From Akkermansia sp. (GTDB lineage: Bacteria > Verrucomicrobiota > Verrucomicrobiia > Verrucomicrobiales > Akkermansiaceae), in NCBI GenBank assembly GCA_030536145.1, contig JAUNQN010000012.1:1-58192 (forward strand): a stretch of DNA of 58,192 nt, read 5' to 3'. Of the stretch, positions 1-58,192 are shown one piece after another. Under the pieces are notes generated by a model. It was not told where the DNA came from and ran no database searches. It was given only the letters and a program-made list of their open reading frames with translations. The translations under genes and the position numbers were made by a program. How positions within the stretch are numbered: the stretch's first letter is position 1; each line of letters begins with the position of its first letter.

Positions 1-787
1 TTTCCTCCACCTCTATCACAACGGGTTGCGGCTCATACTGCTTGCTGCTCCGTGTCTTGGCGGGCAGTTCCCGCATGGCGTCTGCGTACGGCTTGCCATC
101 AATGAACAGGCGGAGGGGAATGATGCCGTCATCTGTGGAGCGGTAGGCCAGGTCCAGGGTATAGTCCGGGTGCCAGTTTTGCGGCAGGTTGAACTTGTCG
201 GGCGTGGTGTCGTCCGATATGAAGTACTTGATGTGCCATCTGGAGTGGATAAAGCGCCCTTTGAGGATGAAGTGCGGGTCGGCATCGGAGTCGACCCTGG
301 CCCAGCAATCCATGAGGGTGCGGATTTCGTCCTCGCGGGGGGAGTCCTCTGCGCTGCCGGGGTATTCTATGCGTGCGGGTACATGTATGCCGTCATCCCC
401 TGCAGCCCAGAACACGGCCAGGCGGGTGGTCTCGCACAGGTTAATCTCCACGGCGCTGTCGGCCTTGGGGTGCTCCGGGAAATAGTCGGCGTACCGCTCC
501 CATTCGTCGTTTTCCCCGTAATAGTGGACTTTCAGTTTTTCAAACTGGGAGGGTTCCCAGTACAGGGAGTTGCCGATGACGGGGGAGGAGAGGGGCACCT
601 CCAGGATCTCGGCGTCGATGCTGCAGTAGTTGCCGCGGAACAGGTCGCGGGGGTCGTACTGCTTTACGCGCAGCTTGAGCACGGGGGAATTGGCCAGCAC
701 CTCCTCTTGCCGGAGGTAGCTGTACACCAGGTAGGCGGCTTGCGCTGCCACAATCAGGATAAGCAGGAAATAGCGGAAGATTCTCAT
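1..787 (-). CDS. GDYXXLXY-domain protein, partial (3' end outside window)
   Basis: An open frame runs from the ATG at 787 down to the window edge without a stop, about 262 codons. It starts with a hydrophobic N-terminal anchor (roughly residues 4-20). Residues 44-57 carry DPRDLFRGNY, which resembles the arginine/glycine motif that names the GDYXXLXY family, although the motif here is degenerate. The ATG overlaps the stop of the DUF2157 gene by four bases (ATGA), so the two should be translationally coupled. GDYXXLXY proteins commonly sit next to DUF2157 membrane proteins; their biochemical role is unknown. The C-terminus cannot be seen. Confidence 0.8.
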   Translation of the reverse strand, partial: MRIFRYFLLILIVAAQAAYLVYSYLRQEEVLANSPVLKLRVKQYDPRDLFRGNYCSIDAEILEVPLSSPVIGNSLYWEPSQFEKLKVHYYGENDEWERYADYFPEHPKADSAVEINLCETTRLAVFWAAGDDGIHVPARIEYPGSAEDSPREDEIRTLMDCWARVDSDADPHFILKGRFIHSRWHIKYFISDDTTPDKFNLPQNWHPDYTLDLAYRSTDDGIIPLRLFIDGKPYADAMRELPAKTRSSKQYEPQPVVIEVEE

Positions 788-2244
788 TTGCTGGCGGGGG
801 CAGGGGTTTCAGGTTCTGCGGCGGAGTCCTTCTTGGCGGCGGCGGGCGGGGGCGTGGGCACACCCGGTGGCATGGGAACGGCGGGTATGGAGCTGGTGGC
901 GGGCTTGGGGGTGGCCGGTCTGGTGGGGGGCAGGGGGCTCACCACGGGTGCAGGCTCCTCCTTCTTTTCTGCCGCAGCCTTTCCGGCGGGAGCTTCCGCC
1001 TTTGCCGGGGCAGGGGCGGGTGCGGCCTGCCTGGCGGGGCTGGCATGGATGGGCTTGGGAATGTACGCGGTGCGGCGTTCCTGCCGCACACGGCTCACCA
1101 CCTTGCGGCGGGTCCGCTCCAGCAGGATGAGCAGCAGCAGCATGAACAGGCCGCAGCCGATGAGCGCCAGGCCGGAATCCGTGAGGGAATCAAACACGTC
1201 CGAAACCAGCCCTATGGCCGCGCCGATGATGAAGATGACGCCGTAGTTGATCCAGGCGATGCGCAGGGCGCGGGAGCCGATGTGCATGAGGCTCAGGCCG
1301 TACAGGAAGCACAGCCCGCAGCCGATGATGCGGGTGGGCAGCTCCTGGTACTCCGGCATGCTGAACACGGCCGGCACGGCCACCATGACGGTGGTGGCCA
1401 GCGTGAGCATGAACCACGGGCCGCGCGGGGCGGCGGGCTTGAATACCAGCATGGCCAGCGGCACGCAGGCCACGGCTGCCAGTACGGCCATCCATGTATG
1501 CATGTTTTCAGGTGTCACGCTCATGGTGGTATAGTAGCTTTGCTGCGTGATTACCATTGCCATGCTGCAAAAGGCCAGGGCTGCCGGCACGGCCAGCCAG
1601 GCATGGTCGCGCATAAAGCATGCCGTGCCGCGGCAGCGCTCTGCCATCATCCACCAGCACACGGCCAGGGCGGGGAATGCCGTTCGATGGAAAAAATCCT
1701 TTCCGTCTCCCAGGAATTCACGGAAGCCCAGGAAGGAATCCGCATGGCGGGTGTATGCCATGCCAGACAGCAGCACAAAGCTGCCTACGGCCACCGCTGC
1801 CACCAGCACGCGCTGGCGCGTGAGCAGCGGCAGCAGCACTATGCCTGCCAGGAACAGCGCGCAGCCCTCCACCTCCGGATTCTGCAGCTGGAATATCTGC
1901 CCGTACAGCGCTATGTTGGCCAGCCACATGCCACCCCCCAGCAGGGAGAATACATCCGCCACCACCGGGTGCCGCGCATCCTGTGCCAGGTAGATGACCC
2001 AGAACAGCACCATCAGCGCTATGCCGGTGCCCATCTTCACCATTGGCGGTATGGTATCCCAGTTGGCGGAGATGAGCATGATGATTCCGGCAAGGATCAG
2101 CGCGCCCGCCAGGCTGCCCAGGCAGATGGCCAGCCAGGACCTGCTGCGGTTCCCCGCCAGGTGGAAATGTGTGATGATGGCATCCATCTGCGAGGTGGAT
2201 ATCAGCCCCGCCTCACGGATGCGCTCTATGTCTGTACGTTTCAT
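784..2244 (-). CDS. DUF2157 domain multi-pass membrane protein
   Basis: The 486-residue product has a short cytoplasmic N-terminus, the DUF2157 signature SANWDTIP at residues 59-66 after the first membrane helix, and about ten hydrophobic segments up to roughly residue 380. The last 100 residues are rich in proline and alanine and are probably disordered. It is the first gene of a two-gene unit with the GDYXXLXY gene (ATGA overlap). DUF2157 proteins are inner-membrane proteins of unknown function. A promoter with a 17-bp spacer lies just upstream at 2278-2306. Confidence 0.85.
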   Translation of the reverse strand: MKRTDIERIREAGLISTSQMDAIITHFHLAGNRSRSWLAICLGSLAGALILAGIIMLISANWDTIPPMVKMGTGIALMVLFWVIYLAQDARHPVVADVFSLLGGGMWLANIALYGQIFQLQNPEVEGCALFLAGIVLLPLLTRQRVLVAAVAVGSFVLLSGMAYTRHADSFLGFREFLGDGKDFFHRTAFPALAVCWWMMAERCRGTACFMRDHAWLAVPAALAFCSMAMVITQQSYYTTMSVTPENMHTWMAVLAAVACVPLAMLVFKPAAPRGPWFMLTLATTVMVAVPAVFSMPEYQELPTRIIGCGLCFLYGLSLMHIGSRALRIAWINYGVIFIIGAAIGLVSDVFDSLTDSGLALIGCGLFMLLLLILLERTRRKVVSRVRQERRTAYIPKPIHASPARQAAPAPAPAKAEAPAGKAAAEKKEEPAPVVSPLPPTRPATPKPATSSIPAVPMPPGVPTPPPAAAKKDSAAEPETPAPASK

Positions 2245-2277
2245 GGTGAAAATGCCTCGGCAACCTGCCGCATTCCC

Positions 2278-2306
2278 CTTTTACCACGCCGTGCCCCCGC
2301 CGTCAA
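2278..2306 (-). promoter_or_regulatory. Promoter for the DUF2157-GDYXXLXY pair
   Basis: Read on the minus strand: TTGACG, 17-bp spacer ending in GTGG, then TAAAAG. The TG one base before the -10 is the extended -10 arrangement seen at many promoters in this window. The leader would be about 27 nt. Confidence 0.55.
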
Positions 2307-2362
2307 GTAAGATGTGAATCGCCGGTAGACGAAAAAAAGTTAGTGCAATCAAACAAAAATGC

Positions 2363-2391
2363 TTGACCGAACGGTTAGCTGGTGCTAACAT
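2363..2391 (+). promoter_or_regulatory. feo operon promoter
   Basis: TTGACC, 17-bp spacer, TAACAT, with TG in the extended -10 position. It lies 25 bp before feoA. A perfect 6-4-6 palindrome (2374-2389) fills the spacer and covers the -10, so a bound repressor would block polymerase directly. Confidence 0.65.
2374..2389. promoter_or_regulatory. Candidate metal-repressor operator in the feoA promoter
   Basis: GTTAGC-TGGT-GCTAAC is a perfect inverted repeat. Its GTTAG/CTAAC half-sites match the core of the DtxR/IdeR iron box (GGTTAG...CTAACC), although the half-sites here are farther apart. It lies between the -35 and -10 of the feo promoter. A second GTTAG/CTAAC palindrome precedes feoB. Iron-dependent repression is inferred; no DtxR-family gene is in the window. 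Confidence 0.5.
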
Positions 2392-2415
2392 TTGCCCGCC
2401 GAACCAAATTGAACC

Positions 2416-2646
2416 ATGAACCATACTCTAACATTGAACCAAGTAAAGGTGGGGCGCGCGGTGCGCGTGTCCTGCGTGAAGGGTGGCGGGCCGCTGCGCC
2501 AGAGAATCCTGGATATGGGGCTGACCGCCGGGGCAGAGGTGACCGTGCGCCGCATGGCGCCGCTGGGGGACCCGCTGGAGGTGCGTGTGCGCGGTTATGA
2601 GCTTTCCCTGAGAAAGGCGGAGGCCGCGTGTATAGAGGTTCAATGA
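2416..2646 (+). CDS. feoA: Ferrous iron transport protein A (FeoA)
   Basis: This 76-residue protein has the SH3-like FeoA fold signature: the RQRILDMGLTAGAEVTVRR stretch near residues 29-47, followed by LGDPLEVRVRGYELSLR. FeoA is a small cytoplasmic partner of the FeoB ferrous-iron permease. The length is normal for the family (about 75-80). It is the first gene of the feo operon, 39 bp before feoB, behind a promoter with a palindromic operator. The leader is A/C-rich with no SD sequence. Confidence 0.93.
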   Translation: MNHTLTLNQVKVGRAVRVSCVKGGGPLRQRILDMGLTAGAEVTVRRMAPLGDPLEVRVRGYELSLRKAEAACIEVQ

Positions 2647-2669
2647 GCCGAATTTTTTTTGAGCTGTAA

Positions 2670-2680
2670 GTTAGTCTAAC
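2670..2680. promoter_or_regulatory. Second candidate iron-box palindrome, before feoB
   Basis: GTTAG-T-CTAAC is a perfect 5-1-5 palindrome ending five bases before the feoB ATG. The spacing is that of the DtxR/IdeR core (TTAG-n-CTAA). It shares half-sites with the palindrome in the feoA promoter, which suggests one regulator binds both. Confidence 0.5.
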
Positions 2681-2685
2681 CGAAC

Positions 2686-5361
2686 ATGAAACGGACGATA
2701 GCATTGGCTGGCAACCCGAACAGCGGCAAGACCTCGCTGTTCAACGAGCTGACAGGCGCAAACCAGTACGTGGGCAACTGGCCCGGAGTGACGGTGGAGC
2801 GCAAGGGCGGGAGCCTGCGGGACCATGAGGAGGTGGAGCTGCAGGACCTGCCGGGCATCTACTCCATGTCCCCGTACACGCCGGAGGAAGTGGTGACGCG
2901 CCGCTACCTGGTGGAGGAGAAGCCGGACATGATAGTGAACGTGGTGGATGCCACGAACCTGGAGCGCAACCTGTACCTGACGAGCCAGCTGCTGGAGACG
3001 GGCATACCCGTGGTGGTGGCGCTGAACATGATAGACCTGGTGGAAAAGCGCGGCGGGCGCGTGGATGCCGCGGCGCTCTCCGCCGCGCTGGGCTGCCCGG
3101 TGCTGGCGGTAAGCGCCCTGCGGCAGACGGGGCTGGAGGAACTCATCTCCCTGTGCGCGGGAGAGCTGCCCGCGGCGGGCAAGCCGCTGGCATACCCCGC
3201 CGGGGTGGAGAAGGCCGTGGCGGAGATACGGGAGCTGTGCGCCTGCAACCGCTGGAAGGCGGTGAAGCTGCTGGAGGGCGATTCCGAGCTGGCCGCCGCG
3301 CTGGATTCCGCGCAGCGCGTGGAGGTGGACAGCCGCCGCGTGGCGCTGGAGAAGGCGGCGGAGACGGACATAGCCTCCATCATCGCCTCTGCCCGTTATG
3401 ATGCCATTTGCGCCGTGACCCCGCAGGTGATAGTCGGCAAGGAGAGCCCGGCGGATGCCGTGTCCGCCAAGATAGATGCGGTGCTCACGCACCGCGTGTT
3501 CGGCCTGTTCATCTTTGCGGCGGTCATGTATGCCATCTTCTACATCTCCATCGGTACCGTGGGAACTTGGGGAACGGACTGGGCGAACGATGTACTCTTC
3601 GGCTCCGTGGTGGCCGGCTGGCTGGGCGGGTTTATAGGGGACACGCCTGCAAGCATGGAGTCCATGGTGATGTTCAGTTCCGTGCTGGGCATGGTGCTGG
3701 TGTTCGGCAGTGCGCTGCGGCGCCTGCATGACCTGGGGCGCAACGGCAGCTGGCTGTACCTGGCGGTGCTGCCCTTTGCCATGGAATACATGTGCCCGCA
3801 CCTGCCGGAACCCGTGCACACGGGCGTGATGTGGCTGCTGTACGCCGCCAATGCGGTGCTGCTGCTGGCCTGCCTGCTGCTGCCCGGCACGCGCGGCGGC
3901 AACAACTACGGCACGGAAACCCCGCGCTTCTGCCGGAATCCCTTCCGCCTTTCCGGGCGCGGCGGCCGCGTGGAGTTTGCCGTGTGGCTGGTCCTGCTGG
4001 GGCTGGCGGCGTACGGCGCGGGGCTGTGCGGCACGCTCACCCTGGAATGCAGTGAGCAGCTCCAAGCCCTGGTGGGAGACGGCTGCGTGGCCGGCGTGGG
4101 CGCGGTCATCGGCTTCCTGCCGCAGATGGCGGTGCTGTTCTTCCTGCTCTCCCTGCTGGAGGACTGCGGCTACATGGCGCGCGTGGCCTTTATGATGGAC
4201 CGCATCTTCCGCACCATCGGCATGTCCGGCAAATCCTTCATCCCGCTGCTGGTGGCCATGGGCTGCGGCGTGCCGGGGGTGATGGCCACCCGCACCATCG
4301 AGAACGAGAAGGACCGCCGCATGTCCGTGATGCTCACCACCTTCATTCCCTGCAGCGCCAAGCTGCCCGTCATCACGCTCTTCGGCGCCATCCTGGGGCA
4401 GGATGCCCTCACCGCCACCATCGCGTACTTTGCCGGCGTGCTCTCCGTCATCCTCAGCGGCTGCATCCTGCGCAAGACCCACGCCTTCGCCGGGTCCTAC
4501 ACGCCCTTTGTCATGGAGCTGCCGGCCTACCACATGCCGCGCGGGGCAAACATCAACCTGCGCGCCATGGAGCGCTGCAAGGCCTTTGCCCGCAAGGCCG
4601 GCACCATCATCTTCCTGGCCTGCGGCCTGGTGTGGTATGCCAGCCACTACACGTGGAACCAGAGCTACCTGCCGGAGGATGACCAGATTGAGGAATCCAT
4701 GCTGGCAGACGTGGGCAACACCGTGGCCCCGCTCTTCTCCCCCCTGGGCTGGGGTACCTGGAAACCCGCCGTGGCCACCGTGACCGGCCTGGTGGCCAAG
4801 GAGAACGTGGTAGGCACCTTCGGTGTGCTGTACGGCACCGGAGACACCGCCGGGGACGAGCCTGCCGCCGCCGGGGAGGATGCCGCCGCAGCCGAGGAGG
4901 AGGACGAACTGCCCGCCACCCCCACGCTCTGCAAGGCCAACGCCCTCACCGCCGTGCCCCTGGCCGCCTACAAGTGCATCTGCGGCGTGCAGGAGCCGGA
5001 AGCCGCCGCCGGGGCGGGGGATGAGGAAGAGGAGGACGACGAGACCACCGGCGTGGCCGCCAACATCAAGTCCGCCGGGGCCTTCAGCTCCCTGGCCGCC
5101 CTCTCCTTCATGCTCTTCAACCTGCTGTGCGCCCCCTGCTTTGCCGCCTGCGGAGCCATACGGAACGAGATGAACAGCCCGCGCTGGACCATCTTCGCCA
5201 TCGGCTACATGTGCGGCTGGGCCTACCTGGTGGCCTTCCTGACCTACCAGCTGGGCATGCTGGCCGCGGGCGGCAGTTTCTGCACCGGCAGCGCCGTGGC
5301 CATAGCGGCAGCCCTCTGCCTGCTGTATCTCATCTTCCGCCGCAACAAATACGCCAAGTAA
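2686..5361 (+). CDS. feoB: Ferrous iron transporter FeoB with DUF805-like insertion
   Basis: GTP-dependent ferrous-iron permease of the inner membrane, 891 residues and longer than usual. The N-terminal G domain has G1 GNPNSGKTS (9-17), DLPG (54-57) and NMID (114-117). The channel domain has the LLEDCGYMARVAF and ATRTIEN gate motifs. Between the first channel helix and the GVGAVIGFLPQ segment (from about 465) lie some 135 extra residues: RLHDLGRNGSW (346-356) and PGTRGGNNYG (400-409), both hallmarks of DUF805, then FRLSGRGGRVEF (about 420), which resembles the DUF805 N-terminal motif. A second insert, about residues 719-797, is strongly acidic and contains three cysteines. Both inserts are in frame and have normal codon use. 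Confidence 0.95.
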   Translation: MKRTIALAGNPNSGKTSLFNELTGANQYVGNWPGVTVERKGGSLRDHEEVELQDLPGIYSMSPYTPEEVVTRRYLVEEKPDMIVNVVDATNLERNLYLTSQLLETGIPVVVALNMIDLVEKRGGRVDAAALSAALGCPVLAVSALRQTGLEELISLCAGELPAAGKPLAYPAGVEKAVAEIRELCACNRWKAVKLLEGDSELAAALDSAQRVEVDSRRVALEKAAETDIASIIASARYDAICAVTPQVIVGKESPADAVSAKIDAVLTHRVFGLFIFAAVMYAIFYISIGTVGTWGTDWANDVLFGSVVAGWLGGFIGDTPASMESMVMFSSVLGMVLVFGSALRRLHDLGRNGSWLYLAVLPFAMEYMCPHLPEPVHTGVMWLLYAANAVLLLACLLLPGTRGGNNYGTETPRFCRNPFRLSGRGGRVEFAVWLVLLGLAAYGAGLCGTLTLECSEQLQALVGDGCVAGVGAVIGFLPQMAVLFFLLSLLEDCGYMARVAFMMDRIFRTIGMSGKSFIPLLVAMGCGVPGVMATRTIENEKDRRMSVMLTTFIPCSAKLPVITLFGAILGQDALTATIAYFAGVLSVILSGCILRKTHAFAGSYTPFVMELPAYHMPRGANINLRAMERCKAFARKAGTIIFLACGLVWYASHYTWNQSYLPEDDQIEESMLADVGNTVAPLFSPLGWGTWKPAVATVTGLVAKENVVGTFGVLYGTGDTAGDEPAAAGEDAAAAEEEDELPATPTLCKANALTAVPLAAYKCICGVQEPEAAAGAGDEEEEDDETTGVAANIKSAGAFSSLAALSFMLFNLLCAPCFAACGAIRNEMNSPRWTIFAIGYMCGWAYLVAFLTYQLGMLAAGGSFCTGSAVAIAAALCLLYLIFRRNKYAK

Positions 5362-5398
5362 GGCAATCAGACACAAACAGACAACAAATCGGTTAACT

Positions 5399-5554
5399 AT
5401 GGGAAATATCATCGTCATTACCATACTGGGCGTATTTGCCCTGCTGGCCCTCCGCTCCTGCCTCCGCAGCAAGAGAAAAGGGTGCAGCGGGGGCTGCGGA
5501 AGCTGCGGGGGCAACTGCCCCTGCCACCGCAGCAAGCCCCAACTGCGGCACTGA
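5399..5554 (+). CDS. FeoB-associated Cys-rich membrane protein
   Basis: This 51-residue ORF has one membrane helix at residues 3-18 followed by a basic, glycine/cysteine-rich tail with CSGGCGSCGGNCPC spacing. This matches the small FeoB-associated Cys-rich proteins found after feoB in other phyla, in the place of FeoC. It starts 37 bp after feoB and runs in the same operon. The cysteines could bind iron or an Fe-S cluster; this is inferred. Confidence 0.85.
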   Translation: MGNIIVITILGVFALLALRSCLRSKRKGCSGGCGSCGGNCPCHRSKPQLRH

Positions 5555-5614
5555 ACCGGCCTCCAACCTTTCCGAACCAAACCAATACACAACCAAAAAC
5601 ATACTCCAAGAAAC

Positions 5615-6877
5615 ATGAACCGCAACCACATACTCGCCATAGCCGCCGCCATGCTCACCCTGCACCCCCTGGCCGCCGATGAAACGGATGCCAAGTGGGG
5701 GGATATCCTGGACGGTATCCTGATGTTCACCCCGGAGGAGGGCGACCCCGCCTACAAGAAGGCTGCCAACGAGAAGTACGGCACCCAGTGGGGCGTGGAC
5801 CTGGGCTATGCCTACTGGGGCACCCACCGCGCGCAGGGCGGCACGCCCAACCGCAACCACAACTACGCCCTGCTGCATGCCCAGCTCAACCAGCGCATCA
5901 TCAAGGACGACACCAACGGCGGCACCTGGATCCGCGCAGAGCTTTCCGGCACCTGGGGGCTGGACAACCGCTCCGCCAGCAGCGCGTATGACATGGTGGG
6001 CGGCACCGGCGCCACCTTTGAGCCGCATGTGGATATCTTCGGCCCCCACGTGGCCGGCCTGCCGGAGCTCGCCGTCATGCAGTACCTGCAGGGCAAGCGC
6101 ATCTGCTTCATCGGCGGCATGGTGAACCTCACCAACTACTTCGACGGCGTGAGCGTGGCGAACGACACCTTCTCCTCCTTCACCAACTCCGGCCTTACCA
6201 ACTCCAAGGTGCTGCCGCTCACCTCCTGCAACAGCGCCTTCGGCGCCATCCTCATGGGTGAGCTCAGCCCGAACGACTACGTGATTGTGGCTGCCGCCCA
6301 GACCGGCGGAGACTTTGCCCAGGGCACCAACCCCTTCCGCACCGCCAACAAGGACGGCTACGCCATTGTGGGCGAATACGGCCATATCTTTGCGGACGGA
6401 GACGCCACCCTGCGCATCAACCCCTTCTACCGCCGCTTTGATTCCAAGCAGTTCGACGGCGAGGACGCCCGCAACCATGATTCCGCGGGCATTGCCGCCA
6501 GCATCGAGTGGAACGTGAGCGACCGCGTGACCGTGTTCTCCCGCGCCGGCTGGGCCGCCAAGCAGCAGTACAGCACCGCCGCAGAGTGCACCGTGGGTAC
6601 CCATATCAAGCTCTTTGCCGGCAGGGAGGACGATTTCCTGGGCCTGGCTGCCGGCGTGGCGAAGGGCCAGTCCCCCTACGGCGAGTATGATGAGGAGACG
6701 GGCGAGCCCCTGGGCGGCAACAACCACCGCCGCGAGTACATGATGGAGGCCACCTACAATTTCCAGGTGAACGACTACATGCGCATCATGCCCCATTTCC
6801 AGTACATTTCCCGGCCTTCCTATTCCGCCCTTAGTGACGAGACGGTGTTCGGTGTCCAGACCGTCTTTTCATTCTGA
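5615..6877 (+). CDS. Outer-membrane porin (OprB-like) of the feo locus
   Basis: A 420-residue protein with an N-terminal signal peptide (cleavage probably after LAA near residue 21) and a C-terminal phenylalanine, as expected for an outer-membrane beta-barrel. Many alternating aromatic strands (GVDLGYAYWG, WIRAELSGTWG, YMMEATYNFQV) and the FGAILMGEL/INPFYRRF layout resemble carbohydrate-selective OprB-type porins. It lies 60 bp after the small Cys-rich gene and before a terminator, so it is probably the last feo gene. A role in letting iron or its ligands cross the outer membrane is inferred from position only. Confidence 0.75.
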   Translation: MNRNHILAIAAAMLTLHPLAADETDAKWGDILDGILMFTPEEGDPAYKKAANEKYGTQWGVDLGYAYWGTHRAQGGTPNRNHNYALLHAQLNQRIIKDDTNGGTWIRAELSGTWGLDNRSASSAYDMVGGTGATFEPHVDIFGPHVAGLPELAVMQYLQGKRICFIGGMVNLTNYFDGVSVANDTFSSFTNSGLTNSKVLPLTSCNSAFGAILMGELSPNDYVIVAAAQTGGDFAQGTNPFRTANKDGYAIVGEYGHIFADGDATLRINPFYRRFDSKQFDGEDARNHDSAGIAASIEWNVSDRVTVFSRAGWAAKQQYSTAAECTVGTHIKLFAGREDDFLGLAAGVAKGQSPYGEYDEETGEPLGGNNHRREYMMEATYNFQVNDYMRIMPHFQYISRPSYSALSDETVFGVQTVFSF

Positions 6878-6928
6878 TAGATTTGCAGATACGTTGTTGT
6901 CATAGTGCTGCATTGTAGAAAGAGGAGG

Positions 6929-6960
6929 GGGCACGGGGCGATTCCGCCCCGTGCCCTTTT
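6929..6960 (+). terminator. Terminator of the feo operon
   Basis: A 12-bp perfect GC-rich stem (GGGCACGGGGCG, loop ATTC) is followed by TTTT, about 50 bp after the porin stop. Confidence 0.8.
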
Positions 6961-6978
6961 CCCTGTGTATGGACAGCA

Positions 6979-7011
6979 AAAGCCGCGCGGCCCTGTGGGC
7001 GGCGCGGCTTT
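6979..7011 (-). terminator. Terminator after trpS
   Basis: A 10-bp stem AAAGCCGCGC/GCGCGGCTTT with a 13-nt loop lies about 20 bp beyond the trpS stop. Read on the minus strand, the stem ends in a short U run. Confidence 0.6.
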
Positions 7012-7030
7012 GAAGGTATTGGCGGTGGAC

Positions 7031-8005
7031 TTACACCCACTCCAGGCCCACGGCCTTGCGGATGCGGGTGAGGGTCTTGGCGGCTTCCTCGCGGGCCTTG
7101 GCGGCACCGGTGGTGAGCACGTCGTCCACGTAGGCGGGGTTGGCCAGCAGCCATTCGCGGCGCTCACGGGCGGCGCGGAAATACTCCCAGTAGGCCTCGA
7201 AGAGGTCTTTCTTGAACTGGCCGTAGCCCACGCCGCCGGCCAGGTGGGCGTCCACCATCGCCTGGTACTGCTCCGGGGTGGCAAAGAGCTTGTAGAGGGC
7301 CAGGATGATGGAGCCTTCCACGGGCTTGGGGTCCTCCAGCGGGGTGGCATCGGTCACCACTTTCTTGTTGATGAGCTTGCGGGTGGCCTTCTCCTCGCCG
7401 AAGATGGGGAGGGTGTTGCCGTAGCTCTTGCTCATCTTCTGGCCGTCCAGGCCGGGGACAACGGCGGTCACCTCGCTGATGATGGGTTCCGGGAGCTTGA
7501 AAAGCTCCTCGCCGAAGGTGTCGTTCATCTTGCCTGCCAGGTCGCGGGTAACCTCCAGGTGCTGTTTCTGGTCCTTGCCCACGGGCACGGCATCACTGTT
7601 GTACAGCAGGATATCCGCCGCCATGAGGGCGGGGTAGGCAAAGAGGGCGTGGGAGGCGGCGAAGCCGTGGGCCATCTTGTCCTTGTAGGAATGGCAGCGC
7701 TCCAGCAGGCCCATGGGGCACACGGTGGAGAGAATCCAGGCCAGCTCGTTCACCTCCGGCACGGCGGATTGGGCAAAGAAGACGGATTTTTCCGGGTCCA
7801 GGCCGCAGGCCAGGAAATCCACGGCCAGGCCGCGGGTGTTCTCCCGCAGGGCCTGCGCGCTCTCCATGGTGGTCATGGCGTGGTAGTTGGCAATGAAGTA
7901 GAAGCCTTCTCCCTGCTCCTGGAGTCGGACGGCGGGTTCAATGGCGCCGAAGTAGTTGCCGATGTGGAGCTGGCCGCTGGGCTGAAGTCCGGTAAGGAAT
8001 CTCAT
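7031..8005 (-). CDS. trpS: Tryptophan--tRNA ligase
   Basis: Charges tRNA-Trp in the cytoplasm. The 324-residue length is typical of bacterial TrpRS. The class I signature is HIGN at residues 14-17 (after TGLQPSGQ), with KMSKS near residue 190. LLYNSDAVPVGKDQKQHLE and the C-terminal arginine/alanine-rich helix also match. The start is set at MRFLTGLQ; the open frame extends upstream into the preceding gene. The 29-bp gap to the lipoprotein gene is A/C-rich, has no SD sequence and is too short for a T-box. Confidence 0.96.
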   Translation of the reverse strand: MRFLTGLQPSGQLHIGNYFGAIEPAVRLQEQGEGFYFIANYHAMTTMESAQALRENTRGLAVDFLACGLDPEKSVFFAQSAVPEVNELAWILSTVCPMGLLERCHSYKDKMAHGFAASHALFAYPALMAADILLYNSDAVPVGKDQKQHLEVTRDLAGKMNDTFGEELFKLPEPIISEVTAVVPGLDGQKMSKSYGNTLPIFGEEKATRKLINKKVVTDATPLEDPKPVEGSIILALYKLFATPEQYQAMVDAHLAGGVGYGQFKKDLFEAYWEYFRAARERREWLLANPAYVDDVLTTGAAKAREEAAKTLTRIRKAVGLEWV

Positions 8006-8034
8006 GGTGTGTGTAAGGTGGTGTGTGGTTGTTG

Positions 8035-8583
8035 TTATGACTTGTCTCCCTGGGTGAGCAGGGCGTGCAGGAACTTGCCGAGGCTGTCGGCGGTGTAGGC
8101 TCCCTCGATGGTGCGGAGTTTCACGCCCTCCGTGTAGAAGATGGTGGTGGGCACCTTGGTGATGCCGAAATCCGTGGCCAGGGCGGGGTAGGCGTCCGCA
8201 TTCACGTCCACTACCTGCACCATGCCTTTCTCTGCCTTGGCCAGCTGTTGCAGGGATTGTTTCATCTTGGCGCTGTGGGGGCACCAGGGGGCGGTGAAGC
8301 AGAGCACCAGGCTGCGGCCGGATACGCCGGTCACCTGGCGTATGTCCTCCCCCTTGTACTGGCTGTACAGCTCAAACTTGGGGGCGGTTCCCAGGCGCGT
8401 GGGGGCGGTGCTGTCCGTGCGCACCAGGGTTTCCAGGGACTCCAGCTGCGGGTTGGGCGCCGGCTTGGTGGAGGTGGTGAATTGGGCAGCACGGGCTGCG
8501 CGCTCCTCATCGGAATCATCACACCCGGTGAGCAGCACGGGAAGTACCATTGCCGCAAGAAGCAGTTCCACAGCAGCTTTCAT
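8035..8583 (-). CDS. Thioredoxin-like lipoprotein with a single active-site cysteine
   Basis: A 182-residue exported protein. The lipobox LLTG-C puts the lipidated cysteine at residue 21. A thioredoxin fold follows (about 65-180), with the active-site stretch APWCPHS (Cys101, Ser104) and the cis-proline segment VPTTIFYTEG. In ordinary thioredoxins the second residue is cysteine, so this protein is monothiol and is more likely to form mixed disulfides or act as a chaperone than as a classical reductase. Its promoter ends 7 nt before the ATG, which supports this start. It precedes trpS. Confidence 0.8.
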   Translation of the reverse strand: MKAAVELLLAAMVLPVLLTGCDDSDEERAARAAQFTTSTKPAPNPQLESLETLVRTDSTAPTRLGTAPKFELYSQYKGEDIRQVTGVSGRSLVLCFTAPWCPHSAKMKQSLQQLAKAEKGMVQVVDVNADAYPALATDFGITKVPTTIFYTEGVKLRTIEGAYTADSLGKFLHALLTQGDKS

Positions 8584-8590
8584 GCGCGCT

Positions 8591-8619
8591 ATTATGCCAC
8601 ACCGCAGCCCGGCTGTGAA
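8591..8619 (-). promoter_or_regulatory. Leaderless promoter of the thioredoxin-like lipoprotein gene
   Basis: Minus strand: TTCACA, 17-bp spacer ending GTGG, CATAAT. Only 7 nt separate the -10 box from the ATG at 8583, so transcription should start at or next to the start codon. Confidence 0.55.
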
Positions 8620-8777
8620 GTCAAATTTGCGGAATCTGCCCGGCGGGGCGTCGGCGCGGGCGCCTGTTCTGCGTCTGTGCGTTTTTATTTTGAGACAATG
8701 CGATTGGAATCTGAAAGGATTGGCAATCAAGGATTGGGAATGAAAATGTCTGTGTCCTGAATCCTGACCTTTGACTG

Positions 8778-10280
8778 TTAATGCTTTGCTTTTTTGCCCT
8801 GCGCCTTTCCTGAGAACGGGACGGCGGGCAGGCCGTCGCCGTTCACCAGGTTGGGCTCAAAGTACACCTTCCAGCCGTAGCGCACCTTTTCCGGCTTCTT
8901 CACTTCCGGGCAGGTGAGGATGACCTTGTTGCCCTTGATTTCGGCATTTGCGTCATGGAACACGCCGTCCTTGCCGGCAATTTCAAAGCCGGTGGGAGCC
9001 TGGCCGTTGGTGGTGGCCAGGTCCTTGGCGTGTTTCAGGGAAACGGAGATGCTGCTGCCGGAGGGCTTGAAGCCGGAGATTTGCGGGCCGGTCCAGGCGG
9101 TATCCTTGCCGTACACCTTGGCGGCGGCCACGCGGCCCGCGCGGGTGCCCACCTCCACCTTGCGGTTGGGATGCACGTCGCTGTTGGTGGAGCCCAGGTC
9201 GATGGTGGTGGTGTTGTACACGCCGGGGATGCGGTCTGCAGCTTGCTGCTGCACCTCGCGGAACTCCGGCCAGTAGGCGCGCAGCTTGCTCTTGTCGTTG
9301 ATACGGGGGAGCTGCACTTGCACCCAGGGCATGTCCGGCCTCTTGAACTCTGCGCGCCAGCTGCCGATGAGGTCGCTGAGCAGGGCGTAGTTCTGCTTCA
9401 TGTCCTGAATTTCGGCATCGGATTCGCCCTGGTACCAGATGACGCCACGCACGGGGAAATCCACCCAGCGCTGCACGCCGGTCTTGAAAAGGTAGCCGGG
9501 CTTGTAGGGGTGGGGCATGGCCAGGTCCGCGCCGATGTTCTTGCGCGCGCGCCCGCGCACCCATTCGGACATGTACTTGCTGTCCAGCCATTTCTCCGTA
9601 AGGCAGTCCGGGTACTTGGCCTGCAGGGCGGATTCCGGAATCCAGGCCATCATTTCAGACCCGCCCAGGGAGGCGTGGATGATGCCGACGGGTACGCCGA
9701 GCTGTTTCTGGAGCTCCGTGGCAAAGTAGTAGCCCACGGCAGACATGCGGGGGGAGGTCTGCGGGGAGCTGACCGCCCACTTGCCCTGATACATGGCTCC
9801 GCTGTTCAGGGTGTTCTTTTCCTTTTCCCCGTACGCGGCGTTGTTGGTGTGCACCTGGGGTTCGCAGTGGAAGAAGCGCACGTTCGCGTTGCCGGAAGCG
9901 GCAATGGCCGCCTGCTTGTCCGCCGTCTGGTCCAGGCGGAAGAGCATGTTCGACTGGCCGGAGGCAAACCACACCTCTCCCACCACCACGTCCTGCAGCT
10001 CCGCGCGGTCCGTGCCCTGTGACGCGCACAGCGCCTTGCCGGCGGCGGTGGCCGCCTGCGGCTGCAGCACCGCCTGCCACTTGCCGTCCTTCACCTTGGC
10101 GGTAGCCGTGGCATCGCCGAAGGTTACGGTCACATCCGCGCTCCCGTCCGCCTCCCCGCGTACGGTGATGGGCTGCCCCTGCTGCAGCACCATGTGGTCT
10201 CCAAAGTTGGAATCAAAGCTGACGGCTGCCAGGCAGCAGCCGGAACTGGCAAGCAGTAGGGTGAGAAATGCGGTCTTCAT
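8778..10280 (-). CDS. Sialate O-acetylesterase (secreted SGNH hydrolase)
   Basis: A 500-residue secreted enzyme that removes O-acetyl groups from sialic acids, letting sialidases work on mucin glycans. It has a signal peptide (residues 1-19, ending CLAA). The nucleophile Ser110 lies in [19 protein letters not shown] is the glycine/asparagine-like block, and DVHPNRK carries the catalytic Asp-His pair. The length matches family members with a beta-sandwich N-terminus. The start MKTAFLTL fits the signal peptide and lies 7 nt after the -10 box; the longer upstream frame lacks support. Confidence 0.9.
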
Positions 10281-10287
10281 GCCGTAC

Positions 10288-10316
10288 ACCATACCACACG
10301 CGTATGCGCGTGGCAA
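10288..10316 (-). promoter_or_regulatory. Leaderless promoter of the sialate O-acetylesterase
   Basis: Minus strand: TTGCCA, 17-bp spacer, TATGGT, then 7 nt to the ATG. The first 16 bases of the spacer (10295-10310) alternate pyrimidine and purine without a break, a Z-DNA-prone pattern shared with the promoters at 22985 and 43683. Confidence 0.6.
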
Positions 10317-10387
10317 GCCCACGGTTGCATTTCTGCCGCTTTTTTGCCCCAAAATGCCAAAAAAGCGGGAAAAATTGTAAATTCTGC

Positions 10388-10416
10388 TTGACAATTCCAT
10401 CCACTTGCTGTACATA
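10388..10416 (+). promoter_or_regulatory. rpsN promoter
   Basis: TTGACA, 17-bp spacer, TACATA; the predicted leader is about 10 nt. It has the best -35 of the plus-strand promoters here. Confidence 0.75.
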
Positions 10417-10432
10417 CCTCCCCCACAAAGTT

Positions 10433-10702
10433 ATGGCTAAAAAGAGCTGGATAGAGAGAAACAAGAAGAAGGCAGCTGTCGTCGCCCGCTATGCGGAGCT
10501 CCGCGCCAAGCTGAAGGCTGAAGGTGATTACGTGGGTCTGACCATGCTGCCCCGCAATGCATCCCCCGTGCGTCTGGTGAACCGCTGCGAGCTTACCGGC
10601 CGCCGCCACGCTTTCCTGCGCCGCTTCCATCTTTCCCGTATCGCTTTCCGCGAGCTCGCCAACGCCGGCATGATTCCCGGTGTGACGAAGTCCAGCTGGT
10701 AA
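10433..10702 (+). CDS. rpsN: 30S ribosomal protein S14 (zinc-free long form)
   Basis: An 89-residue ribosomal protein of the small-subunit head. It opens with [20 protein letters not shown] and contains [20 protein letters not shown] (split around residue 40) and [21 protein letters not shown] at the end, typical S14. It is the long form without the CxxC zinc pairs. It stands alone outside the S10/spc cluster, with its own promoter and a strong terminator 30 bp after the stop. Confidence 0.97.
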
Positions 10703-10731
10703 GCCCGGGTTGAACCCTGAATCCTTTTATT

Positions 10732-10761
10732 GCGGGCTATTCCCTGAATAGCCCGCTCTTT
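10732..10761 (+). terminator. rpsN terminator
   Basis: A perfect 10-bp stem GCGGGCTATT with loop CCCTG, followed by TCTTTT. Confidence 0.85.
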
Positions 10762-10786
10762 TCGTTATCACGGAACAGCGCGCACC

Positions 10787-11047
10787 ATGCCCATCTACGA
10801 GTACATTTCCGAGAACCCGGAGGACCCGGAGAAGTCCTGCCCCGTCTGCCGGAAGGGATTTGAGCTGATGCGCCCGCTGGACCGCGCACCGCTGGAGCGC
10901 TGCCTGTACTGCAAGAACCCGGTGCGCAAGAAGATAGGCAGCGTGAATGTACCCAAGATAACCGCCCCGCTCTCCATCTCGGATGCCAAGAAGGCCGGAT
11001 TCACCGTGCTGCAGAGGAGGGACGAGGGCGTGTTCGAGAAATTGTAA
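10787..11047 (+). CDS. FmdB-type zinc-ribbon protein
   Basis: An 86-residue protein beginning MPIYEYIS, the standard opening of FmdB-family regulatory zinc ribbons. Two cysteine pairs, CPVC (18-21) and CLYC (39-42), should bind one zinc. The C-terminal half (KITAPLSISDAKKAGFTVL) is less conserved. Family function is poorly known. It lies 11 bp before the CNNM/CorC gene and is probably co-transcribed with it. Confidence 0.8.
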   Translation: MPIYEYISENPEDPEKSCPVCRKGFELMRPLDRAPLERCLYCKNPVRKKIGSVNVPKITAPLSISDAKKAGFTVLQRRDEGVFEKL

Positions 11048-11058
11048 GGCACTGCCCC

Positions 11059-12459
11059 ATGACCCTGTTCCTGACCCCTGAAGAAGCTGCCCGGGTACCC
11101 TGGGAGTACCCCAGCCTGTCCTCCATCATCCTCTTTGTCATCGGGATAGGCTTCTTCCTTTTCCTGAACGCCTTCTTTGTGGCGAACGAGTTTGCCAGCG
11201 CCCGCGTGCGCGAGAGCCAGCTGCAGGAGACGGAGGGCGACAGCCGCGCCCGCGCCAAGCGCCGCCGCACCGCCCTGCACATTGTCCGCCACCTGGATTC
11301 CTACCTCTCCGCCAACCAGGTGGGTATCACCATTGCCTCCCTGGCACTGGGCAACATGGGTGAGCCGTTCATCGAGAGCCTGATAGCGCCGCCGCTGGCG
11401 TACTACTGCCACCTGGCCCCGGCGGTGGTGAGCGTTATCTCCTACACGGTGGCGTACGCCTTCTTCACCTTTGCACACGTGGTGCTGGGTGAGCTGGTGC
11501 CCAAGAGCCTGGCCATACGCCGCCCGCTGGACATAGCCCTGCTCACGGGCGTGTGGATGAAGCGCTTTGCAAGCTGCACGCGCCCCATCGTGGCGCTGTT
11601 CAACAACACGGCCAACTTCATTGCCCACCGCGTGTTCGGCGTGGACCCGCACTATGTGCCCAACTCCACCCACAGCGCGGAGGAGATTGCCCTGATTGTG
11701 GAGGAGAGCGGCCGCAGCAACGAGGTGACCGAGACCGAGGCGGAGATTTCCAAGAACGCCCTGGAGCTCAACGACCTTTCCGTGCGTGATATCCTGGTGC
11801 CCCGCGGCAGCGTGGAGATGCTGGATGTCAACGATTCCTTCGAGCGCAACCTGGAGATAGTCTCCAACAGCCCCCACAGCCGCTTCCCGCTGGTGGACGG
11901 CCACCTGGACAACCTGCAGGGCTGGCTGCACGTGAAGGACATGCTGAAGCTGGCTACCTCCCCCAACCGGGAGGTGACCCGCGTGAAGCGCCCTCTGAAG
12001 GTGGTGCCGGAGACCATGCGCCTGGATACGCTGCTGGATTTCTTCTCCAAGGAAAAGACGCACTTTGCCCTGGTGGTGGACGAGTACGGCGATGCGTTGG
12101 GCCTGGTGTTCCTGGATGACGTGCTGGAGGAGATTGTGGGAGACGACATCCAGGACGAGTTCGAGGCGGACTCCACGCGTGATTTCTTCCCCATTGCCCC
12201 GGGGCAGTACATAGCCAGCGGTTCCCTGGCCCTGTTCGACCTGGAGGAGTACCTGCCGGAGGTAGGCACCATTGAGCCGGATTCCGGCGTTTCCACCCTG
12301 GGCGGCTATATCACGGACTGCCTGGGCCATCTGCCCGTTTGCGGTGAGAAGCTGCGTATCCGGGATTATGTGGTGACTGTTACCGGCACGGACAGCCGCC
12401 GCGTGACCCAGGCCCACCTGGAGCATGCGCCGGCAGAGGAAACCGACGGCGAGTCCTGA
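11059..12459 (+). CDS. CNNM/CorC-family membrane protein with CBS pair (TlyC-like)
   Basis: A 466-residue inner-membrane protein. The CNNM transmembrane domain spans about residues 20-200 (FLNAFFVANEFASARVRES and the LVPKSLAIRRP motif). Two CBS domains follow (about 225-345, with RDILVPRGSVEML and FSKEKTHFALVVDEYG), then a CorC_HlyC domain at the C-terminus (FFPIAPGQYIASG). Such proteins are linked to magnesium or cobalt homeostasis; the old hemolysin name is not functional evidence. The order and length are normal. Confidence 0.88.
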   Translation: MTLFLTPEEAARVPWEYPSLSSIILFVIGIGFFLFLNAFFVANEFASARVRESQLQETEGDSRARAKRRRTALHIVRHLDSYLSANQVGITIASLALGNMGEPFIESLIAPPLAYYCHLAPAVVSVISYTVAYAFFTFAHVVLGELVPKSLAIRRPLDIALLTGVWMKRFASCTRPIVALFNNTANFIAHRVFGVDPHYVPNSTHSAEEIALIVEESGRSNEVTETEAEISKNALELNDLSVRDILVPRGSVEMLDVNDSFERNLEIVSNSPHSRFPLVDGHLDNLQGWLHVKDMLKLATSPNREVTRVKRPLKVVPETMRLDTLLDFFSKEKTHFALVVDEYGDALGLVFLDDVLEEIVGDDIQDEFEADSTRDFFPIAPGQYIASGSLALFDLEEYLPEVGTIEPDSGVSTLGGYITDCLGHLPVCGEKLRIRDYVVTVTGTDSRRVTQAHLEHAPAEETDGES

Positions 12460-12484
12460 GGGTTCGGTATTGGGGAACCAAGGT

Positions 12485-13084
12485 TTAGTTGGGGGTAGGG
12501 CGCATCCAAATGTCGGCCATGCGGAGCACGGCTGCGTCCAGTTCTGCGCGGCGGGCCTGGATTTCCCCGTAGCTCCACCAGGCCAGGTCGTCTGATTCGT
12601 CGGAGACGGTGTATTGCTCATGGGGAGCCTGCATCAGGAAACGGATATCCAGGTGCAGGTGGGCGGGTTCTCCCTTGGCGGGGCGGGCGGGTATCTCATG
12701 GATATCCAGGTCCATAATCCGGGTGTCCAGCGGGCGTATGCCGTCTATGCCGCTTTCCTCCGTGGCCTCCCGCAGGGCCACGCGCAGCACATCCGCATCG
12801 CCGTCTGCATGGCCGCCGGGCTGCAGCCAGCGTTTCAGGTTGCGGTGCAGGGTGAGCAGGGCCTTGTCTCCCGCCGGGTTCAGCAGCCAGGCGGATCCGG
12901 TAATGTGCCCCGGCACGCAGCTGCGGTGGAAACAATCCGCATGGGAGCGCACAAAATCCAGAATTTTCAGGGCGGTTTCCCGCTGCCCCGGGTGGGTGGC
13001 GGCAAATTGCTCCAGCATGCCGCAGAGCGGTGCCCGCTCGTCCATACGGGGTTCCATGGCGGGATTGTTCAGGTGTTCACTCAT
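12485..13084 (-). CDS. Nudix hydrolase
   Basis: A 199-residue cytoplasmic protein with a Nudix box near residues 90-115: GGHADGDADVLRVALREA followed by EESG. The first conserved glutamate is replaced, as in the GGHxDGDxD subgroup, while the REAxEESG core that binds metal is complete. The substrate, a nucleoside diphosphate linked to some group, cannot be told. The start MSEHL overlaps the stop of the SGNH hydrolase gene (ATGA), so it is the second gene of that operon. Confidence 0.85.
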   Translation of the reverse strand: MSEHLNNPAMEPRMDERAPLCGMLEQFAATHPGQRETALKILDFVRSHADCFHRSCVPGHITGSAWLLNPAGDKALLTLHRNLKRWLQPGGHADGDADVLRVALREATEESGIDGIRPLDTRIMDLDIHEIPARPAKGEPAHLHLDIRFLMQAPHEQYTVSDESDDLAWWSYGEIQARRAELDAAVLRMADIWMRPTPN

Positions 13085-14853
13085 TTCTCTGTCACCACCA
13101 CCGTGCCGGCCTGGCGGTCGGGGATGGTGGCCTGCACGGAGACGGGGGCGCCGTTGCGGGTGATGTGCCACTTGGAGATGTCCATGCCCTCCGTGCCGCC
13201 GGCGATAATCAGGGTGAAGGTCTTGCCCACCTGGATGGTGATGTCCTGCTGAGCTGCCGCGGCGGGCAGGGAGAGGGTGCAGGCATCCGCCATGCTGATG
13301 CGCTTCACGCCTGCGGTATCCGCCAGGGTAAGGATGGCACCCGTCTCCAGCGCCACGGCGGGGGCTTCTGCCTTGGGCAGCTCCACTTTCCTGGCCTTGT
13401 GGATGGTCAGCACGCCGTTGGCCGTCTCATGGTCCGGCGTGGCGGCAGCGCCCGCACCCTGGCCCAGGCGGAATCCGCCCTTGCCGGCATGGGGAGCGGC
13501 GGGGGCGTAGGAGCCCTCTGCGCATACGCGTGCGGTGATATCCGCCGTGGCGGCCAGCCCGCAGAAGCTGTTGTCCTTCGCGTTGGGGGGCAGGGCCTCT
13601 CCAATGAGCTGGCCGCTGCACCATACATAAAAGCCCCCCGGTACCCCCTGCGCCTCATTGCCGGGCGTGTATGCCATGCGGATGGGGCTGGGCTTCTGCT
13701 TGGGGGCCTTCATCTGGATGCGTTGCGCCATGTTGCCCTGCAGCACCGTGTTGCCGCACAGCACCTTGCCCTCGCGGAAGTCCAGGGTGAGCCCCTGCGA
13801 GCCGTCGGACAGCGTGACTGCGGCATCCTCCGGCATGCGGAACTCTGCACAGTAGCCGGATGCGGCGGGCTGCCCCATGGCATACTTCCTTTTGGCCTTG
13901 GCCGCCTTCTTGGCGGGGGCGTCTTTCAGCAGTGCCTTGCGCTCCAGCCCTGCCGTGCGCCCGGGAATCCCCATGGCGGCGGCCAGGTTGTTCGTCATGA
14001 TGATGTCTCCCTGGCGGGAGGGGTGCAGGCCGTCGCGTCCCGGTGCATTGAACATGTTCTCACAGCCGTAGAAGGGCGTGGCGTTCTTGGCGTCCAGCAG
14101 GCCGTCGTTGGTTTCCACGTAGTGGATGTCCAGCGCCTTGTAATTGCCCAGGGCTTTCTTGAGCTCCCAGTTGTAGGACTCCACCGCGGAGTGCACGGCT
14201 GCATCGTTGTTGTTGGCATGGCGGGTCCAGCAGGGCACGCTCATCACGTAAATCCTCGCCTTGGGGTTGCTGGCCTGCATGGCCTCCAGAATCGTCTTCA
14301 TGTCGCCGCCCTTGCGGTCGGCACCCAGCAGGTTGTTCACCTTGTCGGCGTTCACACCCGCCGGACCGTCGGAGAGCAGGTCGTTGGTGCCGATGAGCAT
14401 GATGAAGGTATCCGGCGTCCAGGACTGCCCCGTGTAGTTCCCGCCCTTGTTGGTCTTCTTGGACAAGCCCAGCCAGTTGGACAGGTTGGTGTTGTCGAAC
14501 CGCCCGCCGGCCTTGCGGCCCGCCAGCTCCCAGGCGCGGGCGCTGCTCTGTGCGCTGTGCACGTTGTTGAACTCCACGCCGCCGTATTCTGTGCCCGGGG
14601 CCACGCCGTTGGAGAAATTGCCCGTGCGGTACCCCACGGATTCGTACTTGATGCCGTTGTCCACCAAGAGCTTGTGGAACGCCCAGCGCCAGGAGGGCGC
14701 ATTCACCCCATGCGTGATGGAGTCTCCCACAAACATCACCTTGCCGAGGTCCGTGGGCGGTGCAGGCTGCGCCTTATCCGCGGAGAAGGAGGGCAGCGCT
14801 GCACAGGCCAGCGCCGCCAGGGAAGAAAAGAAACGTGCTACATGGGCTTTCAT
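13081..14853 (-). CDS. Secreted SGNH/GDSL hydrolase
   Basis: A 590-residue exported protein with a signal peptide at 1-24. Block I is VMFVGDSITHG (Ser45 nucleophile), block III is LIGTNDLL and block V is GRDGLHPSRQGD, giving the Ser-Asp-His triad within about 310 residues. The C-terminal half (about 330-590) carries beta-rich segments, possibly for carbohydrate binding, with no family I recognise. A carbohydrate deacetylase role fits the nearby sialate esterase, but the substrate is unknown. Six bases separate its -10 box from the ATG. Confidence 0.85.
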   Translation of the reverse strand: MKAHVARFFSSLAALACAALPSFSADKAQPAPPTDLGKVMFVGDSITHGVNAPSWRWAFHKLLVDNGIKYESVGYRTGNFSNGVAPGTEYGGVEFNNVHSAQSSARAWELAGRKAGGRFDNTNLSNWLGLSKKTNKGGNYTGQSWTPDTFIMLIGTNDLLSDGPAGVNADKVNNLLGADRKGGDMKTILEAMQASNPKARIYVMSVPCWTRHANNNDAAVHSAVESYNWELKKALGNYKALDIHYVETNDGLLDAKNATPFYGCENMFNAPGRDGLHPSRQGDIIMTNNLAAAMGIPGRTAGLERKALLKDAPAKKAAKAKRKYAMGQPAASGYCAEFRMPEDAAVTLSDGSQGLTLDFREGKVLCGNTVLQGNMAQRIQMKAPKQKPSPIRMAYTPGNEAQGVPGGFYVWCSGQLIGEALPPNAKDNSFCGLAATADITARVCAEGSYAPAAPHAGKGGFRLGQGAGAAATPDHETANGVLTIHKARKVELPKAEAPAVALETGAILTLADTAGVKRISMADACTLSLPAAAAQQDITIQVGKTFTLIIAGGTEGMDISKWHITRNGAPVSVQATIPDRQAGTVVVTEK

Positions 14854-14859
14854 GCTCCC

Positions 14860-14888
14860 ATCCTATCACAGCGCCCCGCCGTAGCCAA
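14860..14888 (-). promoter_or_regulatory. Leaderless promoter of the SGNH-Nudix operon
   Basis: Minus strand: TTGGCT, 17-bp spacer, TAGGAT with an upstream TG; 6 nt to the ATG at 14853. Confidence 0.55.
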
Positions 14889-14937
14889 GCGGAAAAGCCC
14901 AAGAATACGAAAGTTATTCCGAATACGGACTTTTTGC

Positions 14938-14965
14938 TTGATTTTTCCGCCAGGTAACCTAAAAT
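14938..14965 (+). promoter_or_regulatory. Promoter of the small HTH gene
   Basis: TTGATT, 16-bp spacer, TAAAAT, 16 nt before the ATG at 14982. Upstream, 14903-14919 holds GAATA-n7-TATTC, a possible autoregulatory operator. Confidence 0.45.
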
Positions 14966-14981
14966 CATCCCAAAACGTACC

Positions 14982-15200
14982 ATGGACGTGGCAGATGAAA
15001 AGGAGCTGGGGCGCGCCATCCGCGCGCGGCGCAAGAAAATAGGCATGACGATAGCGGAGCTGGCTTCCGTCATCCCGTGCAGCCCGCGGCTTCTCAGTGA
15101 GCTGGAGCGCGGGCAGCGCGGCGTGAGCATCGCCGTGGCCTTCCGCCTTATCCAGATGCTGGGCCTGATTGTCAGCGTGCGGGGAAGCGAGGAGGGGTAA
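14982..15200 (+). CDS. XRE-family HTH protein (HipB-like), no HipA partner
   Basis: A 72-residue helix-turn-helix protein. IRARRKKIGMTIAELASVIP followed by SPRLLSELERGQRGVSIAVA forms the HTH (residues 13-52), and the tail LIQMLGLIVSVRG is typical of HipB/Y4mF antitoxin-like regulators. No HipA kinase or other toxin follows; the next gene is a small lipoprotein. It may be an orphan antitoxin or a small repressor. Confidence 0.8.
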   Translation: MDVADEKELGRAIRARRKKIGMTIAELASVIPCSPRLLSELERGQRGVSIAVAFRLIQMLGLIVSVRGSEEG

Positions 15201-15272
15201 ACAGTTCCTTTCCGTAAAATAGCGCCGGAATCCCGCAAGTTCATGAAAAGGAGGAATAGGGAGTATTTGGTA

Positions 15273-15301
15273 TTGGCAAGCGCGGGGCTGTATGGTAGAA
15301 T
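15273..15301 (+). promoter_or_regulatory. Promoter of the 50-residue lipoprotein gene
   Basis: TTGGCA, 17-bp spacer ending TATGG, TAGAAT; leader about 27 nt. Confidence 0.5.
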
Positions 15302-15334
15302 CCCAGCGTAGTCATTCAACACGCGATACAGAAG

Positions 15335-15487
15335 ATGAAGAAGCCCTTGACATTTATGAAGCGCACGGTACTGCTGGTTCTGCTGGCTTCCTCCTGCCTG
15401 TGCCTGAGCTCCTGCAGCTCCATCGGCAGCTTGCTGAACTATTTGGTGAGCCTGCCCGCCAATATCCTGAAGGCGGTCATGCCCTGA
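15335..15487 (+). CDS. Small lipoprotein (50 aa)
   Basis: Encodes a 50-residue peptide with a lysine-containing N-terminus, a hydrophobic core (VLLVLLASS) and a lipobox LSSC at residues 24-27. The mature part is only 24 residues (SSIGSLLNYLVSLPANILK, ending in AVMP) and could form an amphipathic helix in the envelope. It has a promoter 34 bp upstream. Function unknown. A genuine gene is supported by the complete lipoprotein signal rather than by length. Confidence 0.65.
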   Translation: MKKPLTFMKRTVLLVLLASSCLCLSSCSSIGSLLNYLVSLPANILKAVMP

Positions 15488-15548
15488 TTTCTGCGGCCCT
15501 TTTGCCGCCTGTCCTTTCTTTCCTGCCGTGCCCGGTGCGGGCTGCGGT

Positions 15549-17195
15549 CTAGCCCTCCTCTTCCGTAAGCTCCACGCCCAGCAGGCAGATGTCGTCGTCC
15601 TGCCGCGTGCTGCCGGTGAACTGGTGCATGGCGGCCAGGGATATATCCAGCATTTCCCGGATATTCTGCGGATGGCGCTGCGCCAGGAAATCCATCACGC
15701 GCGTGGCACCCAGCTCGTCTCCCTCCGCATTGCGGGCCTCTGTCAGGCCGTCCGTGTACAGCATGAGTTTCATGCCGGGTTCCAGGCGCAGCTCGCTCTC
15801 GCGGAACATGGCGTTGTCCAGCAGGCCCAGGGCAGGGGAGCGCGGAATGGGCGGCAGCATGGGTGTGCCGTCCGCCTGGAGCACAATCGGCGCAGGGTGC
15901 CCTGCGCCGGAAAGGGTGAGACGTTTCTTGTCCAGGTCGATATACACGTAACAGGCCGTTGCAAACATGGTGATGCTGGCCTGGCTGAAAATGCGGTAGA
16001 GCTGGCGGTTCAGGGAGGAGAGGAGCAGGGCGGGCGTGTCTGCCAGGTTGGCCACCTGCTCCATGAGCCCGCGCAGCATGGAGGCAATGAGCGCGGCGCG
16101 CACGCCGTGCCCCATCACGTCACAGATAATCATGCCCAGGCCGGACTGGCCGATGGGGAACACCTCGAAACAGTCTCCCGCCACGCCGGTGGAGGGCATG
16201 TACACCTGGTGGAAATGCGCGCGGCGCACCATGCCCCCGGCGTGCTTCCACACGCGGTCCGGAATGCTCACGGGCTGCAGGGCCTGCTGCACCTCCCTGG
16301 CCAGGCTGATTTCCTTTTCCAGGGCGTGGTTGCGTATCTCCATCTGCTTGGCCAGCGCCTTGTAGCGGTGCTGGGTGTTGATGATTTCCGTGACGTCTGA
16401 CGAGATTCCCACGATGCCTTTCACGCTGCCGTCCTGCGCGTACCAGGGGAACTTGGAGATGCGGGTCCAGGTGTGCTCCCCGTCCTTCCACGGCTCCTTG
16501 TGCACGCGGTTGGTGATGGGGCGGCCGGTCTCCATGATCTGCAGCTCCTCGCTGCGGGCCAGCTGGCTCATGTCCTCGCTGAAATAGTCGGCGTCCTTGC
16601 TGCCGATGAGGTCGGAGGGCGTGCGCACCTGCATCTTCTGTGCGGTGGCCTCGTTGGCGATGACAAAGCGGGATTCGCGGTTCTTGAAGTAGATGCTGTC
16701 CGGGAGGTAGTTGATGAGGGTGCGGAAGAGGTCCCTGTCCTCCATGGCGTGCAGGTCCGCCATCTTGCGGCGGGTGATATCCACCCACACGCCCACCAGG
16801 CGCAGGGGGCGGCGCTGGGTATCATAGTCCACCAGGCCGTTCACGCGTATCCAGCGCCAGCCGCGGGAGCGCAGGTTCAGCAGGCGTACCTCCACGCGCA
16901 GCGGCGCCGTGCCCGGCGTGCTCAGGTAGCGCTGCACCGCATTGGTGAAAAAGTTCCGGTCCTCCGGGTGGATGGTGCGGTCCGCCTCCGTAAAGATGTT
17001 CGGCCCCCACACGTTGATGGGCAGTCCCATCATGTGCATGCACTGCTCCGTGTAGAAGATGTCTCCCGTCTGGATATCCCAGCAGTACACCCCTTCCTCT
17101 GCCGCGCGCAAGGCCTTGCGCACCATTTCCCACTTGAAAACGTCCGGTACGCTTTTCTTGCCCCCCTTGGGGGCCTTGCTGGAATCATCGCTCAT
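15549..17195 (-). CDS. PAS-PAS-PP2C (RsbU/SpoIIE-type) phosphatase
   Basis: A 548-residue cytoplasmic signalling protein. The first PAS domain spans about residues 25-150, including GWRWIRVNGLVDYD, and the second about 155-290 (INYLPDSIYFKNRESRFV). A short helical linker leads to a SpoIIE-type PP2C domain (about 310-545). The metal-binding motifs are VAGDCFE, CDVMGHGVRAAL, YTDGLTEARN and the final QDDDICLLG, all intact. Such proteins dephosphorylate anti-sigma-factor antagonists in partner-switching cascades; no such partner is encoded nearby. The promoter ends 8 nt before the ATG. Confidence 0.88.
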   Translation of the reverse strand: MSDDSSKAPKGGKKSVPDVFKWEMVRKALRAAEEGVYCWDIQTGDIFYTEQCMHMMGLPINVWGPNIFTEADRTIHPEDRNFFTNAVQRYLSTPGTAPLRVEVRLLNLRSRGWRWIRVNGLVDYDTQRRPLRLVGVWVDITRRKMADLHAMEDRDLFRTLINYLPDSIYFKNRESRFVIANEATAQKMQVRTPSDLIGSKDADYFSEDMSQLARSEELQIMETGRPITNRVHKEPWKDGEHTWTRISKFPWYAQDGSVKGIVGISSDVTEIINTQHRYKALAKQMEIRNHALEKEISLAREVQQALQPVSIPDRVWKHAGGMVRRAHFHQVYMPSTGVAGDCFEVFPIGQSGLGMIICDVMGHGVRAALIASMLRGLMEQVANLADTPALLLSSLNRQLYRIFSQASITMFATACYVYIDLDKKRLTLSGAGHPAPIVLQADGTPMLPPIPRSPALGLLDNAMFRESELRLEPGMKLMLYTDGLTEARNAEGDELGATRVMDFLAQRHPQNIREMLDISLAAMHQFTGSTRQDDDICLLGVELTEEEG

Positions 17196-17203
17196 TACCC
17201 TCC

Positions 17204-17232
17204 ATTAAACCACTTTTCTCCCGCCGGTTCAA
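17204..17232 (-). promoter_or_regulatory. Leaderless promoter of the PAS-PP2C gene
   Basis: Minus strand: TTGAAC, 17-bp spacer ending GTGG, TTTAAT; 8 nt to the ATG at 17195. Confidence 0.55.
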
Positions 17233-17283
17233 GGGAAATATCTTGGATTTCCTAAAAAAACGCCCATTTCCCGCCCGGGTACG

Positions 17284-17316
17284 CAAAAACCGCCCTGCCA
17301 AGGGGCAGGGCGGTTT
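17284..17316 (-). terminator. Terminator of the rpsM-rpsK-rpsD operon
   Basis: A perfect 13-bp stem AAACCGCCCTGCC with a 4-nt loop lies about 27 bp after rpsD; on the minus strand it ends in a run of five U. Confidence 0.85.
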
Positions 17317-17342
17317 GCAAGGAGAGCGTGTCGCTCCGCTGT

Positions 17343-17954
17343 TTAGCGGGAGTAGAGCTCAACGATGAGCTGCACGTTCACGATGGGAGCAATCTCCTCC
17401 ACGGTGGGGATGCGGCTCACCTTGGCGGAGAGCTTGGCAGCGTCCACCTCCAGCCACTCGGGAGTGGTGGCGTTGGCGGCAAGCTCCACGAAACGGTTGG
17501 CAAGGGCCTGGGAACGGGCCTTGGCGGCCACCGTCACCACATCACCCGGCTTGCAGCAGTAGGAGGGAATGTTCACCTTCTTGCCGTTCACCGTCACGTG
17601 GCCGTGGGACACCATCTGGCGGGCGGCGGCGCGGGTGTTGGCAAAGTTGAGGCGGTAGATGATGTTGTCCAGACGCGTCTCCAGCAGCTGGAGCAGGATG
17701 TCACCCGTCACGCCACGGCGGCGGCTGGCCTCCTGGTAGTACTTGCGGAACTGGCCTTCAAGCACGCCGTACATGAAGCGCAGCTTCTGCTTCTCGGCAA
17801 GCATGATACCGTAGTCGGACTTCTTCTTGCGGCCGGCGCGGGCACCGTGCTGACCCGGGGGGAACGGACGGCGGGCAAATGCCTTGCTGGCGCCGAAGAG
17901 CTCAACGCCGAAACGGCGGCTAATCTTAGCGGTAGGACCTGTATAACGAGCCAT
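17343..17954 (-). CDS. rpsD: 30S ribosomal protein S4
   Basis: A 203-residue primary rRNA-binding protein of the small subunit. It starts MARYTGPTAKISRRFGV and contains the S4 RNA-binding domain (LETRLDNIIYRLNFANTRAA, near residues 92-111). It is the last gene of the rpsM-rpsK-rpsD unit and is closed by a strong terminator; rpoA and rplQ, which follow it in many bacteria, are not here. Zinc-binding cysteines are absent (C- form). Confidence 0.97.
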   Translation of the reverse strand: MARYTGPTAKISRRFGVELFGASKAFARRPFPPGQHGARAGRKKKSDYGIMLAEKQKLRFMYGVLEGQFRKYYQEASRRRGVTGDILLQLLETRLDNIIYRLNFANTRAAARQMVSHGHVTVNGKKVNIPSYCCKPGDVVTVAAKARSQALANRFVELAANATTPEWLEVDAAKLSAKVSRIPTVEEIAPIVNVQLIVELYSR

Positions 17955-17987
17955 AATGTTGTCTTTCTAAGTTGTTCGTTTAATTCA

Positions 17988-18527
17988 TTAGGCGCGGCGG
18001 GCCTTGGGAGGACGGCAACCGTTGTGCGGGATGGGCGTCACATCAGCGATGGAGGAAATCTCCAGACCGATGGTCTGCACGGCACGCACGGCGGACTCAC
18101 GACCGGAACCCGGTCCCTTCACGCGGACCTCGACCTCCTTGAGGCCATGGCCCATAGCCTGGCGGCAGGCATCCTGGCACACCACCTGGCCGGCGTATGC
18201 CGTGCTCTTGCGGCTGCCCTTGAAATTGAGCTTGCCGGCGGAGGACCAGCCGATCACGTTGCCCTTCAGGTCCGTCACGCTCACCACCGTGTTGTTGAAG
18301 GTGGAGGAGATGTGCACGATGCCGGTGGTAACGTTCTTGCTGCCCTTGGCCTTGAGGATCTTCACCTTGTCCTCGTCGTCGGCCAGGCCGAGCTCGGCAA
18401 AGATGTCGCGGCGGCCCTCGGGCTTCTTCTGTTCAACAGGAGCCTCGGCGGCGGGAGCGGCAGCCTCTGCTGCCTCCACGGGAGCCACTGTTTCTTTCAC
18501 TTCTTCCTGGATGGTTTCTTCAGCCAT
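17988..18527 (-). CDS. rpsK: 30S ribosomal protein S11 with acidic N-terminal extension
   Basis: Platform protein of the small subunit. The S11 core (about residues 60-179) is clear: [36 protein letters not shown] and the ending [15 protein letters not shown]. The first 50-60 residues are extra, rich in Glu, Ala and Pro, and have no counterpart in ordinary S11 (about 129 residues). The first ATG of the frame follows an A-rich leader after rpsM, and no obvious internal start explains the extension away. Confidence 0.95.
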
Positions 18528-18549
18528 TTTCAGTTATGTGTTAAGGGGT

Positions 18550-18921
18550 TTAGGACTTCTTGGCGCCGACGGTCTTCTTGCGGCCCTTGCGGGTACGGGC
18601 ATTCGTGCGGGTGCGCTGGCCACGCACGGGAAGGCCCTTGCGGTGACGGATGCCACGCAGGCAGTTGATGCTGGTAAGGCGCTTGAGCGCCATCTGCTTC
18701 TCACGGCGCAGGTCACCCTCGATGAGGATGTTGTTGCTGGTGATAGCCTGCACAATCTTGGTCAGCTGGGCGTCCGTAAGCGTGCCGGTGCGGAGGCTGG
18801 GGTCGATGCCCGCCTGCTCAAGCACCTTGGTAGCCGTGGACGGACCGATGCCGTAGATGTAGCGCAGGGATGCTTCGATGCGCTTCTCATTGGGTATCTC
18901 GATACCGAAAATACGAGCCAT
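18550..18921 (-). CDS. rpsM: 30S ribosomal protein S13
   Basis: A 123-residue head protein of the small subunit that contacts the tRNA and bridges to the 50S. MARIFGIEIPNEKR, YIYGIGPSTATKVLEQAGID and the C-terminal RGIRHRKGLPVRGQRTRTNA (ending KKS) are standard. It is the first gene of the three-gene operon, after a promoter 64 bp upstream and an A/C-rich leader lacking an SD sequence. Confidence 0.97.
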   Translation of the reverse strand: MARIFGIEIPNEKRIEASLRYIYGIGPSTATKVLEQAGIDPSLRTGTLTDAQLTKIVQAITSNNILIEGDLRREKQMALKRLTSINCLRGIRHRKGLPVRGQRTRTNARTRKGRKKTVGAKKS

Positions 18922-18984
18922 AATGGTGTGTTTTTGTGTGTTGTTTGTTGTCCCGCCCTACAGCGGGCGCGTTTGACGGCGCAA

Positions 18985-19012
18985 ATGATACCCGATATTT
19001 TACTTTTGGCAA
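18985..19012 (-). promoter_or_regulatory. rpsM operon promoter
   Basis: Minus strand: TTGCCA, 16-bp AT-rich spacer, TATCAT. The leader of about 57 nt could hold an S4 autoregulatory site, but none can be recognised by eye. Confidence 0.65.
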
Positions 19013-19097
19013 GCAAAATTTGCCGATTTTTACAACTTTGGATAAATTTGGGTTTTTGACGTTCGTGTGGCGGGCATGAGCTTGGCGGCAATGGGGC

Positions 19098-19127
19098 TTG
19101 ACTACGGCGTTATGAATGTTGTATGCT
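19098..19127 (+). promoter_or_regulatory. Leaderless promoter of the acyltransferase-like gene
   Basis: TTGACT, 18-bp spacer, TATGCT; 7 nt to the ATG at 19135. An in-frame ATG at 19123 overlaps this -10 box and is therefore unlikely to be used. Confidence 0.45.
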
Positions 19128-19134
19128 GTCAGCC

Positions 19135-20142
19135 ATGAAAGTTGCGGATGCTAAAGAGGAAATGGCAGGCGTGAACAGGGTTTCATGCAAGCCCCGTGTG
19201 GCATGGGTGGATTTTGCCCGGGTGCTGGGTATTTTCCTAGTGTGCAACGTGCATTCCACTGCGGCGCCGGGGAATGCGTTTCTTTCCCAGGCTGCAGTGG
19301 CAATGTTTTTCCTGATTTTTGGCTATTTCAATAGCGGGGCCGGGTTGGGGAAGGTTCTGAAGCGCATGCTGCTGCTTGCTGCTGCCTATTCTTTCTGGAG
19401 CGTGCTGTGCGGCGTGTTGTCGCATGAAGGAGTCGCGTTGGCACCCGGTGCGATGTGGAGAAGCGTGGTGTACGCACCATTTCCAATGTGGTTCATCAAG
19501 TATACGATACTCCTGCTGCCTCTTGGCTTTTTTCTGACCAGGCTGCCGACATGGGCCAAGCTGCTTCTGGCGGCGGGGCTGTTATGCGCCACCTATACGC
19601 TGGAGCCTGTATGCGAGTACGTGCTACTGACTTGGGAGCGCCCCGGTGTGGTGCAGTATCCTACGTACGTGGTATTCCTGTACATGCTGGGAGATTTGCT
19701 GAGGCAGTTCCCCCTTGAGCGCCTGCCGGGCGTCCTGTTTCCGGGCATGCGGCGTTGCCCTCGGGCAAGTATGGCTGCAACCTGGACTGTCTTTGCTGCG
19801 TTGGCTGCTGCCGTTTACGTTTTGCCGGTATTCCCGCAGAGTGAAATGCTGTATCTGGTCGGGATATGGCTTCTGCTGGCGTGTGCCTATACTGCGGAGC
19901 TGGTCATGCCCCGTGTGGCAGGCATAGTGGCGGGAGCGGGAGCCAGTGTCATCCTGGTCTATCTGTGCAATCCCCTGTATCTGAAAATATGCGCCAGCGC
20001 TCACCTTCACGTGTTCGGAAGCTTGCCGCATCCCCTGCTTTCTGTGGTGCTGTGCGTGCTGCTGATATGCGGCTGTGCCGTGTTTTACAATGCCCTTGTA
20101 GGGAAAAACCGGGTGCTTGATGCAATCTTGTTTGGCCGGTAG
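19135..20142 (+). CDS. Acyltransferase 3-like integral membrane protein
   Basis: A 335-residue protein with about ten membrane helices. The opening WVDFARVLGIFLVCNVHST resembles the D-x-x-R...H motif of acyltransferase 3 (OafA/WecH type) enzymes, which O-acetylate surface sugars. The rest is poorly conserved, so the family call is tentative. Base composition is visibly less GC-rich than its neighbours and codon choice is looser, suggesting acquisition from elsewhere. It is a single gene pointing toward the deaminase operon. Confidence 0.65.
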   Translation: MKVADAKEEMAGVNRVSCKPRVAWVDFARVLGIFLVCNVHSTAAPGNAFLSQAAVAMFFLIFGYFNSGAGLGKVLKRMLLLAAAYSFWSVLCGVLSHEGVALAPGAMWRSVVYAPFPMWFIKYTILLLPLGFFLTRLPTWAKLLLAAGLLCATYTLEPVCEYVLLTWERPGVVQYPTYVVFLYMLGDLLRQFPLERLPGVLFPGMRRCPRASMAATWTVFAALAAAVYVLPVFPQSEMLYLVGIWLLLACAYTAELVMPRVAGIVAGAGASVILVYLCNPLYLKICASAHLHVFGSLPHPLLSVVLCVLLICGCAVFYNALVGKNRVLDAILFGR

Positions 20143-20157
20143 GCGGCAGACTGCCGC

Positions 20158-20601
20158 TCAGCGAGTGAGGGGGAAGGTGGCGGAGAGGGGGTAGTCCGGC
20201 ACGTGGATGAGCTCCACGCCGTACATGGCGGCGATGGCGGGTGCCTCCGAGGCGGCGTATTCCTCCCCGTAGTAGATGGTCTTTACGCCGTGGGCGCAGA
20301 GTGCCTGCATGCAGGAGGTGCAGGGCATGGTGGTGCAGGCCACCACCTTGGCTTCCCCGCGCCTGAAAAGGCTGCAGAGGTTGATTTCCGCATGGAGCAT
20401 GAATTTCTGGCGCTCGTCCCGCGAATCCCAGAACCCCTGCGGGGCGGAAAAGCCGGGGAAAAGGCCGTTGTACGCGGTGCCGATGACACGGTTGTCCTTG
20501 TCCAGCGCGGCGGCGCCCACCTTGCGGAAGGGGTCCTCTGAGCGCAGGGCGGCCACATGGGCCAGGGCCATGACATATTGGGGAATGGGCAGGCGGGACA
20601 T
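20158..20601 (-). CDS. dCMP deaminase-like zinc deaminase
   Basis: A 147-residue cytidine/deoxycytidylate deaminase-fold protein. Zinc ligands are visible as HAE (70-72) and PCTSC (93-97), with Glu72 as the proton shuttle. DPFRKVGAAALDKDNRVIG and AYNGLFPGF match dCMP-deaminase relatives. The substrate (dCMP, or a related nucleotide) is inferred. The start MSRLPIPQY is chosen because the longer frame overlaps crcB. It is the last gene of the phosphohexomutase-crcB-deaminase operon. Confidence 0.8.
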   Translation of the reverse strand: MSRLPIPQYVMALAHVAALRSEDPFRKVGAAALDKDNRVIGTAYNGLFPGFSAPQGFWDSRDERQKFMLHAEINLCSLFRRGEAKVVACTTMPCTSCMQALCAHGVKTIYYGEEYAASEAPAIAAMYGVELIHVPDYPLSATFPLTR

Positions 20602-20635
20602 GGAAAGTACGATGTACGGGGTGAGAAGCAAGAAG

Positions 20636-21010
20636 TCAGGGGCGGGCGGCCAGGTAGCCTGCGGCAAAGAGCAGGACACCGCAGAGGAGGGAGGCGGCTG
20701 CGTATCCGATGGCGGGCAGCACGGCCCCCTGCCGCAGCAGGGCCAGGTTCTCCCCCGCAAAGGTGGAGAAGGTGGTAAAGCCGCCGCACAGGCCCGCGGT
20801 GAGTGCGGCGCGCAGGTCCGGGTGCAGCGCGGTGCCGCGCTCAAATGCACCCGTGAGCGCGCCGAGCAGCAGGCAGCCCGCCAGGTTCACGGCCAGCGTG
20901 TGCCAGGGAAAGGCACCGGGGCCGGCCCAGCTTTTCACCAGCAGGCCCGCCAGGTGGCGCAGTACGCCGCCGGCAAAGCTGCCAAGGCCGATGAAGAGGG
21001 CTGTCTGCAT
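20636..21010 (-). CDS. crcB: Fluoride channel CrcB/Fluc
   Basis: A 124-residue four-helix membrane protein that exports fluoride as an antiparallel dimer. The diagnostic motifs are FAGGVLRH near the N-terminus, VNLAGCLLLG, and GLCGGFTTFSTF with the phenylalanine-box residues in helix 3. It starts 20 bp after the phosphohexomutase stop. No fluoride riboswitch lies before it, as expected for an internal operon position. Confidence 0.93.
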   Translation of the reverse strand: MQTALFIGLGSFAGGVLRHLAGLLVKSWAGPGAFPWHTLAVNLAGCLLLGALTGAFERGTALHPDLRAALTAGLCGGFTTFSTFAGENLALLRQGAVLPAIGYAAASLLCGVLLFAAGYLAARP

Positions 21011-21030
21011 GCTCGGTACGCGGGTTCCGC

Positions 21031-22974
21031 TTACGCCATGCGGGCGTAGGCATCGGCCTCCACGGCCTTCCACAGGGATTCAATGCCGGATTCCACCGCT
21101 GCCTTGGCGGCGGCAAGCTCCGCGCCCTTCTCCCCGTGGGCGTACAGGTAGTACTTGATCTTGGGCTCCGTGCCGCTGGGGCGCACGGCAAAGCTGCGGC
21201 CGTCTGCCAGGTCGATGAAGAGCATCTTCTCTGCGGGCACGGGGTCGCCCTCTGCATCCACCATGGTGCCGGCGGAGAAATCGCGCACGGCGGTCACGGC
21301 GGCGCCGTCCATCTCCGCGGGCGGGTTGGAGATGTAGTCCTTGGTCAGGGCGGCAATCTTGGCGGCGCCGTCGGCACCCTCCATCACGATGTTCTTGCCG
21401 AGCTCCTTGTAGTAGCCCAGCTGTGTGTAGATGTTGTTCAGGCATTCCAGCAGGCCGATGCCCTGGGTGGCCAGGTAGGCGTTCATTTCCGCCAGGCAGA
21501 GGGCGGCCACGTTGGCATCCTTGTCACGCACAAAGTCCTGTGCCAGGTAGCCGTAGCTTTCCTCGCCGCCGAAGACGAAGTACTTGCTGTGCTGCAGGCG
21601 CAGGGCGCGGGTCTCTTCCTCAGTCATGGAGCGGTAGCCGGCGCGCAGCTCCGCAGGGATGGCGTTCTCATACTTGCCGAGCTTGGCGGCAATGTACTTG
21701 AAGCCGGTGAGCACGTTCACGGTGGCAATGCCGAAGCTCTCTGCAATGGCATCCTGCAGGGGGGAGGTCACGAAGGTCTTGACCATCACGGCGTGGTCTA
21801 TGTTCTGCTCTGTCACCAGGCCCAGCTCACGCATGGTCATGCAGCGGTACCAGGCCAGCAGGCAGCCGGTCTGGTTGCCGGTGAGCAGCTGCATCTTGCC
21901 GGTGGCCTTGTCACGCACGGCAATGCCCATGCGGTCGCAGTCCGGGTCCGTGGCAATCACCAGGTCTGCGTTCTCCGCGTCTGCCTGGGCAATGGCCATA
22001 TCCAGCGCGGGGGCGTTTTCCGGGTTGGGGCTGGCCACGGTGGGGAAACGGCCGTCCTGCACGTCCTGCTCCGCCACGGTGCTGAGCTGGCAGCCGATGC
22101 TCTTGAGCATGGGGACGATGCAGCGCTTGCCGGTGCCGTGCAGGTTGGTGTACACCACCTTGGCAGAGGCCTTGGAGAACACGTCCGGGCGCAGCACCAC
22201 GCCCTTCAGGCGGTTGATGTAGATTTCGTCCACCTCTGCACCCAGCACGCGCAGGGTGCCCTGCTTGTCTGCGGGCAGCGGCTCGTAGGAATCGCTGTCC
22301 AGGGCGTTCACCTCTGCAATCACGGCCTTGTCATGCGGGGCCACCAGCTGGGCGCCGTCGTTGAAATAGGCCTTGAACCCGTTGTCATGCGCCGGGTTGT
22401 GGGAGGCGGTCAGCATCACGCCCGTGTCGGCGTTCAGCTCACGGATGGTGAAGGAGACCTCCGGCACGGAGCAGGGGCCGTCGAACAGGGCGCAGTCGCA
22501 GCCCAGGTCCGTGCAGATGCGGGCGCAGAGCTCCGCAAAGTCACGGGAGAAGTGGCGCGTATCATGGCCGATGACGATGAGGGGCTTGCGACCGGGGCAA
22601 TCAGCCTCCACAAAGCGGCGCACATAGGTGATGAGGCCGCGCATGGCGCGCCCCACGTTGAAGTAGTTCATGCTGGCGGTGCCCACGCAGGGGAACTCCG
22701 GGCGGCCGTTCACGCCGCCCTTGCCCTGCTCGGCGGGCATCACGATATTGCCGATGGTGCGGCCGCGCAGGCCGCCGGTGCCGAATGCCAGCGTCTTGTA
22801 GAAGCGGTTGTTGAGCTCTGCCCACTCGCCGCGGTCCACCAGCTCACCGATGGCGGCGGGAACCACGGGGTCCTTGGTGCCCCCCGTAAGGAGCTTGATG
22901 TTCTCAAGGGATGATGCAAGCAGCTTGCCTTCCGCAACCGCCTGCTCCAACGCAGGGAGAATGGTGTGTATCAT
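21031..22974 (-). CDS. Phosphoglucomutase/phosphomannomutase
   Basis: A 647-residue alpha-D-phosphohexomutase that moves phosphate between C1 and C6 of hexoses. The catalytic phosphoserine loop is TASHNP, the metal loop DPDCDRMG, the sugar loop GGEESYG and the phosphate loop RPSGTEPKIKYY, in the usual order. The length is longer than the 450-550 usual for the family, with spacer regions at the N-terminus. The start MIHTILPAL lies 10 nt beyond the -10 box; the longer upstream frame has no support. Confidence 0.93.
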   Translation of the reverse strand: MIHTILPALEQAVAEGKLLASSLENIKLLTGGTKDPVVPAAIGELVDRGEWAELNNRFYKTLAFGTGGLRGRTIGNIVMPAEQGKGGVNGRPEFPCVGTASMNYFNVGRAMRGLITYVRRFVEADCPGRKPLIVIGHDTRHFSRDFAELCARICTDLGCDCALFDGPCSVPEVSFTIRELNADTGVMLTASHNPAHDNGFKAYFNDGAQLVAPHDKAVIAEVNALDSDSYEPLPADKQGTLRVLGAEVDEIYINRLKGVVLRPDVFSKASAKVVYTNLHGTGKRCIVPMLKSIGCQLSTVAEQDVQDGRFPTVASPNPENAPALDMAIAQADAENADLVIATDPDCDRMGIAVRDKATGKMQLLTGNQTGCLLAWYRCMTMRELGLVTEQNIDHAVMVKTFVTSPLQDAIAESFGIATVNVLTGFKYIAAKLGKYENAIPAELRAGYRSMTEEETRALRLQHSKYFVFGGEESYGYLAQDFVRDKDANVAALCLAEMNAYLATQGIGLLECLNNIYTQLGYYKELGKNIVMEGADGAAKIAALTKDYISNPPAEMDGAAVTAVRDFSAGTMVDAEGDPVPAEKMLFIDLADGRSFAVRPSGTEPKIKYYLYAHGEKGAELAAAKAAVESGIESLWKAVEADAYARMA

Positions 22975-22984
22975 ACTGCCGCGT

Positions 22985-23013
22985 ATGCTACCACGTACGC
23001 ACGCGCGAGGCAA
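22985..23013 (-). promoter_or_regulatory. Near-leaderless promoter of the phosphohexomutase operon
   Basis: Minus strand: TTGCCT, 17-bp spacer, TAGCAT; 10 nt to the ATG. The first 16 bases of the spacer alternate pyrimidine and purine perfectly, and the -35 is preceded by TTTTGGC, as at the gyrB promoter. Confidence 0.6.
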
Positions 23014-23046
23014 GCCAAAACAGCGGCTGCGGGGAAACACGGGCAA

Positions 23047-23514
23047 TCAGGCGCCGGGCTGTGCAATGGGCGCACCTGCAGGCACGGTCTGCACGCGGAC
23101 AAGCGGGGAAAGGGCGCGCTGCAGCCCGGCATCCCCGTAGTAGCCGGCTTTCACCAGGCGCATCAGGTTGGCCATGAGCCGCTGGCGCACGGGGCGGAAG
23201 GTCTCCAGATGGCGCTGCTCCATTTGGCGGAAGCTCTCTGCATCCGGCCGGGGCAGGGCCTTCATGGCCCGGGAAACATCCTCATAGCGCGCCATTACAT
23301 CCCACAGGGCGGGCAGGGCCGCATTGGCGGAGGCGGCATCCTGCACGGATTCCAGCACGGTGGCAATTTCCGCGCGCAGGTGCACGCTCTGCAGCAGCAG
23401 GTTCTCAAACTCTGTGGCATGGGCCTGCACCTTGGGTGCGGCTGGCTGCGTGGCGGGTTCCTGTGCGGGGGCCATGGCGGCCAGGAGGAGGATGGCGGGG
23501 ATGATTTTGTGCAT
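23047..23514 (-). CDS. Hypothetical secreted helical protein
   Basis: A 155-residue product with an N-terminal signal peptide (cleavage near APAQE, residue 18), then a low-complexity Ala/Pro/Gln stretch and a helical body (about 35-130). No family is recognised. It lies five bases after the MidA gene and is the last gene of the nadA-midA unit. A periplasmic location is inferred. Confidence 0.7.
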   Translation of the reverse strand: MHKIIPAILLLAAMAPAQEPATQPAAPKVQAHATEFENLLLQSVHLRAEIATVLESVQDAASANAALPALWDVMARYEDVSRAMKALPRPDAESFRQMEQRHLETFRPVRQRLMANLMRLVKAGYYGDAGLQRALSPLVRVQTVPAGAPIAQPGA

Positions 23515-23519
23515 AAGGG

Positions 23520-24512
23520 TTACAGGCGGTGCTGGATGAGGACGTTGAAGTGGTCCCCGGCACCGGGGGTGGAGACAAGGTGCATGTCCGCCGGGTTGGC
23601 AGGGTCTGCAAAGTCTTTCATGTACTCTGCCTGGCTCATGTACTGCACCACATCTCCAATGCAGCGGTTGGCCAGGTTCACCAGGTCCGTAAAGTTCACG
23701 TCTGCGGTAATATCGCAGTGCCCGGCCATGGCGGGCAGCTCATCCGCCCCCAGCAGGGTGTGGGCCTTGTAGCCGCGCAGGGTGCCTGCGGGGCGGCGGT
23801 AGTACAGGGTATCGTTCAGCTCCCCGTAGTCTATGGTGACAAAGGTGCCGCATTTCCAGAGCGGCTGCCAGGCGGCAAACCACTTGTGGTAGCTCTCATG
23901 CACCTCCACCACCTGGCCCTCCTGCGCCCAGCGGTCAAACACGCAGGATTCCGGCAGGGGGCGCGGCATGGCCTGGCGGATGATGCGGCGGTCCACCACG
24001 GCCAGCCCCAGCTCCAGCCACTCCCCGCCCTGGTACACGAACTGGCGGGCGGGGAAGGCATCCGGCAGCTCGTTTGAGAAGATGAAGGCACGGCCGCCCA
24101 CGGCTTTCAGCGCATCCTGAATCTCCGGGTACACGCGCACGGCGCTGCCGCCGGCCAGTTTCTGGAAATCACGCAGGGCGCGGGAGCGGTCCACCATGTA
24201 GTAGCGCATGCGCAGGCGGTTGAAAAAGCCCAGGTTGCGCAGGATGGCGGCTGCCATGTCACCGCTGCCGCCGCCAATCTCTATGATGGGCAGGAAACGG
24301 CTGCAGGCGGCGCAGGCCTGTTTCCACTGGGCCACCAGGCGGCGGGCGGGCAGCTCGCTCATGCTGGCGGAGGTGGAGAAATCCCCGCGCTGGCCGATGG
24401 CGCTGATATTGGCGCTGTAGTAGCCGCCCTCCTCATGGTACAGGGCAATATCCATGAATTCCTCCATGGAAATCCAGTTGCCGTGCGCCAGGATGTGCGG
24501 GGCCAGGTTCAT
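23520..24512 (-). CDS. MidA/NDUFAF7-like SAM-dependent methyltransferase
   Basis: A 330-residue class I methyltransferase of COG1565. The N-terminal YHEEGGYYSANISAIGQRGD (about 24-43) and the SAM loop EIGGGSGDMAAA match the MidA layout, as does SNELPDAFPARQFVY. The mitochondrial homologue methylates an arginine of complex I; the bacterial target is unknown. It starts 14 bp after nadA, and the open frame upstream overlaps nadA. Confidence 0.82.
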   Translation of the reverse strand: MNLAPHILAHGNWISMEEFMDIALYHEEGGYYSANISAIGQRGDFSTSASMSELPARRLVAQWKQACAACSRFLPIIEIGGGSGDMAAAILRNLGFFNRLRMRYYMVDRSRALRDFQKLAGGSAVRVYPEIQDALKAVGGRAFIFSNELPDAFPARQFVYQGGEWLELGLAVVDRRIIRQAMPRPLPESCVFDRWAQEGQVVEVHESYHKWFAAWQPLWKCGTFVTIDYGELNDTLYYRRPAGTLRGYKAHTLLGADELPAMAGHCDITADVNFTDLVNLANRCIGDVVQYMSQAEYMKDFADPANPADMHLVSTPGAGDHFNVLIQHRL

Positions 24513-24526
24513 GCCGGGCAGGGGGC

Positions 24527-25459
24527 TTACTTGGAGAGATCCAGCATGCGCAGCAGCGGCTTCTCCGCGCGCCGGCGCAGGCTTTCCTCCAGCCGGACCA
24601 CGGGGGCCATGTCCCGCAGGCAGTTGCGCAGTTTCTCCAGCGTGTTGAGCTTCATGAACTCGCACTCCGCGCAGGAGCATTTCTCTATGTTCACCGGGTG
24701 GAACTCCTTGCCGGGCACCAGCTGGCGCAGGCGGTGCAGGATACCTGTTTCCGTGACAATGATGAAGGAATCCGCCGCGCTCTCACGGCAGAAGCCGATC
24801 ATCTTCTCCGTGGAGCACACGTGGTCCGCCAGCAGGCGCACCTCCTCCTGGCACTCCGGGTGGCACACCACGGGGGAGCCCGGGTGGGCCTCCCTGGCGG
24901 CCAAAATCTGGTCGCGCGTGAACATCTGGTGCACGTGGCAGGCACCGTTCCACAGGGTCATCTCACGGCCCACCTGGCGGGCGGTCCAGGCACCCAGGTT
25001 GCGGTCCGGCACAAAGAGGATGGGGCGGTCCGCCGGGGCGGTCTCGATGATGCGGCGGGAGTTGCCGCTGGTCACGATGACATCTGCCAGTGCCTTCACG
25101 CCGATGGAGCAGTTCACATAGGCCACCACGTAGTAGTTCTTGTCCTTGTTCTCCTCCAGGAACTTGGCCAGGTCCTCCGCCGGGCAGGATGCCTCCAGGG
25201 AGCAGGCCGCATCCAGGTCCGGCAGCAGCACCGTGCGCTCCGGGTTCAGGATGCACGCCGTCTCCGCCATGAAATGCACGCCGCAGAACACTATCACATC
25301 ACACTCTGCCGCGCGGGCTTTCTGCGCCAGCGCCAGGGAATCCCCCACAAAATCCGCTATGTCCTGAATCTCAGGCCGCTGGTAGCTGTGGGCCAGGATG
25401 ACGGCGTTGCGTTCTTTCTTCAGGCGGAGTATTTCGTCGGTGATGCTTTCGGTAGCCAT
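24527..25459 (-). CDS. nadA: Quinolinate synthase
   Basis: A 310-residue enzyme that condenses iminoaspartate with dihydroxyacetone phosphate to make quinolinate for NAD. AHSYQRPEIQDIADFVGDSL (residues 23-42) is diagnostic. Cysteines for the [4Fe-4S] cluster are present in FCGVHFMAE, YVNCSIGVKALAD and the C-terminal KCSCAECEFMKLN. nadB and nadC are not in the window. The start is fixed by a promoter whose -10 ends 6 nt before the ATG. Confidence 0.95.
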   Translation of the reverse strand: MATESITDEILRLKKERNAVILAHSYQRPEIQDIADFVGDSLALAQKARAAECDVIVFCGVHFMAETACILNPERTVLLPDLDAACSLEASCPAEDLAKFLEENKDKNYYVVAYVNCSIGVKALADVIVTSGNSRRIIETAPADRPILFVPDRNLGAWTARQVGREMTLWNGACHVHQMFTRDQILAAREAHPGSPVVCHPECQEEVRLLADHVCSTEKMIGFCRESAADSFIIVTETGILHRLRQLVPGKEFHPVNIEKCSCAECEFMKLNTLEKLRNCLRDMAPVVRLEESLRRRAEKPLLRMLDLSK

Positions 25460-25465
25460 GCGCAG

Positions 25466-25494
25466 AAGATACCACCCCCGGGGCGGCAAGTCAA
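25466..25494 (-). promoter_or_regulatory. Leaderless promoter of the nadA operon
   Basis: Minus strand: TTGACT, 17-bp spacer ending GGTGG, TATCTT; 6 nt to the ATG at 25459. Confidence 0.6.
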
Positions 25495-25538
25495 TACTGT
25501 ATCTTGCGGTACGTTGCGGCTTGCCGCCCGCCGGGGGC

Positions 25539-28500
25539 TCACGCTGCCGGCGGGCAGGGGACGGTGCGCGGGGCGGCACCGTCCGACGGGCAGGAGACCA
25601 GGGTGACCTGTACCCGGGAGGGTTCCAGGCCGAAGGCCCTGCATACCAGGTCACGGTAGGCCTCCATCTGGGCCTGGTGGCGTGTGCGCAGGGCGGTATC
25701 CTGTTCCTGCGGGGTGTCCCCGCGGCGGCGGTCTGTCTTGTAGTCGATGATATGGGCTGCGGCCACGCGGTTGCCCTCTGTGGAAAGTACCAGCCTGTCA
25801 ATGGTGCCGGAAATCCATGCAGGGGAGCCATCCACGGGGGAGATGGCGCTGATATCCTGCTCATTGAGCACCTGGCACCCCTCTTTCTCACGGAACAGGG
25901 CGGCGATATCCGGCTGCTGCAGGGCGGCGGCCACCACGGCGGCCTCCGGGCTGTCCTGCGGGGAGAACGGGAGCGGAGCCCCGTCCTCCAGCCATTCCAC
26001 CTGTTCAAAGAGGGCATGCACGGCTGTGCCGAAATCCGCTGCGCTGCCGTTGCCGGCTGCCGCAGGGGCGGCGTGGGCGGAAAGCTGTGGCGCGTTGACT
26101 TGCGCATCATGGAGCCGGGATGGGGATACCATGCGCATGCGCGGGGCGGGGGGCTCCAGGGGAAGCACGGGGCGGGCGGCGGCGGATTCCCGTTCCTGCC
26201 CGGATTCTGCACGGCGGCTGGCGGCCTCTGCCGCCAGCTCCCCGTACCATTGCGGGGTGCCCGTTTCAGAGAGAACGCCGCCGTCCCGCAGCAGGCGGAA
26301 CCAGGGGGAGTCTGAATAGAATTTGCCCTCTCCGGCGATGGCCCTGGTTATCAGCCCCGCTTCCGAGCAGGATTCCAGCGTGATGACGGGAATCTTGGGC
26401 TGGCCGCGGCCCGTGGATTCTTCCTTCTCCTTGGCGCAATTGGCCAGCAGGAGGTAGTTGGCATATTTGGCGCGGGTGGTGGCCACGTACATCAGGTTCA
26501 TGGCCTCTCCGTACTGCACCTTGTGCCAGTCTTCCGTAAGGTCCTCCAGCTGCGCCCGGAAAGCCTCCCGCTTGCAGGATGCGCCGGGAGAGAGCAGGAT
26601 GGCATCCGGCTTCTCGAAATAGCCCAGCCCGTCCTCGCTGTCCACGGGGTCCTGCCCGGTGTAGGGGATAATCACGGCATCAAACTGCAGGCCCTTGCTG
26701 GCATGCATGGTCATGACCTGCACGGCACGGGTGGTGGCGGCATCCTTCACGCTGCGCCGTGCCATGAAATCAATCCATGCATCCAGGCTGCCCCCGCCTG
26801 CATCATACTCCACGGCGGCGGTAAGCCACTCGTCGAAGGTGCGGGCGTCCTGCTGCCCGGGAAACAGGGGAAACACGGTATCACGCAGCAGGGCTGCGTA
26901 GCCCAGCCTGTCCAGCCGCTGCACCAGCATGGCGTGCACGGCGCTGTCTGCCGTGCCGCCCTGCCAGAACACCCCCATGGGGGACAGGCGGACCAGGTTC
27001 ATGCGGTAGGTATCCGCCGGGTGCTGCAGCCACAGGAAAAGGGACATGAGAAGCTCCCCCAGCGCAGAGGCGGCGGAGACCTCTGCGGCACCCGCCAGCT
27101 GCACGGGCAGGTGGGGCATGTGGCTGCGCAGGTAGTGCACGATTGCCTTGGCATCACTGTTGGTGCGTACCAGGACTGCCACCGTCATGCCCGGCTTGAG
27201 CGCGGAGCCGCCCACCGTCAGGTCCCGCTCCAGGATGCGGAGTATGCCCCCCGGCATCACGTTTTCCCGCATGTCTGCGGTATCCTGCGCCTTGGGGAGC
27301 AGCTCCACCCGTACGTAGCCCTGCGCCTTTCTCGTGGTGGCGTGGTGGCAGAAATCCTCCGCGTCCTCCACGGGCAGCCTGGAGAAGAGCGAGTTGACAA
27401 ATCCCCCCTCCGCGCCCATGATGGCGGCGGCGGAGCGGTAGCTCAGGGAGAGGGACGAGGGCACCAGCACGTCCTGGTAGGCGGCATCCTCCTGTTTCCG
27501 GGGCGGCTCGTCCCCGTGCAGCATGGAGAACAGCGCACTGTTTGTGCCGCGGAAGGCGTATATGCCCTGTTTCTTGTCACCCACCACAAAAAGGCTGCGG
27601 GCGGAGGTCCTGTAGGTTTTACCCTGGCGCGTGTATTCTGCGGCGGCCTCGTCCTCCTGCACCACCTCGTCCAGCAGGTTGCGCAGGGCCTCCCACTGCG
27701 GGGTGTTGGTGTCCTGGAACTCGTCCAGCATCCAGTGGCGGTAGCGGCGGGTAAGCTCTTCTGCGGCGGTGCCGCCCAGCAGCTCGCGCGCCTGGCGCGT
27801 CATCTCGTCGAAACTCATGCGCCCGGTGCTCACCACGGCGTTGCGGAAACTCTCTGAGTACAGGGTGAGCAGGTCGTACATGCCCTTGGTCTTCACTTCC
27901 GTGGTGCGCAGAAGGTCCAGCCACACGCGGTCCCGTATGGTGCCTATCAGTTCCTTGAGCGCCCCATGTACCGGTCCGGTGAAATCCCCGGAGCCCAGGT
28001 ATTTCTCCACATAGCTCAGGGAGAAATTCCCGGCCTTCATCTTGCCGATGAACCCGGTCACGCCCTGGTGCGGGTGAGAGTTCGGCTTGAAATCCCCTTC
28101 CACCTGCGCATAGAGCGCGGCGTATTCCTCCTCCCATGCCTTCCAGTCCCCGGCGGCCAGGGGGGGGAGCCCTGATGCGTCCGGCAGGCCGAATTCCGCG
28201 AAGCTCTGCCAGTCCCGGGCATCCGGGTGCCTTTGCAGCAGGGCCAGGTTGCGGTGCACGTCTGCGGCCAGGGTGGCAATGATGGATTTCACCTTGTTGT
28301 CGGAAATGTCCTTGCAAAGGTCGATAAAGGCGCGTCGCCGGGCCTCGCTGGAGTCATGCCCGCCCACCATGTGCAGCAGGGCCTCCCTGCGGGCGTCCTC
28401 CTCCTCGTCCCCCATCAGGGGGCGTACCTCTCCTATGCCCAGCTCCATGGTGTTGCGAGAAACCAGTTTCTGGAAGAAGCTGTCCATGGTGGAAAGCTGG

Positions 28501-28961
28501 AGGTTGCCCATCTGCTGCACCATGCTTTCCAGCAGGGTGCAGAAGTAGGGGGAATCCAGGTTGTGCCCCAGGATTTCCCGTATTTCCGGCAGGTCCTCCG
28601 GGTATATGCCCTGGCGGGCGGCTTGCTGCAGCAGCCCTGCATCCAGCCCTGCCACCAGCGGAACGGTTTCAGCCGGGGCTCCCGCCGGGTCGGCAGAGCC
28701 GAACAGGGTCTCGATGACGCGTGCCGCCAGGGGATTGCGGGGCGTATCGTCCGTGGGCGCAAATCCGGCACCCTCTGCCAGGGCTTCCATGATACGGTTG
28801 CGGAACTCCCCTGCCGCCTTGTTGGTGAAGGTGAGTGCCACCAGGGAATCCGGTGTGGTACCCAGGCAGAGCAGGGAGATGTAGCGCGATACCAGGCGGT
28901 AGGTCTTGCCTGTTCCGGCGGAAGCGGAAATGCAGTTGCTGATGATGGAGAAGGTGTTCAT
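25539..28961 (-). CDS. addA: UvrD-family helicase-nuclease, AddA type
   Basis: A 1140-residue ATP-dependent helicase with nuclease domain, the motor of a double-strand-break end-processing complex. Walker A is SASAGTGKTYRL (GTGKT 16-20); the DEFQDTNTPQW motif II lies near residue 413 and VMTMHASKGLQFD near 750. The C-terminus carries a RecB-like PD-(D/E)xK nuclease with IIDYKTDRR near residue 1072. It starts 7 bp after the AddB-like gene. The start MNTFSIISN fits the family N-terminus. Confidence 0.88.
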   Translation of the reverse strand: MNTFSIISNCISASAGTGKTYRLVSRYISLLCLGTTPDSLVALTFTNKAAGEFRNRIMEALAEGAGFAPTDDTPRNPLAARVIETLFGSADPAGAPAETVPLVAGLDAGLLQQAARQGIYPEDLPEIREILGHNLDSPYFCTLLESMVQQMGNLQLSTMDSFFQKLVSRNTMELGIGEVRPLMGDEEEDARREALLHMVGGHDSSEARRRAFIDLCKDISDNKVKSIIATLAADVHRNLALLQRHPDARDWQSFAEFGLPDASGLPPLAAGDWKAWEEEYAALYAQVEGDFKPNSHPHQGVTGFIGKMKAGNFSLSYVEKYLGSGDFTGPVHGALKELIGTIRDRVWLDLLRTTEVKTKGMYDLLTLYSESFRNAVVSTGRMSFDEMTRQARELLGGTAAEELTRRYRHWMLDEFQDTNTPQWEALRNLLDEVVQEDEAAAEYTRQGKTYRTSARSLFVVGDKKQGIYAFRGTNSALFSMLHGDEPPRKQEDAAYQDVLVPSSLSLSYRSAAAIMGAEGGFVNSLFSRLPVEDAEDFCHHATTRKAQGYVRVELLPKAQDTADMRENVMPGGILRILERDLTVGGSALKPGMTVAVLVRTNSDAKAIVHYLRSHMPHLPVQLAGAAEVSAASALGELLMSLFLWLQHPADTYRMNLVRLSPMGVFWQGGTADSAVHAMLVQRLDRLGYAALLRDTVFPLFPGQQDARTFDEWLTAAVEYDAGGGSLDAWIDFMARRSVKDAATTRAVQVMTMHASKGLQFDAVIIPYTGQDPVDSEDGLGYFEKPDAILLSPGASCKREAFRAQLEDLTEDWHKVQYGEAMNLMYVATTRAKYANYLLLANCAKEKEESTGRGQPKIPVITLESCSEAGLITRAIAGEGKFYSDSPWFRLLRDGGVLSETGTPQWYGELAAEAASRRAESGQERESAAARPVLPLEPPAPRMRMVSPSRLHDAQVNAPQLSAHAAPAAAGNGSAADFGTAVHALFEQVEWLEDGAPLPFSPQDSPEAAVVAAALQQPDIAALFREKEGCQVLNEQDISAISPVDGSPAWISGTIDRLVLSTEGNRVAAAHIIDYKTDRRRGDTPQEQDTALRTRHQAQMEAYRDLVCRAFGLEPSRVQVTLVSCPSDGAAPRTVPCPPAA

Positions 28962-28968
28962 GGGGCAA

Positions 28969-31900
28969 TCAGTCGTTGAATTGCGGGTTGAGGCTGCAGA
29001 GGGAGCGCGGGTCGGCATCCGGCGCAAAGGCGCCGAACGTGGTGAACGGGGACTTCAGCCCCAGGGATTCTGCGGAATACAGGCAGTCGCCGCGGCGTAT
29101 CATGGTGATGGCACTCTTGGCGCAGCGCATGGCCAGTGCGTGGAACTCCGGGGTAAAGGCCGGCTTTTCCCCCCTGGCGTACCGGTGGGTGGGGGCGGGC
29201 AGGGGATTGAACTTGGCCGTGGCCTGCCCGCGCGGTATGTTGTAATAGCCCAGTTCCGGCCACGCATAGACTGCCCCGCGGGCGGCGCACAGCGCGCGGA
29301 GCGCCTCTGCGTACAGGGGCAGCTGCACGTCCTTCCAGTGGTGCAGGGAACTGTGCTCCTCTCCCGTGGTCTTGGTGGTGCAGGTTGTTTCAAACACCCA
29401 GTCCGGCAGCAGGCCTGCAAAGGGCGGGGGATCGTCATCCACGCAGAGCGTGCCCCAGTGGGTCCCGTTGGGCGGGGTGGAGTGGGACTTGTAGTCGATG
29501 ATGCGCCACTGCCCGGTATCGTCATGGAAATCCACGCGGTCCAGGCGCACGCGGATTTGCACCGTGCTGCCGTCGTCCAGGGCAAGCGGGAAAGCCACGG
29601 CCTCTTCCCTCCACACGTTTCTCCAGCCCTGTTCCAGGGTGGCCAGGTGCTGCTGCGCGTATTCCGTGAGTGCGGCCTGCATCTGCTCTTTCTGTACCTG
29701 CATGATGGCGCGGGCGCTGCCGCCGTACGGCTTGAACGCCTCCTCCACCCGGGCGCGGATATCCGTGGTGAGCAGCTCCAGGCGGGCGGCTGTGTCGCCC
29801 TCCGGCAAGGAGGTCAGTGAGGGGTATTTGCCCACAAAGTCCTCCAGCACGTTGTGCAGCACGGTGCCGTAGTCCGCGCCCTGCAGCTCGCTCAGGTCCT
29901 CCGGGTAGGCGTCTGCGGGGTCCAGCTGGAACACGTGCTTGAGCCAGAAGCGCAGCGGGCATGTCAGGAAGGTGTTCAGGAAAGACGGGGAGAATGTGTC
30001 CTTGGCGGCAAAGGGATTGACCGCAGGGGTGCCGTCCGGCAGGGTGAAATCACGGATGTTGCCCAGGCCGCTGTGTGCATGCGCATGCAGCAGGTTCCAG
30101 TGCCTGTACGCCTTTTTTTCCCGAACGGTGTCGTCCTCCCGGAAGAGGTAGGCGGCGCGCCTGGCCAGCTCCTCCTTGTTGGGGCCGCAGCGCAGGAGCA
30201 GGGATGACGGGGCGGGCGGCGCTCCGTCTGTCCGCGTGCGTGCCACGATGAAATCCACCTGGCCGGGGTGGCTGCGCAGCAGGGCGGTCAAGAGGAAGGA
30301 ATCACGCGCCGTGCGGCTTTCCGAGGACGTGGCGCCCACGCTGCAGCGCAGGGCATCCGGCAGGAAGATGTCCGGCCGCGGGCGCTCCGGCACGCAGTCG
30401 TCATGCATGCCGCAGATGATGATATGGCCGTTTCCGCAGTAGGAGAGCTCCTTCCAGCCCATCAGGTCGCCGTGGGTATCCTCTCTCGTCATGAGGGGGA
30501 GGACCTGCCGTGTGGCACCGGCCAGCTCCTGTCTCAGCAGGGCGTGCATGATTTCCCCGCCGTAGGCTGCTCCCTTCCCGCGGATGAATCCGGCGGTTTC
30601 CCGCAGGGTGGGTGCCAGCAGGGAGCCGTCCTGCCCTGCGGCGGCCTCCAGCCACCGGGCAAGGGTTTCCAGCGCCCCGGCCAGGGAATCGGCTGGGCCT
30701 GAGCATGCCTGCACCAGGCGGCACAGCTCACGGGCGTAGTCATGGAAGGCGGCAGGGATGGGATTGCCGCGGCTGTCCTTCCTGCGCAGGCTGGCCAGCA
30801 GCAGCTCCGGATGGGCGGGGTAGCGGCAGCGCATGATGTCATCCAGGCAGCTGTTGAAGGCACCCATGTCCGGCGTATCCTGCCTGGTGGCGGCATAGCC
30901 GCGCTGCAGGGCCGTGTTCTTGAGCAGCTCCGTCAGCGGCTCCAGCAGGTTCGGCTCGTTGTTGTCCACGCGCCCGGTCTGCCCGTTGAACAGGGGGCGG
31001 CGGCGCGGAGCCTGCAGCACGGCGGCAAGAAGCTCCGGAAGCTGCCCCTCCCATGTGGCAGATACGGCCCTGCCGCCGGGCATGTTCAGCCGCCACGGTG
31101 CGGCTCCGCCGCGCAGGAATGCCGTGTGGACGGCCGGTGCCATGCCCGCATCACAGGCGGCCACGGTAACATGGCCAGACTTTTGGCCGCCGGCCAGTTC
31201 CACGGCCTTGGCCCCCATGGCATCCGCATCCGGCACCAGGTGGATGAAGCGCTCGCCGCCGGGTATGCAGAACTGCCCGTGCGCGTCCGGCCCCAGGCAG
31301 ATGGCATCCTTTGTCCAGCGTGTTACGGCCTGGCCGCCTGCAGTCCGCGTGAGCGGGCATCCGAAATCATCGAAATAGCAGGCTTCCTCCTGCGGGGCGT
31401 TCACCAGCACCAGCACGCGGAATGCCCCGGCGGCTATGCCGTTCCGCAGGTACAGCTCGTTCTGGGCTGAGAGTTCCGGCACGCAGGCCAGGATGACAAG
31501 CCCGCCTCTTTTCCGCGGCTGCGGCTGCGCCACGGCAGCGGCGTACACGGATTCCTGCGTGGCCAGGCCCTGTGCGGAAACCATCTGGTCCACGCGGGCA
31601 AAAATGTCTTGCACGGCGTTCCATCGCGCCCCCATCTTGGCCAGGAATTTCTGCCATTTCTCATCCTGCCGCCCGGCAAATTCCGGGTAATAGCCCTGGA
31701 TAAGCCCGGCGTAGCGCTCTGTCAGGCATTCCTGCTCCATCTGGCTGCGCAGGTGCATGAGCTGGCGGCTCATGTTGGCTGCCCAGGAGGCGGTATCCCC
31801 GATTGGTGCCTTGGGGAACAGGTGGAACCAGCGGCCGCTGGCATCCTCCTTCACCTCCCCGGCCACCTGCAGCATGACTTTCAGCCAGGCGGCCTCCGTA

Positions 31901-32169
31901 TCCAGGCGGGTGGCCATGCCCCGGGCGCAGGCACCCGGCTCCACCAGCTGCCCGGGCTGGATGATGCGAGGGACGAGTACGGGGCGGCCGGCCTGGCGGG
32001 CCATTTGCATGCGCAGCCGCCGCCCGCTTTCCATGGTGGGTACCACCAGTATGGCGCGGGCAAATTCCGCCGGGTCTGCCTGGTGCAGTTCAAGCAGCTT
32101 GGCGGCTATGAGCTCTATGGCCGGCTTGTTCCAGCCGATGTAGTTGACGATGGGCAAGTTTGCGGGCAT
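28969..32169 (-). CDS. addB: AddB-like nuclease subunit
   Basis: A 1066-residue partner of the AddA helicase. The N-terminus has AILVVPTMESGRRLRMQMAR but no Walker A loop, so its helicase-like region is probably inactive. ILICGMHDDCVPERPRPD-like and LTCPLRFWLKHVF segments are seen, and the C-terminal PD-(D/E)xK nuclease has WRIIDYKSH near residue 890. I cannot identify the four-cysteine Fe-S set of Bacillus AddB with certainty. A consensus promoter lies 38 bp upstream. Confidence 0.8.
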   Translation of the reverse strand: MPANLPIVNYIGWNKPAIELIAAKLLELHQADPAEFARAILVVPTMESGRRLRMQMARQAGRPVLVPRIIQPGQLVEPGACARGMATRLDTEAAWLKVMLQVAGEVKEDASGRWFHLFPKAPIGDTASWAANMSRQLMHLRSQMEQECLTERYAGLIQGYYPEFAGRQDEKWQKFLAKMGARWNAVQDIFARVDQMVSAQGLATQESVYAAAVAQPQPRKRGGLVILACVPELSAQNELYLRNGIAAGAFRVLVLVNAPQEEACYFDDFGCPLTRTAGGQAVTRWTKDAICLGPDAHGQFCIPGGERFIHLVPDADAMGAKAVELAGGQKSGHVTVAACDAGMAPAVHTAFLRGGAAPWRLNMPGGRAVSATWEGQLPELLAAVLQAPRRRPLFNGQTGRVDNNEPNLLEPLTELLKNTALQRGYAATRQDTPDMGAFNSCLDDIMRCRYPAHPELLLASLRRKDSRGNPIPAAFHDYARELCRLVQACSGPADSLAGALETLARWLEAAAGQDGSLLAPTLRETAGFIRGKGAAYGGEIMHALLRQELAGATRQVLPLMTREDTHGDLMGWKELSYCGNGHIIICGMHDDCVPERPRPDIFLPDALRCSVGATSSESRTARDSFLLTALLRSHPGQVDFIVARTRTDGAPPAPSSLLLRCGPNKEELARRAAYLFREDDTVREKKAYRHWNLLHAHAHSGLGNIRDFTLPDGTPAVNPFAAKDTFSPSFLNTFLTCPLRFWLKHVFQLDPADAYPEDLSELQGADYGTVLHNVLEDFVGKYPSLTSLPEGDTAARLELLTTDIRARVEEAFKPYGGSARAIMQVQKEQMQAALTEYAQQHLATLEQGWRNVWREEAVAFPLALDDGSTVQIRVRLDRVDFHDDTGQWRIIDYKSHSTPPNGTHWGTLCVDDDPPPFAGLLPDWVFETTCTTKTTGEEHSSLHHWKDVQLPLYAEALRALCAARGAVYAWPELGYYNIPRGQATAKFNPLPAPTHRYARGEKPAFTPEFHALAMRCAKSAITMIRRGDCLYSAESLGLKSPFTTFGAFAPDADPRSLCSLNPQFND

Positions 32170-32206
32170 GGGTAATCCGTGTTCGGTGTGTTGAGTCTCT
32201 GCCTAC

Positions 32207-32235
32207 ATTATAGGCGCCGCCGTGCGGGTCGTCAA
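32207..32235 (-). promoter_or_regulatory. addBA promoter
   Basis: Minus strand: TTGACG, 17-bp spacer, TATAAT; leader about 30 nt. The best -10 in the window. Confidence 0.7.
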
Positions 32236-32282
32236 GCGGGCGAGGCGAAAAAATACAAAAACATGTTTGACGCAAAAGCGGC

Positions 32283-32311
32283 TTGACGCGGCGGGACTTG
32301 TGGCGCAAGAT
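32283..32311 (+). promoter_or_regulatory. Leaderless promoter of the coiled-coil lipoprotein gene
   Basis: TTGACG, 17-bp spacer, CAAGAT; 7 nt to the GTG start at 32319. Confidence 0.45.
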
Positions 32312-32318
32312 ATAGCGC

Positions 32319-32681
32319 GTGAAATCCTTTATCCCCATATGTGCCGTGCTGGCAGCCTGTGTGCCGGTATCTTGCGCACCCAAGACCACATCCCCGGAGC
32401 AGCTGCGCCAGGTGCACAGCCAGAATGCCCAGCTGCGCCAGGAAATAGCCCAGATGGAGCGCGTGATTGCCCGCGCCGGCGCACCCATGCCGAACGTGGA
32501 GGATGAGATTTCCCAAAAGGAGGAACAACTGGCGGAAACCCTGCACCGCCTGGATGAGGTGAACGCCCGCGAGACGGAGCTCAAGCTGCGCGTGCTGGAG
32601 CTCCAGGACCGCCTGGGCGCCTTCCGCTCCTCCTTCCGCATGATGCAGAATGAAATAGCCAACACCGCAGGCAAGAGATGA
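32319..32681 (+). CDS. Coiled-coil lipoprotein
   Basis: A 120-residue product, GTG start. The lipobox VPVS-C places the lipid on Cys19. Residues 28-110 form a charged heptad-like helix (LRQEIAQMERVIARAG, EEQLAETLHRLDEV), typical of a short coiled-coil envelope lipoprotein. The stop overlaps the next gene's ATG by four bases (ATGA), so the two products probably work together. No family is recognised. Confidence 0.7.
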   Translation: MKSFIPICAVLAACVPVSCAPKTTSPEQLRQVHSQNAQLRQEIAQMERVIARAGAPMPNVEDEISQKEEQLAETLHRLDEVNARETELKLRVLELQDRLGAFRSSFRMMQNEIANTAGKR

Positions 32682-33724
32682 GCGAGGAACTGAAAGACAG
32701 CCCGGAGACGGACAGCACGGGGAACACCGCCCCTGCCGTGGAGAGTGCCCCTGCCAAGGAGAACGTGGTGGTGGAGATGCCCGCCCAGGTAACGGCGGAG
32801 GTGTCTGCCGACACCCCCTCCACCGTGGAGCCTGAGAAGCCTGCGGAGCCGGTCACCCTGGCCCCGGTGGACGTGGCTTTCCGCAAGAAGCGCGACTGGG
32901 CCGGCATAGCGCTGGATTCCTTCCTGGTGGCCGCCCTGCTGGGCGTGCTGGGCGGCGGGGCATGGTATGTGAACCAGACCATGAAGCAGTACCGCGTGCC
33001 CTCTGCCATGGAGATGGCGGTGCAGGAGAACCTGGAACTCTGCAAGAAGCGTGATGCGCTCATGCACACCGCCTACAAGTCCGATGAGCTTATCCACATG
33101 CGCAACCGCCTGATTGCGCTGGATGAGAAGCTGGAAACCGTGCAGCGCCAGGTGGAGGAGAAGAACACCTCCGTGGAAGCCCTGCACGGCCGTATCCTGG
33201 CCCTGCAGCATGAAATCCGCCAGGAGGACAAGACCAGCCGCAGCGTGGCCAAGGGCCTGCTGCCCGGCATGCCCATAGGCGATGCCGTGACCACGGACGG
33301 CAAGATTTACCGGGATGCGGTCATCCACCGCCTGGAGGGCAACACCATCACCCTGCGCACGCCGGAGGGGCAGACCCGTTTCCCCGTGACCCGCCTGGTG
33401 AAGGACAAGCTGCCGGATATGGCCCGCTATGCCTTTGGCCTGGATGACATGGTGGATATGAGCGATTTCGAGGCCGTGGCCGGCAAGGCCAAGCAGAAGC
33501 CCCGCAAGGGCAAGCTGATTACCGCCCGCACGCCGAAGGAGACCAAGACGGCCTCCATAGACCCCTCACGCTATGAGAAGGAGGGCAAGCCGGTGGTGGA
33601 TACGGATGCCAACAAGACCACCACGGCCACTGGACTGGGAGAGGAGCCCGGCACGGAGGGCGACAACTCCTCCATGCAGCCGGTGCCGAACTGGACCCCG
33701 CCGGAGGGCGACCTGCCGCTGTAA
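32678..33724 (+). CDS. Single-pass membrane protein with coiled coil
   Basis: A 348-residue protein with an acidic, proline-rich cytoplasmic N-terminus (1-70), one membrane helix (about 78-97) and a coiled coil (about 105-185: RNRLIALDEKLETVQRQVEE). A small beta domain around 200-245 (DGKIYRDAVIHRLEGNTITL) and a disordered basic/acidic tail follow. It is coupled to the coiled-coil lipoprotein. The type II topology puts the coiled coil in the periplasm. Function unknown. Confidence 0.7.
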   Translation: MSEELKDSPETDSTGNTAPAVESAPAKENVVVEMPAQVTAEVSADTPSTVEPEKPAEPVTLAPVDVAFRKKRDWAGIALDSFLVAALLGVLGGGAWYVNQTMKQYRVPSAMEMAVQENLELCKKRDALMHTAYKSDELIHMRNRLIALDEKLETVQRQVEEKNTSVEALHGRILALQHEIRQEDKTSRSVAKGLLPGMPIGDAVTTDGKIYRDAVIHRLEGNTITLRTPEGQTRFPVTRLVKDKLPDMARYAFGLDDMVDMSDFEAVAGKAKQKPRKGKLITARTPKETKTASIDPSRYEKEGKPVVDTDANKTTTATGLGEEPGTEGDNSSMQPVPNWTPPEGDLPL

Positions 33725-33752
33725 GGCGGCTGCAACGGTTTTTCCCCCTTTC

Positions 33753-33785
33753 AACCGGGAGCCCCGTGCGGGTTCCCGGTTTTTA
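33753..33785 (+). terminator. Terminator after the coiled-coil pair
   Basis: Stem AACCGGGA/TCCCGGTT with an inner CCC/GGG pairing, followed by TTTT; it overlaps the 3' end of the convergent rnhC gene. Confidence 0.75.
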
Positions 33786-34724
33786 CTTGGTCACGCGCGC
33801 CGTGACCTTGAAATGCAGCTTGGCCACATCCTGCAGGCGCTCCTGCCCGTACCTGGCCACAAAATCCCGCGCGGCTTTCACCACGTGCGGGGCGCAGCCC
33901 AGCGGGAACTTGAACTGTGCCGCGGCAGAAGCATCATTCATCCACTGCACAAAGCGGTCCCTCGCCAGGATGGAGGCTGCCGCCACGGCAATGTCGCTTT
34001 CACCCTTGGTGCGCTGCTCCAGCTCCACGGGTATGTTGCGCCGGCGCATGGCCTGCTGCAGCACGCGGGCATTGGCAAACTGGTCGCTCAGGGCGCGGGG
34101 GCAGGCGGGTACTTTCTCATGCAGGCTGGCAATCACCCGTGCATGGCCCCAGGCCAGCAGGCGGTTCAGGTTGGTGAACTCCGCGTACAGCTCGTTGTAG
34201 CGCTTGGGGCCTATGCACACTATCTCCCACGCCACGCCTGGGAGTTTCTTGATACGCTCCGCTATGGCGTGAATATGGCGGTCGTCGCCCACCTGCTTGC
34301 TGTCCTTGCAGCCGGCCTCTCGCAGCAAGGCGGCGGTCTCCGGGCTGCTGTACACCCCGGCTATCACCAGCGGGCCGAAGTAGTCTCCCTTGCCGCTCTC
34401 GTCGATGCCGAAATGCGGCCGCGTGTCCAGTCCGGCGCTGCCGGCGGATACGGGCTTTTTGTCTGTTTTGGCCGTTTTCACCACAGTGGCGGCCCCCGGC
34501 GGCAGGGCCAGGTCCAGGATGGTTTTCACGAAGTCGTCCGCCTCTTTCCCCTGTACCAGCAGGCGCCCCTTCTTGGGGTAGTACGCCACGTTCACGCCGT
34601 CTCCCTCATAGCAGAAGGTGGCGTAATCCCGTTTGGCGGGGCGGAAGGAGGGGATTTTGGCGAGCTTGGAGCACAGTGCCTGCGCGTGCTCTGAATTCAT
34701 CTCTAAACTATGCTGGTTTGCCAT
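33783..34724 (-). CDS. rnhC: Ribonuclease HIII
   Basis: A 313-residue enzyme that cuts RNA in RNA-DNA hybrids. The N-terminal 85 residues form the TBP-like substrate-binding domain that separates HIII from HII. The catalytic GIDESGKGDYFGPLV begins at residue 106 (Asp108, Glu109), with DSKQV near 144 and ESDIAVAAASILAR later. The start MANQHS follows GTTATA-type -10 sequence on the minus strand by 6 nt; an internal Met9 is the alternative. Confidence 0.92.
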   Translation of the reverse strand: MANQHSLEMNSEHAQALCSKLAKIPSFRPAKRDYATFCYEGDGVNVAYYPKKGRLLVQGKEADDFVKTILDLALPPGAATVVKTAKTDKKPVSAGSAGLDTRPHFGIDESGKGDYFGPLVIAGVYSSPETAALLREAGCKDSKQVGDDRHIHAIAERIKKLPGVAWEIVCIGPKRYNELYAEFTNLNRLLAWGHARVIASLHEKVPACPRALSDQFANARVLQQAMRRRNIPVELEQRTKGESDIAVAAASILARDRFVQWMNDASAAAQFKFPLGCAPHVVKAARDFVARYGQERLQDVAKLHFKVTARVTK

Positions 34725-34897
34725 GTGCGGGTTATAAAATTGCCCATTTTTTGCCCTTCGTCAACAAAAAAATGTAAAACTTATGTTTTCTGTTTGCGCT
34801 AGTTAGGGATTTTCTGCGTCAGAAAGTAATTATTTTGCGTGCATAAGGCTTGGAAACGTGGTACAATCGGCCAGGATTTCCCCCTAAAACGTTAATT

Positions 34898-35200
34898 ATG
34901 GCTAGAACGATTACAAAACGAGAGCTGGTGAATAAAATCTGCGCCGAGATGGACAACGGTCTGACGCAGAACGAGGTTCTGGACATCGTCCAGAAAATGA
35001 TCGAGCTGGTTACTGCCTCCCTGGGCAACGGCGACCGCGTGGTGCTCCGCAACTTCGGCACCTTTGCCGTGAAGGAGGTCAAGGCCAAGATTGGCCGCAA
35101 CCCCAAGGACCCAGCCAAGAACGTTCCGATTCCCGCCCGTTCCGTGGTCAAGTTTAAGGTTGGCAAGAGCCTGAAGGAGGCTGCCGCCAAGATTAAGTAA
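34898..35200 (+). CDS. HU/IHF-family DNA-binding protein
   Basis: A 100-residue nucleoid protein. ITKRELVNKICAEMDNGLTQ forms the helical dimer base; VLRNFGTFAVKEVKAKIGRN followed by PKDPAKNVPIPA is the beta-arm, including the proline that intercalates into DNA; and the ending VVKFKVGKSLKEA is standard. The start MARTITK is taken over an upstream in-frame ATG that would add 16 unlike residues. An extended -10 (TGGTACAAT, 34859-34867) precedes it. Confidence 0.95.
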   Translation: MARTITKRELVNKICAEMDNGLTQNEVLDIVQKMIELVTASLGNGDRVVLRNFGTFAVKEVKAKIGRNPKDPAKNVPIPARSVVKFKVGKSLKEAAAKIK

Positions 35201-35219
35201 CACGGCTTACCCGGTTTTT

Positions 35220-35257
35220 CAAGGGCGCACCGGCTTTTCCCTGCCGGTGCGTCCTTT
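35220..35257 (+). terminator. Terminator of the HU gene
   Basis: Stem GCGCACCGGC/GCCGGTGCGT with an 8-nt loop, extended by AAGG/CCTT pairing and followed by a T-rich stretch. Confidence 0.7.
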
Positions 35258-35296
35258 GCTTTGCGTGTCAGCACGGCGGCGGCGGGAGGATTTGCC

Positions 35297-35326
35297 TTGA
35301 CTGTGCGCGCTCCGGGGGTGTATCAT
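35297..35326 (+). promoter_or_regulatory. his operon promoter
   Basis: TTGACT, 18-bp GC-rich spacer, TATCAT. The leader of about 64 nt contains a CCCGCGC-type hairpin (35341-35361) and a 10-codon ORF (35368-35400) whose stop overlaps the hisG ATG. No run of His codons is present, so classical attenuation is not supported. Confidence 0.6.
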
Positions 35327-35396
35327 CGCGCGGCGCTGCCCCCGCGCATGCTTGCGCGCGGGCGACCATGAACGCAACCAGAGAAAACACAAGAGC

Positions 35397-36251
35397 ATGA
35401 AGCTGAGAATCGCAGTACAGTCCAAGGGCCGTTTGAATGAAGACACGATGCACCTGCTGGCGGAAGCCGGTATCAAGGTGGGCACCTCCAAGCGCACGCT
35501 GCTGGTGAGCTCCAAGAACTTCCCGATGGAGGTGCTGTTCCTGCGCGACGACGACATTCCCCAGACGGTGGCGGATGGCGTGGCGGACGTGGGTATCGTG
35601 GGCCTGAACGAGCTGCGCGAGAAGGAGGCGGATGCCCGTATTGTGAAGAACCTGGGCTTTGGCGGCTGCCGCCTCTCCATCGCCCTGCCCAAGGAGCAGC
35701 CGTACTCCGGCGTGGCGGACCTGGCCGGCCGCAAGATTGCCACCTCCTATCCCGTTATCCTGCGCAATTACCTGGAGCAGCAGGGCGTGCAGGCGGATAT
35801 CCACGTCATCACCGGTTCCGTGGAAATCTCCACCGGCATCGGCCTGGCGGATGCCATCTTCGACATCGTGAGTTCCGGCTCCACCCTGGTGAGCAACAAC
35901 CTGCGTGAGGTGGAGACCGTGCTGGAGAGCGAGGCCGTGATGATTGCCAACAACGGCCTGAGCCCGGAGAAGCAGGCCATCCTGGACGAGCTGCTGTTCC
36001 GCATCGGCTCCGTGATGAGCGCTGCGGACAAGAAATATGTGCTGATGAACGCCCCGCGCGAGAGCTTGGATGCCATCCTGGCCGTGCTGCCGGGTATCAA
36101 GAGCCCCACGGTGATGCCGCTGGCCCAGGAGGGCTGGTGCAGTATCCACACCGTGCTGGACGAGGCCTGCTTCTGGGAAATCATCGGCCGCCTGAAGGCC
36201 GCCGGGGCAGAGGGTATCCTGGTGCTTCCCATTGAGAAAATGATTCTGTAA
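35397..36251 (+). CDS. hisG: ATP phosphoribosyltransferase, long form
   Basis: The first histidine-pathway enzyme, joining ATP and PRPP; 284 residues, the long homohexameric form. The catalytic domain has [26 protein letters not shown] and the PRPP loop [20 protein letters not shown]. The C-terminal regulatory domain (about 205-284), where histidine binds in feedback inhibition, is present, so HisZ is not needed. The ATG overlaps the stop of a 10-codon leader ORF. Confidence 0.97.
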
Positions 36252-36253
36252 CC

Positions 36254-38593
36254 ATGCAAATCATCCATGAGCCTGAGCGCAGCAGCTGGGCAGGGCTGAC
36301 CGCCCGCCCCGCGTTTGATGTCACCACCCTCTTCGGCGTGGTGCGTCCCATACTGGATGCCGTGCGTGAGCGCGGTGATGCCGCCCTGCGTGAGTATGAG
36401 GCCAAGTTTGACCATGTGGAGCTGGCGGACCTGCGCGTGGGCCGCGAGGAGATGGATGCGGCAGAGGCCCGGGTGGCCCCGGATCTGCGGGAATCCATCC
36501 GCCGGGCATACGCCAACATAGCCGCTTTCCACTCCGCCCAGAAGTTCGGCGGCATATCCGTGACCACCGCGCCGGGCGTGCGGTGCGAGCAGCGCGGCAT
36601 TCCCGTCTCCCGCGTGGGCCTGTATGTGCCGGGCGGCTCTGCGCCGCTGTTCTCCACGGTGCTGATGCTGGGCGTGCCTGCGCGCATAGCCGGCTGCAGG
36701 CACGTGGTGCTGTGCACCCCGCCCTCGCGTGACGGCAGCGTGAACCCCGTCATCCTTTTCACCGCGCGCCTGTGCGGTATCACCCAGGTGTACAAGGTGG
36801 GCGGTGCCCAGGCCGTGGCAGCCATGGCCTGCGGTACGGAAACCGTGCCACGCGTGGACAAGATTTTCGGCCCCGGCAACCAGTATGTCATGGCCGCCAA
36901 GCAGCTTGTCTCCCTCTCCGGCGTGGGTATAGACATGCCCGCCGGCCCCAGTGAGGTGGAGGTGCTGGCGGATGATACCTGCAATCCCGCCTTTGTGGCG
37001 GCAGACCTGCTGAGCCAGGCGGAGCACGGGCCGGACAGCCAGGCCGTGCTGGTGGTGAAGCACGCGGAGACCGCCGCCGCCGTGGCGGCAGAGGTGGAGC
37101 GCCAGCTGGCCGCCCTGCCGCGCCGTGATATTGCCGCCCGCGCCCTGGAGAACAGCCGCATCATCGTGCTGGCGGATGACCGGGATGCCATCGACTTTAC
37201 CAACGCCTACGCCCCGGAGCACCTGATCCTGGCCGTGGCGGACCCGCATGCCGTGGCCGCTCAGGTGGAGCATGCCGGCTCCGTGTTCCTGGGCCATTAC
37301 AGCTGTGAGAGCGCCGGGGACTACGCCAGCGGCACCAACCACACGCTGCCCACCCTGGGCTATGCCAGGTCCTTCGGCGGCCTGTGCCTGGACAGCTTTA
37401 TCCGCAAGACCACCTTCCAGGAGCTTACCGCAGAGGGTGTGCGCAGCATAGGCCCCGCCGTGGAGAAGATGGCCGCAGCAGAGATGCTGGATGCCCACCG
37501 CAACGCCATGACCCTGCGCCTGGCGGCCGTGGGGCAGGGGGGCGGCGCGCCCGCATTCGACCTGGAGTCCCTGGTGCGCCCGAACATCCGCGCCCTGGCC
37601 CCCTACAGCTCCGCGCGGGACGAGTATGCCGGCAAGGAGGCCCACGTGTTCCTGGATGCCAACGAGAGCCCTTACAACACCCCGTACAACCGCTACCCGG
37701 ACCCCCTGCAGAAGGAGCTGAAGGCCCGTATCTCCACCCTGAAGGGGGTGCCTGCGGACTGCATTTTCCTGGGCAACGGCAGCGACGAGGCCATCGACCT
37801 GGTGTACCGCGTGTTCTGCACCCCCGGTGTGGACAACGTGGTGGCCCCGGATCCCACCTACGGCATGTATGCCGTGTGCGCGGATATCAACGGCGTGGAA
37901 TACCGCACCGTTTCCCTGGGGGAGGATTACGCTTTCTCCGCAGATGCCCTGCTGGCCCGCACGGATGCCAACACCAAGGCCGTGTTCCTGTGCAGCCCGA
38001 ACAACCCCAGCGGCAACCTGTTCCCGCATGCGGAAATCATGAAGGTGCTGCAGCAGTTCCGCGGAATGGTGGTGGTGGACGAGGCCTACGGCGACTTTGC
38101 CCCGGAGGCCAGTGTGCGCCCGCTGGTGGCGCAGTACCCCAACCTGCTGGTGCTTTCCACCTTCTCCAAGGCCTGGGCCAGCGCCGGCATCCGCCTGGGC
38201 ATGGCCTTTGCCAGTCCGCAGGTTGTCTCCTATTTCAACAAGGTGAAATACCCGTACAATGTGAACGTGCTCACGCAGCAGGCCGCGCTGGAGATGCTGG
38301 ACCGCGCCCCGCAGGTGCAGGAGTGGGTGGATACCCTGCTGCAGGAGCGCACCCGCGTGATGCAGGCGGTGGAACAGCTCCCGGCATGCAGCCGCGTGTT
38401 CCCCTCTGCTGCCAACTTCTTCCTGGCCCGCATTGCGGATGCCACGCAGGTGTACGGTGCGCTCATCGACCGCGGTATCGTGGTGCGCAACCGCAGCCGC
38501 ATCCACCTGTGCAGTGATTGCCTGCGCATCACCATCGGCACCCCGCAGGAGAACGACACCCTGCTGGCCGCCCTGGCAGACATTACCAAGTGA
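36254..38593 (+). CDS. hisDC: HisD-HisC fusion: histidinol dehydrogenase + histidinol-phosphate aminotransferase
   Basis: One 779-residue frame joins two enzymes that are normally separate. Residues 1-430 are His[27 protein letters not shown], the zinc ligands in [10 protein letters not shown] and the catalytic Glu-His of YAPEHLIL. Residues 431-779 are His[35 protein letters not shown] and the PLP lysine near 639 in [15 protein letters not shown]. All catalytic residues I can check are intact and there is no stop or internal SD sequence at the junction. The fusion links the aminotransferase step with the last, two-step oxidation; histidinol phosphatase works between them. Confidence 0.93.
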
Positions 38594-38596
38594 CCC

Positions 38597-39667
38597 ATGA
38601 AAAAGGCCCTCTTCATCGACCGTGACGGAACCATCATCCGCGAGCCTGCGGATGAGCAGATAGACGCCTTCGAGAAACTCTCCTTTGTCCCCGGCGCCAT
38701 ACGCGCCCTGGCCCTTATCCGTGAGCTTACGGACTACGAGCTGGTGATGGTGAGCAACCAGGACGGCCTGGGCACCCCCTCCTTCCCGGAGGAGACTTTC
38801 TGGCCCGTGCACAATTTCATCCTGGAAACCCTGAAGGGGGAGGGCGTGGTGTTCGACGACATCCTCATCGACCGCCATTTCCCGCAGGACAACGCCCCCA
38901 CCCGCAAGCCCGGCACCGGCATGCTCACCGCCTACATGGGAGGGGAGTATGATTTGGCCAACTGCTACGTCATCGGTGACCGCGCCACGGATGTGCAGCT
39001 GGCCCGCAACCTGGGCTGCAAGGCCCTGCAGATAGACGAGCACGGGGAGATGGACTGGCGCCGCATCACGGAGATTGTGGTGGCCGGGCAGCGCGCGGCC
39101 TCCGTGCACCGCCGGACGCGGGAGACGGATATTGCCATAGAGCTGCTGCTGGATTCCCCCGGCGTGTGCGATATCAGCACCGGGCTGCCGTTTTTCGACC
39201 ACATGCTGGCCCAGATTGCCCACCACGGCGGCATGGGCCTGGTGGTGCACGCCAAGGGTGACCTGGAGGTGGATGCCCACCACACGGTGGAGGATACCGC
39301 CCTGGCGCTGGGAGACTGCCTGCGCCGCGCCCTGGGCAACAAGCTGGGTATCAGCCGCTACGGCTATTGCCTGCCCATGGACGACTGCCTGTGCCGCGTG
39401 GCCCTGGATTTCGGCGGCCGCCCCTGGCTGCTGTGGGATGTGAACTTCCGCAGCGGGAGCGTGGGCGGCATCCCCACGGAGATGTTCATGCACTTCTTCA
39501 AGAGCCTGAGCGATGCCGCGCAGATGAACCTTTCCGTGAGCGCGCGCGGCTCCAACGTGCACCACAAGGTGGAGGCCATCTTCAAGGCCTTTGCCCGCTC
39601 TCTCAAGATGGCCGCGCAGCGTGATGTGCGCCACCTCGTCCTGCCGTCCAGCAAGGGAACCCTGTGA
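38597..39667 (+). CDS. hisB: Bifunctional HisB: histidinol-phosphatase + imidazoleglycerol-phosphate dehydratase
   Basis: A 356-residue protein. Residues 1-165 form the HAD phosphatase ([13 protein letters not shown] nucleophile Asp, [22 protein letters not shown]). The zinc-loop cysteines of the E. coli enzyme are missing: the loop reads [13 protein letters not shown], as I recall for Bacteroidetes-type HisB. Residues 170-356 are the dehydratase, with both metal motifs ([11 protein letters not shown] and [12 protein letters not shown]). Confidence 0.95.
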
Positions 39668-39668
39668 T

Positions 39669-40277
39669 ATGAAAGTCGCCGTTGTCAAGTACAATGCCGG
39701 GAACATCCGCTCCGTGCTGAATGCCATACGCCGCACGGGGGTGGAGCCCCTGCTCACGGATGACCCGGCGGAGCTGGCCTCCGCCGACCGCGTGATTTTC
39801 CCGGGGCAGGGAGAGGCCTCCAACACCATGGCCCACCTGCGGGCCACCGGGCTGGGGGAGGTCATCCGCTCCCTCACCTGCCCCGTGCTGGGCATCTGCA
39901 TCGGCCAGCAGCTGCTCTGCGCCCATTCTGAGGAAGGGGATACCCCCTGCCTGGGCGTGTTCCCGGAGCTGCGCGTGCGCCGTTTCCGCGCGGCGGAGGG
40001 GCAGCGGCTGAAGGTGCCGCAGATTGGCTGGAACACGCTGGAGGATATCTCCTCCCCCCTGTTCGACGGCCTGCATGCCGGGGATTTCGTGTACTTTGTC
40101 CACAGCTACTACGTGCCGGACTGCGCGGAGGCCATAGCCCGCACCACCTACGGCGGCGTGACCTACGCCTCTGCCCTGCACAGCGGCAATTTCTACGCCA
40201 CCCAGTTCCACCCGGAGAAGAGCGGGGCCGTGGGTGAGCGCATTATCTCCAACTTTATCCGCCTTTGCCATGATTGA
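39669..40277 (+). CDS. hisH: Imidazole glycerol phosphate synthase glutaminase subunit
   Basis: A 202-residue class I glutamine amidotransferase that feeds ammonia to HisF. The nucleophile lies in LGICIGQQLL, and the His/Glu pair in FHPEKSG. The first residues MKVAVVKYNAGN are typical. It overlaps hisA by 8 bases, so its stop lies inside the next gene. Confidence 0.96.
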   Translation: MKVAVVKYNAGNIRSVLNAIRRTGVEPLLTDDPAELASADRVIFPGQGEASNTMAHLRATGLGEVIRSLTCPVLGICIGQQLLCAHSEEGDTPCLGVFPELRVRRFRAAEGQRLKVPQIGWNTLEDISSPLFDGLHAGDFVYFVHSYYVPDCAEAIARTTYGGVTYASALHSGNFYATQFHPEKSGAVGERIISNFIRLCHD

Positions 40278-40998
40278 ACTGATACCGGCCATTGATATTA
40301 TCGGCGGCTGCTGCGTGCGCCTGTCCAAGGGGGACTATGATGCCAAGAAGGTGTATGATGCCCACCCGGAGGACGTGGCCCGCCGTTTCGAGGACATGGG
40401 TGCCACCCGCCTGCACGTGGTGGACCTGGACGGTGCCAAGGCCTCCCACATCGTGAACCTGGAGGTGCTGGACCGCATTACCTCCGCCACCCGCCTGGTG
40501 GTGGATTTCGGCGGCGGTATCAAGCAGGAGTCCGACCTGCAGGCAGCCTTTGACCACGGTGCCGCCATGGTGACGGTGGGGAGCCTGGCCGCCACGCAGC
40601 CGGAGCTGCTGCTGCAGTGGGCAGGGAAGTTCGGCGCGGACCGCTTTATCGTGGGTGCGGATGCGCAGGATGGCCGCATCCGTATCAAGGGCTGGAAGGA
40701 GGACGGCGGGATGACGCTGGAGGAGTTCGTGGCCTTCTACATGCAGCACGGCATCACCCGCGTGCTCTGCACGGATATCTCCCGCGACGGCATGCTGGCC
40801 GGCCCCAATACGGAGCTGTACCGCGGCATTATGCAGAAATACCCCGCCTGCCGCCTGATTGCCAGCGGCGGCATCAGCTGCACGCAGGATATCCTGGACC
40901 TGGAGTCCGCCGGTATCCCCTCCGTGGTCTTCGGCAAGGCCTTTTACGAGGGCAGGCTGGACCTGCCCGCACTCCTCAACCGCACCGCATCATGTTAG
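40270..40998 (+). CDS. hisA: ProFAR isomerase
   Basis: A 242-residue TIM barrel. [20 protein letters not shown] holds the first catalytic Asp (residue 8) and the phosphate loop; VDFGGGIK and [11 protein letters not shown] (second catalytic Asp) follow. The start at 40270 gives the family N-terminus. It overlaps hisH by 8 bases and hisF by 7. Confidence 0.95.
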
Positions 40999-41747
40999 CC
41001 AAGCGCATTATCCCCTGCCTGGATGTCAAGGACGGGCGCACCGTCAAGGGCACCAATTTCGTGAATCTCCGGGAGGCCGGAGACCCCGTGGAGCTGGGCA
41101 AGGCCTACAGCGATGCAGGCGCGGACGAGCTGGTGTTCCTGGACATCACCGCCAGCCATGAGGGACGCAAGACCTTCACCGGCATGGTGGAGCGCGTGGC
41201 GCGGGAGCTTTCCATCCCCTTCACCGTGGGCGGCGGTATCAACGAGCTGGCGGACGTGGCCCGCATGCTGGATGCCGGGGCGGACAAGGTGAGCCTGAAC
41301 TCCGCCGCGCTCCGCAACCCGCAGCTGGTGGCGGACATCGCCGGGCATTTCGGCTCCCAGGTCTGCGTGGTGGCCATCGATGCCCGCTGCACGGACGGCA
41401 AGTGGGAGTGCTACCTGAACGGCGGCCGCGTGCCCGCCGGGCGAGACCTCTTCGACTGGGCCCGCCGGGTGAACGACCTGGGCGCCGGGGAAATCCTCTT
41501 CACCAGCATGAACCATGACGGTGTGAAGCGGGGCTTTGCCAATGATGCCCTGGCACGCCTGGCGGACGAGCTGACCATCCCGGTCATCGCCAGCGGCGGG
41601 GCAGGGGCCATGGAGCACTTTGCGGATGCCTTCCGCCTGGGCCATGCGGATGCCGCCCTGGCCGCCAGCGTCTTCCACTTCGGGGAAATCCCCATCCCCG
41701 CACTCAAGCAGTACCTCCACCGGGAGGGCATCTGCGTGCGTCTCTGA
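40992..41747 (+). CDS. hisF: Imidazole glycerol phosphate synthase cyclase subunit
   Basis: A 251-residue TIM barrel that closes the imidazole ring with ammonia from His[21 protein letters not shown] (catalytic Asp11), VGGGI, SLNSAAL and [11 protein letters not shown] (Asp near 175) are the standard motifs. It starts inside the hisA stop region. Confidence 0.97.
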
Positions 41748-41777
41748 TTTCAACAACAACATACACTCACAACGACC

Positions 41778-42392
41778 ATGGAAATTGACTTCGAGAAATC
41801 CGGCGGGCTGGTGCCTGCCATCATTCAGGATTCCGCCACCCGCCAGGTGCTCATGCTGGGCTACATGAACCGGGAGGCATACGAGAAGACCCTGGCGGAG
41901 AAGCGCGTGACCTTCTGGAGCCGCTCCCGCAACTGCCTGTGGACCAAGGGAGAGACCAGCGGCAACTTCCTGGACCTGGTGGATATCAAGGTGGACTGCG
42001 ACAATGACACCCTGCTGGTGCGCGCCACCCCGCACGGCCCCGTGTGCCACACCGGCACGGATACCTGCTGGGGTGAGGAGAATACCGCCAACCCGCTCCT
42101 CTTCCTCACGGAACTCCAGGATTTCATCAACAAGCGCCATGAGGAGATGCCGGAGGGCTCCTACACCACCTCCCTCTTCAAGGACGGTATCAACCGCATG
42201 GCCCAGAAGGTGGGCGAGGAGGCTCTGGAGGCCGTCATCGAGGCCGTGAACGGCTCCGACGACCGCCTGCTCTACGAGGCTTCCGACATGTTCTACCACC
42301 TCATCGTCCTCCTCACCTCCAAGGGCCTCCGCATAGAGCAGGTGGCCGACGAGCTGGCCGAACGCCACAAGCCCGGCTGGAAAAAGCACTGA
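41778..42392 (+). CDS. hisI: Bifunctional HisIE
   Basis: A 204-residue fusion of phosphoribosyl-AMP cyclohydrolase (1-110; LMLGYMNREA, WSRSRNCLWTKGETSGN, zinc ligands in DCDND and HTGTDTCW) and phosphoribosyl-ATP pyrophosphatase (115-204; KVGEEALEAVIEA and the ASDMFYHLIVLL helix). This fusion is common. It is the last gene of the operon, 30 bp after hisF, followed by a terminator. Confidence 0.97.
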   Translation: MEIDFEKSGGLVPAIIQDSATRQVLMLGYMNREAYEKTLAEKRVTFWSRSRNCLWTKGETSGNFLDLVDIKVDCDNDTLLVRATPHGPVCHTGTDTCWGEENTANPLLFLTELQDFINKRHEEMPEGSYTTSLFKDGINRMAQKVGEEALEAVIEAVNGSDDRLLYEASDMFYHLIVLLTSKGLRIEQVADELAERHKPGWKKH

Positions 42393-42413
42393 TTGACCCA
42401 CCCTGTTTCCCTG

Positions 42414-42438
42414 AAAAAACGCCATCCGGCGTTTTTTT
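42414..42438 (+). terminator. his operon terminator
   Basis: Stem AAAAAACGCC, loop ATCC, GGCGTTTTTTT. Confidence 0.85.
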
Positions 42439-42459
42439 AGGTGACTGGGCAAATAGGAC

Positions 42460-42504
42460 TTGACTCTTTGATTCGGTTCTGATACCTCAATCCAAGGAAG
42501 GAGG
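42460..42504 (+). promoter_or_regulatory. Promoter and strong SD of the small gene at 42513
   Basis: TTGACT (42460-42465), 17-bp spacer, TACCTC with upstream TG; then AAGGAGG at 42498-42504, eight bases before the GTG start. It is the only perfect SD sequence noticed at a gene start in the window. Confidence 0.55.
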
Positions 42505-42512
42505 TTGCCCAC

Positions 42513-42734
42513 GTGAGTACATTGACCAAAACAAAGACTGCTGTACCGCATGTACCCGGCATGTTTGCCCGGCTCATGGCGTGGGTCCTTGCCCCGTTCA
42601 GGAAACCAGTCGATGACGGGACTATCCCGGCAGAGGCCATGCAGCGGCTGCTCCATGAAGTGGAGAATCCCTCCCCTATGCCAGAGCATTGCGTCCAGTC
42701 GCTCCGCGAATTGATGAAAGATTCCAGCCGCTGA
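42513..42734 (+). CDS. Small hypothetical protein before a GNAT gene
   Basis: A 73-residue product, GTG start chosen from the AAGGAGG sequence eight bases upstream. Residues 14-28 are hydrophobic/amphipathic (GMFARLMAWVLAP); the rest is polar. No family is recognised. Its stop abuts the start of a frameshifted GNAT acetyltransferase gene, the arrangement of antitoxin-GNAT toxin pairs, but the protein does not look like the usual DUF1778 antitoxin. Composition is less GC-rich than the his operon before it. Confidence 0.55.
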   Translation: MSTLTKTKTAVPHVPGMFARLMAWVLAPFRKPVDDGTIPAEAMQRLLHEVENPSPMPEHCVQSLRELMKDSSR

Positions 42735-43323
42735 GTGTCCATGTCCGCCTGTTACCAGACATTGGGGATAGATTGGCTGTACGACCTGCCTCCTCAATCT
42801 GTTAGGCAATCATTCCATTGTAGGGCAGAATCATGCGCCGCTTTCTATCGTGATGATGCTGAGCGTTTCCTTTCTATCGGTGCATCTTGCATTATCACGG
42901 CATGGAAATCCCCTGCCCATGAGGAAGTGGCAGGGTTTGTTACCCTTTCTCCCAGTGGTTTGCAGGGGCAGCGGCTCGGAGATGCCATACAGCGGCGGCT
43001 GGGGTCGCGCTATTCCTTGGTGCTGGTTTATCGGGCAGCTTGCAAGGGCAGAGGACCCCGCCCTGCTGGGTATGGGCAAGCGTCTTGTGTGGATTGCCAT
43101 CATGGATATTGTGCGGCGTTCCCATCACGGGGCCGGCGTTTGTATTGTTATCGAGGCGGAACACCGCGCCCTGGTGGATTTTTATATGAGGGAATTTAAT
43201 TTCAAACCTCTTTACCCAACCTTGGAAGGGTGGAAGCCGGGGCAAGGCAGGATGAAACTCTTCCTACCTGTTCGCCAGGTCGCCGAGACTCTGTATCAGG
43301 TCGGCCTTCTTTCCTCCGTTTGA
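42735..43323 (+). pseudogene. GNAT acetyltransferase, frameshifted
   Basis: The first half reads in the frame starting at 42735 (EEVAGFVTLSPSGL, the beta-4 region of TacT/AtaT-like GNATs) to about 43005. The second half continues in the next frame (IPWCWFIGQLARAEDPALLG, then GMGKRLVW, the acetyl-CoA loop, and EHRALVDFYMREFNF). Joining them needs one skipped base near 42960-43012. It is either a true pseudogene or a sequencing error. It follows the small gene directly, so together they may be the remains of a toxin-antitoxin pair. Confidence 0.7.
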
Positions 43324-43386
43324 TGCCTGTTTCCTCTTGCTTGGGATTCCCTTCCGCACTTTTTTTATCAAATGTCGCCTTTGTGC

Positions 43387-43415
43387 TTGACTTTCGGGGC
43401 TGCGGCGGGTAATAT
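43387..43415 (+). promoter_or_regulatory. Promoter of the tRNA-Lys/tRNA-Glu genes
   Basis: TTGACT, 17-bp spacer, TAATAT, 29 bp before the tRNA-Lys 5' end. Confidence 0.7.
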
Positions 43416-43444
43416 GCCCGCGCATCCGTGCAAACGGACGGCAT

Positions 43445-43517
43445 GCGTGAATAGCTCAGTCGGTAGAGCAGTAGACTTTTAATCTATTGGTCCCGGGTTC
43501 GAGTCCCGGTTCACGTA
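43445..43517 (+). tRNA. tRNA-Lys (anticodon TTT)
   Basis: A 73-nt cloverleaf: acceptor GCGTGAA/TTCACGT with a G1-U72 wobble, D stem GCTC/GAGC, anticodon loop CTTTTAA, T arm CCGGG-TTCGAGT-CCCGG and discriminator A. CCA is not encoded. Confidence 0.92.
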
Positions 43518-43529
43518 GTCCCAGCATCT

Positions 43530-46278
<2,749 letters not shown>

Positions 46279-46287
46279 AGGTACGCA

Positions 46288-46397
46288 GTACAAGGGACAA
46301 TGTACAAATCTGAGTAACCGCTCGCTTCTCTCGCCTGATGGACAAGAAAGAACAGCTGCTGCGCTGCCCTACCTCGGTTATGATTTGTACCTTGTAC
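46288..46397. repeat. Inverted-repeat element between gyrB and gyrA
   Basis: A left arm at 46288-46320 and a right arm at 46375-46397 are imperfect inverted copies: GTACAAGG...TGTACAAATC...TAACCG against CGGTTA.GATTTGTACCTTGTAC. A 54-bp core separates them. It resembles a small MITE or palindromic repeat unit rather than a terminator (no terminal T run). Confidence 0.6.
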
Positions 46398-46419
46398 ATA
46401 AACCTTTATTAGAAGAAAC

Positions 46420-49020
46420 ATGAGTGATTCAAGAATTCGTCCCGTGGACGTGGCAGAGGAGGTCTCCAGGAGTTTCCTGGACTACTCCATGTCCGTGATT
46501 ATCTCCCGCGCCCTGCCGGATGCGCGAGATGGCCTGAAACCCTCCCAGCGCCGCGTGCTGTATGCCATGCATGAGCTGGGCCTGGTGCCCAACAGGGGCA
46601 CGGTGAAGTGCGGCCGTATCGTGGGTGACACCATCGGTAAGTACCACCCGCACGGTGATGCCTCCGCCTACGGCACGCTGGTGAACATGGCCCAGCCCTG
46701 GTACATGCGTGATGTGCTGGTGACCGGCCAGGGCAACTTCGGTACGCCGGAAGGCGACCCGCCCGCCGCCTACCGATACACGGAGGCCAAGCTCTCCCCC
46801 ATGGGCATGGCGCTTATGGACGACCTGGACAAGGACACCGTGGATTTCCAGCCGAACTATGACGGCAACTTCACGGAGCCGGTGGTCTTCCCCTCCGCCT
46901 TCCCGAACCTGCTGGTGAACGGCGGCACGGGTATTGCCGTGGGCATGGCCACCAACATGGCCCCGCACAACCTGGGCGAGGTGGTGGACGGCATCTGCGC
47001 CTATATCGACAATCCCCATATCACCCCGGATGAGCTGCGCGCCTACATCAAGGGCCCGGATTTCCCCACCGGCGGCTTTATCCTGGGCAGCAAGGGCATC
47101 GATTCCTACTTCCGCACCGGGCGCGGCAGCGTGCTCATGCGCGGCAAGATGGAGGTGGTGACCAACGAGAACGGCCGCGAGTTCATCCATATCTCCGACA
47201 TGCCCTACGGCGTGAACCGCGCCACCGTGCAGGAGCGCATCGCGGAGCTGGTGCGAGACAAGGTCATCAACGACATTGCCGGCATGCGCGACCTGACGGA
47301 CTACGTGGAGGTGGAGCTCAAGCGCGATGCCCGCCCGCAGGTGGTCATCAACCAGCTCTACAAGCTCACCAGCCTGGAGACCAGCTTCTCCATCAACATG
47401 CTGGCCATCCATGAGAACCGCCCGAAGGTGCTCACCATGAAGGATGCCATCAACTTCTACGTGGAGCACCGCCGAGAGGTGGTGGTGCGCCGCACCAAGT
47501 TCCTGCTGGGCAAGGCAGAGGACCGCGCAGAGATTCTGGAGGCCTACCTCATCGCCCTCGCCAACCTGGACGAGTTCATCCGCATCATCCGTGATTCCCG
47601 CAACCGCGAGGAGGCCCGCCAGCGCCTGCAGGCATTCCGCTTCCCCGTGGACCTGGCCAAGGGCCTGGGCATCCTCATCCACAGCCAGCCCTCCGTGCAG
47701 GGGGAACATTACGTGTTCACAGAGCGCCAGGTGAACGCCATCCTGGACCTGCGCCTCTACCAGCTCACCGCCCTGGAAAGCGACAAAATATCCGACGAGT
47801 ACAAGGCCCTGCTGGAGCAGATAGAGGACTACCTGGACATCCTGGCCAACGAGTCCCGCGTGCTCGGCATCGTGAAGGACGAGCTGCGCGCCATCAAGGA
47901 GAAGCACGCCACCCCGCGCCTCACCAAGATTATCCCGTACGAGGGGGACCGCGCCATCGAGGACCTCATCCCGAACGACGCCATGATTGTCACCATCTCC
48001 CACAGCGGCTACATCAAGCGCACCCGTACGGACGAGTACCGCCTGCAGGGCCGCGGCGGCAAGGGCGTGAAGGCTGCCACCACCAAGAGCAAGAAGGACC
48101 GCGCAGACTTCATCGAGCACCTCTTCGCCGCCCAGAACCATGACTACATCATGTTCTTCACCAACACCGGCCGCGTGTACGTGGAGCGCGTGTACAACAT
48201 CGACGAAGGCTCCCGCAGCGCCCAGGGCCGCTCCATCAAGAACCTGCTGGAACTCCAGTCGGAGGAGCACATCGTCTCCACGCTCCGCCTGGAGCGCAAG
48301 GTGGACGACAAGGGCAACGACATCACCTTTGCCGAGGATTCCGGCAACGTGGTCTTCGCCACCAAGGACGGCACTGTCAAGAAGACCGCGCTGAACGACT
48401 TTGTGAACTACCGCAAGGCCGGCATCATCGCCATCAACCTGGAGGAGGGCAACACCCTGGTGAACGTGGTGCTCACCAGCGGTCAGGACGAGGTCGTCCT
48501 CGTCTCCCACAACGGCATGAGCGTCCGCTTCAAGGAGGATGACATGCGCACCCAGGGCCGCAATACCATCGGCGTGCGCGGCATGCGCCTGAGAGAGGGC
48601 GACTATGTGGTCTCCCTGGCCGTGGTGAACCCGGCGGCCCACCTCCTCGTTGTCTCTGAGAAGGGCCTCGGCAAGCGCACCGGCTTCGACGAGTACCGCC
48701 AGCAGTCCCGCGGCGGCATCGGTATCAAGACCATGAACTGCACGGACAAGACCGGCCTCGTGGTCTCCGCCACCTCCGTCACGGATGAGGACGAACTCAT
48801 GATTGTCACCTCCAGCGGCCAGTCTGTCCGCCTGAAGGTCAACACCATCCGTGAGACCGGCCGCGCCGCCCAGGGCGTCAAGCTCGTCACCCTGAACGAT
48901 GCCAAGGAATCCATCCAGGAAATCACCCTGGTCATCCCGGATGACGACGAAGACGAATCCGACGGCACCGATGACGCAGAAGTCACCGACACCCCCGCTG
49001 AGCCTGAAGGCGGGGAATAA
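46420..49020 (+). CDS. gyrA: DNA gyrase subunit A
   Basis: An 866-residue DNA-cleaving subunit. The catalytic Tyr120 lies in AAYRYTEAKLS, the GyrA box is QGRGGKG, and the beta-pinwheel repeats end in an acidic tail (about 835-866). In the quinolone-resistance region the sequence is HPHGDASAYGTL: Ala81 and Gly85 occupy the positions of E. coli Ser83 and Asp87. It probably relies on read-through from gyrB or a promoter inside the 140-bp repeat-containing gap. Confidence 0.97.
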   Translation: MSDSRIRPVDVAEEVSRSFLDYSMSVIISRALPDARDGLKPSQRRVLYAMHELGLVPNRGTVKCGRIVGDTIGKYHPHGDASAYGTLVNMAQPWYMRDVLVTGQGNFGTPEGDPPAAYRYTEAKLSPMGMALMDDLDKDTVDFQPNYDGNFTEPVVFPSAFPNLLVNGGTGIAVGMATNMAPHNLGEVVDGICAYIDNPHITPDELRAYIKGPDFPTGGFILGSKGIDSYFRTGRGSVLMRGKMEVVTNENGREFIHISDMPYGVNRATVQERIAELVRDKVINDIAGMRDLTDYVEVELKRDARPQVVINQLYKLTSLETSFSINMLAIHENRPKVLTMKDAINFYVEHRREVVVRRTKFLLGKAEDRAEILEAYLIALANLDEFIRIIRDSRNREEARQRLQAFRFPVDLAKGLGILIHSQPSVQGEHYVFTERQVNAILDLRLYQLTALESDKISDEYKALLEQIEDYLDILANESRVLGIVKDELRAIKEKHATPRLTKIIPYEGDRAIEDLIPNDAMIVTISHSGYIKRTRTDEYRLQGRGGKGVKAATTKSKKDRADFIEHLFAAQNHDYIMFFTNTGRVYVERVYNIDEGSRSAQGRSIKNLLELQSEEHIVSTLRLERKVDDKGNDITFAEDSGNVVFATKDGTVKKTALNDFVNYRKAGIIAINLEEGNTLVNVVLTSGQDEVVLVSHNGMSVRFKEDDMRTQGRNTIGVRGMRLREGDYVVSLAVVNPAAHLLVVSEKGLGKRTGFDEYRQQSRGGIGIKTMNCTDKTGLVVSATSVTDEDELMIVTSSGQSVRLKVNTIRETGRAAQGVKLVTLNDAKESIQEITLVIPDDDEDESDGTDDAEVTDTPAEPEGGE

Positions 49021-49051
49021 GACAACATAGTTGTTACATCATACAAAAAAG

Positions 49052-49084
49052 AGACGGCACCGCATACCGCGGTGCCGTCTTTTT
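49052..49084. terminator. Bidirectional terminator between gyrA and mcrC
   Basis: A perfect 12-bp stem AGACGGCACCGC with a five-base loop is flanked by A and T runs on either side, serving both convergent genes. Confidence 0.88.
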
Positions 49085-49088
49085 AGGC

Positions 49089-50138
49089 TTATGCAGTCGT
49101 GCGTGCCGCTGGGAAATAGCGGTAGATGATGGCATCCAGCTGGGCTTGAATGCGGGAAAAGTCTGCATCCAAATCCAGGATGCGGATGTCAATCCGCTTG
49201 CCGCAGGTAACAAACTCTTTCTCCACGCATTGGCTCTCGTCCGTTCCGGCGTACAGGAGCATGCCGGTTACTTGCTCTCCCGGCGCGGCGTGGGATTCCT
49301 GGTCCACGTAGTTGAGGATTTGCGTGAGATTGGCGCGGTCATGCCTGGCTGCCCCGTAGTATTCTTTCAGGATATGCGTGTAATACTTGGCATCGATAAT
49401 GAGAGTTTTCTCCCTGGGCTTGCTGCGTATGGTAATATCAGTCCTGAGTGTGGGCAGAAGTGAGCTGTCCCCCTCCTCGATATGCCAGTCTATGTGGGCG
49501 GCGGACACTTCCAGGGCAGGGTAGGTGGTCCTGTAGTATTCCAGGATGAACCTTTCATAGAGCCGGCTCATCTGCTGCTCATCCTCAAAGGCCATCAGGG
49601 TGTTGTCTCCCTCTTGCTCACCCTGCAGGAGCCCATGGACAACAAGTTTGCAGATGCCTATGAGCATCTGGTACGTTTTGTTCTGCCTGTTGAACCGGAG
49701 CTTCCAGTTGATCCGCTGCAGCGGAATGCGGGTAACGTGGGGAAAATGCTGCAGGAGCCCGTGGAGCTGTTTCTTGCGCCCGTCGGCAATGCCGGTTCGT
49801 GCCAGGTGTTCCGCCGTGGAGCACAGGATGCGGTTCATCTCGTTGTCCTCGGTGAATTCGCTATGTCGGCATACCGCCCGCCCGCGGCGCAGGGATTGGT
49901 TGCGCAATGTCTCACCGATGAGGAGCTTGCCGCGCAGGCAGGACATCTCCTCCTCCTGGTCCGTGTAGCAGCGGACCACGCCACGCTTGAGCTGGTCTTG
50001 CATGCCTTTGATGAGGATGGCGGCATACAGGTCCCCCACATGCTCGAACTCCTCGGTACACACTTTCCTGTACCCGGCCGGCCGCAGTGCCGTGTAGGCA
50101 TAGGCCAGCATGTGGTATATGTTGCGGACGTTTATCAC
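49089..50138 (-). CDS. mcrC: McrC-like restriction nuclease subunit
   Basis: A 349-residue nuclease partner of McrB. The N-terminus INVRNIYHMLAYAY is typical of McrC. The PD-(D/E)xK core is TDITI...LIIDAKYY (about residues 240-265). The GTG at 50138 overlaps the mcrB stop as GTGA and gives the family start; an ATG 30 bases upstream lies inside mcrB and adds ten unlike residues. Composition is less GC-rich than gyrA, which suggests acquisition. Confidence 0.85.
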   Translation of the reverse strand: MINVRNIYHMLAYAYTALRPAGYRKVCTEEFEHVGDLYAAILIKGMQDQLKRGVVRCYTDQEEEMSCLRGKLLIGETLRNQSLRRGRAVCRHSEFTEDNEMNRILCSTAEHLARTGIADGRKKQLHGLLQHFPHVTRIPLQRINWKLRFNRQNKTYQMLIGICKLVVHGLLQGEQEGDNTLMAFEDEQQMSRLYERFILEYYRTTYPALEVSAAHIDWHIEEGDSSLLPTLRTDITIRSKPREKTLIIDAKYYTHILKEYYGAARHDRANLTQILNYVDQESHAAPGEQVTGMLLYAGTDESQCVEKEFVTCGKRIDIRILDLDADFSRIQAQLDAIIYRYFPAARTTA

Positions 50139-51793
50139 GACAATGCGGCATGTAGCTTGGAGGTCCACTCGCCCACCCTGTCAGGCTCGTCGAACCAGTA
50201 TTCTTCCAGTAGGGGAACAATCTCAAAATCCACAATGGCACGCAGGCGTTCATCCGTGAGTTCTGCCATATCCGCCGGGCAGAAATAGCTGTGGCCTATG
50301 CGGTAGCCCTTGCCCAGGCTGCAGTCATCACCGATGGCCAGGTTCAGTGCCGACATGACGCTGCACAGCGCTTTTAGTCTGGGGGAAGGCGCATCAGCTA
50401 CGGCGGCTTTGAATGCCTCCGTGTCGAATGCCGGTTCCATCTCAATGGAAGCAAAGCGGCGGCGCAGGGCGTGGTCTATCAGAGCGATGCTCCTGTCTGC
50501 CGTGTTCATCATGCCGATAATCCGGACATTGGAGGGTATGGTGAATTTCTGCTGGCTGTACAGCAGCTGCACTTCCGTACCCCGCTTGTCCTTTTCCAGA
50601 AGCAGGAACGCCTCGCCGAATATCTTGTTCAAATCGCCGCGGTTGATTTCATCGATGATGCAGTAGTACGTCAGTTCTCCGTGCTTTGCTGCTTCATGAC
50701 AGAAGTTGAGGAAGATTCCGTCCTGCAGGGTGAATTGCCCGTTGCCGGTGGGCTTGTATCCCTGCATGAAATCCTCGTATGCATAGCTGTGGTGGAACTG
50801 TATCATGCAGATGCGGCTGTCATCCCGCACCCCCATCAAGGAATATGCCAGCCTTTTGGCCGCAAAGCTCTTGCCCACGCCGGGCGCTCCGCGCAGGATA
50901 ATGTTGTACTTGTAATCCAGTGCAGCCGCCATTTGGTCGTATCGGGCTTCGGTGATGAACACCTCCCGCAGGAAATCCGCCTTGGTGTAGGTGGTATCAT
51001 TCCCGTCTGTATCGTCAGCCTCTTCTTCTTGGAGGACTTGCTCAAGTTCCTCATCTGGTTCCGCGTGGAAATCAATCCAGGCTGCAGATGAGATTTCAGG
51101 TATGGATTTGTAGGGAAAAGCCTCTTGGCCAGCCAGCTCCCGGCAAGTCTTGCAGATACCAAGGTATTCCCTGCCGTCGGGCAGCTTTTTTATCTCAGGG
51201 AGTTTCCCTTGGAAGAAGCCGTTCTCCTTGAGGAATTTGCGGCAGACTTGATCCAGGTTGATGAATGAACGCGGACGAATCCAGAACAGACCCATCGTGA
51301 TGTTCCACTTAATGGCATATTGAGTGGTGACAGTATCGTATATGCGGATAAAATCCTCCTCGCTCCCGGGTGTCCCGGTGTCCGCGTAGCGGATGGCTGC
51401 CTCAAACAGGCTCCATAGGTTGTCGATGTCCTTGTTCCCATTCTGCAGCGCCTCCCATCCGTAGAATGCCGCTCTCATGGGGTTCATGAGGGATATGCCG
51501 TCAAACCCTGTCGGAAGCTCTGTCGAGACGCCAAGCACATCTGCAACGGCCCGTGTATATTGCATCCGGTTGGCGGGTGTCATCATTTTGCAGAAGGAGC
51601 AAAATATGGTGAACGGATCCACATCCGTGGGGACCGTGCCGGCAGGTGCCCATGTGGGCAGCTTGAGTCCGTGCCTCTCGTATGAATCTCTAAGTTGTTT
51701 GACAAGCTCCTGCCTCTTGTTGGCAAATGGCAGGAGTTCAGTCGCCAGCGTTTCGTGAAACTTCACCCAGGAGTAGTTGGTTTTGGTATCCAT
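50135..51793 (-). CDS. mcrB: McrB-like AAA+ GTPase restriction subunit
   Basis: A 552-residue protein that recognises modified DNA and drives translocation with GTP. The N-terminal 280 residues are a target-recognition region of unrecognised type, containing CKTC and a second cysteine pair (CSFC). The motor has GAPGVGKS (near residue 300), IIDEINRGDLNKIFGEA and the MNTADRSIALIDHALRRRF signature of McrB. The start MDTKTNYSW is chosen because the ATG four codons upstream overlaps the predicted -10 box. Target modification cannot be predicted. Confidence 0.87.
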   Translation of the reverse strand: MDTKTNYSWVKFHETLATELLPFANKRQELVKQLRDSYERHGLKLPTWAPAGTVPTDVDPFTIFCSFCKMMTPANRMQYTRAVADVLGVSTELPTGFDGISLMNPMRAAFYGWEALQNGNKDIDNLWSLFEAAIRYADTGTPGSEEDFIRIYDTVTTQYAIKWNITMGLFWIRPRSFINLDQVCRKFLKENGFFQGKLPEIKKLPDGREYLGICKTCRELAGQEAFPYKSIPEISSAAWIDFHAEPDEELEQVLQEEEADDTDGNDTTYTKADFLREVFITEARYDQMAAALDYKYNIILRGAPGVGKSFAAKRLAYSLMGVRDDSRICMIQFHHSYAYEDFMQGYKPTGNGQFTLQDGIFLNFCHEAAKHGELTYYCIIDEINRGDLNKIFGEAFLLLEKDKRGTEVQLLYSQQKFTIPSNVRIIGMMNTADRSIALIDHALRRRFASIEMEPAFDTEAFKAAVADAPSPRLKALCSVMSALNLAIGDDCSLGKGYRIGHSYFCPADMAELTDERLRAIVDFEIVPLLEEYWFDEPDRVGEWTSKLHAALS

Positions 51794-51803
51794 AACGGGT
51801 GCC

Positions 51804-51833
51804 ATCCTACCAGTTTCTCACCCGTGATGTCAA
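51804..51833 (-). promoter_or_regulatory. mcrBC promoter
   Basis: Minus strand: TTGACA, 18-bp spacer, TAGGAT with upstream TG; 10 nt to the ATG at 51793. Confidence 0.6.
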
Positions 51834-51883
51834 GAATTATCCCGTTTGTTCGGTATTTGTTTGGTGTGCCTTTTGAGGTGGGT

Positions 51884-52552
51884 TTACCTGCGGTGGCGGC
51901 AGTGGTGGTGGCAATCTTCATCGTCATCATCAAAGTCGTCGTCGTCGTCGTCCTCGGCGTCCAGGCGCAGTATCAGGTAGATGGCACCCAGGATGGAGGC
52001 GTTTTCCACGCAGGTCACGGGTACATCCACCAGCAGCCAGTCGAAGACGGCGGCGGTGTAGAGCCAGTGGCTGTTCGGGCTGCGGTAGTCGAACGCATGC
52101 TCCTGCTGGTCGCCCGCCCGCACGATGGGCAGCGGGGTGCCCTTTGCCTTGATTTCTGCGCTGTTCTCCACCGGCAGCAGGTAGCCGGAGCGGCGCGTGC
52201 CTTTCTGCCCCGTGAGATAGAGGGCGTAGTCCTGGGGAATCTCGCACATCTGCCGCCCCTTGTATACGGGTCCTTGGGGCTCGTCTTTGTCCTGGTCGTT
52301 GAAAGCGGTGAGCTGCAGGCGGCTTTCCGGCTGTGTGCGGAAGCGCTCCAGCTCCACGTAATACCGCCCCCCGTACTGGTATACCGCTTCTCCCGGCTTG
52401 GCACATTGCGTGGTCACCTTTGCCTGGTACGCTGCGGAATTCACAATCCGTCCCGCAGAGTTGAAGTAGCAGCTGCCCAGCATGGAGCAGCATACCGCTG
52501 CCAGCATACCGTGCCGCAAGATGCGCCAGCCCACTGTGCCCATTGTGTTCAT
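51884..52552 (-). CDS. Lipoprotein with Asp-rich and His-rich C-terminal tail
   Basis: A 222-residue exported protein; the lipobox MLGS-C puts the lipidated cysteine at residue 28. The body is beta-rich with no recognised family. The last 25 residues contain a run of aspartates broken by one Phe and then CHHHC and RHRR, which looks like a metal-binding tail. A consensus promoter (TTGACA-17-TATATT) lies about 50 bp upstream. The next genes on the same strand are a redoxin and the suf operon, but with a terminator in between. An in-frame ATG three codons later is possible. Confidence 0.7.
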   Translation of the reverse strand: MNTMGTVGWRILRHGMLAAVCCSMLGSCYFNSAGRIVNSAAYQAKVTTQCAKPGEAVYQYGGRYYVELERFRTQPESRLQLTAFNDQDKDEPQGPVYKGRQMCEIPQDYALYLTGQKGTRRSGYLLPVENSAEIKAKGTPLPIVRAGDQQEHAFDYRSPNSHWLYTAAVFDWLLVDVPVTCVENASILGAIYLILRLDAEDDDDDDFDDDDEDCHHHCRHRR

Positions 52553-52600
52553 GTGAATATCAGTATTCGGACAACCCCGCCCCCAATGGGGTGAGTTCAT

Positions 52601-52629
52601 AATATATGGAAAATACCCCTGAGTGTCAA
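52601..52629 (-). promoter_or_regulatory. Promoter of the Asp/His-tailed lipoprotein gene
   Basis: Minus strand: TTGACA, 17-bp spacer, TATATT; leader about 40 nt. Confidence 0.75.
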
Positions 52630-52660
52630 GCCGGTATACCGCCCTGAGGTCATAAACAGG

Positions 52661-52687
52661 GCGCAGGCCCCTGCCGGGAACCTGCGC
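52661..52687 (-). terminator. Weak terminator after the redoxin gene
   Basis: Stem GCGCAGG/CCTGCGC around a 13-nt GC-rich loop, 24 bp after the redoxin stop; the U tract is short. Confidence 0.45.
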
Positions 52688-52710
52688 TTGGGAAAATGGC
52701 GGCGGGGGTG

Positions 52711-53259
52711 TTATTTCTTGCCCTTCTTCTTGTCCAGGTCCGGCACGTACTTCTGCCAGTCTGCAATGAACTTGGCGACGTCCTGTCCGTTGGCCTGGCC
52801 GAGCTTCTTGCCGTTGGGGTCCAGGGCTACCACGAAGGGGAGGGTCTGGGCTCCGGAGTAGGGGAAGTCGATGCCGGAGATGTCCTCCGGGGCAACGACG
52901 GGGAAATGCATCTTGGCCTTGCGTGCCCACTTTGCGGCGGCCTTGGAGTCCACGTCGATGTTGAGCATCACAATCTCCGCGGCCTTGGCCTTCTGCATCT
53001 GCTTGTGGGTGGCCACGATGGCGGGGGCCTCTGCCACGCAGATGCCGCAGGTGCTGCGGGATTTGTAGATGAAATAGACCTGGGCCTTGGTGTTCAGCTT
53101 TGCGTTGTTCACAAAGGTCTTGTCTTTCAGTGAGGCGGGGACGGAGGGCAGGGATTCCGCCTCGGTGGTCTCTGTCTTGGTGTCGTCCGCGTAGGCGGAG
53201 CCGGTGGTCATCCCGCCCAGCAGGGTGAGGGCGAGGAACATGCCAAACATGGTTTTCAT
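52711..53259 (-). CDS. Secreted thioredoxin-like protein
   Basis: A 182-residue exported protein. Signal peptide 1-24 (ending SAYA), an acidic linker, then a thioredoxin-like domain with the active-site pair CGIC at residues 71-74 and the cis-proline segment TLPFVVALDPNGKK. The tail is lysine-rich. The location next to sufD (28 bp after its stop, same strand) suggests it is the last gene of the fur-suf operon, possibly supplying reducing power in the periplasm. Confidence 0.75.
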   Translation of the reverse strand: MKTMFGMFLALTLLGGMTTGSAYADDTKTETTEAESLPSVPASLKDKTFVNNAKLNTKAQVYFIYKSRSTCGICVAEAPAIVATHKQMQKAKAAEIVMLNIDVDSKAAAKWARKAKMHFPVVAPEDISGIDFPYSGAQTLPFVVALDPNGKKLGQANGQDVAKFIADWQKYVPDLDKKKGKK

Positions 53260-53287
53260 GGTTGTATGCGGTTGATTGGAAAGGTGT

Positions 53288-54376
53288 TCAGTCTTGCTCC
53301 GCCGGGGAGAATCGTGAGGTGACATCCCCCAGGAAGCCCTCTGCCACCAGCAGCTGGGCGGTGTGGCGGGGGATGCCGCGGGAGAGCAGGTAGAAGAGCT
53401 GCTCCTCATCCATGGGGGCGCTGGCACTGCCGTGGGAGCAGCGCACGTGGTCCGCCAGGATTTCCAGCCCGGGCAGGGAGTGGATGGTGGCATCCTCCGA
53501 GAGCATCATGTTGCGGTTGCTCTGGTAGGCATCCGTATCATGCGCGCCGGGGGACACGTAGATGTTTCCGGCGAATACGGCGGTGGCCTTGTCATCCACC
53601 ACGTTCTTGTAGAGCAGGTTGCTGGTGGAGCCGCCGCTGGTGTGGCGCTGGCGGGTGTGCTGGTCCAGCACCTGGGCGGCACCCAGGCGGTTGGCGGAGT
53701 AGAGCTGCACATCCGTGCCCTTGGCGCCCATGATTTCCGCCACGGTCTCCTCACGCGCCCAGGCGTGGTTGGAGTGGGTGGTCAGGTGGCGCACGGCGGC
53801 ACCGTCTGCGGTGATGTTGGTGATGTTCATGGCGCGGGAGGCGCCGCTGCCTTCCTCATGCAGCTCCACGGAGAGCTCCGCGCCCTCTGCGGCCATGATG
53901 GTGCGGGTGCAGAGGATGGCGGCCTTCTCCCCGCGGCAGATGTGGCGTTCTATGATGCGGGCCTTTGCCCCCGCCACGGCCACTATCTGCGTGGTGGGCA
54001 GGAAGGTGCCCTCCGTCTCGTAGGTGATGGTGATGGGCTCCTTGTAGCTGCGCTCCAGGAAAAGCACCACGCCCTTGCCGAAGTGCGCCAGCTGCAGGGC
54101 AAGGAACTTGTCTGAGCCGATGCTCTGCATGAGCTTCACGCTGTCGCGGGCGTCGTCGTCCGGCTCGCACAGGGCATCGTCCGCTCCCTCCACGGTCACG
54201 GTCCCGGCGTTGTCTGCGGATTCCGCCAGCTCCGCCATGGCGGCGGCGTGCTTGTGGGGGCGGCCGAAGCGCCAGTCCTCGCACAGGCGGTCCGGCAGGG
54301 TGGCGGTGGCCAGCCTGTGTTCCGCCTCCGCCTGCTCCAGGGCAAGCCTGATGTCGTTGTTTTCCGGGAAATCCAT
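53288..54376 (-). CDS. sufD: Fe-S assembly protein SufD
   Basis: A 362-residue scaffold partner of SufB in the SufBC2D complex. The core beta-helix is seen from about residue 110. RCSHGSASAPMDEEQLFYLL (split at the C-terminus) contains the conserved histidine of the SufBD interface and the MDEEQLFYL helix. The start MDFPENND lies 16 bp after sufB; the longer frame overlaps sufB. Confidence 0.93.
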   Translation of the reverse strand: MDFPENNDIRLALEQAEAEHRLATATLPDRLCEDWRFGRPHKHAAAMAELAESADNAGTVTVEGADDALCEPDDDARDSVKLMQSIGSDKFLALQLAHFGKGVVLFLERSYKEPITITYETEGTFLPTTQIVAVAGAKARIIERHICRGEKAAILCTRTIMAAEGAELSVELHEEGSGASRAMNITNITADGAAVRHLTTHSNHAWAREETVAEIMGAKGTDVQLYSANRLGAAQVLDQHTRQRHTSGGSTSNLLYKNVVDDKATAVFAGNIYVSPGAHDTDAYQSNRNMMLSEDATIHSLPGLEILADHVRCSHGSASAPMDEEQLFYLLSRGIPRHTAQLLVAEGFLGDVTSRFSPAEQD

Positions 54377-54392
54377 GGTGGGGCAGGGGGGG

Positions 54393-55793
54393 TTAGCCGA
54401 TTGAGTCCTCCATTTCCAGGTCAATGAGCCTGCGGAGCTCCACGGAGTATTCCATGGGGAACTCGTTGACGAGGTCGTTGATAAAGCCGTTCACGGCCAG
54501 GCTCATGGCCTGGGCGCGGGTAAGGCCGCGCTGCTGCATGTAGAAGAGCATCTCCTCATCCACCTGGGATACGGAGGCCTCATGCTGCACGGCGCAGGAG
54601 TTGCCGTTCACGGTGATGGCGGGGTAGGTGTCGGTGCGGCTCTCGGCGCTGATGAGCAGGGCATCGCACTCCGTGTTGTTGCGGCAGCCTTTCATGCCTT
54701 TCAGCACGTTCACCTCACCGCGGTAGCTGGCGCGCCCCTTGCCGATGGAGATGGACTTGGCCACGATGTTGGAGGTGGTCTCCGGGGCGGCGTGAATCAT
54801 GCGCGCGCCGGTGTCCTGGTCCTGGCCGTCGTGCGCCAGGGAGATGCTTACCACCTCACCGCGGGCGCGGCGGCCCTGCAGCACCACGGCGGGGTATTTC
54901 ATGGTGAGCTTGGAGCCCAGGTTGCAGTCTATCCAGCGGATTTCCGCATCCTCCATGGCCAGGCCGCGCTGAATCACCAGGTTGTACACGTTGGTGGCCC
55001 AGTTCTGCACGGTCACGTACTGGATTTTTGCCCCCTTGAGCGCCACCAGCTCCACCACGCCGGAATGCAGGGTGGCGCTGTCGAACTTGGGGGCGGTGCA
55101 GCCCTCCATGTACATGAGCTCCGCGCCCTCGTCCGCTATGATGAGGGTGCGCTCAAACTGGCCCATGCTCTCCGAGTTGATGCGGAAGTACGCTTGCAGC
55201 GGCTGCTTGAGCTTCACGCCCTTGGGCACGTAGATGAAGGAGCCGCCGGAGAATGCCGCGTGGTTCAGGGCGGAGAACTTGTTGTCTCCCACCGGGATAA
55301 CCTTGCCGAACCAGGGGCGGAACACGTCCTCATGCTCCTTCAGGCCCTCCGTGGAGTTCACAAAGATGACCCCCTGCTTGGAGAGCTCCTCGCGCATGTT
55401 GTTGTACGCGGTCTCGGAATCGTACTGGGCATCCACGCCGGCCAGGAACGCGCGCTCCTGCTCCGGCACGCCCAGGCGCTCGAAGGTGCGCTTCACGTCG
55501 TCCGGCACGTCGTCCCAGCTCTTGCGGGGCGGCACGCCGTGGGAAAGGTAGTAGCGTATCTGGTCGAAATCCACGTCGCGTATGCCCTCCGGCGCCCAGT
55601 GGTAGGGCATGGGCAGCTCGTGGAACTTCTTGAGCGCGTCCTTGCGGAACCGGCGCAGCCAGTCCGGCTCGCCCTTGGCATCGCATATGTAGTCGATGGT
55701 GGCCTCCGTGAGACCATACCCGGCATCATACTTGTGGTTCTCCGGGAAAGAGAACTCACCGCGCGTATCCGGCTGGAAGGGGAGGTCTGCCAT
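54393..55793 (-). CDS. sufB: Fe-S assembly scaffold SufB
   Basis: A 466-residue scaffold on which the nascent [Fe-S] cluster is built. [20 protein letters not shown], the [16 protein letters not shown] segment with the conserved cysteine, and [16 protein letters not shown] are diagnostic. Length is typical. Its ATG shares one base with the sufC stop (TGATG). Confidence 0.97.
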
Positions 55794-56533
55794 CAGTCCT
55801 TCAGGAAGTCGAATCCCTTTTCCTCAATGTGGTCCACCAGCTCAAAGCCGGCCGTGCGGACAATGCGGCCCTGGTAGAGCACATGCACCACATCCGGCCG
55901 TATGTAGTCCAGCAGGCGCTTGTAGTGCGTGATCACCATAAAACTGCGGAACGGCGCGCGCATGGCGTTCACGCCCTCGGATACAATGCGCAGCGCATCC
56001 ACGTCCAGCCCGCTGTCCGTCTCGTCCAGGATAGCGTAGCTGGGCTCCAGCATCAGCATCTGCAGGATATCGTTGCGCTTCTTCTCACCGCCGGAGAACC
56101 CCTCGTTCACGGCACGGGCGGTGAACTTGGTATCCATGCCCAGCTGCTTCATCTTGGCGCGCAGCGTCTTGTAGAAAGCCACGGCATCCACCGTCTCCCC
56201 CTCCGGCATGCGCGCCTGCAGCGCCGCACGCAGGAAATTGGCGTTCGTCACCCCCGGTACCTCCACCGGGTGCTGGAACGCCAGGAACAGGCCCGCGCGG
56301 CTGCGCTCATCCACGCTCATGGAGAGCAGGTCCTGGCCGTCCAGCTCCGCGCTGCCGCCCGTCACCTCGTAGTCCGGGTGGCCGCACAGCACCTTGGAGA
56401 GCGTGGACTTGCCGGAGCCGTTCGGCCCCATGATGGCATGCACCTCCCCCTTGGGGATTTCCAGGTTGATTCCCTTCAGTATATCCGCGCCATCCTTTAC
56501 GCGCGCGCACAGGTCCTTGATGATGAGACTCAT
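55793..56533 (-). CDS. sufC: Fe-S assembly ATPase SufC
   Basis: A 246-residue ABC ATPase that drives the SufBD scaffold. Walker A is GPNGSGKST (36-44), the signature [13 protein letters not shown], and Walker [16 protein letters not shown]. Its ATG overlaps the stop of the Fur-like gene (ATGA). sufS, sufE and sufU are not in the window. Confidence 0.97.
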
Positions 56534-56973
56534 GAGAGGGCGTGTTCAGGAATCATACCGTGCAGGCAGGCGTCCATGCGCACGATGGTGACACCCTCCG
56601 GAATATCGAAGACGTCTTCCGGGCGCAGCCCTTCCTTCAGCTTCACATCCAGCACCCGGTTGTTGCTGTCGTCCAGCACGTGCACGTGCGGAATCAGGTT
56701 GGGGCAGAAGCGGGAAGGACCGTTGTCGAAGTTAAGCTGGTTGATCAGGCGCTTCTCCGCAAGCGTCTCCAGGCAGTTGTACACGGTGGCCAGGGAAATG
56801 CCGGGCAGCCGTTTGCTGGCACGCTTGTAGATAATGCTGGCGCAGGGGTGGTCGCAGGAGTTCAGTATCGTCTCCAGCACGGCACGCCTCTGGCGCGTCT
56901 GGCGGAGAGACACGCTCTTCATCAGGTCGTCAGCTACATTGTGTCCGGTTGGCTTTTTATTGGCGGTTACCAT
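56530..56973 (-). CDS. Fur-family regulator leading the suf operon
   Basis: A 147-residue protein with a Fur winged helix ([20 protein letters not shown], then [20 protein letters not shown]) and a dimerisation domain in which the metal loop PHVHVLDD replaces the usual HHHxxC, and the CxxC zinc pairs are absent. It is the first gene of fur-sufC-sufB-sufD and so may sense iron or cluster demand and control its own operon. The start MVTANKK lies 13 nt after the -10 box. Confidence 0.88.
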
Positions 56974-56986
56974 ATCTTGCGCGCGC

Positions 56987-57015
56987 AGTATATACCACTC
57001 CCCGCTTTCAATCAA
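56987..57015 (-). promoter_or_regulatory. fur-suf operon promoter
   Basis: Minus strand: TTGATT, 17-bp spacer containing GAGTGG, TATACT, followed at once by GCGCGCGC. Leader about 6 nt. Confidence 0.65.
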
Positions 57016-57327
57016 GGGAAATCGTAGGCCATTACACAAAAATCAGGACTTTTTCTAAAAAAGGGGCTATTCCGGCAGGTAGGCGGAGGCGCGGAGCCGA
57101 AAAAAAGAAGCCCCCTTGTCGCTTCCCGGCGAGAGGAGCTGCACCGTCGATGGCTTGGCCGCGCGTACGGCGGCCTGGGTTCTACATGAAAAGAAGGTTT
57201 CCTTACTTCCTGCGGCGGCACCGGCTCCGCGTCTTGCTGGCGCTCGCTTGCTTCCGGCTTCTCTGCGATACGCCGACCCGTCTCCGCTCCTGCGTAGCTT
57301 CGCCGAGGCCTTCGGGACAGGTGGTGC
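57016..57327. other. No gene seen; possible weak terminator and repeat
   Basis: This stretch has no credible ORF. 57061-57117 can pair AAGGGGCT with AGCCCCCTT around a 40-nt loop, with a U run on the minus strand, and may terminate the PEP-CTERM gene. GCGGAGCC near 57091 and GGCTCCGC near 57226 form a dispersed inverted pair. Confidence 0.4.
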
Positions 57328-58156
57328 TTACTTGCGACGTCGACGTGCGCAGAGACCAGCCAGGGCGAGGAGGGAGAGTGTGCCGGTGGCGGGCTCGGGG
57401 ACGGCGGCTACAGAGATGTTCTTGGTGCCGGCATCATAGACGAGGCTGTATGTACCTGCCAGGGCTGACGGGTCTGCTCCGGCACGAGTGAAGGTGACAT
57501 TCTGACCCAGCAAGGCCCTTTCCACACTGGCAAACAGGTCGACGTTTCCGCCGCTGTCCAGGGTTTTCAGCATCTCATCCGTCAGCTCCACGGTTACTAT
57601 GTCCTTGTAGCCGATTTCCACGCTGCATCCCATGGTCAGCACGGCACCGTTTGCAAAGGAAATCGTGCCGCCGACGATGACGAGGTTCGCGTTCAGAGTG
57701 GCATCGCCGTTGACTGTCAGGCCAAAGGTGGTGAGGTCGATGTTGTGATTGCCGAGTGTGAGAACGGCTCCGTTATCCATCTCCAGGCTGCTGATAGCGG
57801 TAGCGGTGGCTTCGCTCACGGTCAACTCTCTTCCCACATGCAGGGAAGAGCTGCCGTTCATGTTCAGGGTGCCCCCCATCCGTTACGGTCAGTAAATCAA
57901 CTGAGGCGTCACCCGTTATCGTGAGGCTTGAGCCCTTGCCGGACACTTTGATGGCAGAGTTTTCTTTTGCCGTCAGGTTCTTCACTGTCAGGCTGGCTTG
58001 GTCGAGCACTTGCAGGGTGCCGCCACCCAGGGTGACATCGGCATCCAGCACCGAGCTGCGGGAAGCGGCAATTTCGTCCTCCGTGCCCTTGCGCTTCGCC
58101 ACCGCTTGATATATAACTTGTCTCTGTTGTAATAAATCGCTCGATGAGCGAGGCAA
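57328..58156 (-). pseudogene. PEP-CTERM beta-helix protein, frameshifted, 5' part unclear
   Basis: The C-terminus is a full PEP-CTERM sorting tail: VPEP, a hydrophobic helix (LSLLALAGL) and RRRRK, at residues just before the stop at 57328. The body has glycine/asparagine-rich beta-helix repeats (GGTLNMNG, DNGAVLTLGNHN). The frame breaks at a run of six G on the minus strand (57872-57877): with five, VTLGGGTLQVLDQAS in the upstream frame would run straight into the downstream half. No signal peptide is visible upstream; an in-frame stop lies near 58181, so the 5' end is missing or decayed. Confidence 0.7.
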
Positions 58157-58192
58157 CCGAACAGCAAAACCTTCAAGGACTCAGCATAAGGG

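Follow-up and report, generated by a model that had tools for sequence, protein, structure and literature searches.

How can an iron transporter with all its ordinary domains hold a further membrane module inside its transport region, and what might that module do there? The question is raised by a FeoB gene of Akkermansia in the window, by which we mean the whole analysed stretch of 58,192 nucleotides. The encoded protein has its GTPase, Gate, and FeoB_C domains in the proper sequence, each above its curated cut-off (Pfam, TIGR00437), and it resembles other members of the family in possessing all domains, an upstream FeoA, and a downstream Cys-rich protein. Where 39 of 87 aligned FeoBs have 29 residues, however, the window FeoB has 162, with four further predicted helices separating FeoB helix 1 from the next. 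The host gene, its neighbours, and the flanking FeoB helices are as follows.

2416..2646, + strand: FeoA, upstream partner gene (Pfam FeoA 1.3e-22)
2686..5361, + strand: FeoB, 891 aa, the protein that holds the insert (FeoB_N 1.1e-65; Gate, FeoB_C, FeoB_Cyto; TIGR00437 3.6e-157)
3493..3636, + strand: FeoB helix 1, residues 270-317, which exceeds one membrane span (AlphaFold model)
4054..4167, + strand: next FeoB helix, residues 457-494, where the ordinary FeoB fold resumes (AlphaFold; Pfam Gate from residue 475)
5399..5554, + strand: FeoB-associated Cys-rich protein, downstream of FeoB (PF12669 1.1e-9)

Identity of the inserted module

Module length was counted as the residues between window residues 305 and 466 across 87 aligned FeoBs. 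This span comprised 162 residues in 37 of the 45 insert-bearing rows and 159-167 in another eight, and 29 residues in 39 insert-less rows, giving a usual difference of 133. The original prediction had assigned positions 3640-4075 to a module related to DUF805 (PF05656), an uncharacterised bacterial membrane family; these limits proved correct to within about 35 bases, and we now place the module at about 3643-4041. The profile search proposed with that prediction gave a match both for the full FeoB (37.4 bits, E 4e-9, against a gathering cut-off of 25.7 bits) and for the insert region alone (residues 312-485; 51.5 bits, E 1.6e-13), the latter covering profile positions 48-110, which form the C-half of DUF805. 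PF05656 was also present in the precomputed Pfam annotation of all 41 insert-region relatives among the matches listed, the window's own protein included.

The motifs RLHDLGRNGSW (R346-W356) and PGTRGGNNYG (P400-G409) lie exactly where they had been predicted, and the GR-x-x-R-x-E-F motif expected at about residue 420 was found as G424-R425-x2-R428-x-E430-F431. Eight residues are invariant in 33 stand-alone DUF805s (R18, R21, W25, R57, H59, D60, N128, and G131), and seven of these are invariant in all 49 inserts of usual length, which together with the Pfam score above the cut-off upholds the proposed DUF805 identity. The Trp of the family's GRxxRxEYW motif is out of register in the insert, where 44 of the 49 usual-length copies have a Trp two positions further on, and the equivalent of R21 is V in all three long inserts described below. 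The insert thus shares with DUF805 the R/R, RxHD, and NxYG residues, a profile score above the cut-off, and the predicted helix pattern, but differs from it in its TM2-TM3-TM4-TM1 order, the absence of an N-terminal helix before the GR motif, the displaced Trp, a loop of its own with E/C/H/H residues, and the lack of free ends.

We also considered a DUF805 in ordinary order that borrows FeoB helix 1 as its N-half. This was rejected, as residues 300-319 align in insert-less FeoBs too, and the N-half profile matches inside 401-470. The Pfam DUF805 alignment begins at residue 307 (profile position 24), inside the FeoB helix 1 region.

Order of the halves and predicted topology

Judged from its sequence, the insert is a DUF805 with its halves in swapped order. 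Its parts are listed here.

3643..4041, + strand: permuted DUF805 module, residues ~320-452 (Pfam, profile-profile alignment; ~133 aa beyond empty-site FeoBs)
3655..3732, + strand: insert helix a (324-349), corresponding to DUF805 TM2 and ending in the RRLHD signature (345-349) (profile alignment, AlphaFold; R345, R346, H348, and D349 in 52/52 inserts)
3751..3792, + strand: insert helix b (356-369), corresponding to DUF805 TM3 (AlphaFold)
3784..3819, + strand: loop E367-x2-C370-P-H372-x5-H378, predicted to be periplasmic, with candidate metal ligands (insert alignment)
3808..3879, + strand: insert helix c (375-398), corresponding to DUF805 TM4 (AlphaFold)
3883..3912, + strand: PGTRGGNNYG (400-409), DUF805 C-terminal signature (G401, N406, and G409 in 52/52 inserts)
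3913..4038, + strand: DUF805 N-half (410-451), following the C-half, with GRxxRxEF (424-431) (hhalign 95.3; R425 in 52/52 inserts, R428 in 49/49 of usual length)
3967..4035, + strand: insert helix d (428-450), corresponding to DUF805 TM1 (AlphaFold)

The N-half is faint when sequences are taken singly: Pfam did not match either of two 42-residue pieces, and an HMM of the N-half scores the window protein itself at just -2.3 bits. As a 49-row profile against DUF805 columns 9-41, it reached an hhalign probability of 95.3 and a score of 43.6, compared with a mean of 10.5 (sd 2.1, maximum 17.8) for 200 column shuffles; among 105 sliding 46-residue windows along FeoB, scores above 17 were confined to windows within 305-470. 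Given these controls, both DUF805 halves are present well above chance, the C-half preceding the N-half. The permuted order that had been predicted is further supported by rotation of the halves into their natural order, which raised the profile-profile score against DUF805 from 76.5 to 108 and extended the best Pfam stretch from positions 50-54 to 110/111 in all four unrotated inserts (two of which had a second stretch) to positions 2/3-110 in all four rotated ones. As the N-half does not precede the C-half, we class the insert as a permuted derivative and not as an ordinary DUF805. A chance likeness of hydrophobic helices, with either no DUF805 homology or no permutation, could account for the lack of a significant N-half match from single sequences and for the small Pfam gain upon rotation (1.8 to 4.0 bits), but the profile controls, the profile rotation gain, and the retained DUF805-invariant residues make it very improbable.

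AlphaFold predicted four helices in the insert (pLDDT block means 86-97), and the mean net loop charges over 47 FeoBs, -2.8 / +1.2 / -1.3 / +5.2 / -1.0, can be read as out / in / out / in / out. Both agree with the claim that about four helices were added between FeoB helices 1 and 2 with the topology kept, and the loop charges fit a topology-preserving insertion. In the AlphaFold model of a stand-alone DUF805 from the same genome, helices span residues 21-38, 40-45, 47-60, 66-89, and 94-120, and the invariant N and G after the last C-half helix are bridged in both proteins (128 and 131 in the stand-alone protein, 406 and 409 in the insert); compared by eye with the predicted secondary structure of this one member, the insert's helix pattern corresponds to that of the family. 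A sequence-based search with one query did not find a solved DUF805 structure. Searches with the models themselves returned, for FeoB, 50 listed matches that were nearly all G domains or other GTPases and, for DUF805, nothing that reached E 0.001 and nothing convincing by VIA-align, so that the fold yielded no function.

The predicted topology suggests why the order may be swapped. A stand-alone DUF805 of this type would have both ends in the cytosol, and because of this an intact copy could presumably not occupy a periplasmic loop. Opening the domain at its periplasmic TM1-TM2 loop and joining the old ends in the cytosol would leave both new ends in the periplasm, and for that reason the permuted module would suit the FeoB TM1-TM2 loop without disturbing the topology. 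The C-tail of the stand-alone DUF805 has a net charge of -0.9 and is not positive, so that helix parity is the ground for placing it in the cytosol.

Distribution and origin in Akkermansia

The module is present in 58 of 76 Akkermansia genomes, in its usual form in 55 and in a long form in three, and 11 of the 76 encode an orthologous FeoB with an empty insertion site, which suggests that the module is dispensable for iron transport as such. All 53 matching named records are metagenome bins by their titles, as would be expected of an assembly chimera or binning artefact, but 55 genomes share the insert at one position and in an uninterrupted reading frame, and the long form recurs in three more, two of them single-contig (G004 and G263, the G263 gene being split across two frames); such an artefact is improbable in the extreme.

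In a 31-row tree of chosen rows, which set inserted FeoBs against 6 empty-site and 10 outgroup sequences and omitted most usual-insert rows, including the fast and incomplete L101, the 13 usual and 2 long inserted FeoBs formed one side of a branch with support 100/100. A quick tree of 74 rows recovered the same split between inserted and uninserted FeoBs (support 99), and in neither tree did an empty-site FeoB fall within the inserted group, so that no loss was seen. When clostridial outgroups were left out, the long-insert group came to lie next to the FeoBs lacking the insert (support 86), a topology under which loss or a second gain would be needed; a loss in the latter group was rejected, as the trees with clostridial outgroups separate the inserted FeoBs from the rest by a single branch. 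The module was likely gained once in Akkermansia.

One possible origin that had been offered, a tandem copy with its ends lost, was made concrete by two-copy DUF805 proteins in Akkermansia: six of the 11 loci fetched encode a single protein with two copies (L192-L196, L202). These copies are arranged head to tail, and the stretch that starts at TM2 in the first copy and stops after TM1 in the second has the order of the insert; the permuted piece may stem from such a tandem DUF805 trimmed at both ends. The tandem proteins differ from the insert in having two complete copies and lying outside FeoB, and none is close enough to be the donor; they come from four empty-site and two long-insert genomes, none with the usual insert. 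Circular permutation and trimming of a tandem copy lead to the same product and are indistinguishable here. A scan of 43 proteins for a donor left no DUF805 clearly closest: within the 22 best rows, the C-half aligns to its end solely with those Akkermansia DUF805s in which the TM3-TM4 region is long (19-28 bits), the second-best score (26.2 bits) belongs to a short alignment with the canonical DUF805 L088, and the N-half prefers different DUF805s than the C-half does.

For the membrane enzymes VKOR/DsbB, a 2015 paper ascribes the permutation of a four-helix membrane domain to duplication and loss of the outer parts, and describes itself as the first to relate distant helical membrane proteins in this way (PMC4555120). 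The insert shows a rotated order of this kind at the sequence level; VKOR and DsbB are two ancient separate families related by structure, whereas the permutation of the insert can be read from sequence, lies inside a transporter, and can be set against empty-site FeoBs of the same genus. Few natural circular permutations of helical membrane domains have been documented. FeoB with a permuted DUF805 is a new FeoB variant and a rare natural permutation of this type, one that combines a same-genus uninserted relative with a single likely gain and tandem proteins possibly resembling an intermediate.

Candidate roles of the module

In the predicted periplasmic loop, E367 and H378 are conserved in all 49 usual-length inserts and C370 and H372 in 48 each; the full E-x2-C-P-H-x5-H pattern occurs in 47 of the 49, compared with 0 of 43 other DUF805 proteins. 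The same positions are A, V, N, and Y in all three long-loop FeoBs, which lose these residues and keep the cytosolic signature, so that it is the DUF805 signature that varies least, and not the loop. The mean top-residue fraction is 0.66 for the insert versus 0.81 for the FeoB G domain and 0.91 for Gate, and 22 of 128 insert positions are invariant across 47 FeoBs. The dN/dS of the insert lies below 1 in all 66 pairs (0.05 to 0.59; non-independent pairs more than 80% identical, from 38 proteins) and exceeds that of the rest of FeoB in 59 of them.

Our preferred reading, held tentatively and at somewhat less than an even chance, is that a permuted DUF805, likely gained once, places four predicted helices in the first periplasmic loop and likely forms an Fe2+-receiving site for the FeoB pore. 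E367, C370, H372, and H378, between helices b and c, could bind Fe2+ at the outer mouth, from where it could be handed to the Gate region, and the cytosolic-side residues R345, R346, H348, D349, N406, G409, and R425 would hold the module together or touch the FeoB G domain. In the many gut Akkermansia that carry it, the module would then likely assist FeoB in gathering iron or letting it in. A 2025 paper states that it has yet to be elucidated which regions of FeoB bind metal and that, as no Feo protein is periplasmic, FeoB may itself attract periplasmic Fe(II) (PMC11920956). The acidic stretches that occupy this region in the long-insert FeoBs and in P0148 and P0149, described below, also count in favour of an Fe2+ site. 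A bolder version, which we consider unlikely, holds that DUF805 was taken up in the sole thread order that topology permits and that its loop is a dedicated periplasmic Fe2+ receptor otherwise missing from Feo. Against an Fe2+ site, the conserved Cys and His could be structural, and the long-insert FeoBs lack the four residues; the lower conservation and higher dN/dS of the insert also count against the preferred reading.

The module could instead be an assembly or regulatory part whose cytosolic face, formed by the same seven residues, docks on the G domain, FeoA, or a second FeoB, with the loop secondary, which we regard as plausible but on balance doubtful. These residues are identical in 52/52 inserts, including the three without the E/C/H/H loop, and all except R345 are among those invariant in the stand-alone DUF805s; they may, however, merely hold the four helices together. 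FeoA adjoins FeoB at both loci of the Akkermansia source genome, and a natural FeoA-FeoB fusion, itself a case of an extra domain on FeoB, is reported to show nucleotide-dependent FeoA-FeoB contact (PMC8980893). The fusion has a soluble FeoA on the N-terminal G domain, whereas the window FeoB has a membrane module within its transport domain. Empty-site FeoBs appear to manage without the module, and we know of no partner of DUF805, which also weighs against docking. A neutral passenger that fitted the loop by chance, was harmless, and was retained since it now aids folding would agree with the lower conservation, the higher dN/dS, and the 11 genomes with a FeoB lacking the module, but we think it distinctly unlikely given that neither tree shows a loss, that dN/dS stays below 1 throughout, and that 22 positions are invariant.

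The open-access literature searched yielded no published account of DUF805 within FeoB and no paper on an insertion in the FeoB transmembrane domain. Akkermansia offers a natural experiment for iron biology, one importer with and without the module, and as DUF805 is here tied to a transporter of known substrate, the function of the family becomes testable.

Over window columns 320-447, usual inserts count 128 residues, and the long inserts of G004, G289, and G263 count 226, 231, and 225. A second tandem DUF805 copy was rejected as the cause; the surplus forms an acidic loop that joins helix b to helix c, 100-106 residues long at the place of E/C/H/H and with 20-22 acidic residues in all three. 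P0148 and P0149 are also longer here, by about 120 residues of unrelated sequence, and 32 of the 134-135 residues in the stretch counted are acidic.

Identity and order of the inserted module

2686-5361, forward strand: FeoB, 891 residues (residue numbers below refer to this protein)
FeoB residues ~320-452: extra segment (the insert), with four predicted helices, a-d
5615-6874: OprB-type porin gene, directly after the feo genes

A DUF805 module had been proposed within FeoB from the sequence, and the Pfam profile PF05656 bears this out, with scores of 37.4 bits for the full-length protein and 51.5 bits for the insert region taken by itself (cut-off 25.7). The insert sits between transmembrane helices one and two, and is present in 45 and absent from 42 of 87 aligned FeoBs. 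Insert-bearing proteins have 162 residues across the span 305-466 in 37 of 45 cases and 159-167 in the remaining eight, compared to 29 residues in 39 of the 42 proteins without it and 42 in one; in two relatives, P0148 and P0149, the span is 149 and 148 residues due to a different insert. Because the typical spans are 162 and 29, we take the usual insert to be 133 residues long. All 49 usual-length inserts that we fetched and aligned, from 56 such copies seen in the genus and including at least two incomplete proteins (L101 and L131), have 128 insert residues in window columns 320-447, and the wider span varies by a few residues among other homologues.

Eight residues are invariant in 33 stand-alone DUF805 proteins. 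Seven of these (R425, R428, R346, H348, D349, N406, and G409) are unvaried in all 49 usual-length inserts, and the eighth, a Trp, is out of register. All 41 insert-region relatives scored by protein search, the window's own included, have both FeoB and DUF805 domains. The second feoA-feoB pair of the same genome (L017, G000:C17:21000-30000), on another contig, encodes a 64% identical FeoB that also bears the permuted module, matching PF05656 at positions 27-110 with 35.9 bits and then at 2-66 with 12.5 bits, the latter below the cut-off; by the list of insert copies, this is the only genome among 76 with two module-bearing FeoBs.

The proposed order, with the C-terminal half of DUF805 preceding the N-terminal half, was upheld by profile-profile comparison with 28 stand-alone DUF805s, in which the score rose from 76.5 as found to 108.0 (probability 99.05) once the halves were placed in natural order. 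Taken separately, the C-half matched columns 56-116 (probability 97.8, score 71.2) and the N-half columns 9-41 (probability 95.3, score 43.6); shuffling the N-half columns 200 times gave a mean of 10.5 (sd 2.1, maximum 17.8). When FeoB was scanned in 105 sliding windows, scores above 17 were confined to windows within 305-470, and their matched DUF805 columns ran 37-95, then 98-123, then 8-42. The best Pfam stretch covered positions 50-54 to 110/111 in four of four unrotated inserts, two with a second stretch, and 2/3-110 in four of four rotated ones, with small bit gains (1.8 to 4.0). Counting against the swapped order, single-sequence N-half HMM scores were weak across 52 inserted FeoBs (best 15.1 bits, window -2.3), and the best match fell in the insert tail in 51, the exception (L039) lying on the C-half; 13 of 19 FeoBs without the insert had any match, at no more than 5.7 bits (L057, close to the C-terminus).

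The window protein is a new FeoB variant and a permuted DUF805 derivative. Our literature search found no paper treating DUF805 and FeoB together, and a single query by sequence found no solved DUF805 structure. Among the precedents found for a helical membrane domain in permuted form, VKOR/DsbB is the nearest.

Predicted topology and a candidate Fe2+ loop

An AlphaFold model of the window FeoB (87 sequences, mean pLDDT 86.0, pTM 0.73) agrees with the original estimate of about four added helices, placing four at 324-349, 356-369, 375-398, and 428-450, between flanking FeoB helices at 270-317 and 457-494; block means of pLDDT over the insert are 86-97. Averaged over 47 FeoBs, the net charges of the loops, taken in order, are -2.8, +1.2, -1.3, +5.2, and -1.0, and the FeoB N-terminal G domain is cytosolic according to PMC11920956. 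Given these charges and the cytosolic G domain, both ends of the insert and the loop joining helices b and c are predicted to lie outside; the RRLHD and NxYG...GRxxR stretches are predicted to face the cytosol.

For a stand-alone DUF805 that this genome also encodes, the model (33 sequences, mean pLDDT 84.7) has an N-terminal helix at 2-14, helices at 21-38, 40-45, 47-60, 66-89, and 94-120, and, after the last helix, a bridge between the invariant N and G as in the insert. Charges in 28 stand-alone DUF805s are +2.9 at the N-terminus, +1.9 in the RRxHD loop, and -0.9 in the C-tail, so that assignment of a cytosolic C-terminus depends on parity. GYF_2, a cytosolic domain, precedes DUF805 in all three scanned proteins of the genome's own DUF805 array. 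In this array (L018, G000:C36:15000-17850), genes for DUF805 proteins neighbour each other in a row, and two of the three scanned proteins also have weak zinc-ribbon matches.

The predicted periplasmic loop contains E367-x2-C370-P371-H372-x5-H378, each residue of which is kept in 48 or 49 of 49 inserts; the whole pattern occurs in 47 of 49 inserts vs 0 of 43 other DUF805 proteins. Three FeoBs with a longer insert have A, V, N, and Y at the four ligand-type positions, and their loop there is 100-106 residues long with 20-22 acidic residues. P0148 and P0149 carry ~120 unrelated, acidic extra residues, with no DUF805, in the same first outer loop, which seems to accept insertions repeatedly. Since three kinds of added part occupy one outer loop, each with many possible metal ligands or much negative charge, collection of Fe2+ at the mouth of FeoB fits, and we suggest that this may be the role of the insert. 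A rival reading, nearly as likely because this part is retained in all 52 inserts, is that the cytosolic DUF805 signature is the working face. Elsewhere in the protein, residues 716-795 (window 4831-5070), preceding the last conserved membrane part, are poorly conserved; of these 80 positions, 20 are acidic and 3 are Cys.

Distribution, constraint and origin

Across 76 genomes of the window's genus, 55 have the usual insert, three the long form (G004, G289, and G263), and 11 an orthologous FeoB whose site is empty; the remaining seven, several of them incomplete, yielded no FeoB of this type. The long-insert FeoB of G263 (L127, G263:C1:865000-868800) is split between two frames, either because the gene is disrupted or through an error in sequencing. 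The 53 matching public loci are labelled Akkermansia or Akkermansiaceae (50), 'uncultured bacterium' (two), or Verrucomicrobiales (one), and many of their titles refer to the gut of goat, sheep, cattle, buffalo, deer, horse, or rabbit. A survey of 387 genomes of the phylum, scoring at most 10 candidates each, gave no match resembling an inserted FeoB outside the genus, the four partial matches (E 2e-6 to 4e-6) being frames of at most 398 residues; these methods reach close relatives, and an independent case may exist elsewhere.

Among 47 usual copies, 22 of 128 insert positions are invariant, and the mean top-residue fraction is 0.66 in the insert, 0.81 in the G domain, 0.91 in the first Gate part, and 0.58 in the cytosolic helical part. 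Insert dN/dS was below 1 (0.05 to 0.59) in all 66 pairs more than 80% identical, and exceeded that of the rest of FeoB in 59; the pairs are drawn from 38 proteins and are therefore non-independent.

FeoB trees were built with the insert excluded from the alignment and clostridial-type FeoBs as outgroup, those named being Firmicutes. Thirteen usual and two long inserted FeoBs were split from six empty-site and 10 outgroup proteins at 100/100, and a quick tree of 74 rows grouped 29 usual and three long inserted FeoBs with support of 99; a tree without this outgroup pointed to a different history. The simplest reading is that the insert was gained once.

Insert-model matches outside FeoB in the same genus included two head-to-tail DUF805 copies in one protein at six of 11 loci fetched (L192, L193, L194, L195, L196, and L202, from four empty-site and two long-insert genomes). 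A tandem DUF805 protein trimmed at both ends is the kind of source that yields the order seen in FeoB; none of the DUF805 copies compared was close enough to name as donor. At L197 (G344:C3:52000-55400), a single 599-residue frame carries a DUF805-like membrane part and, after it, what appear by eye to be ankyrin repeats.
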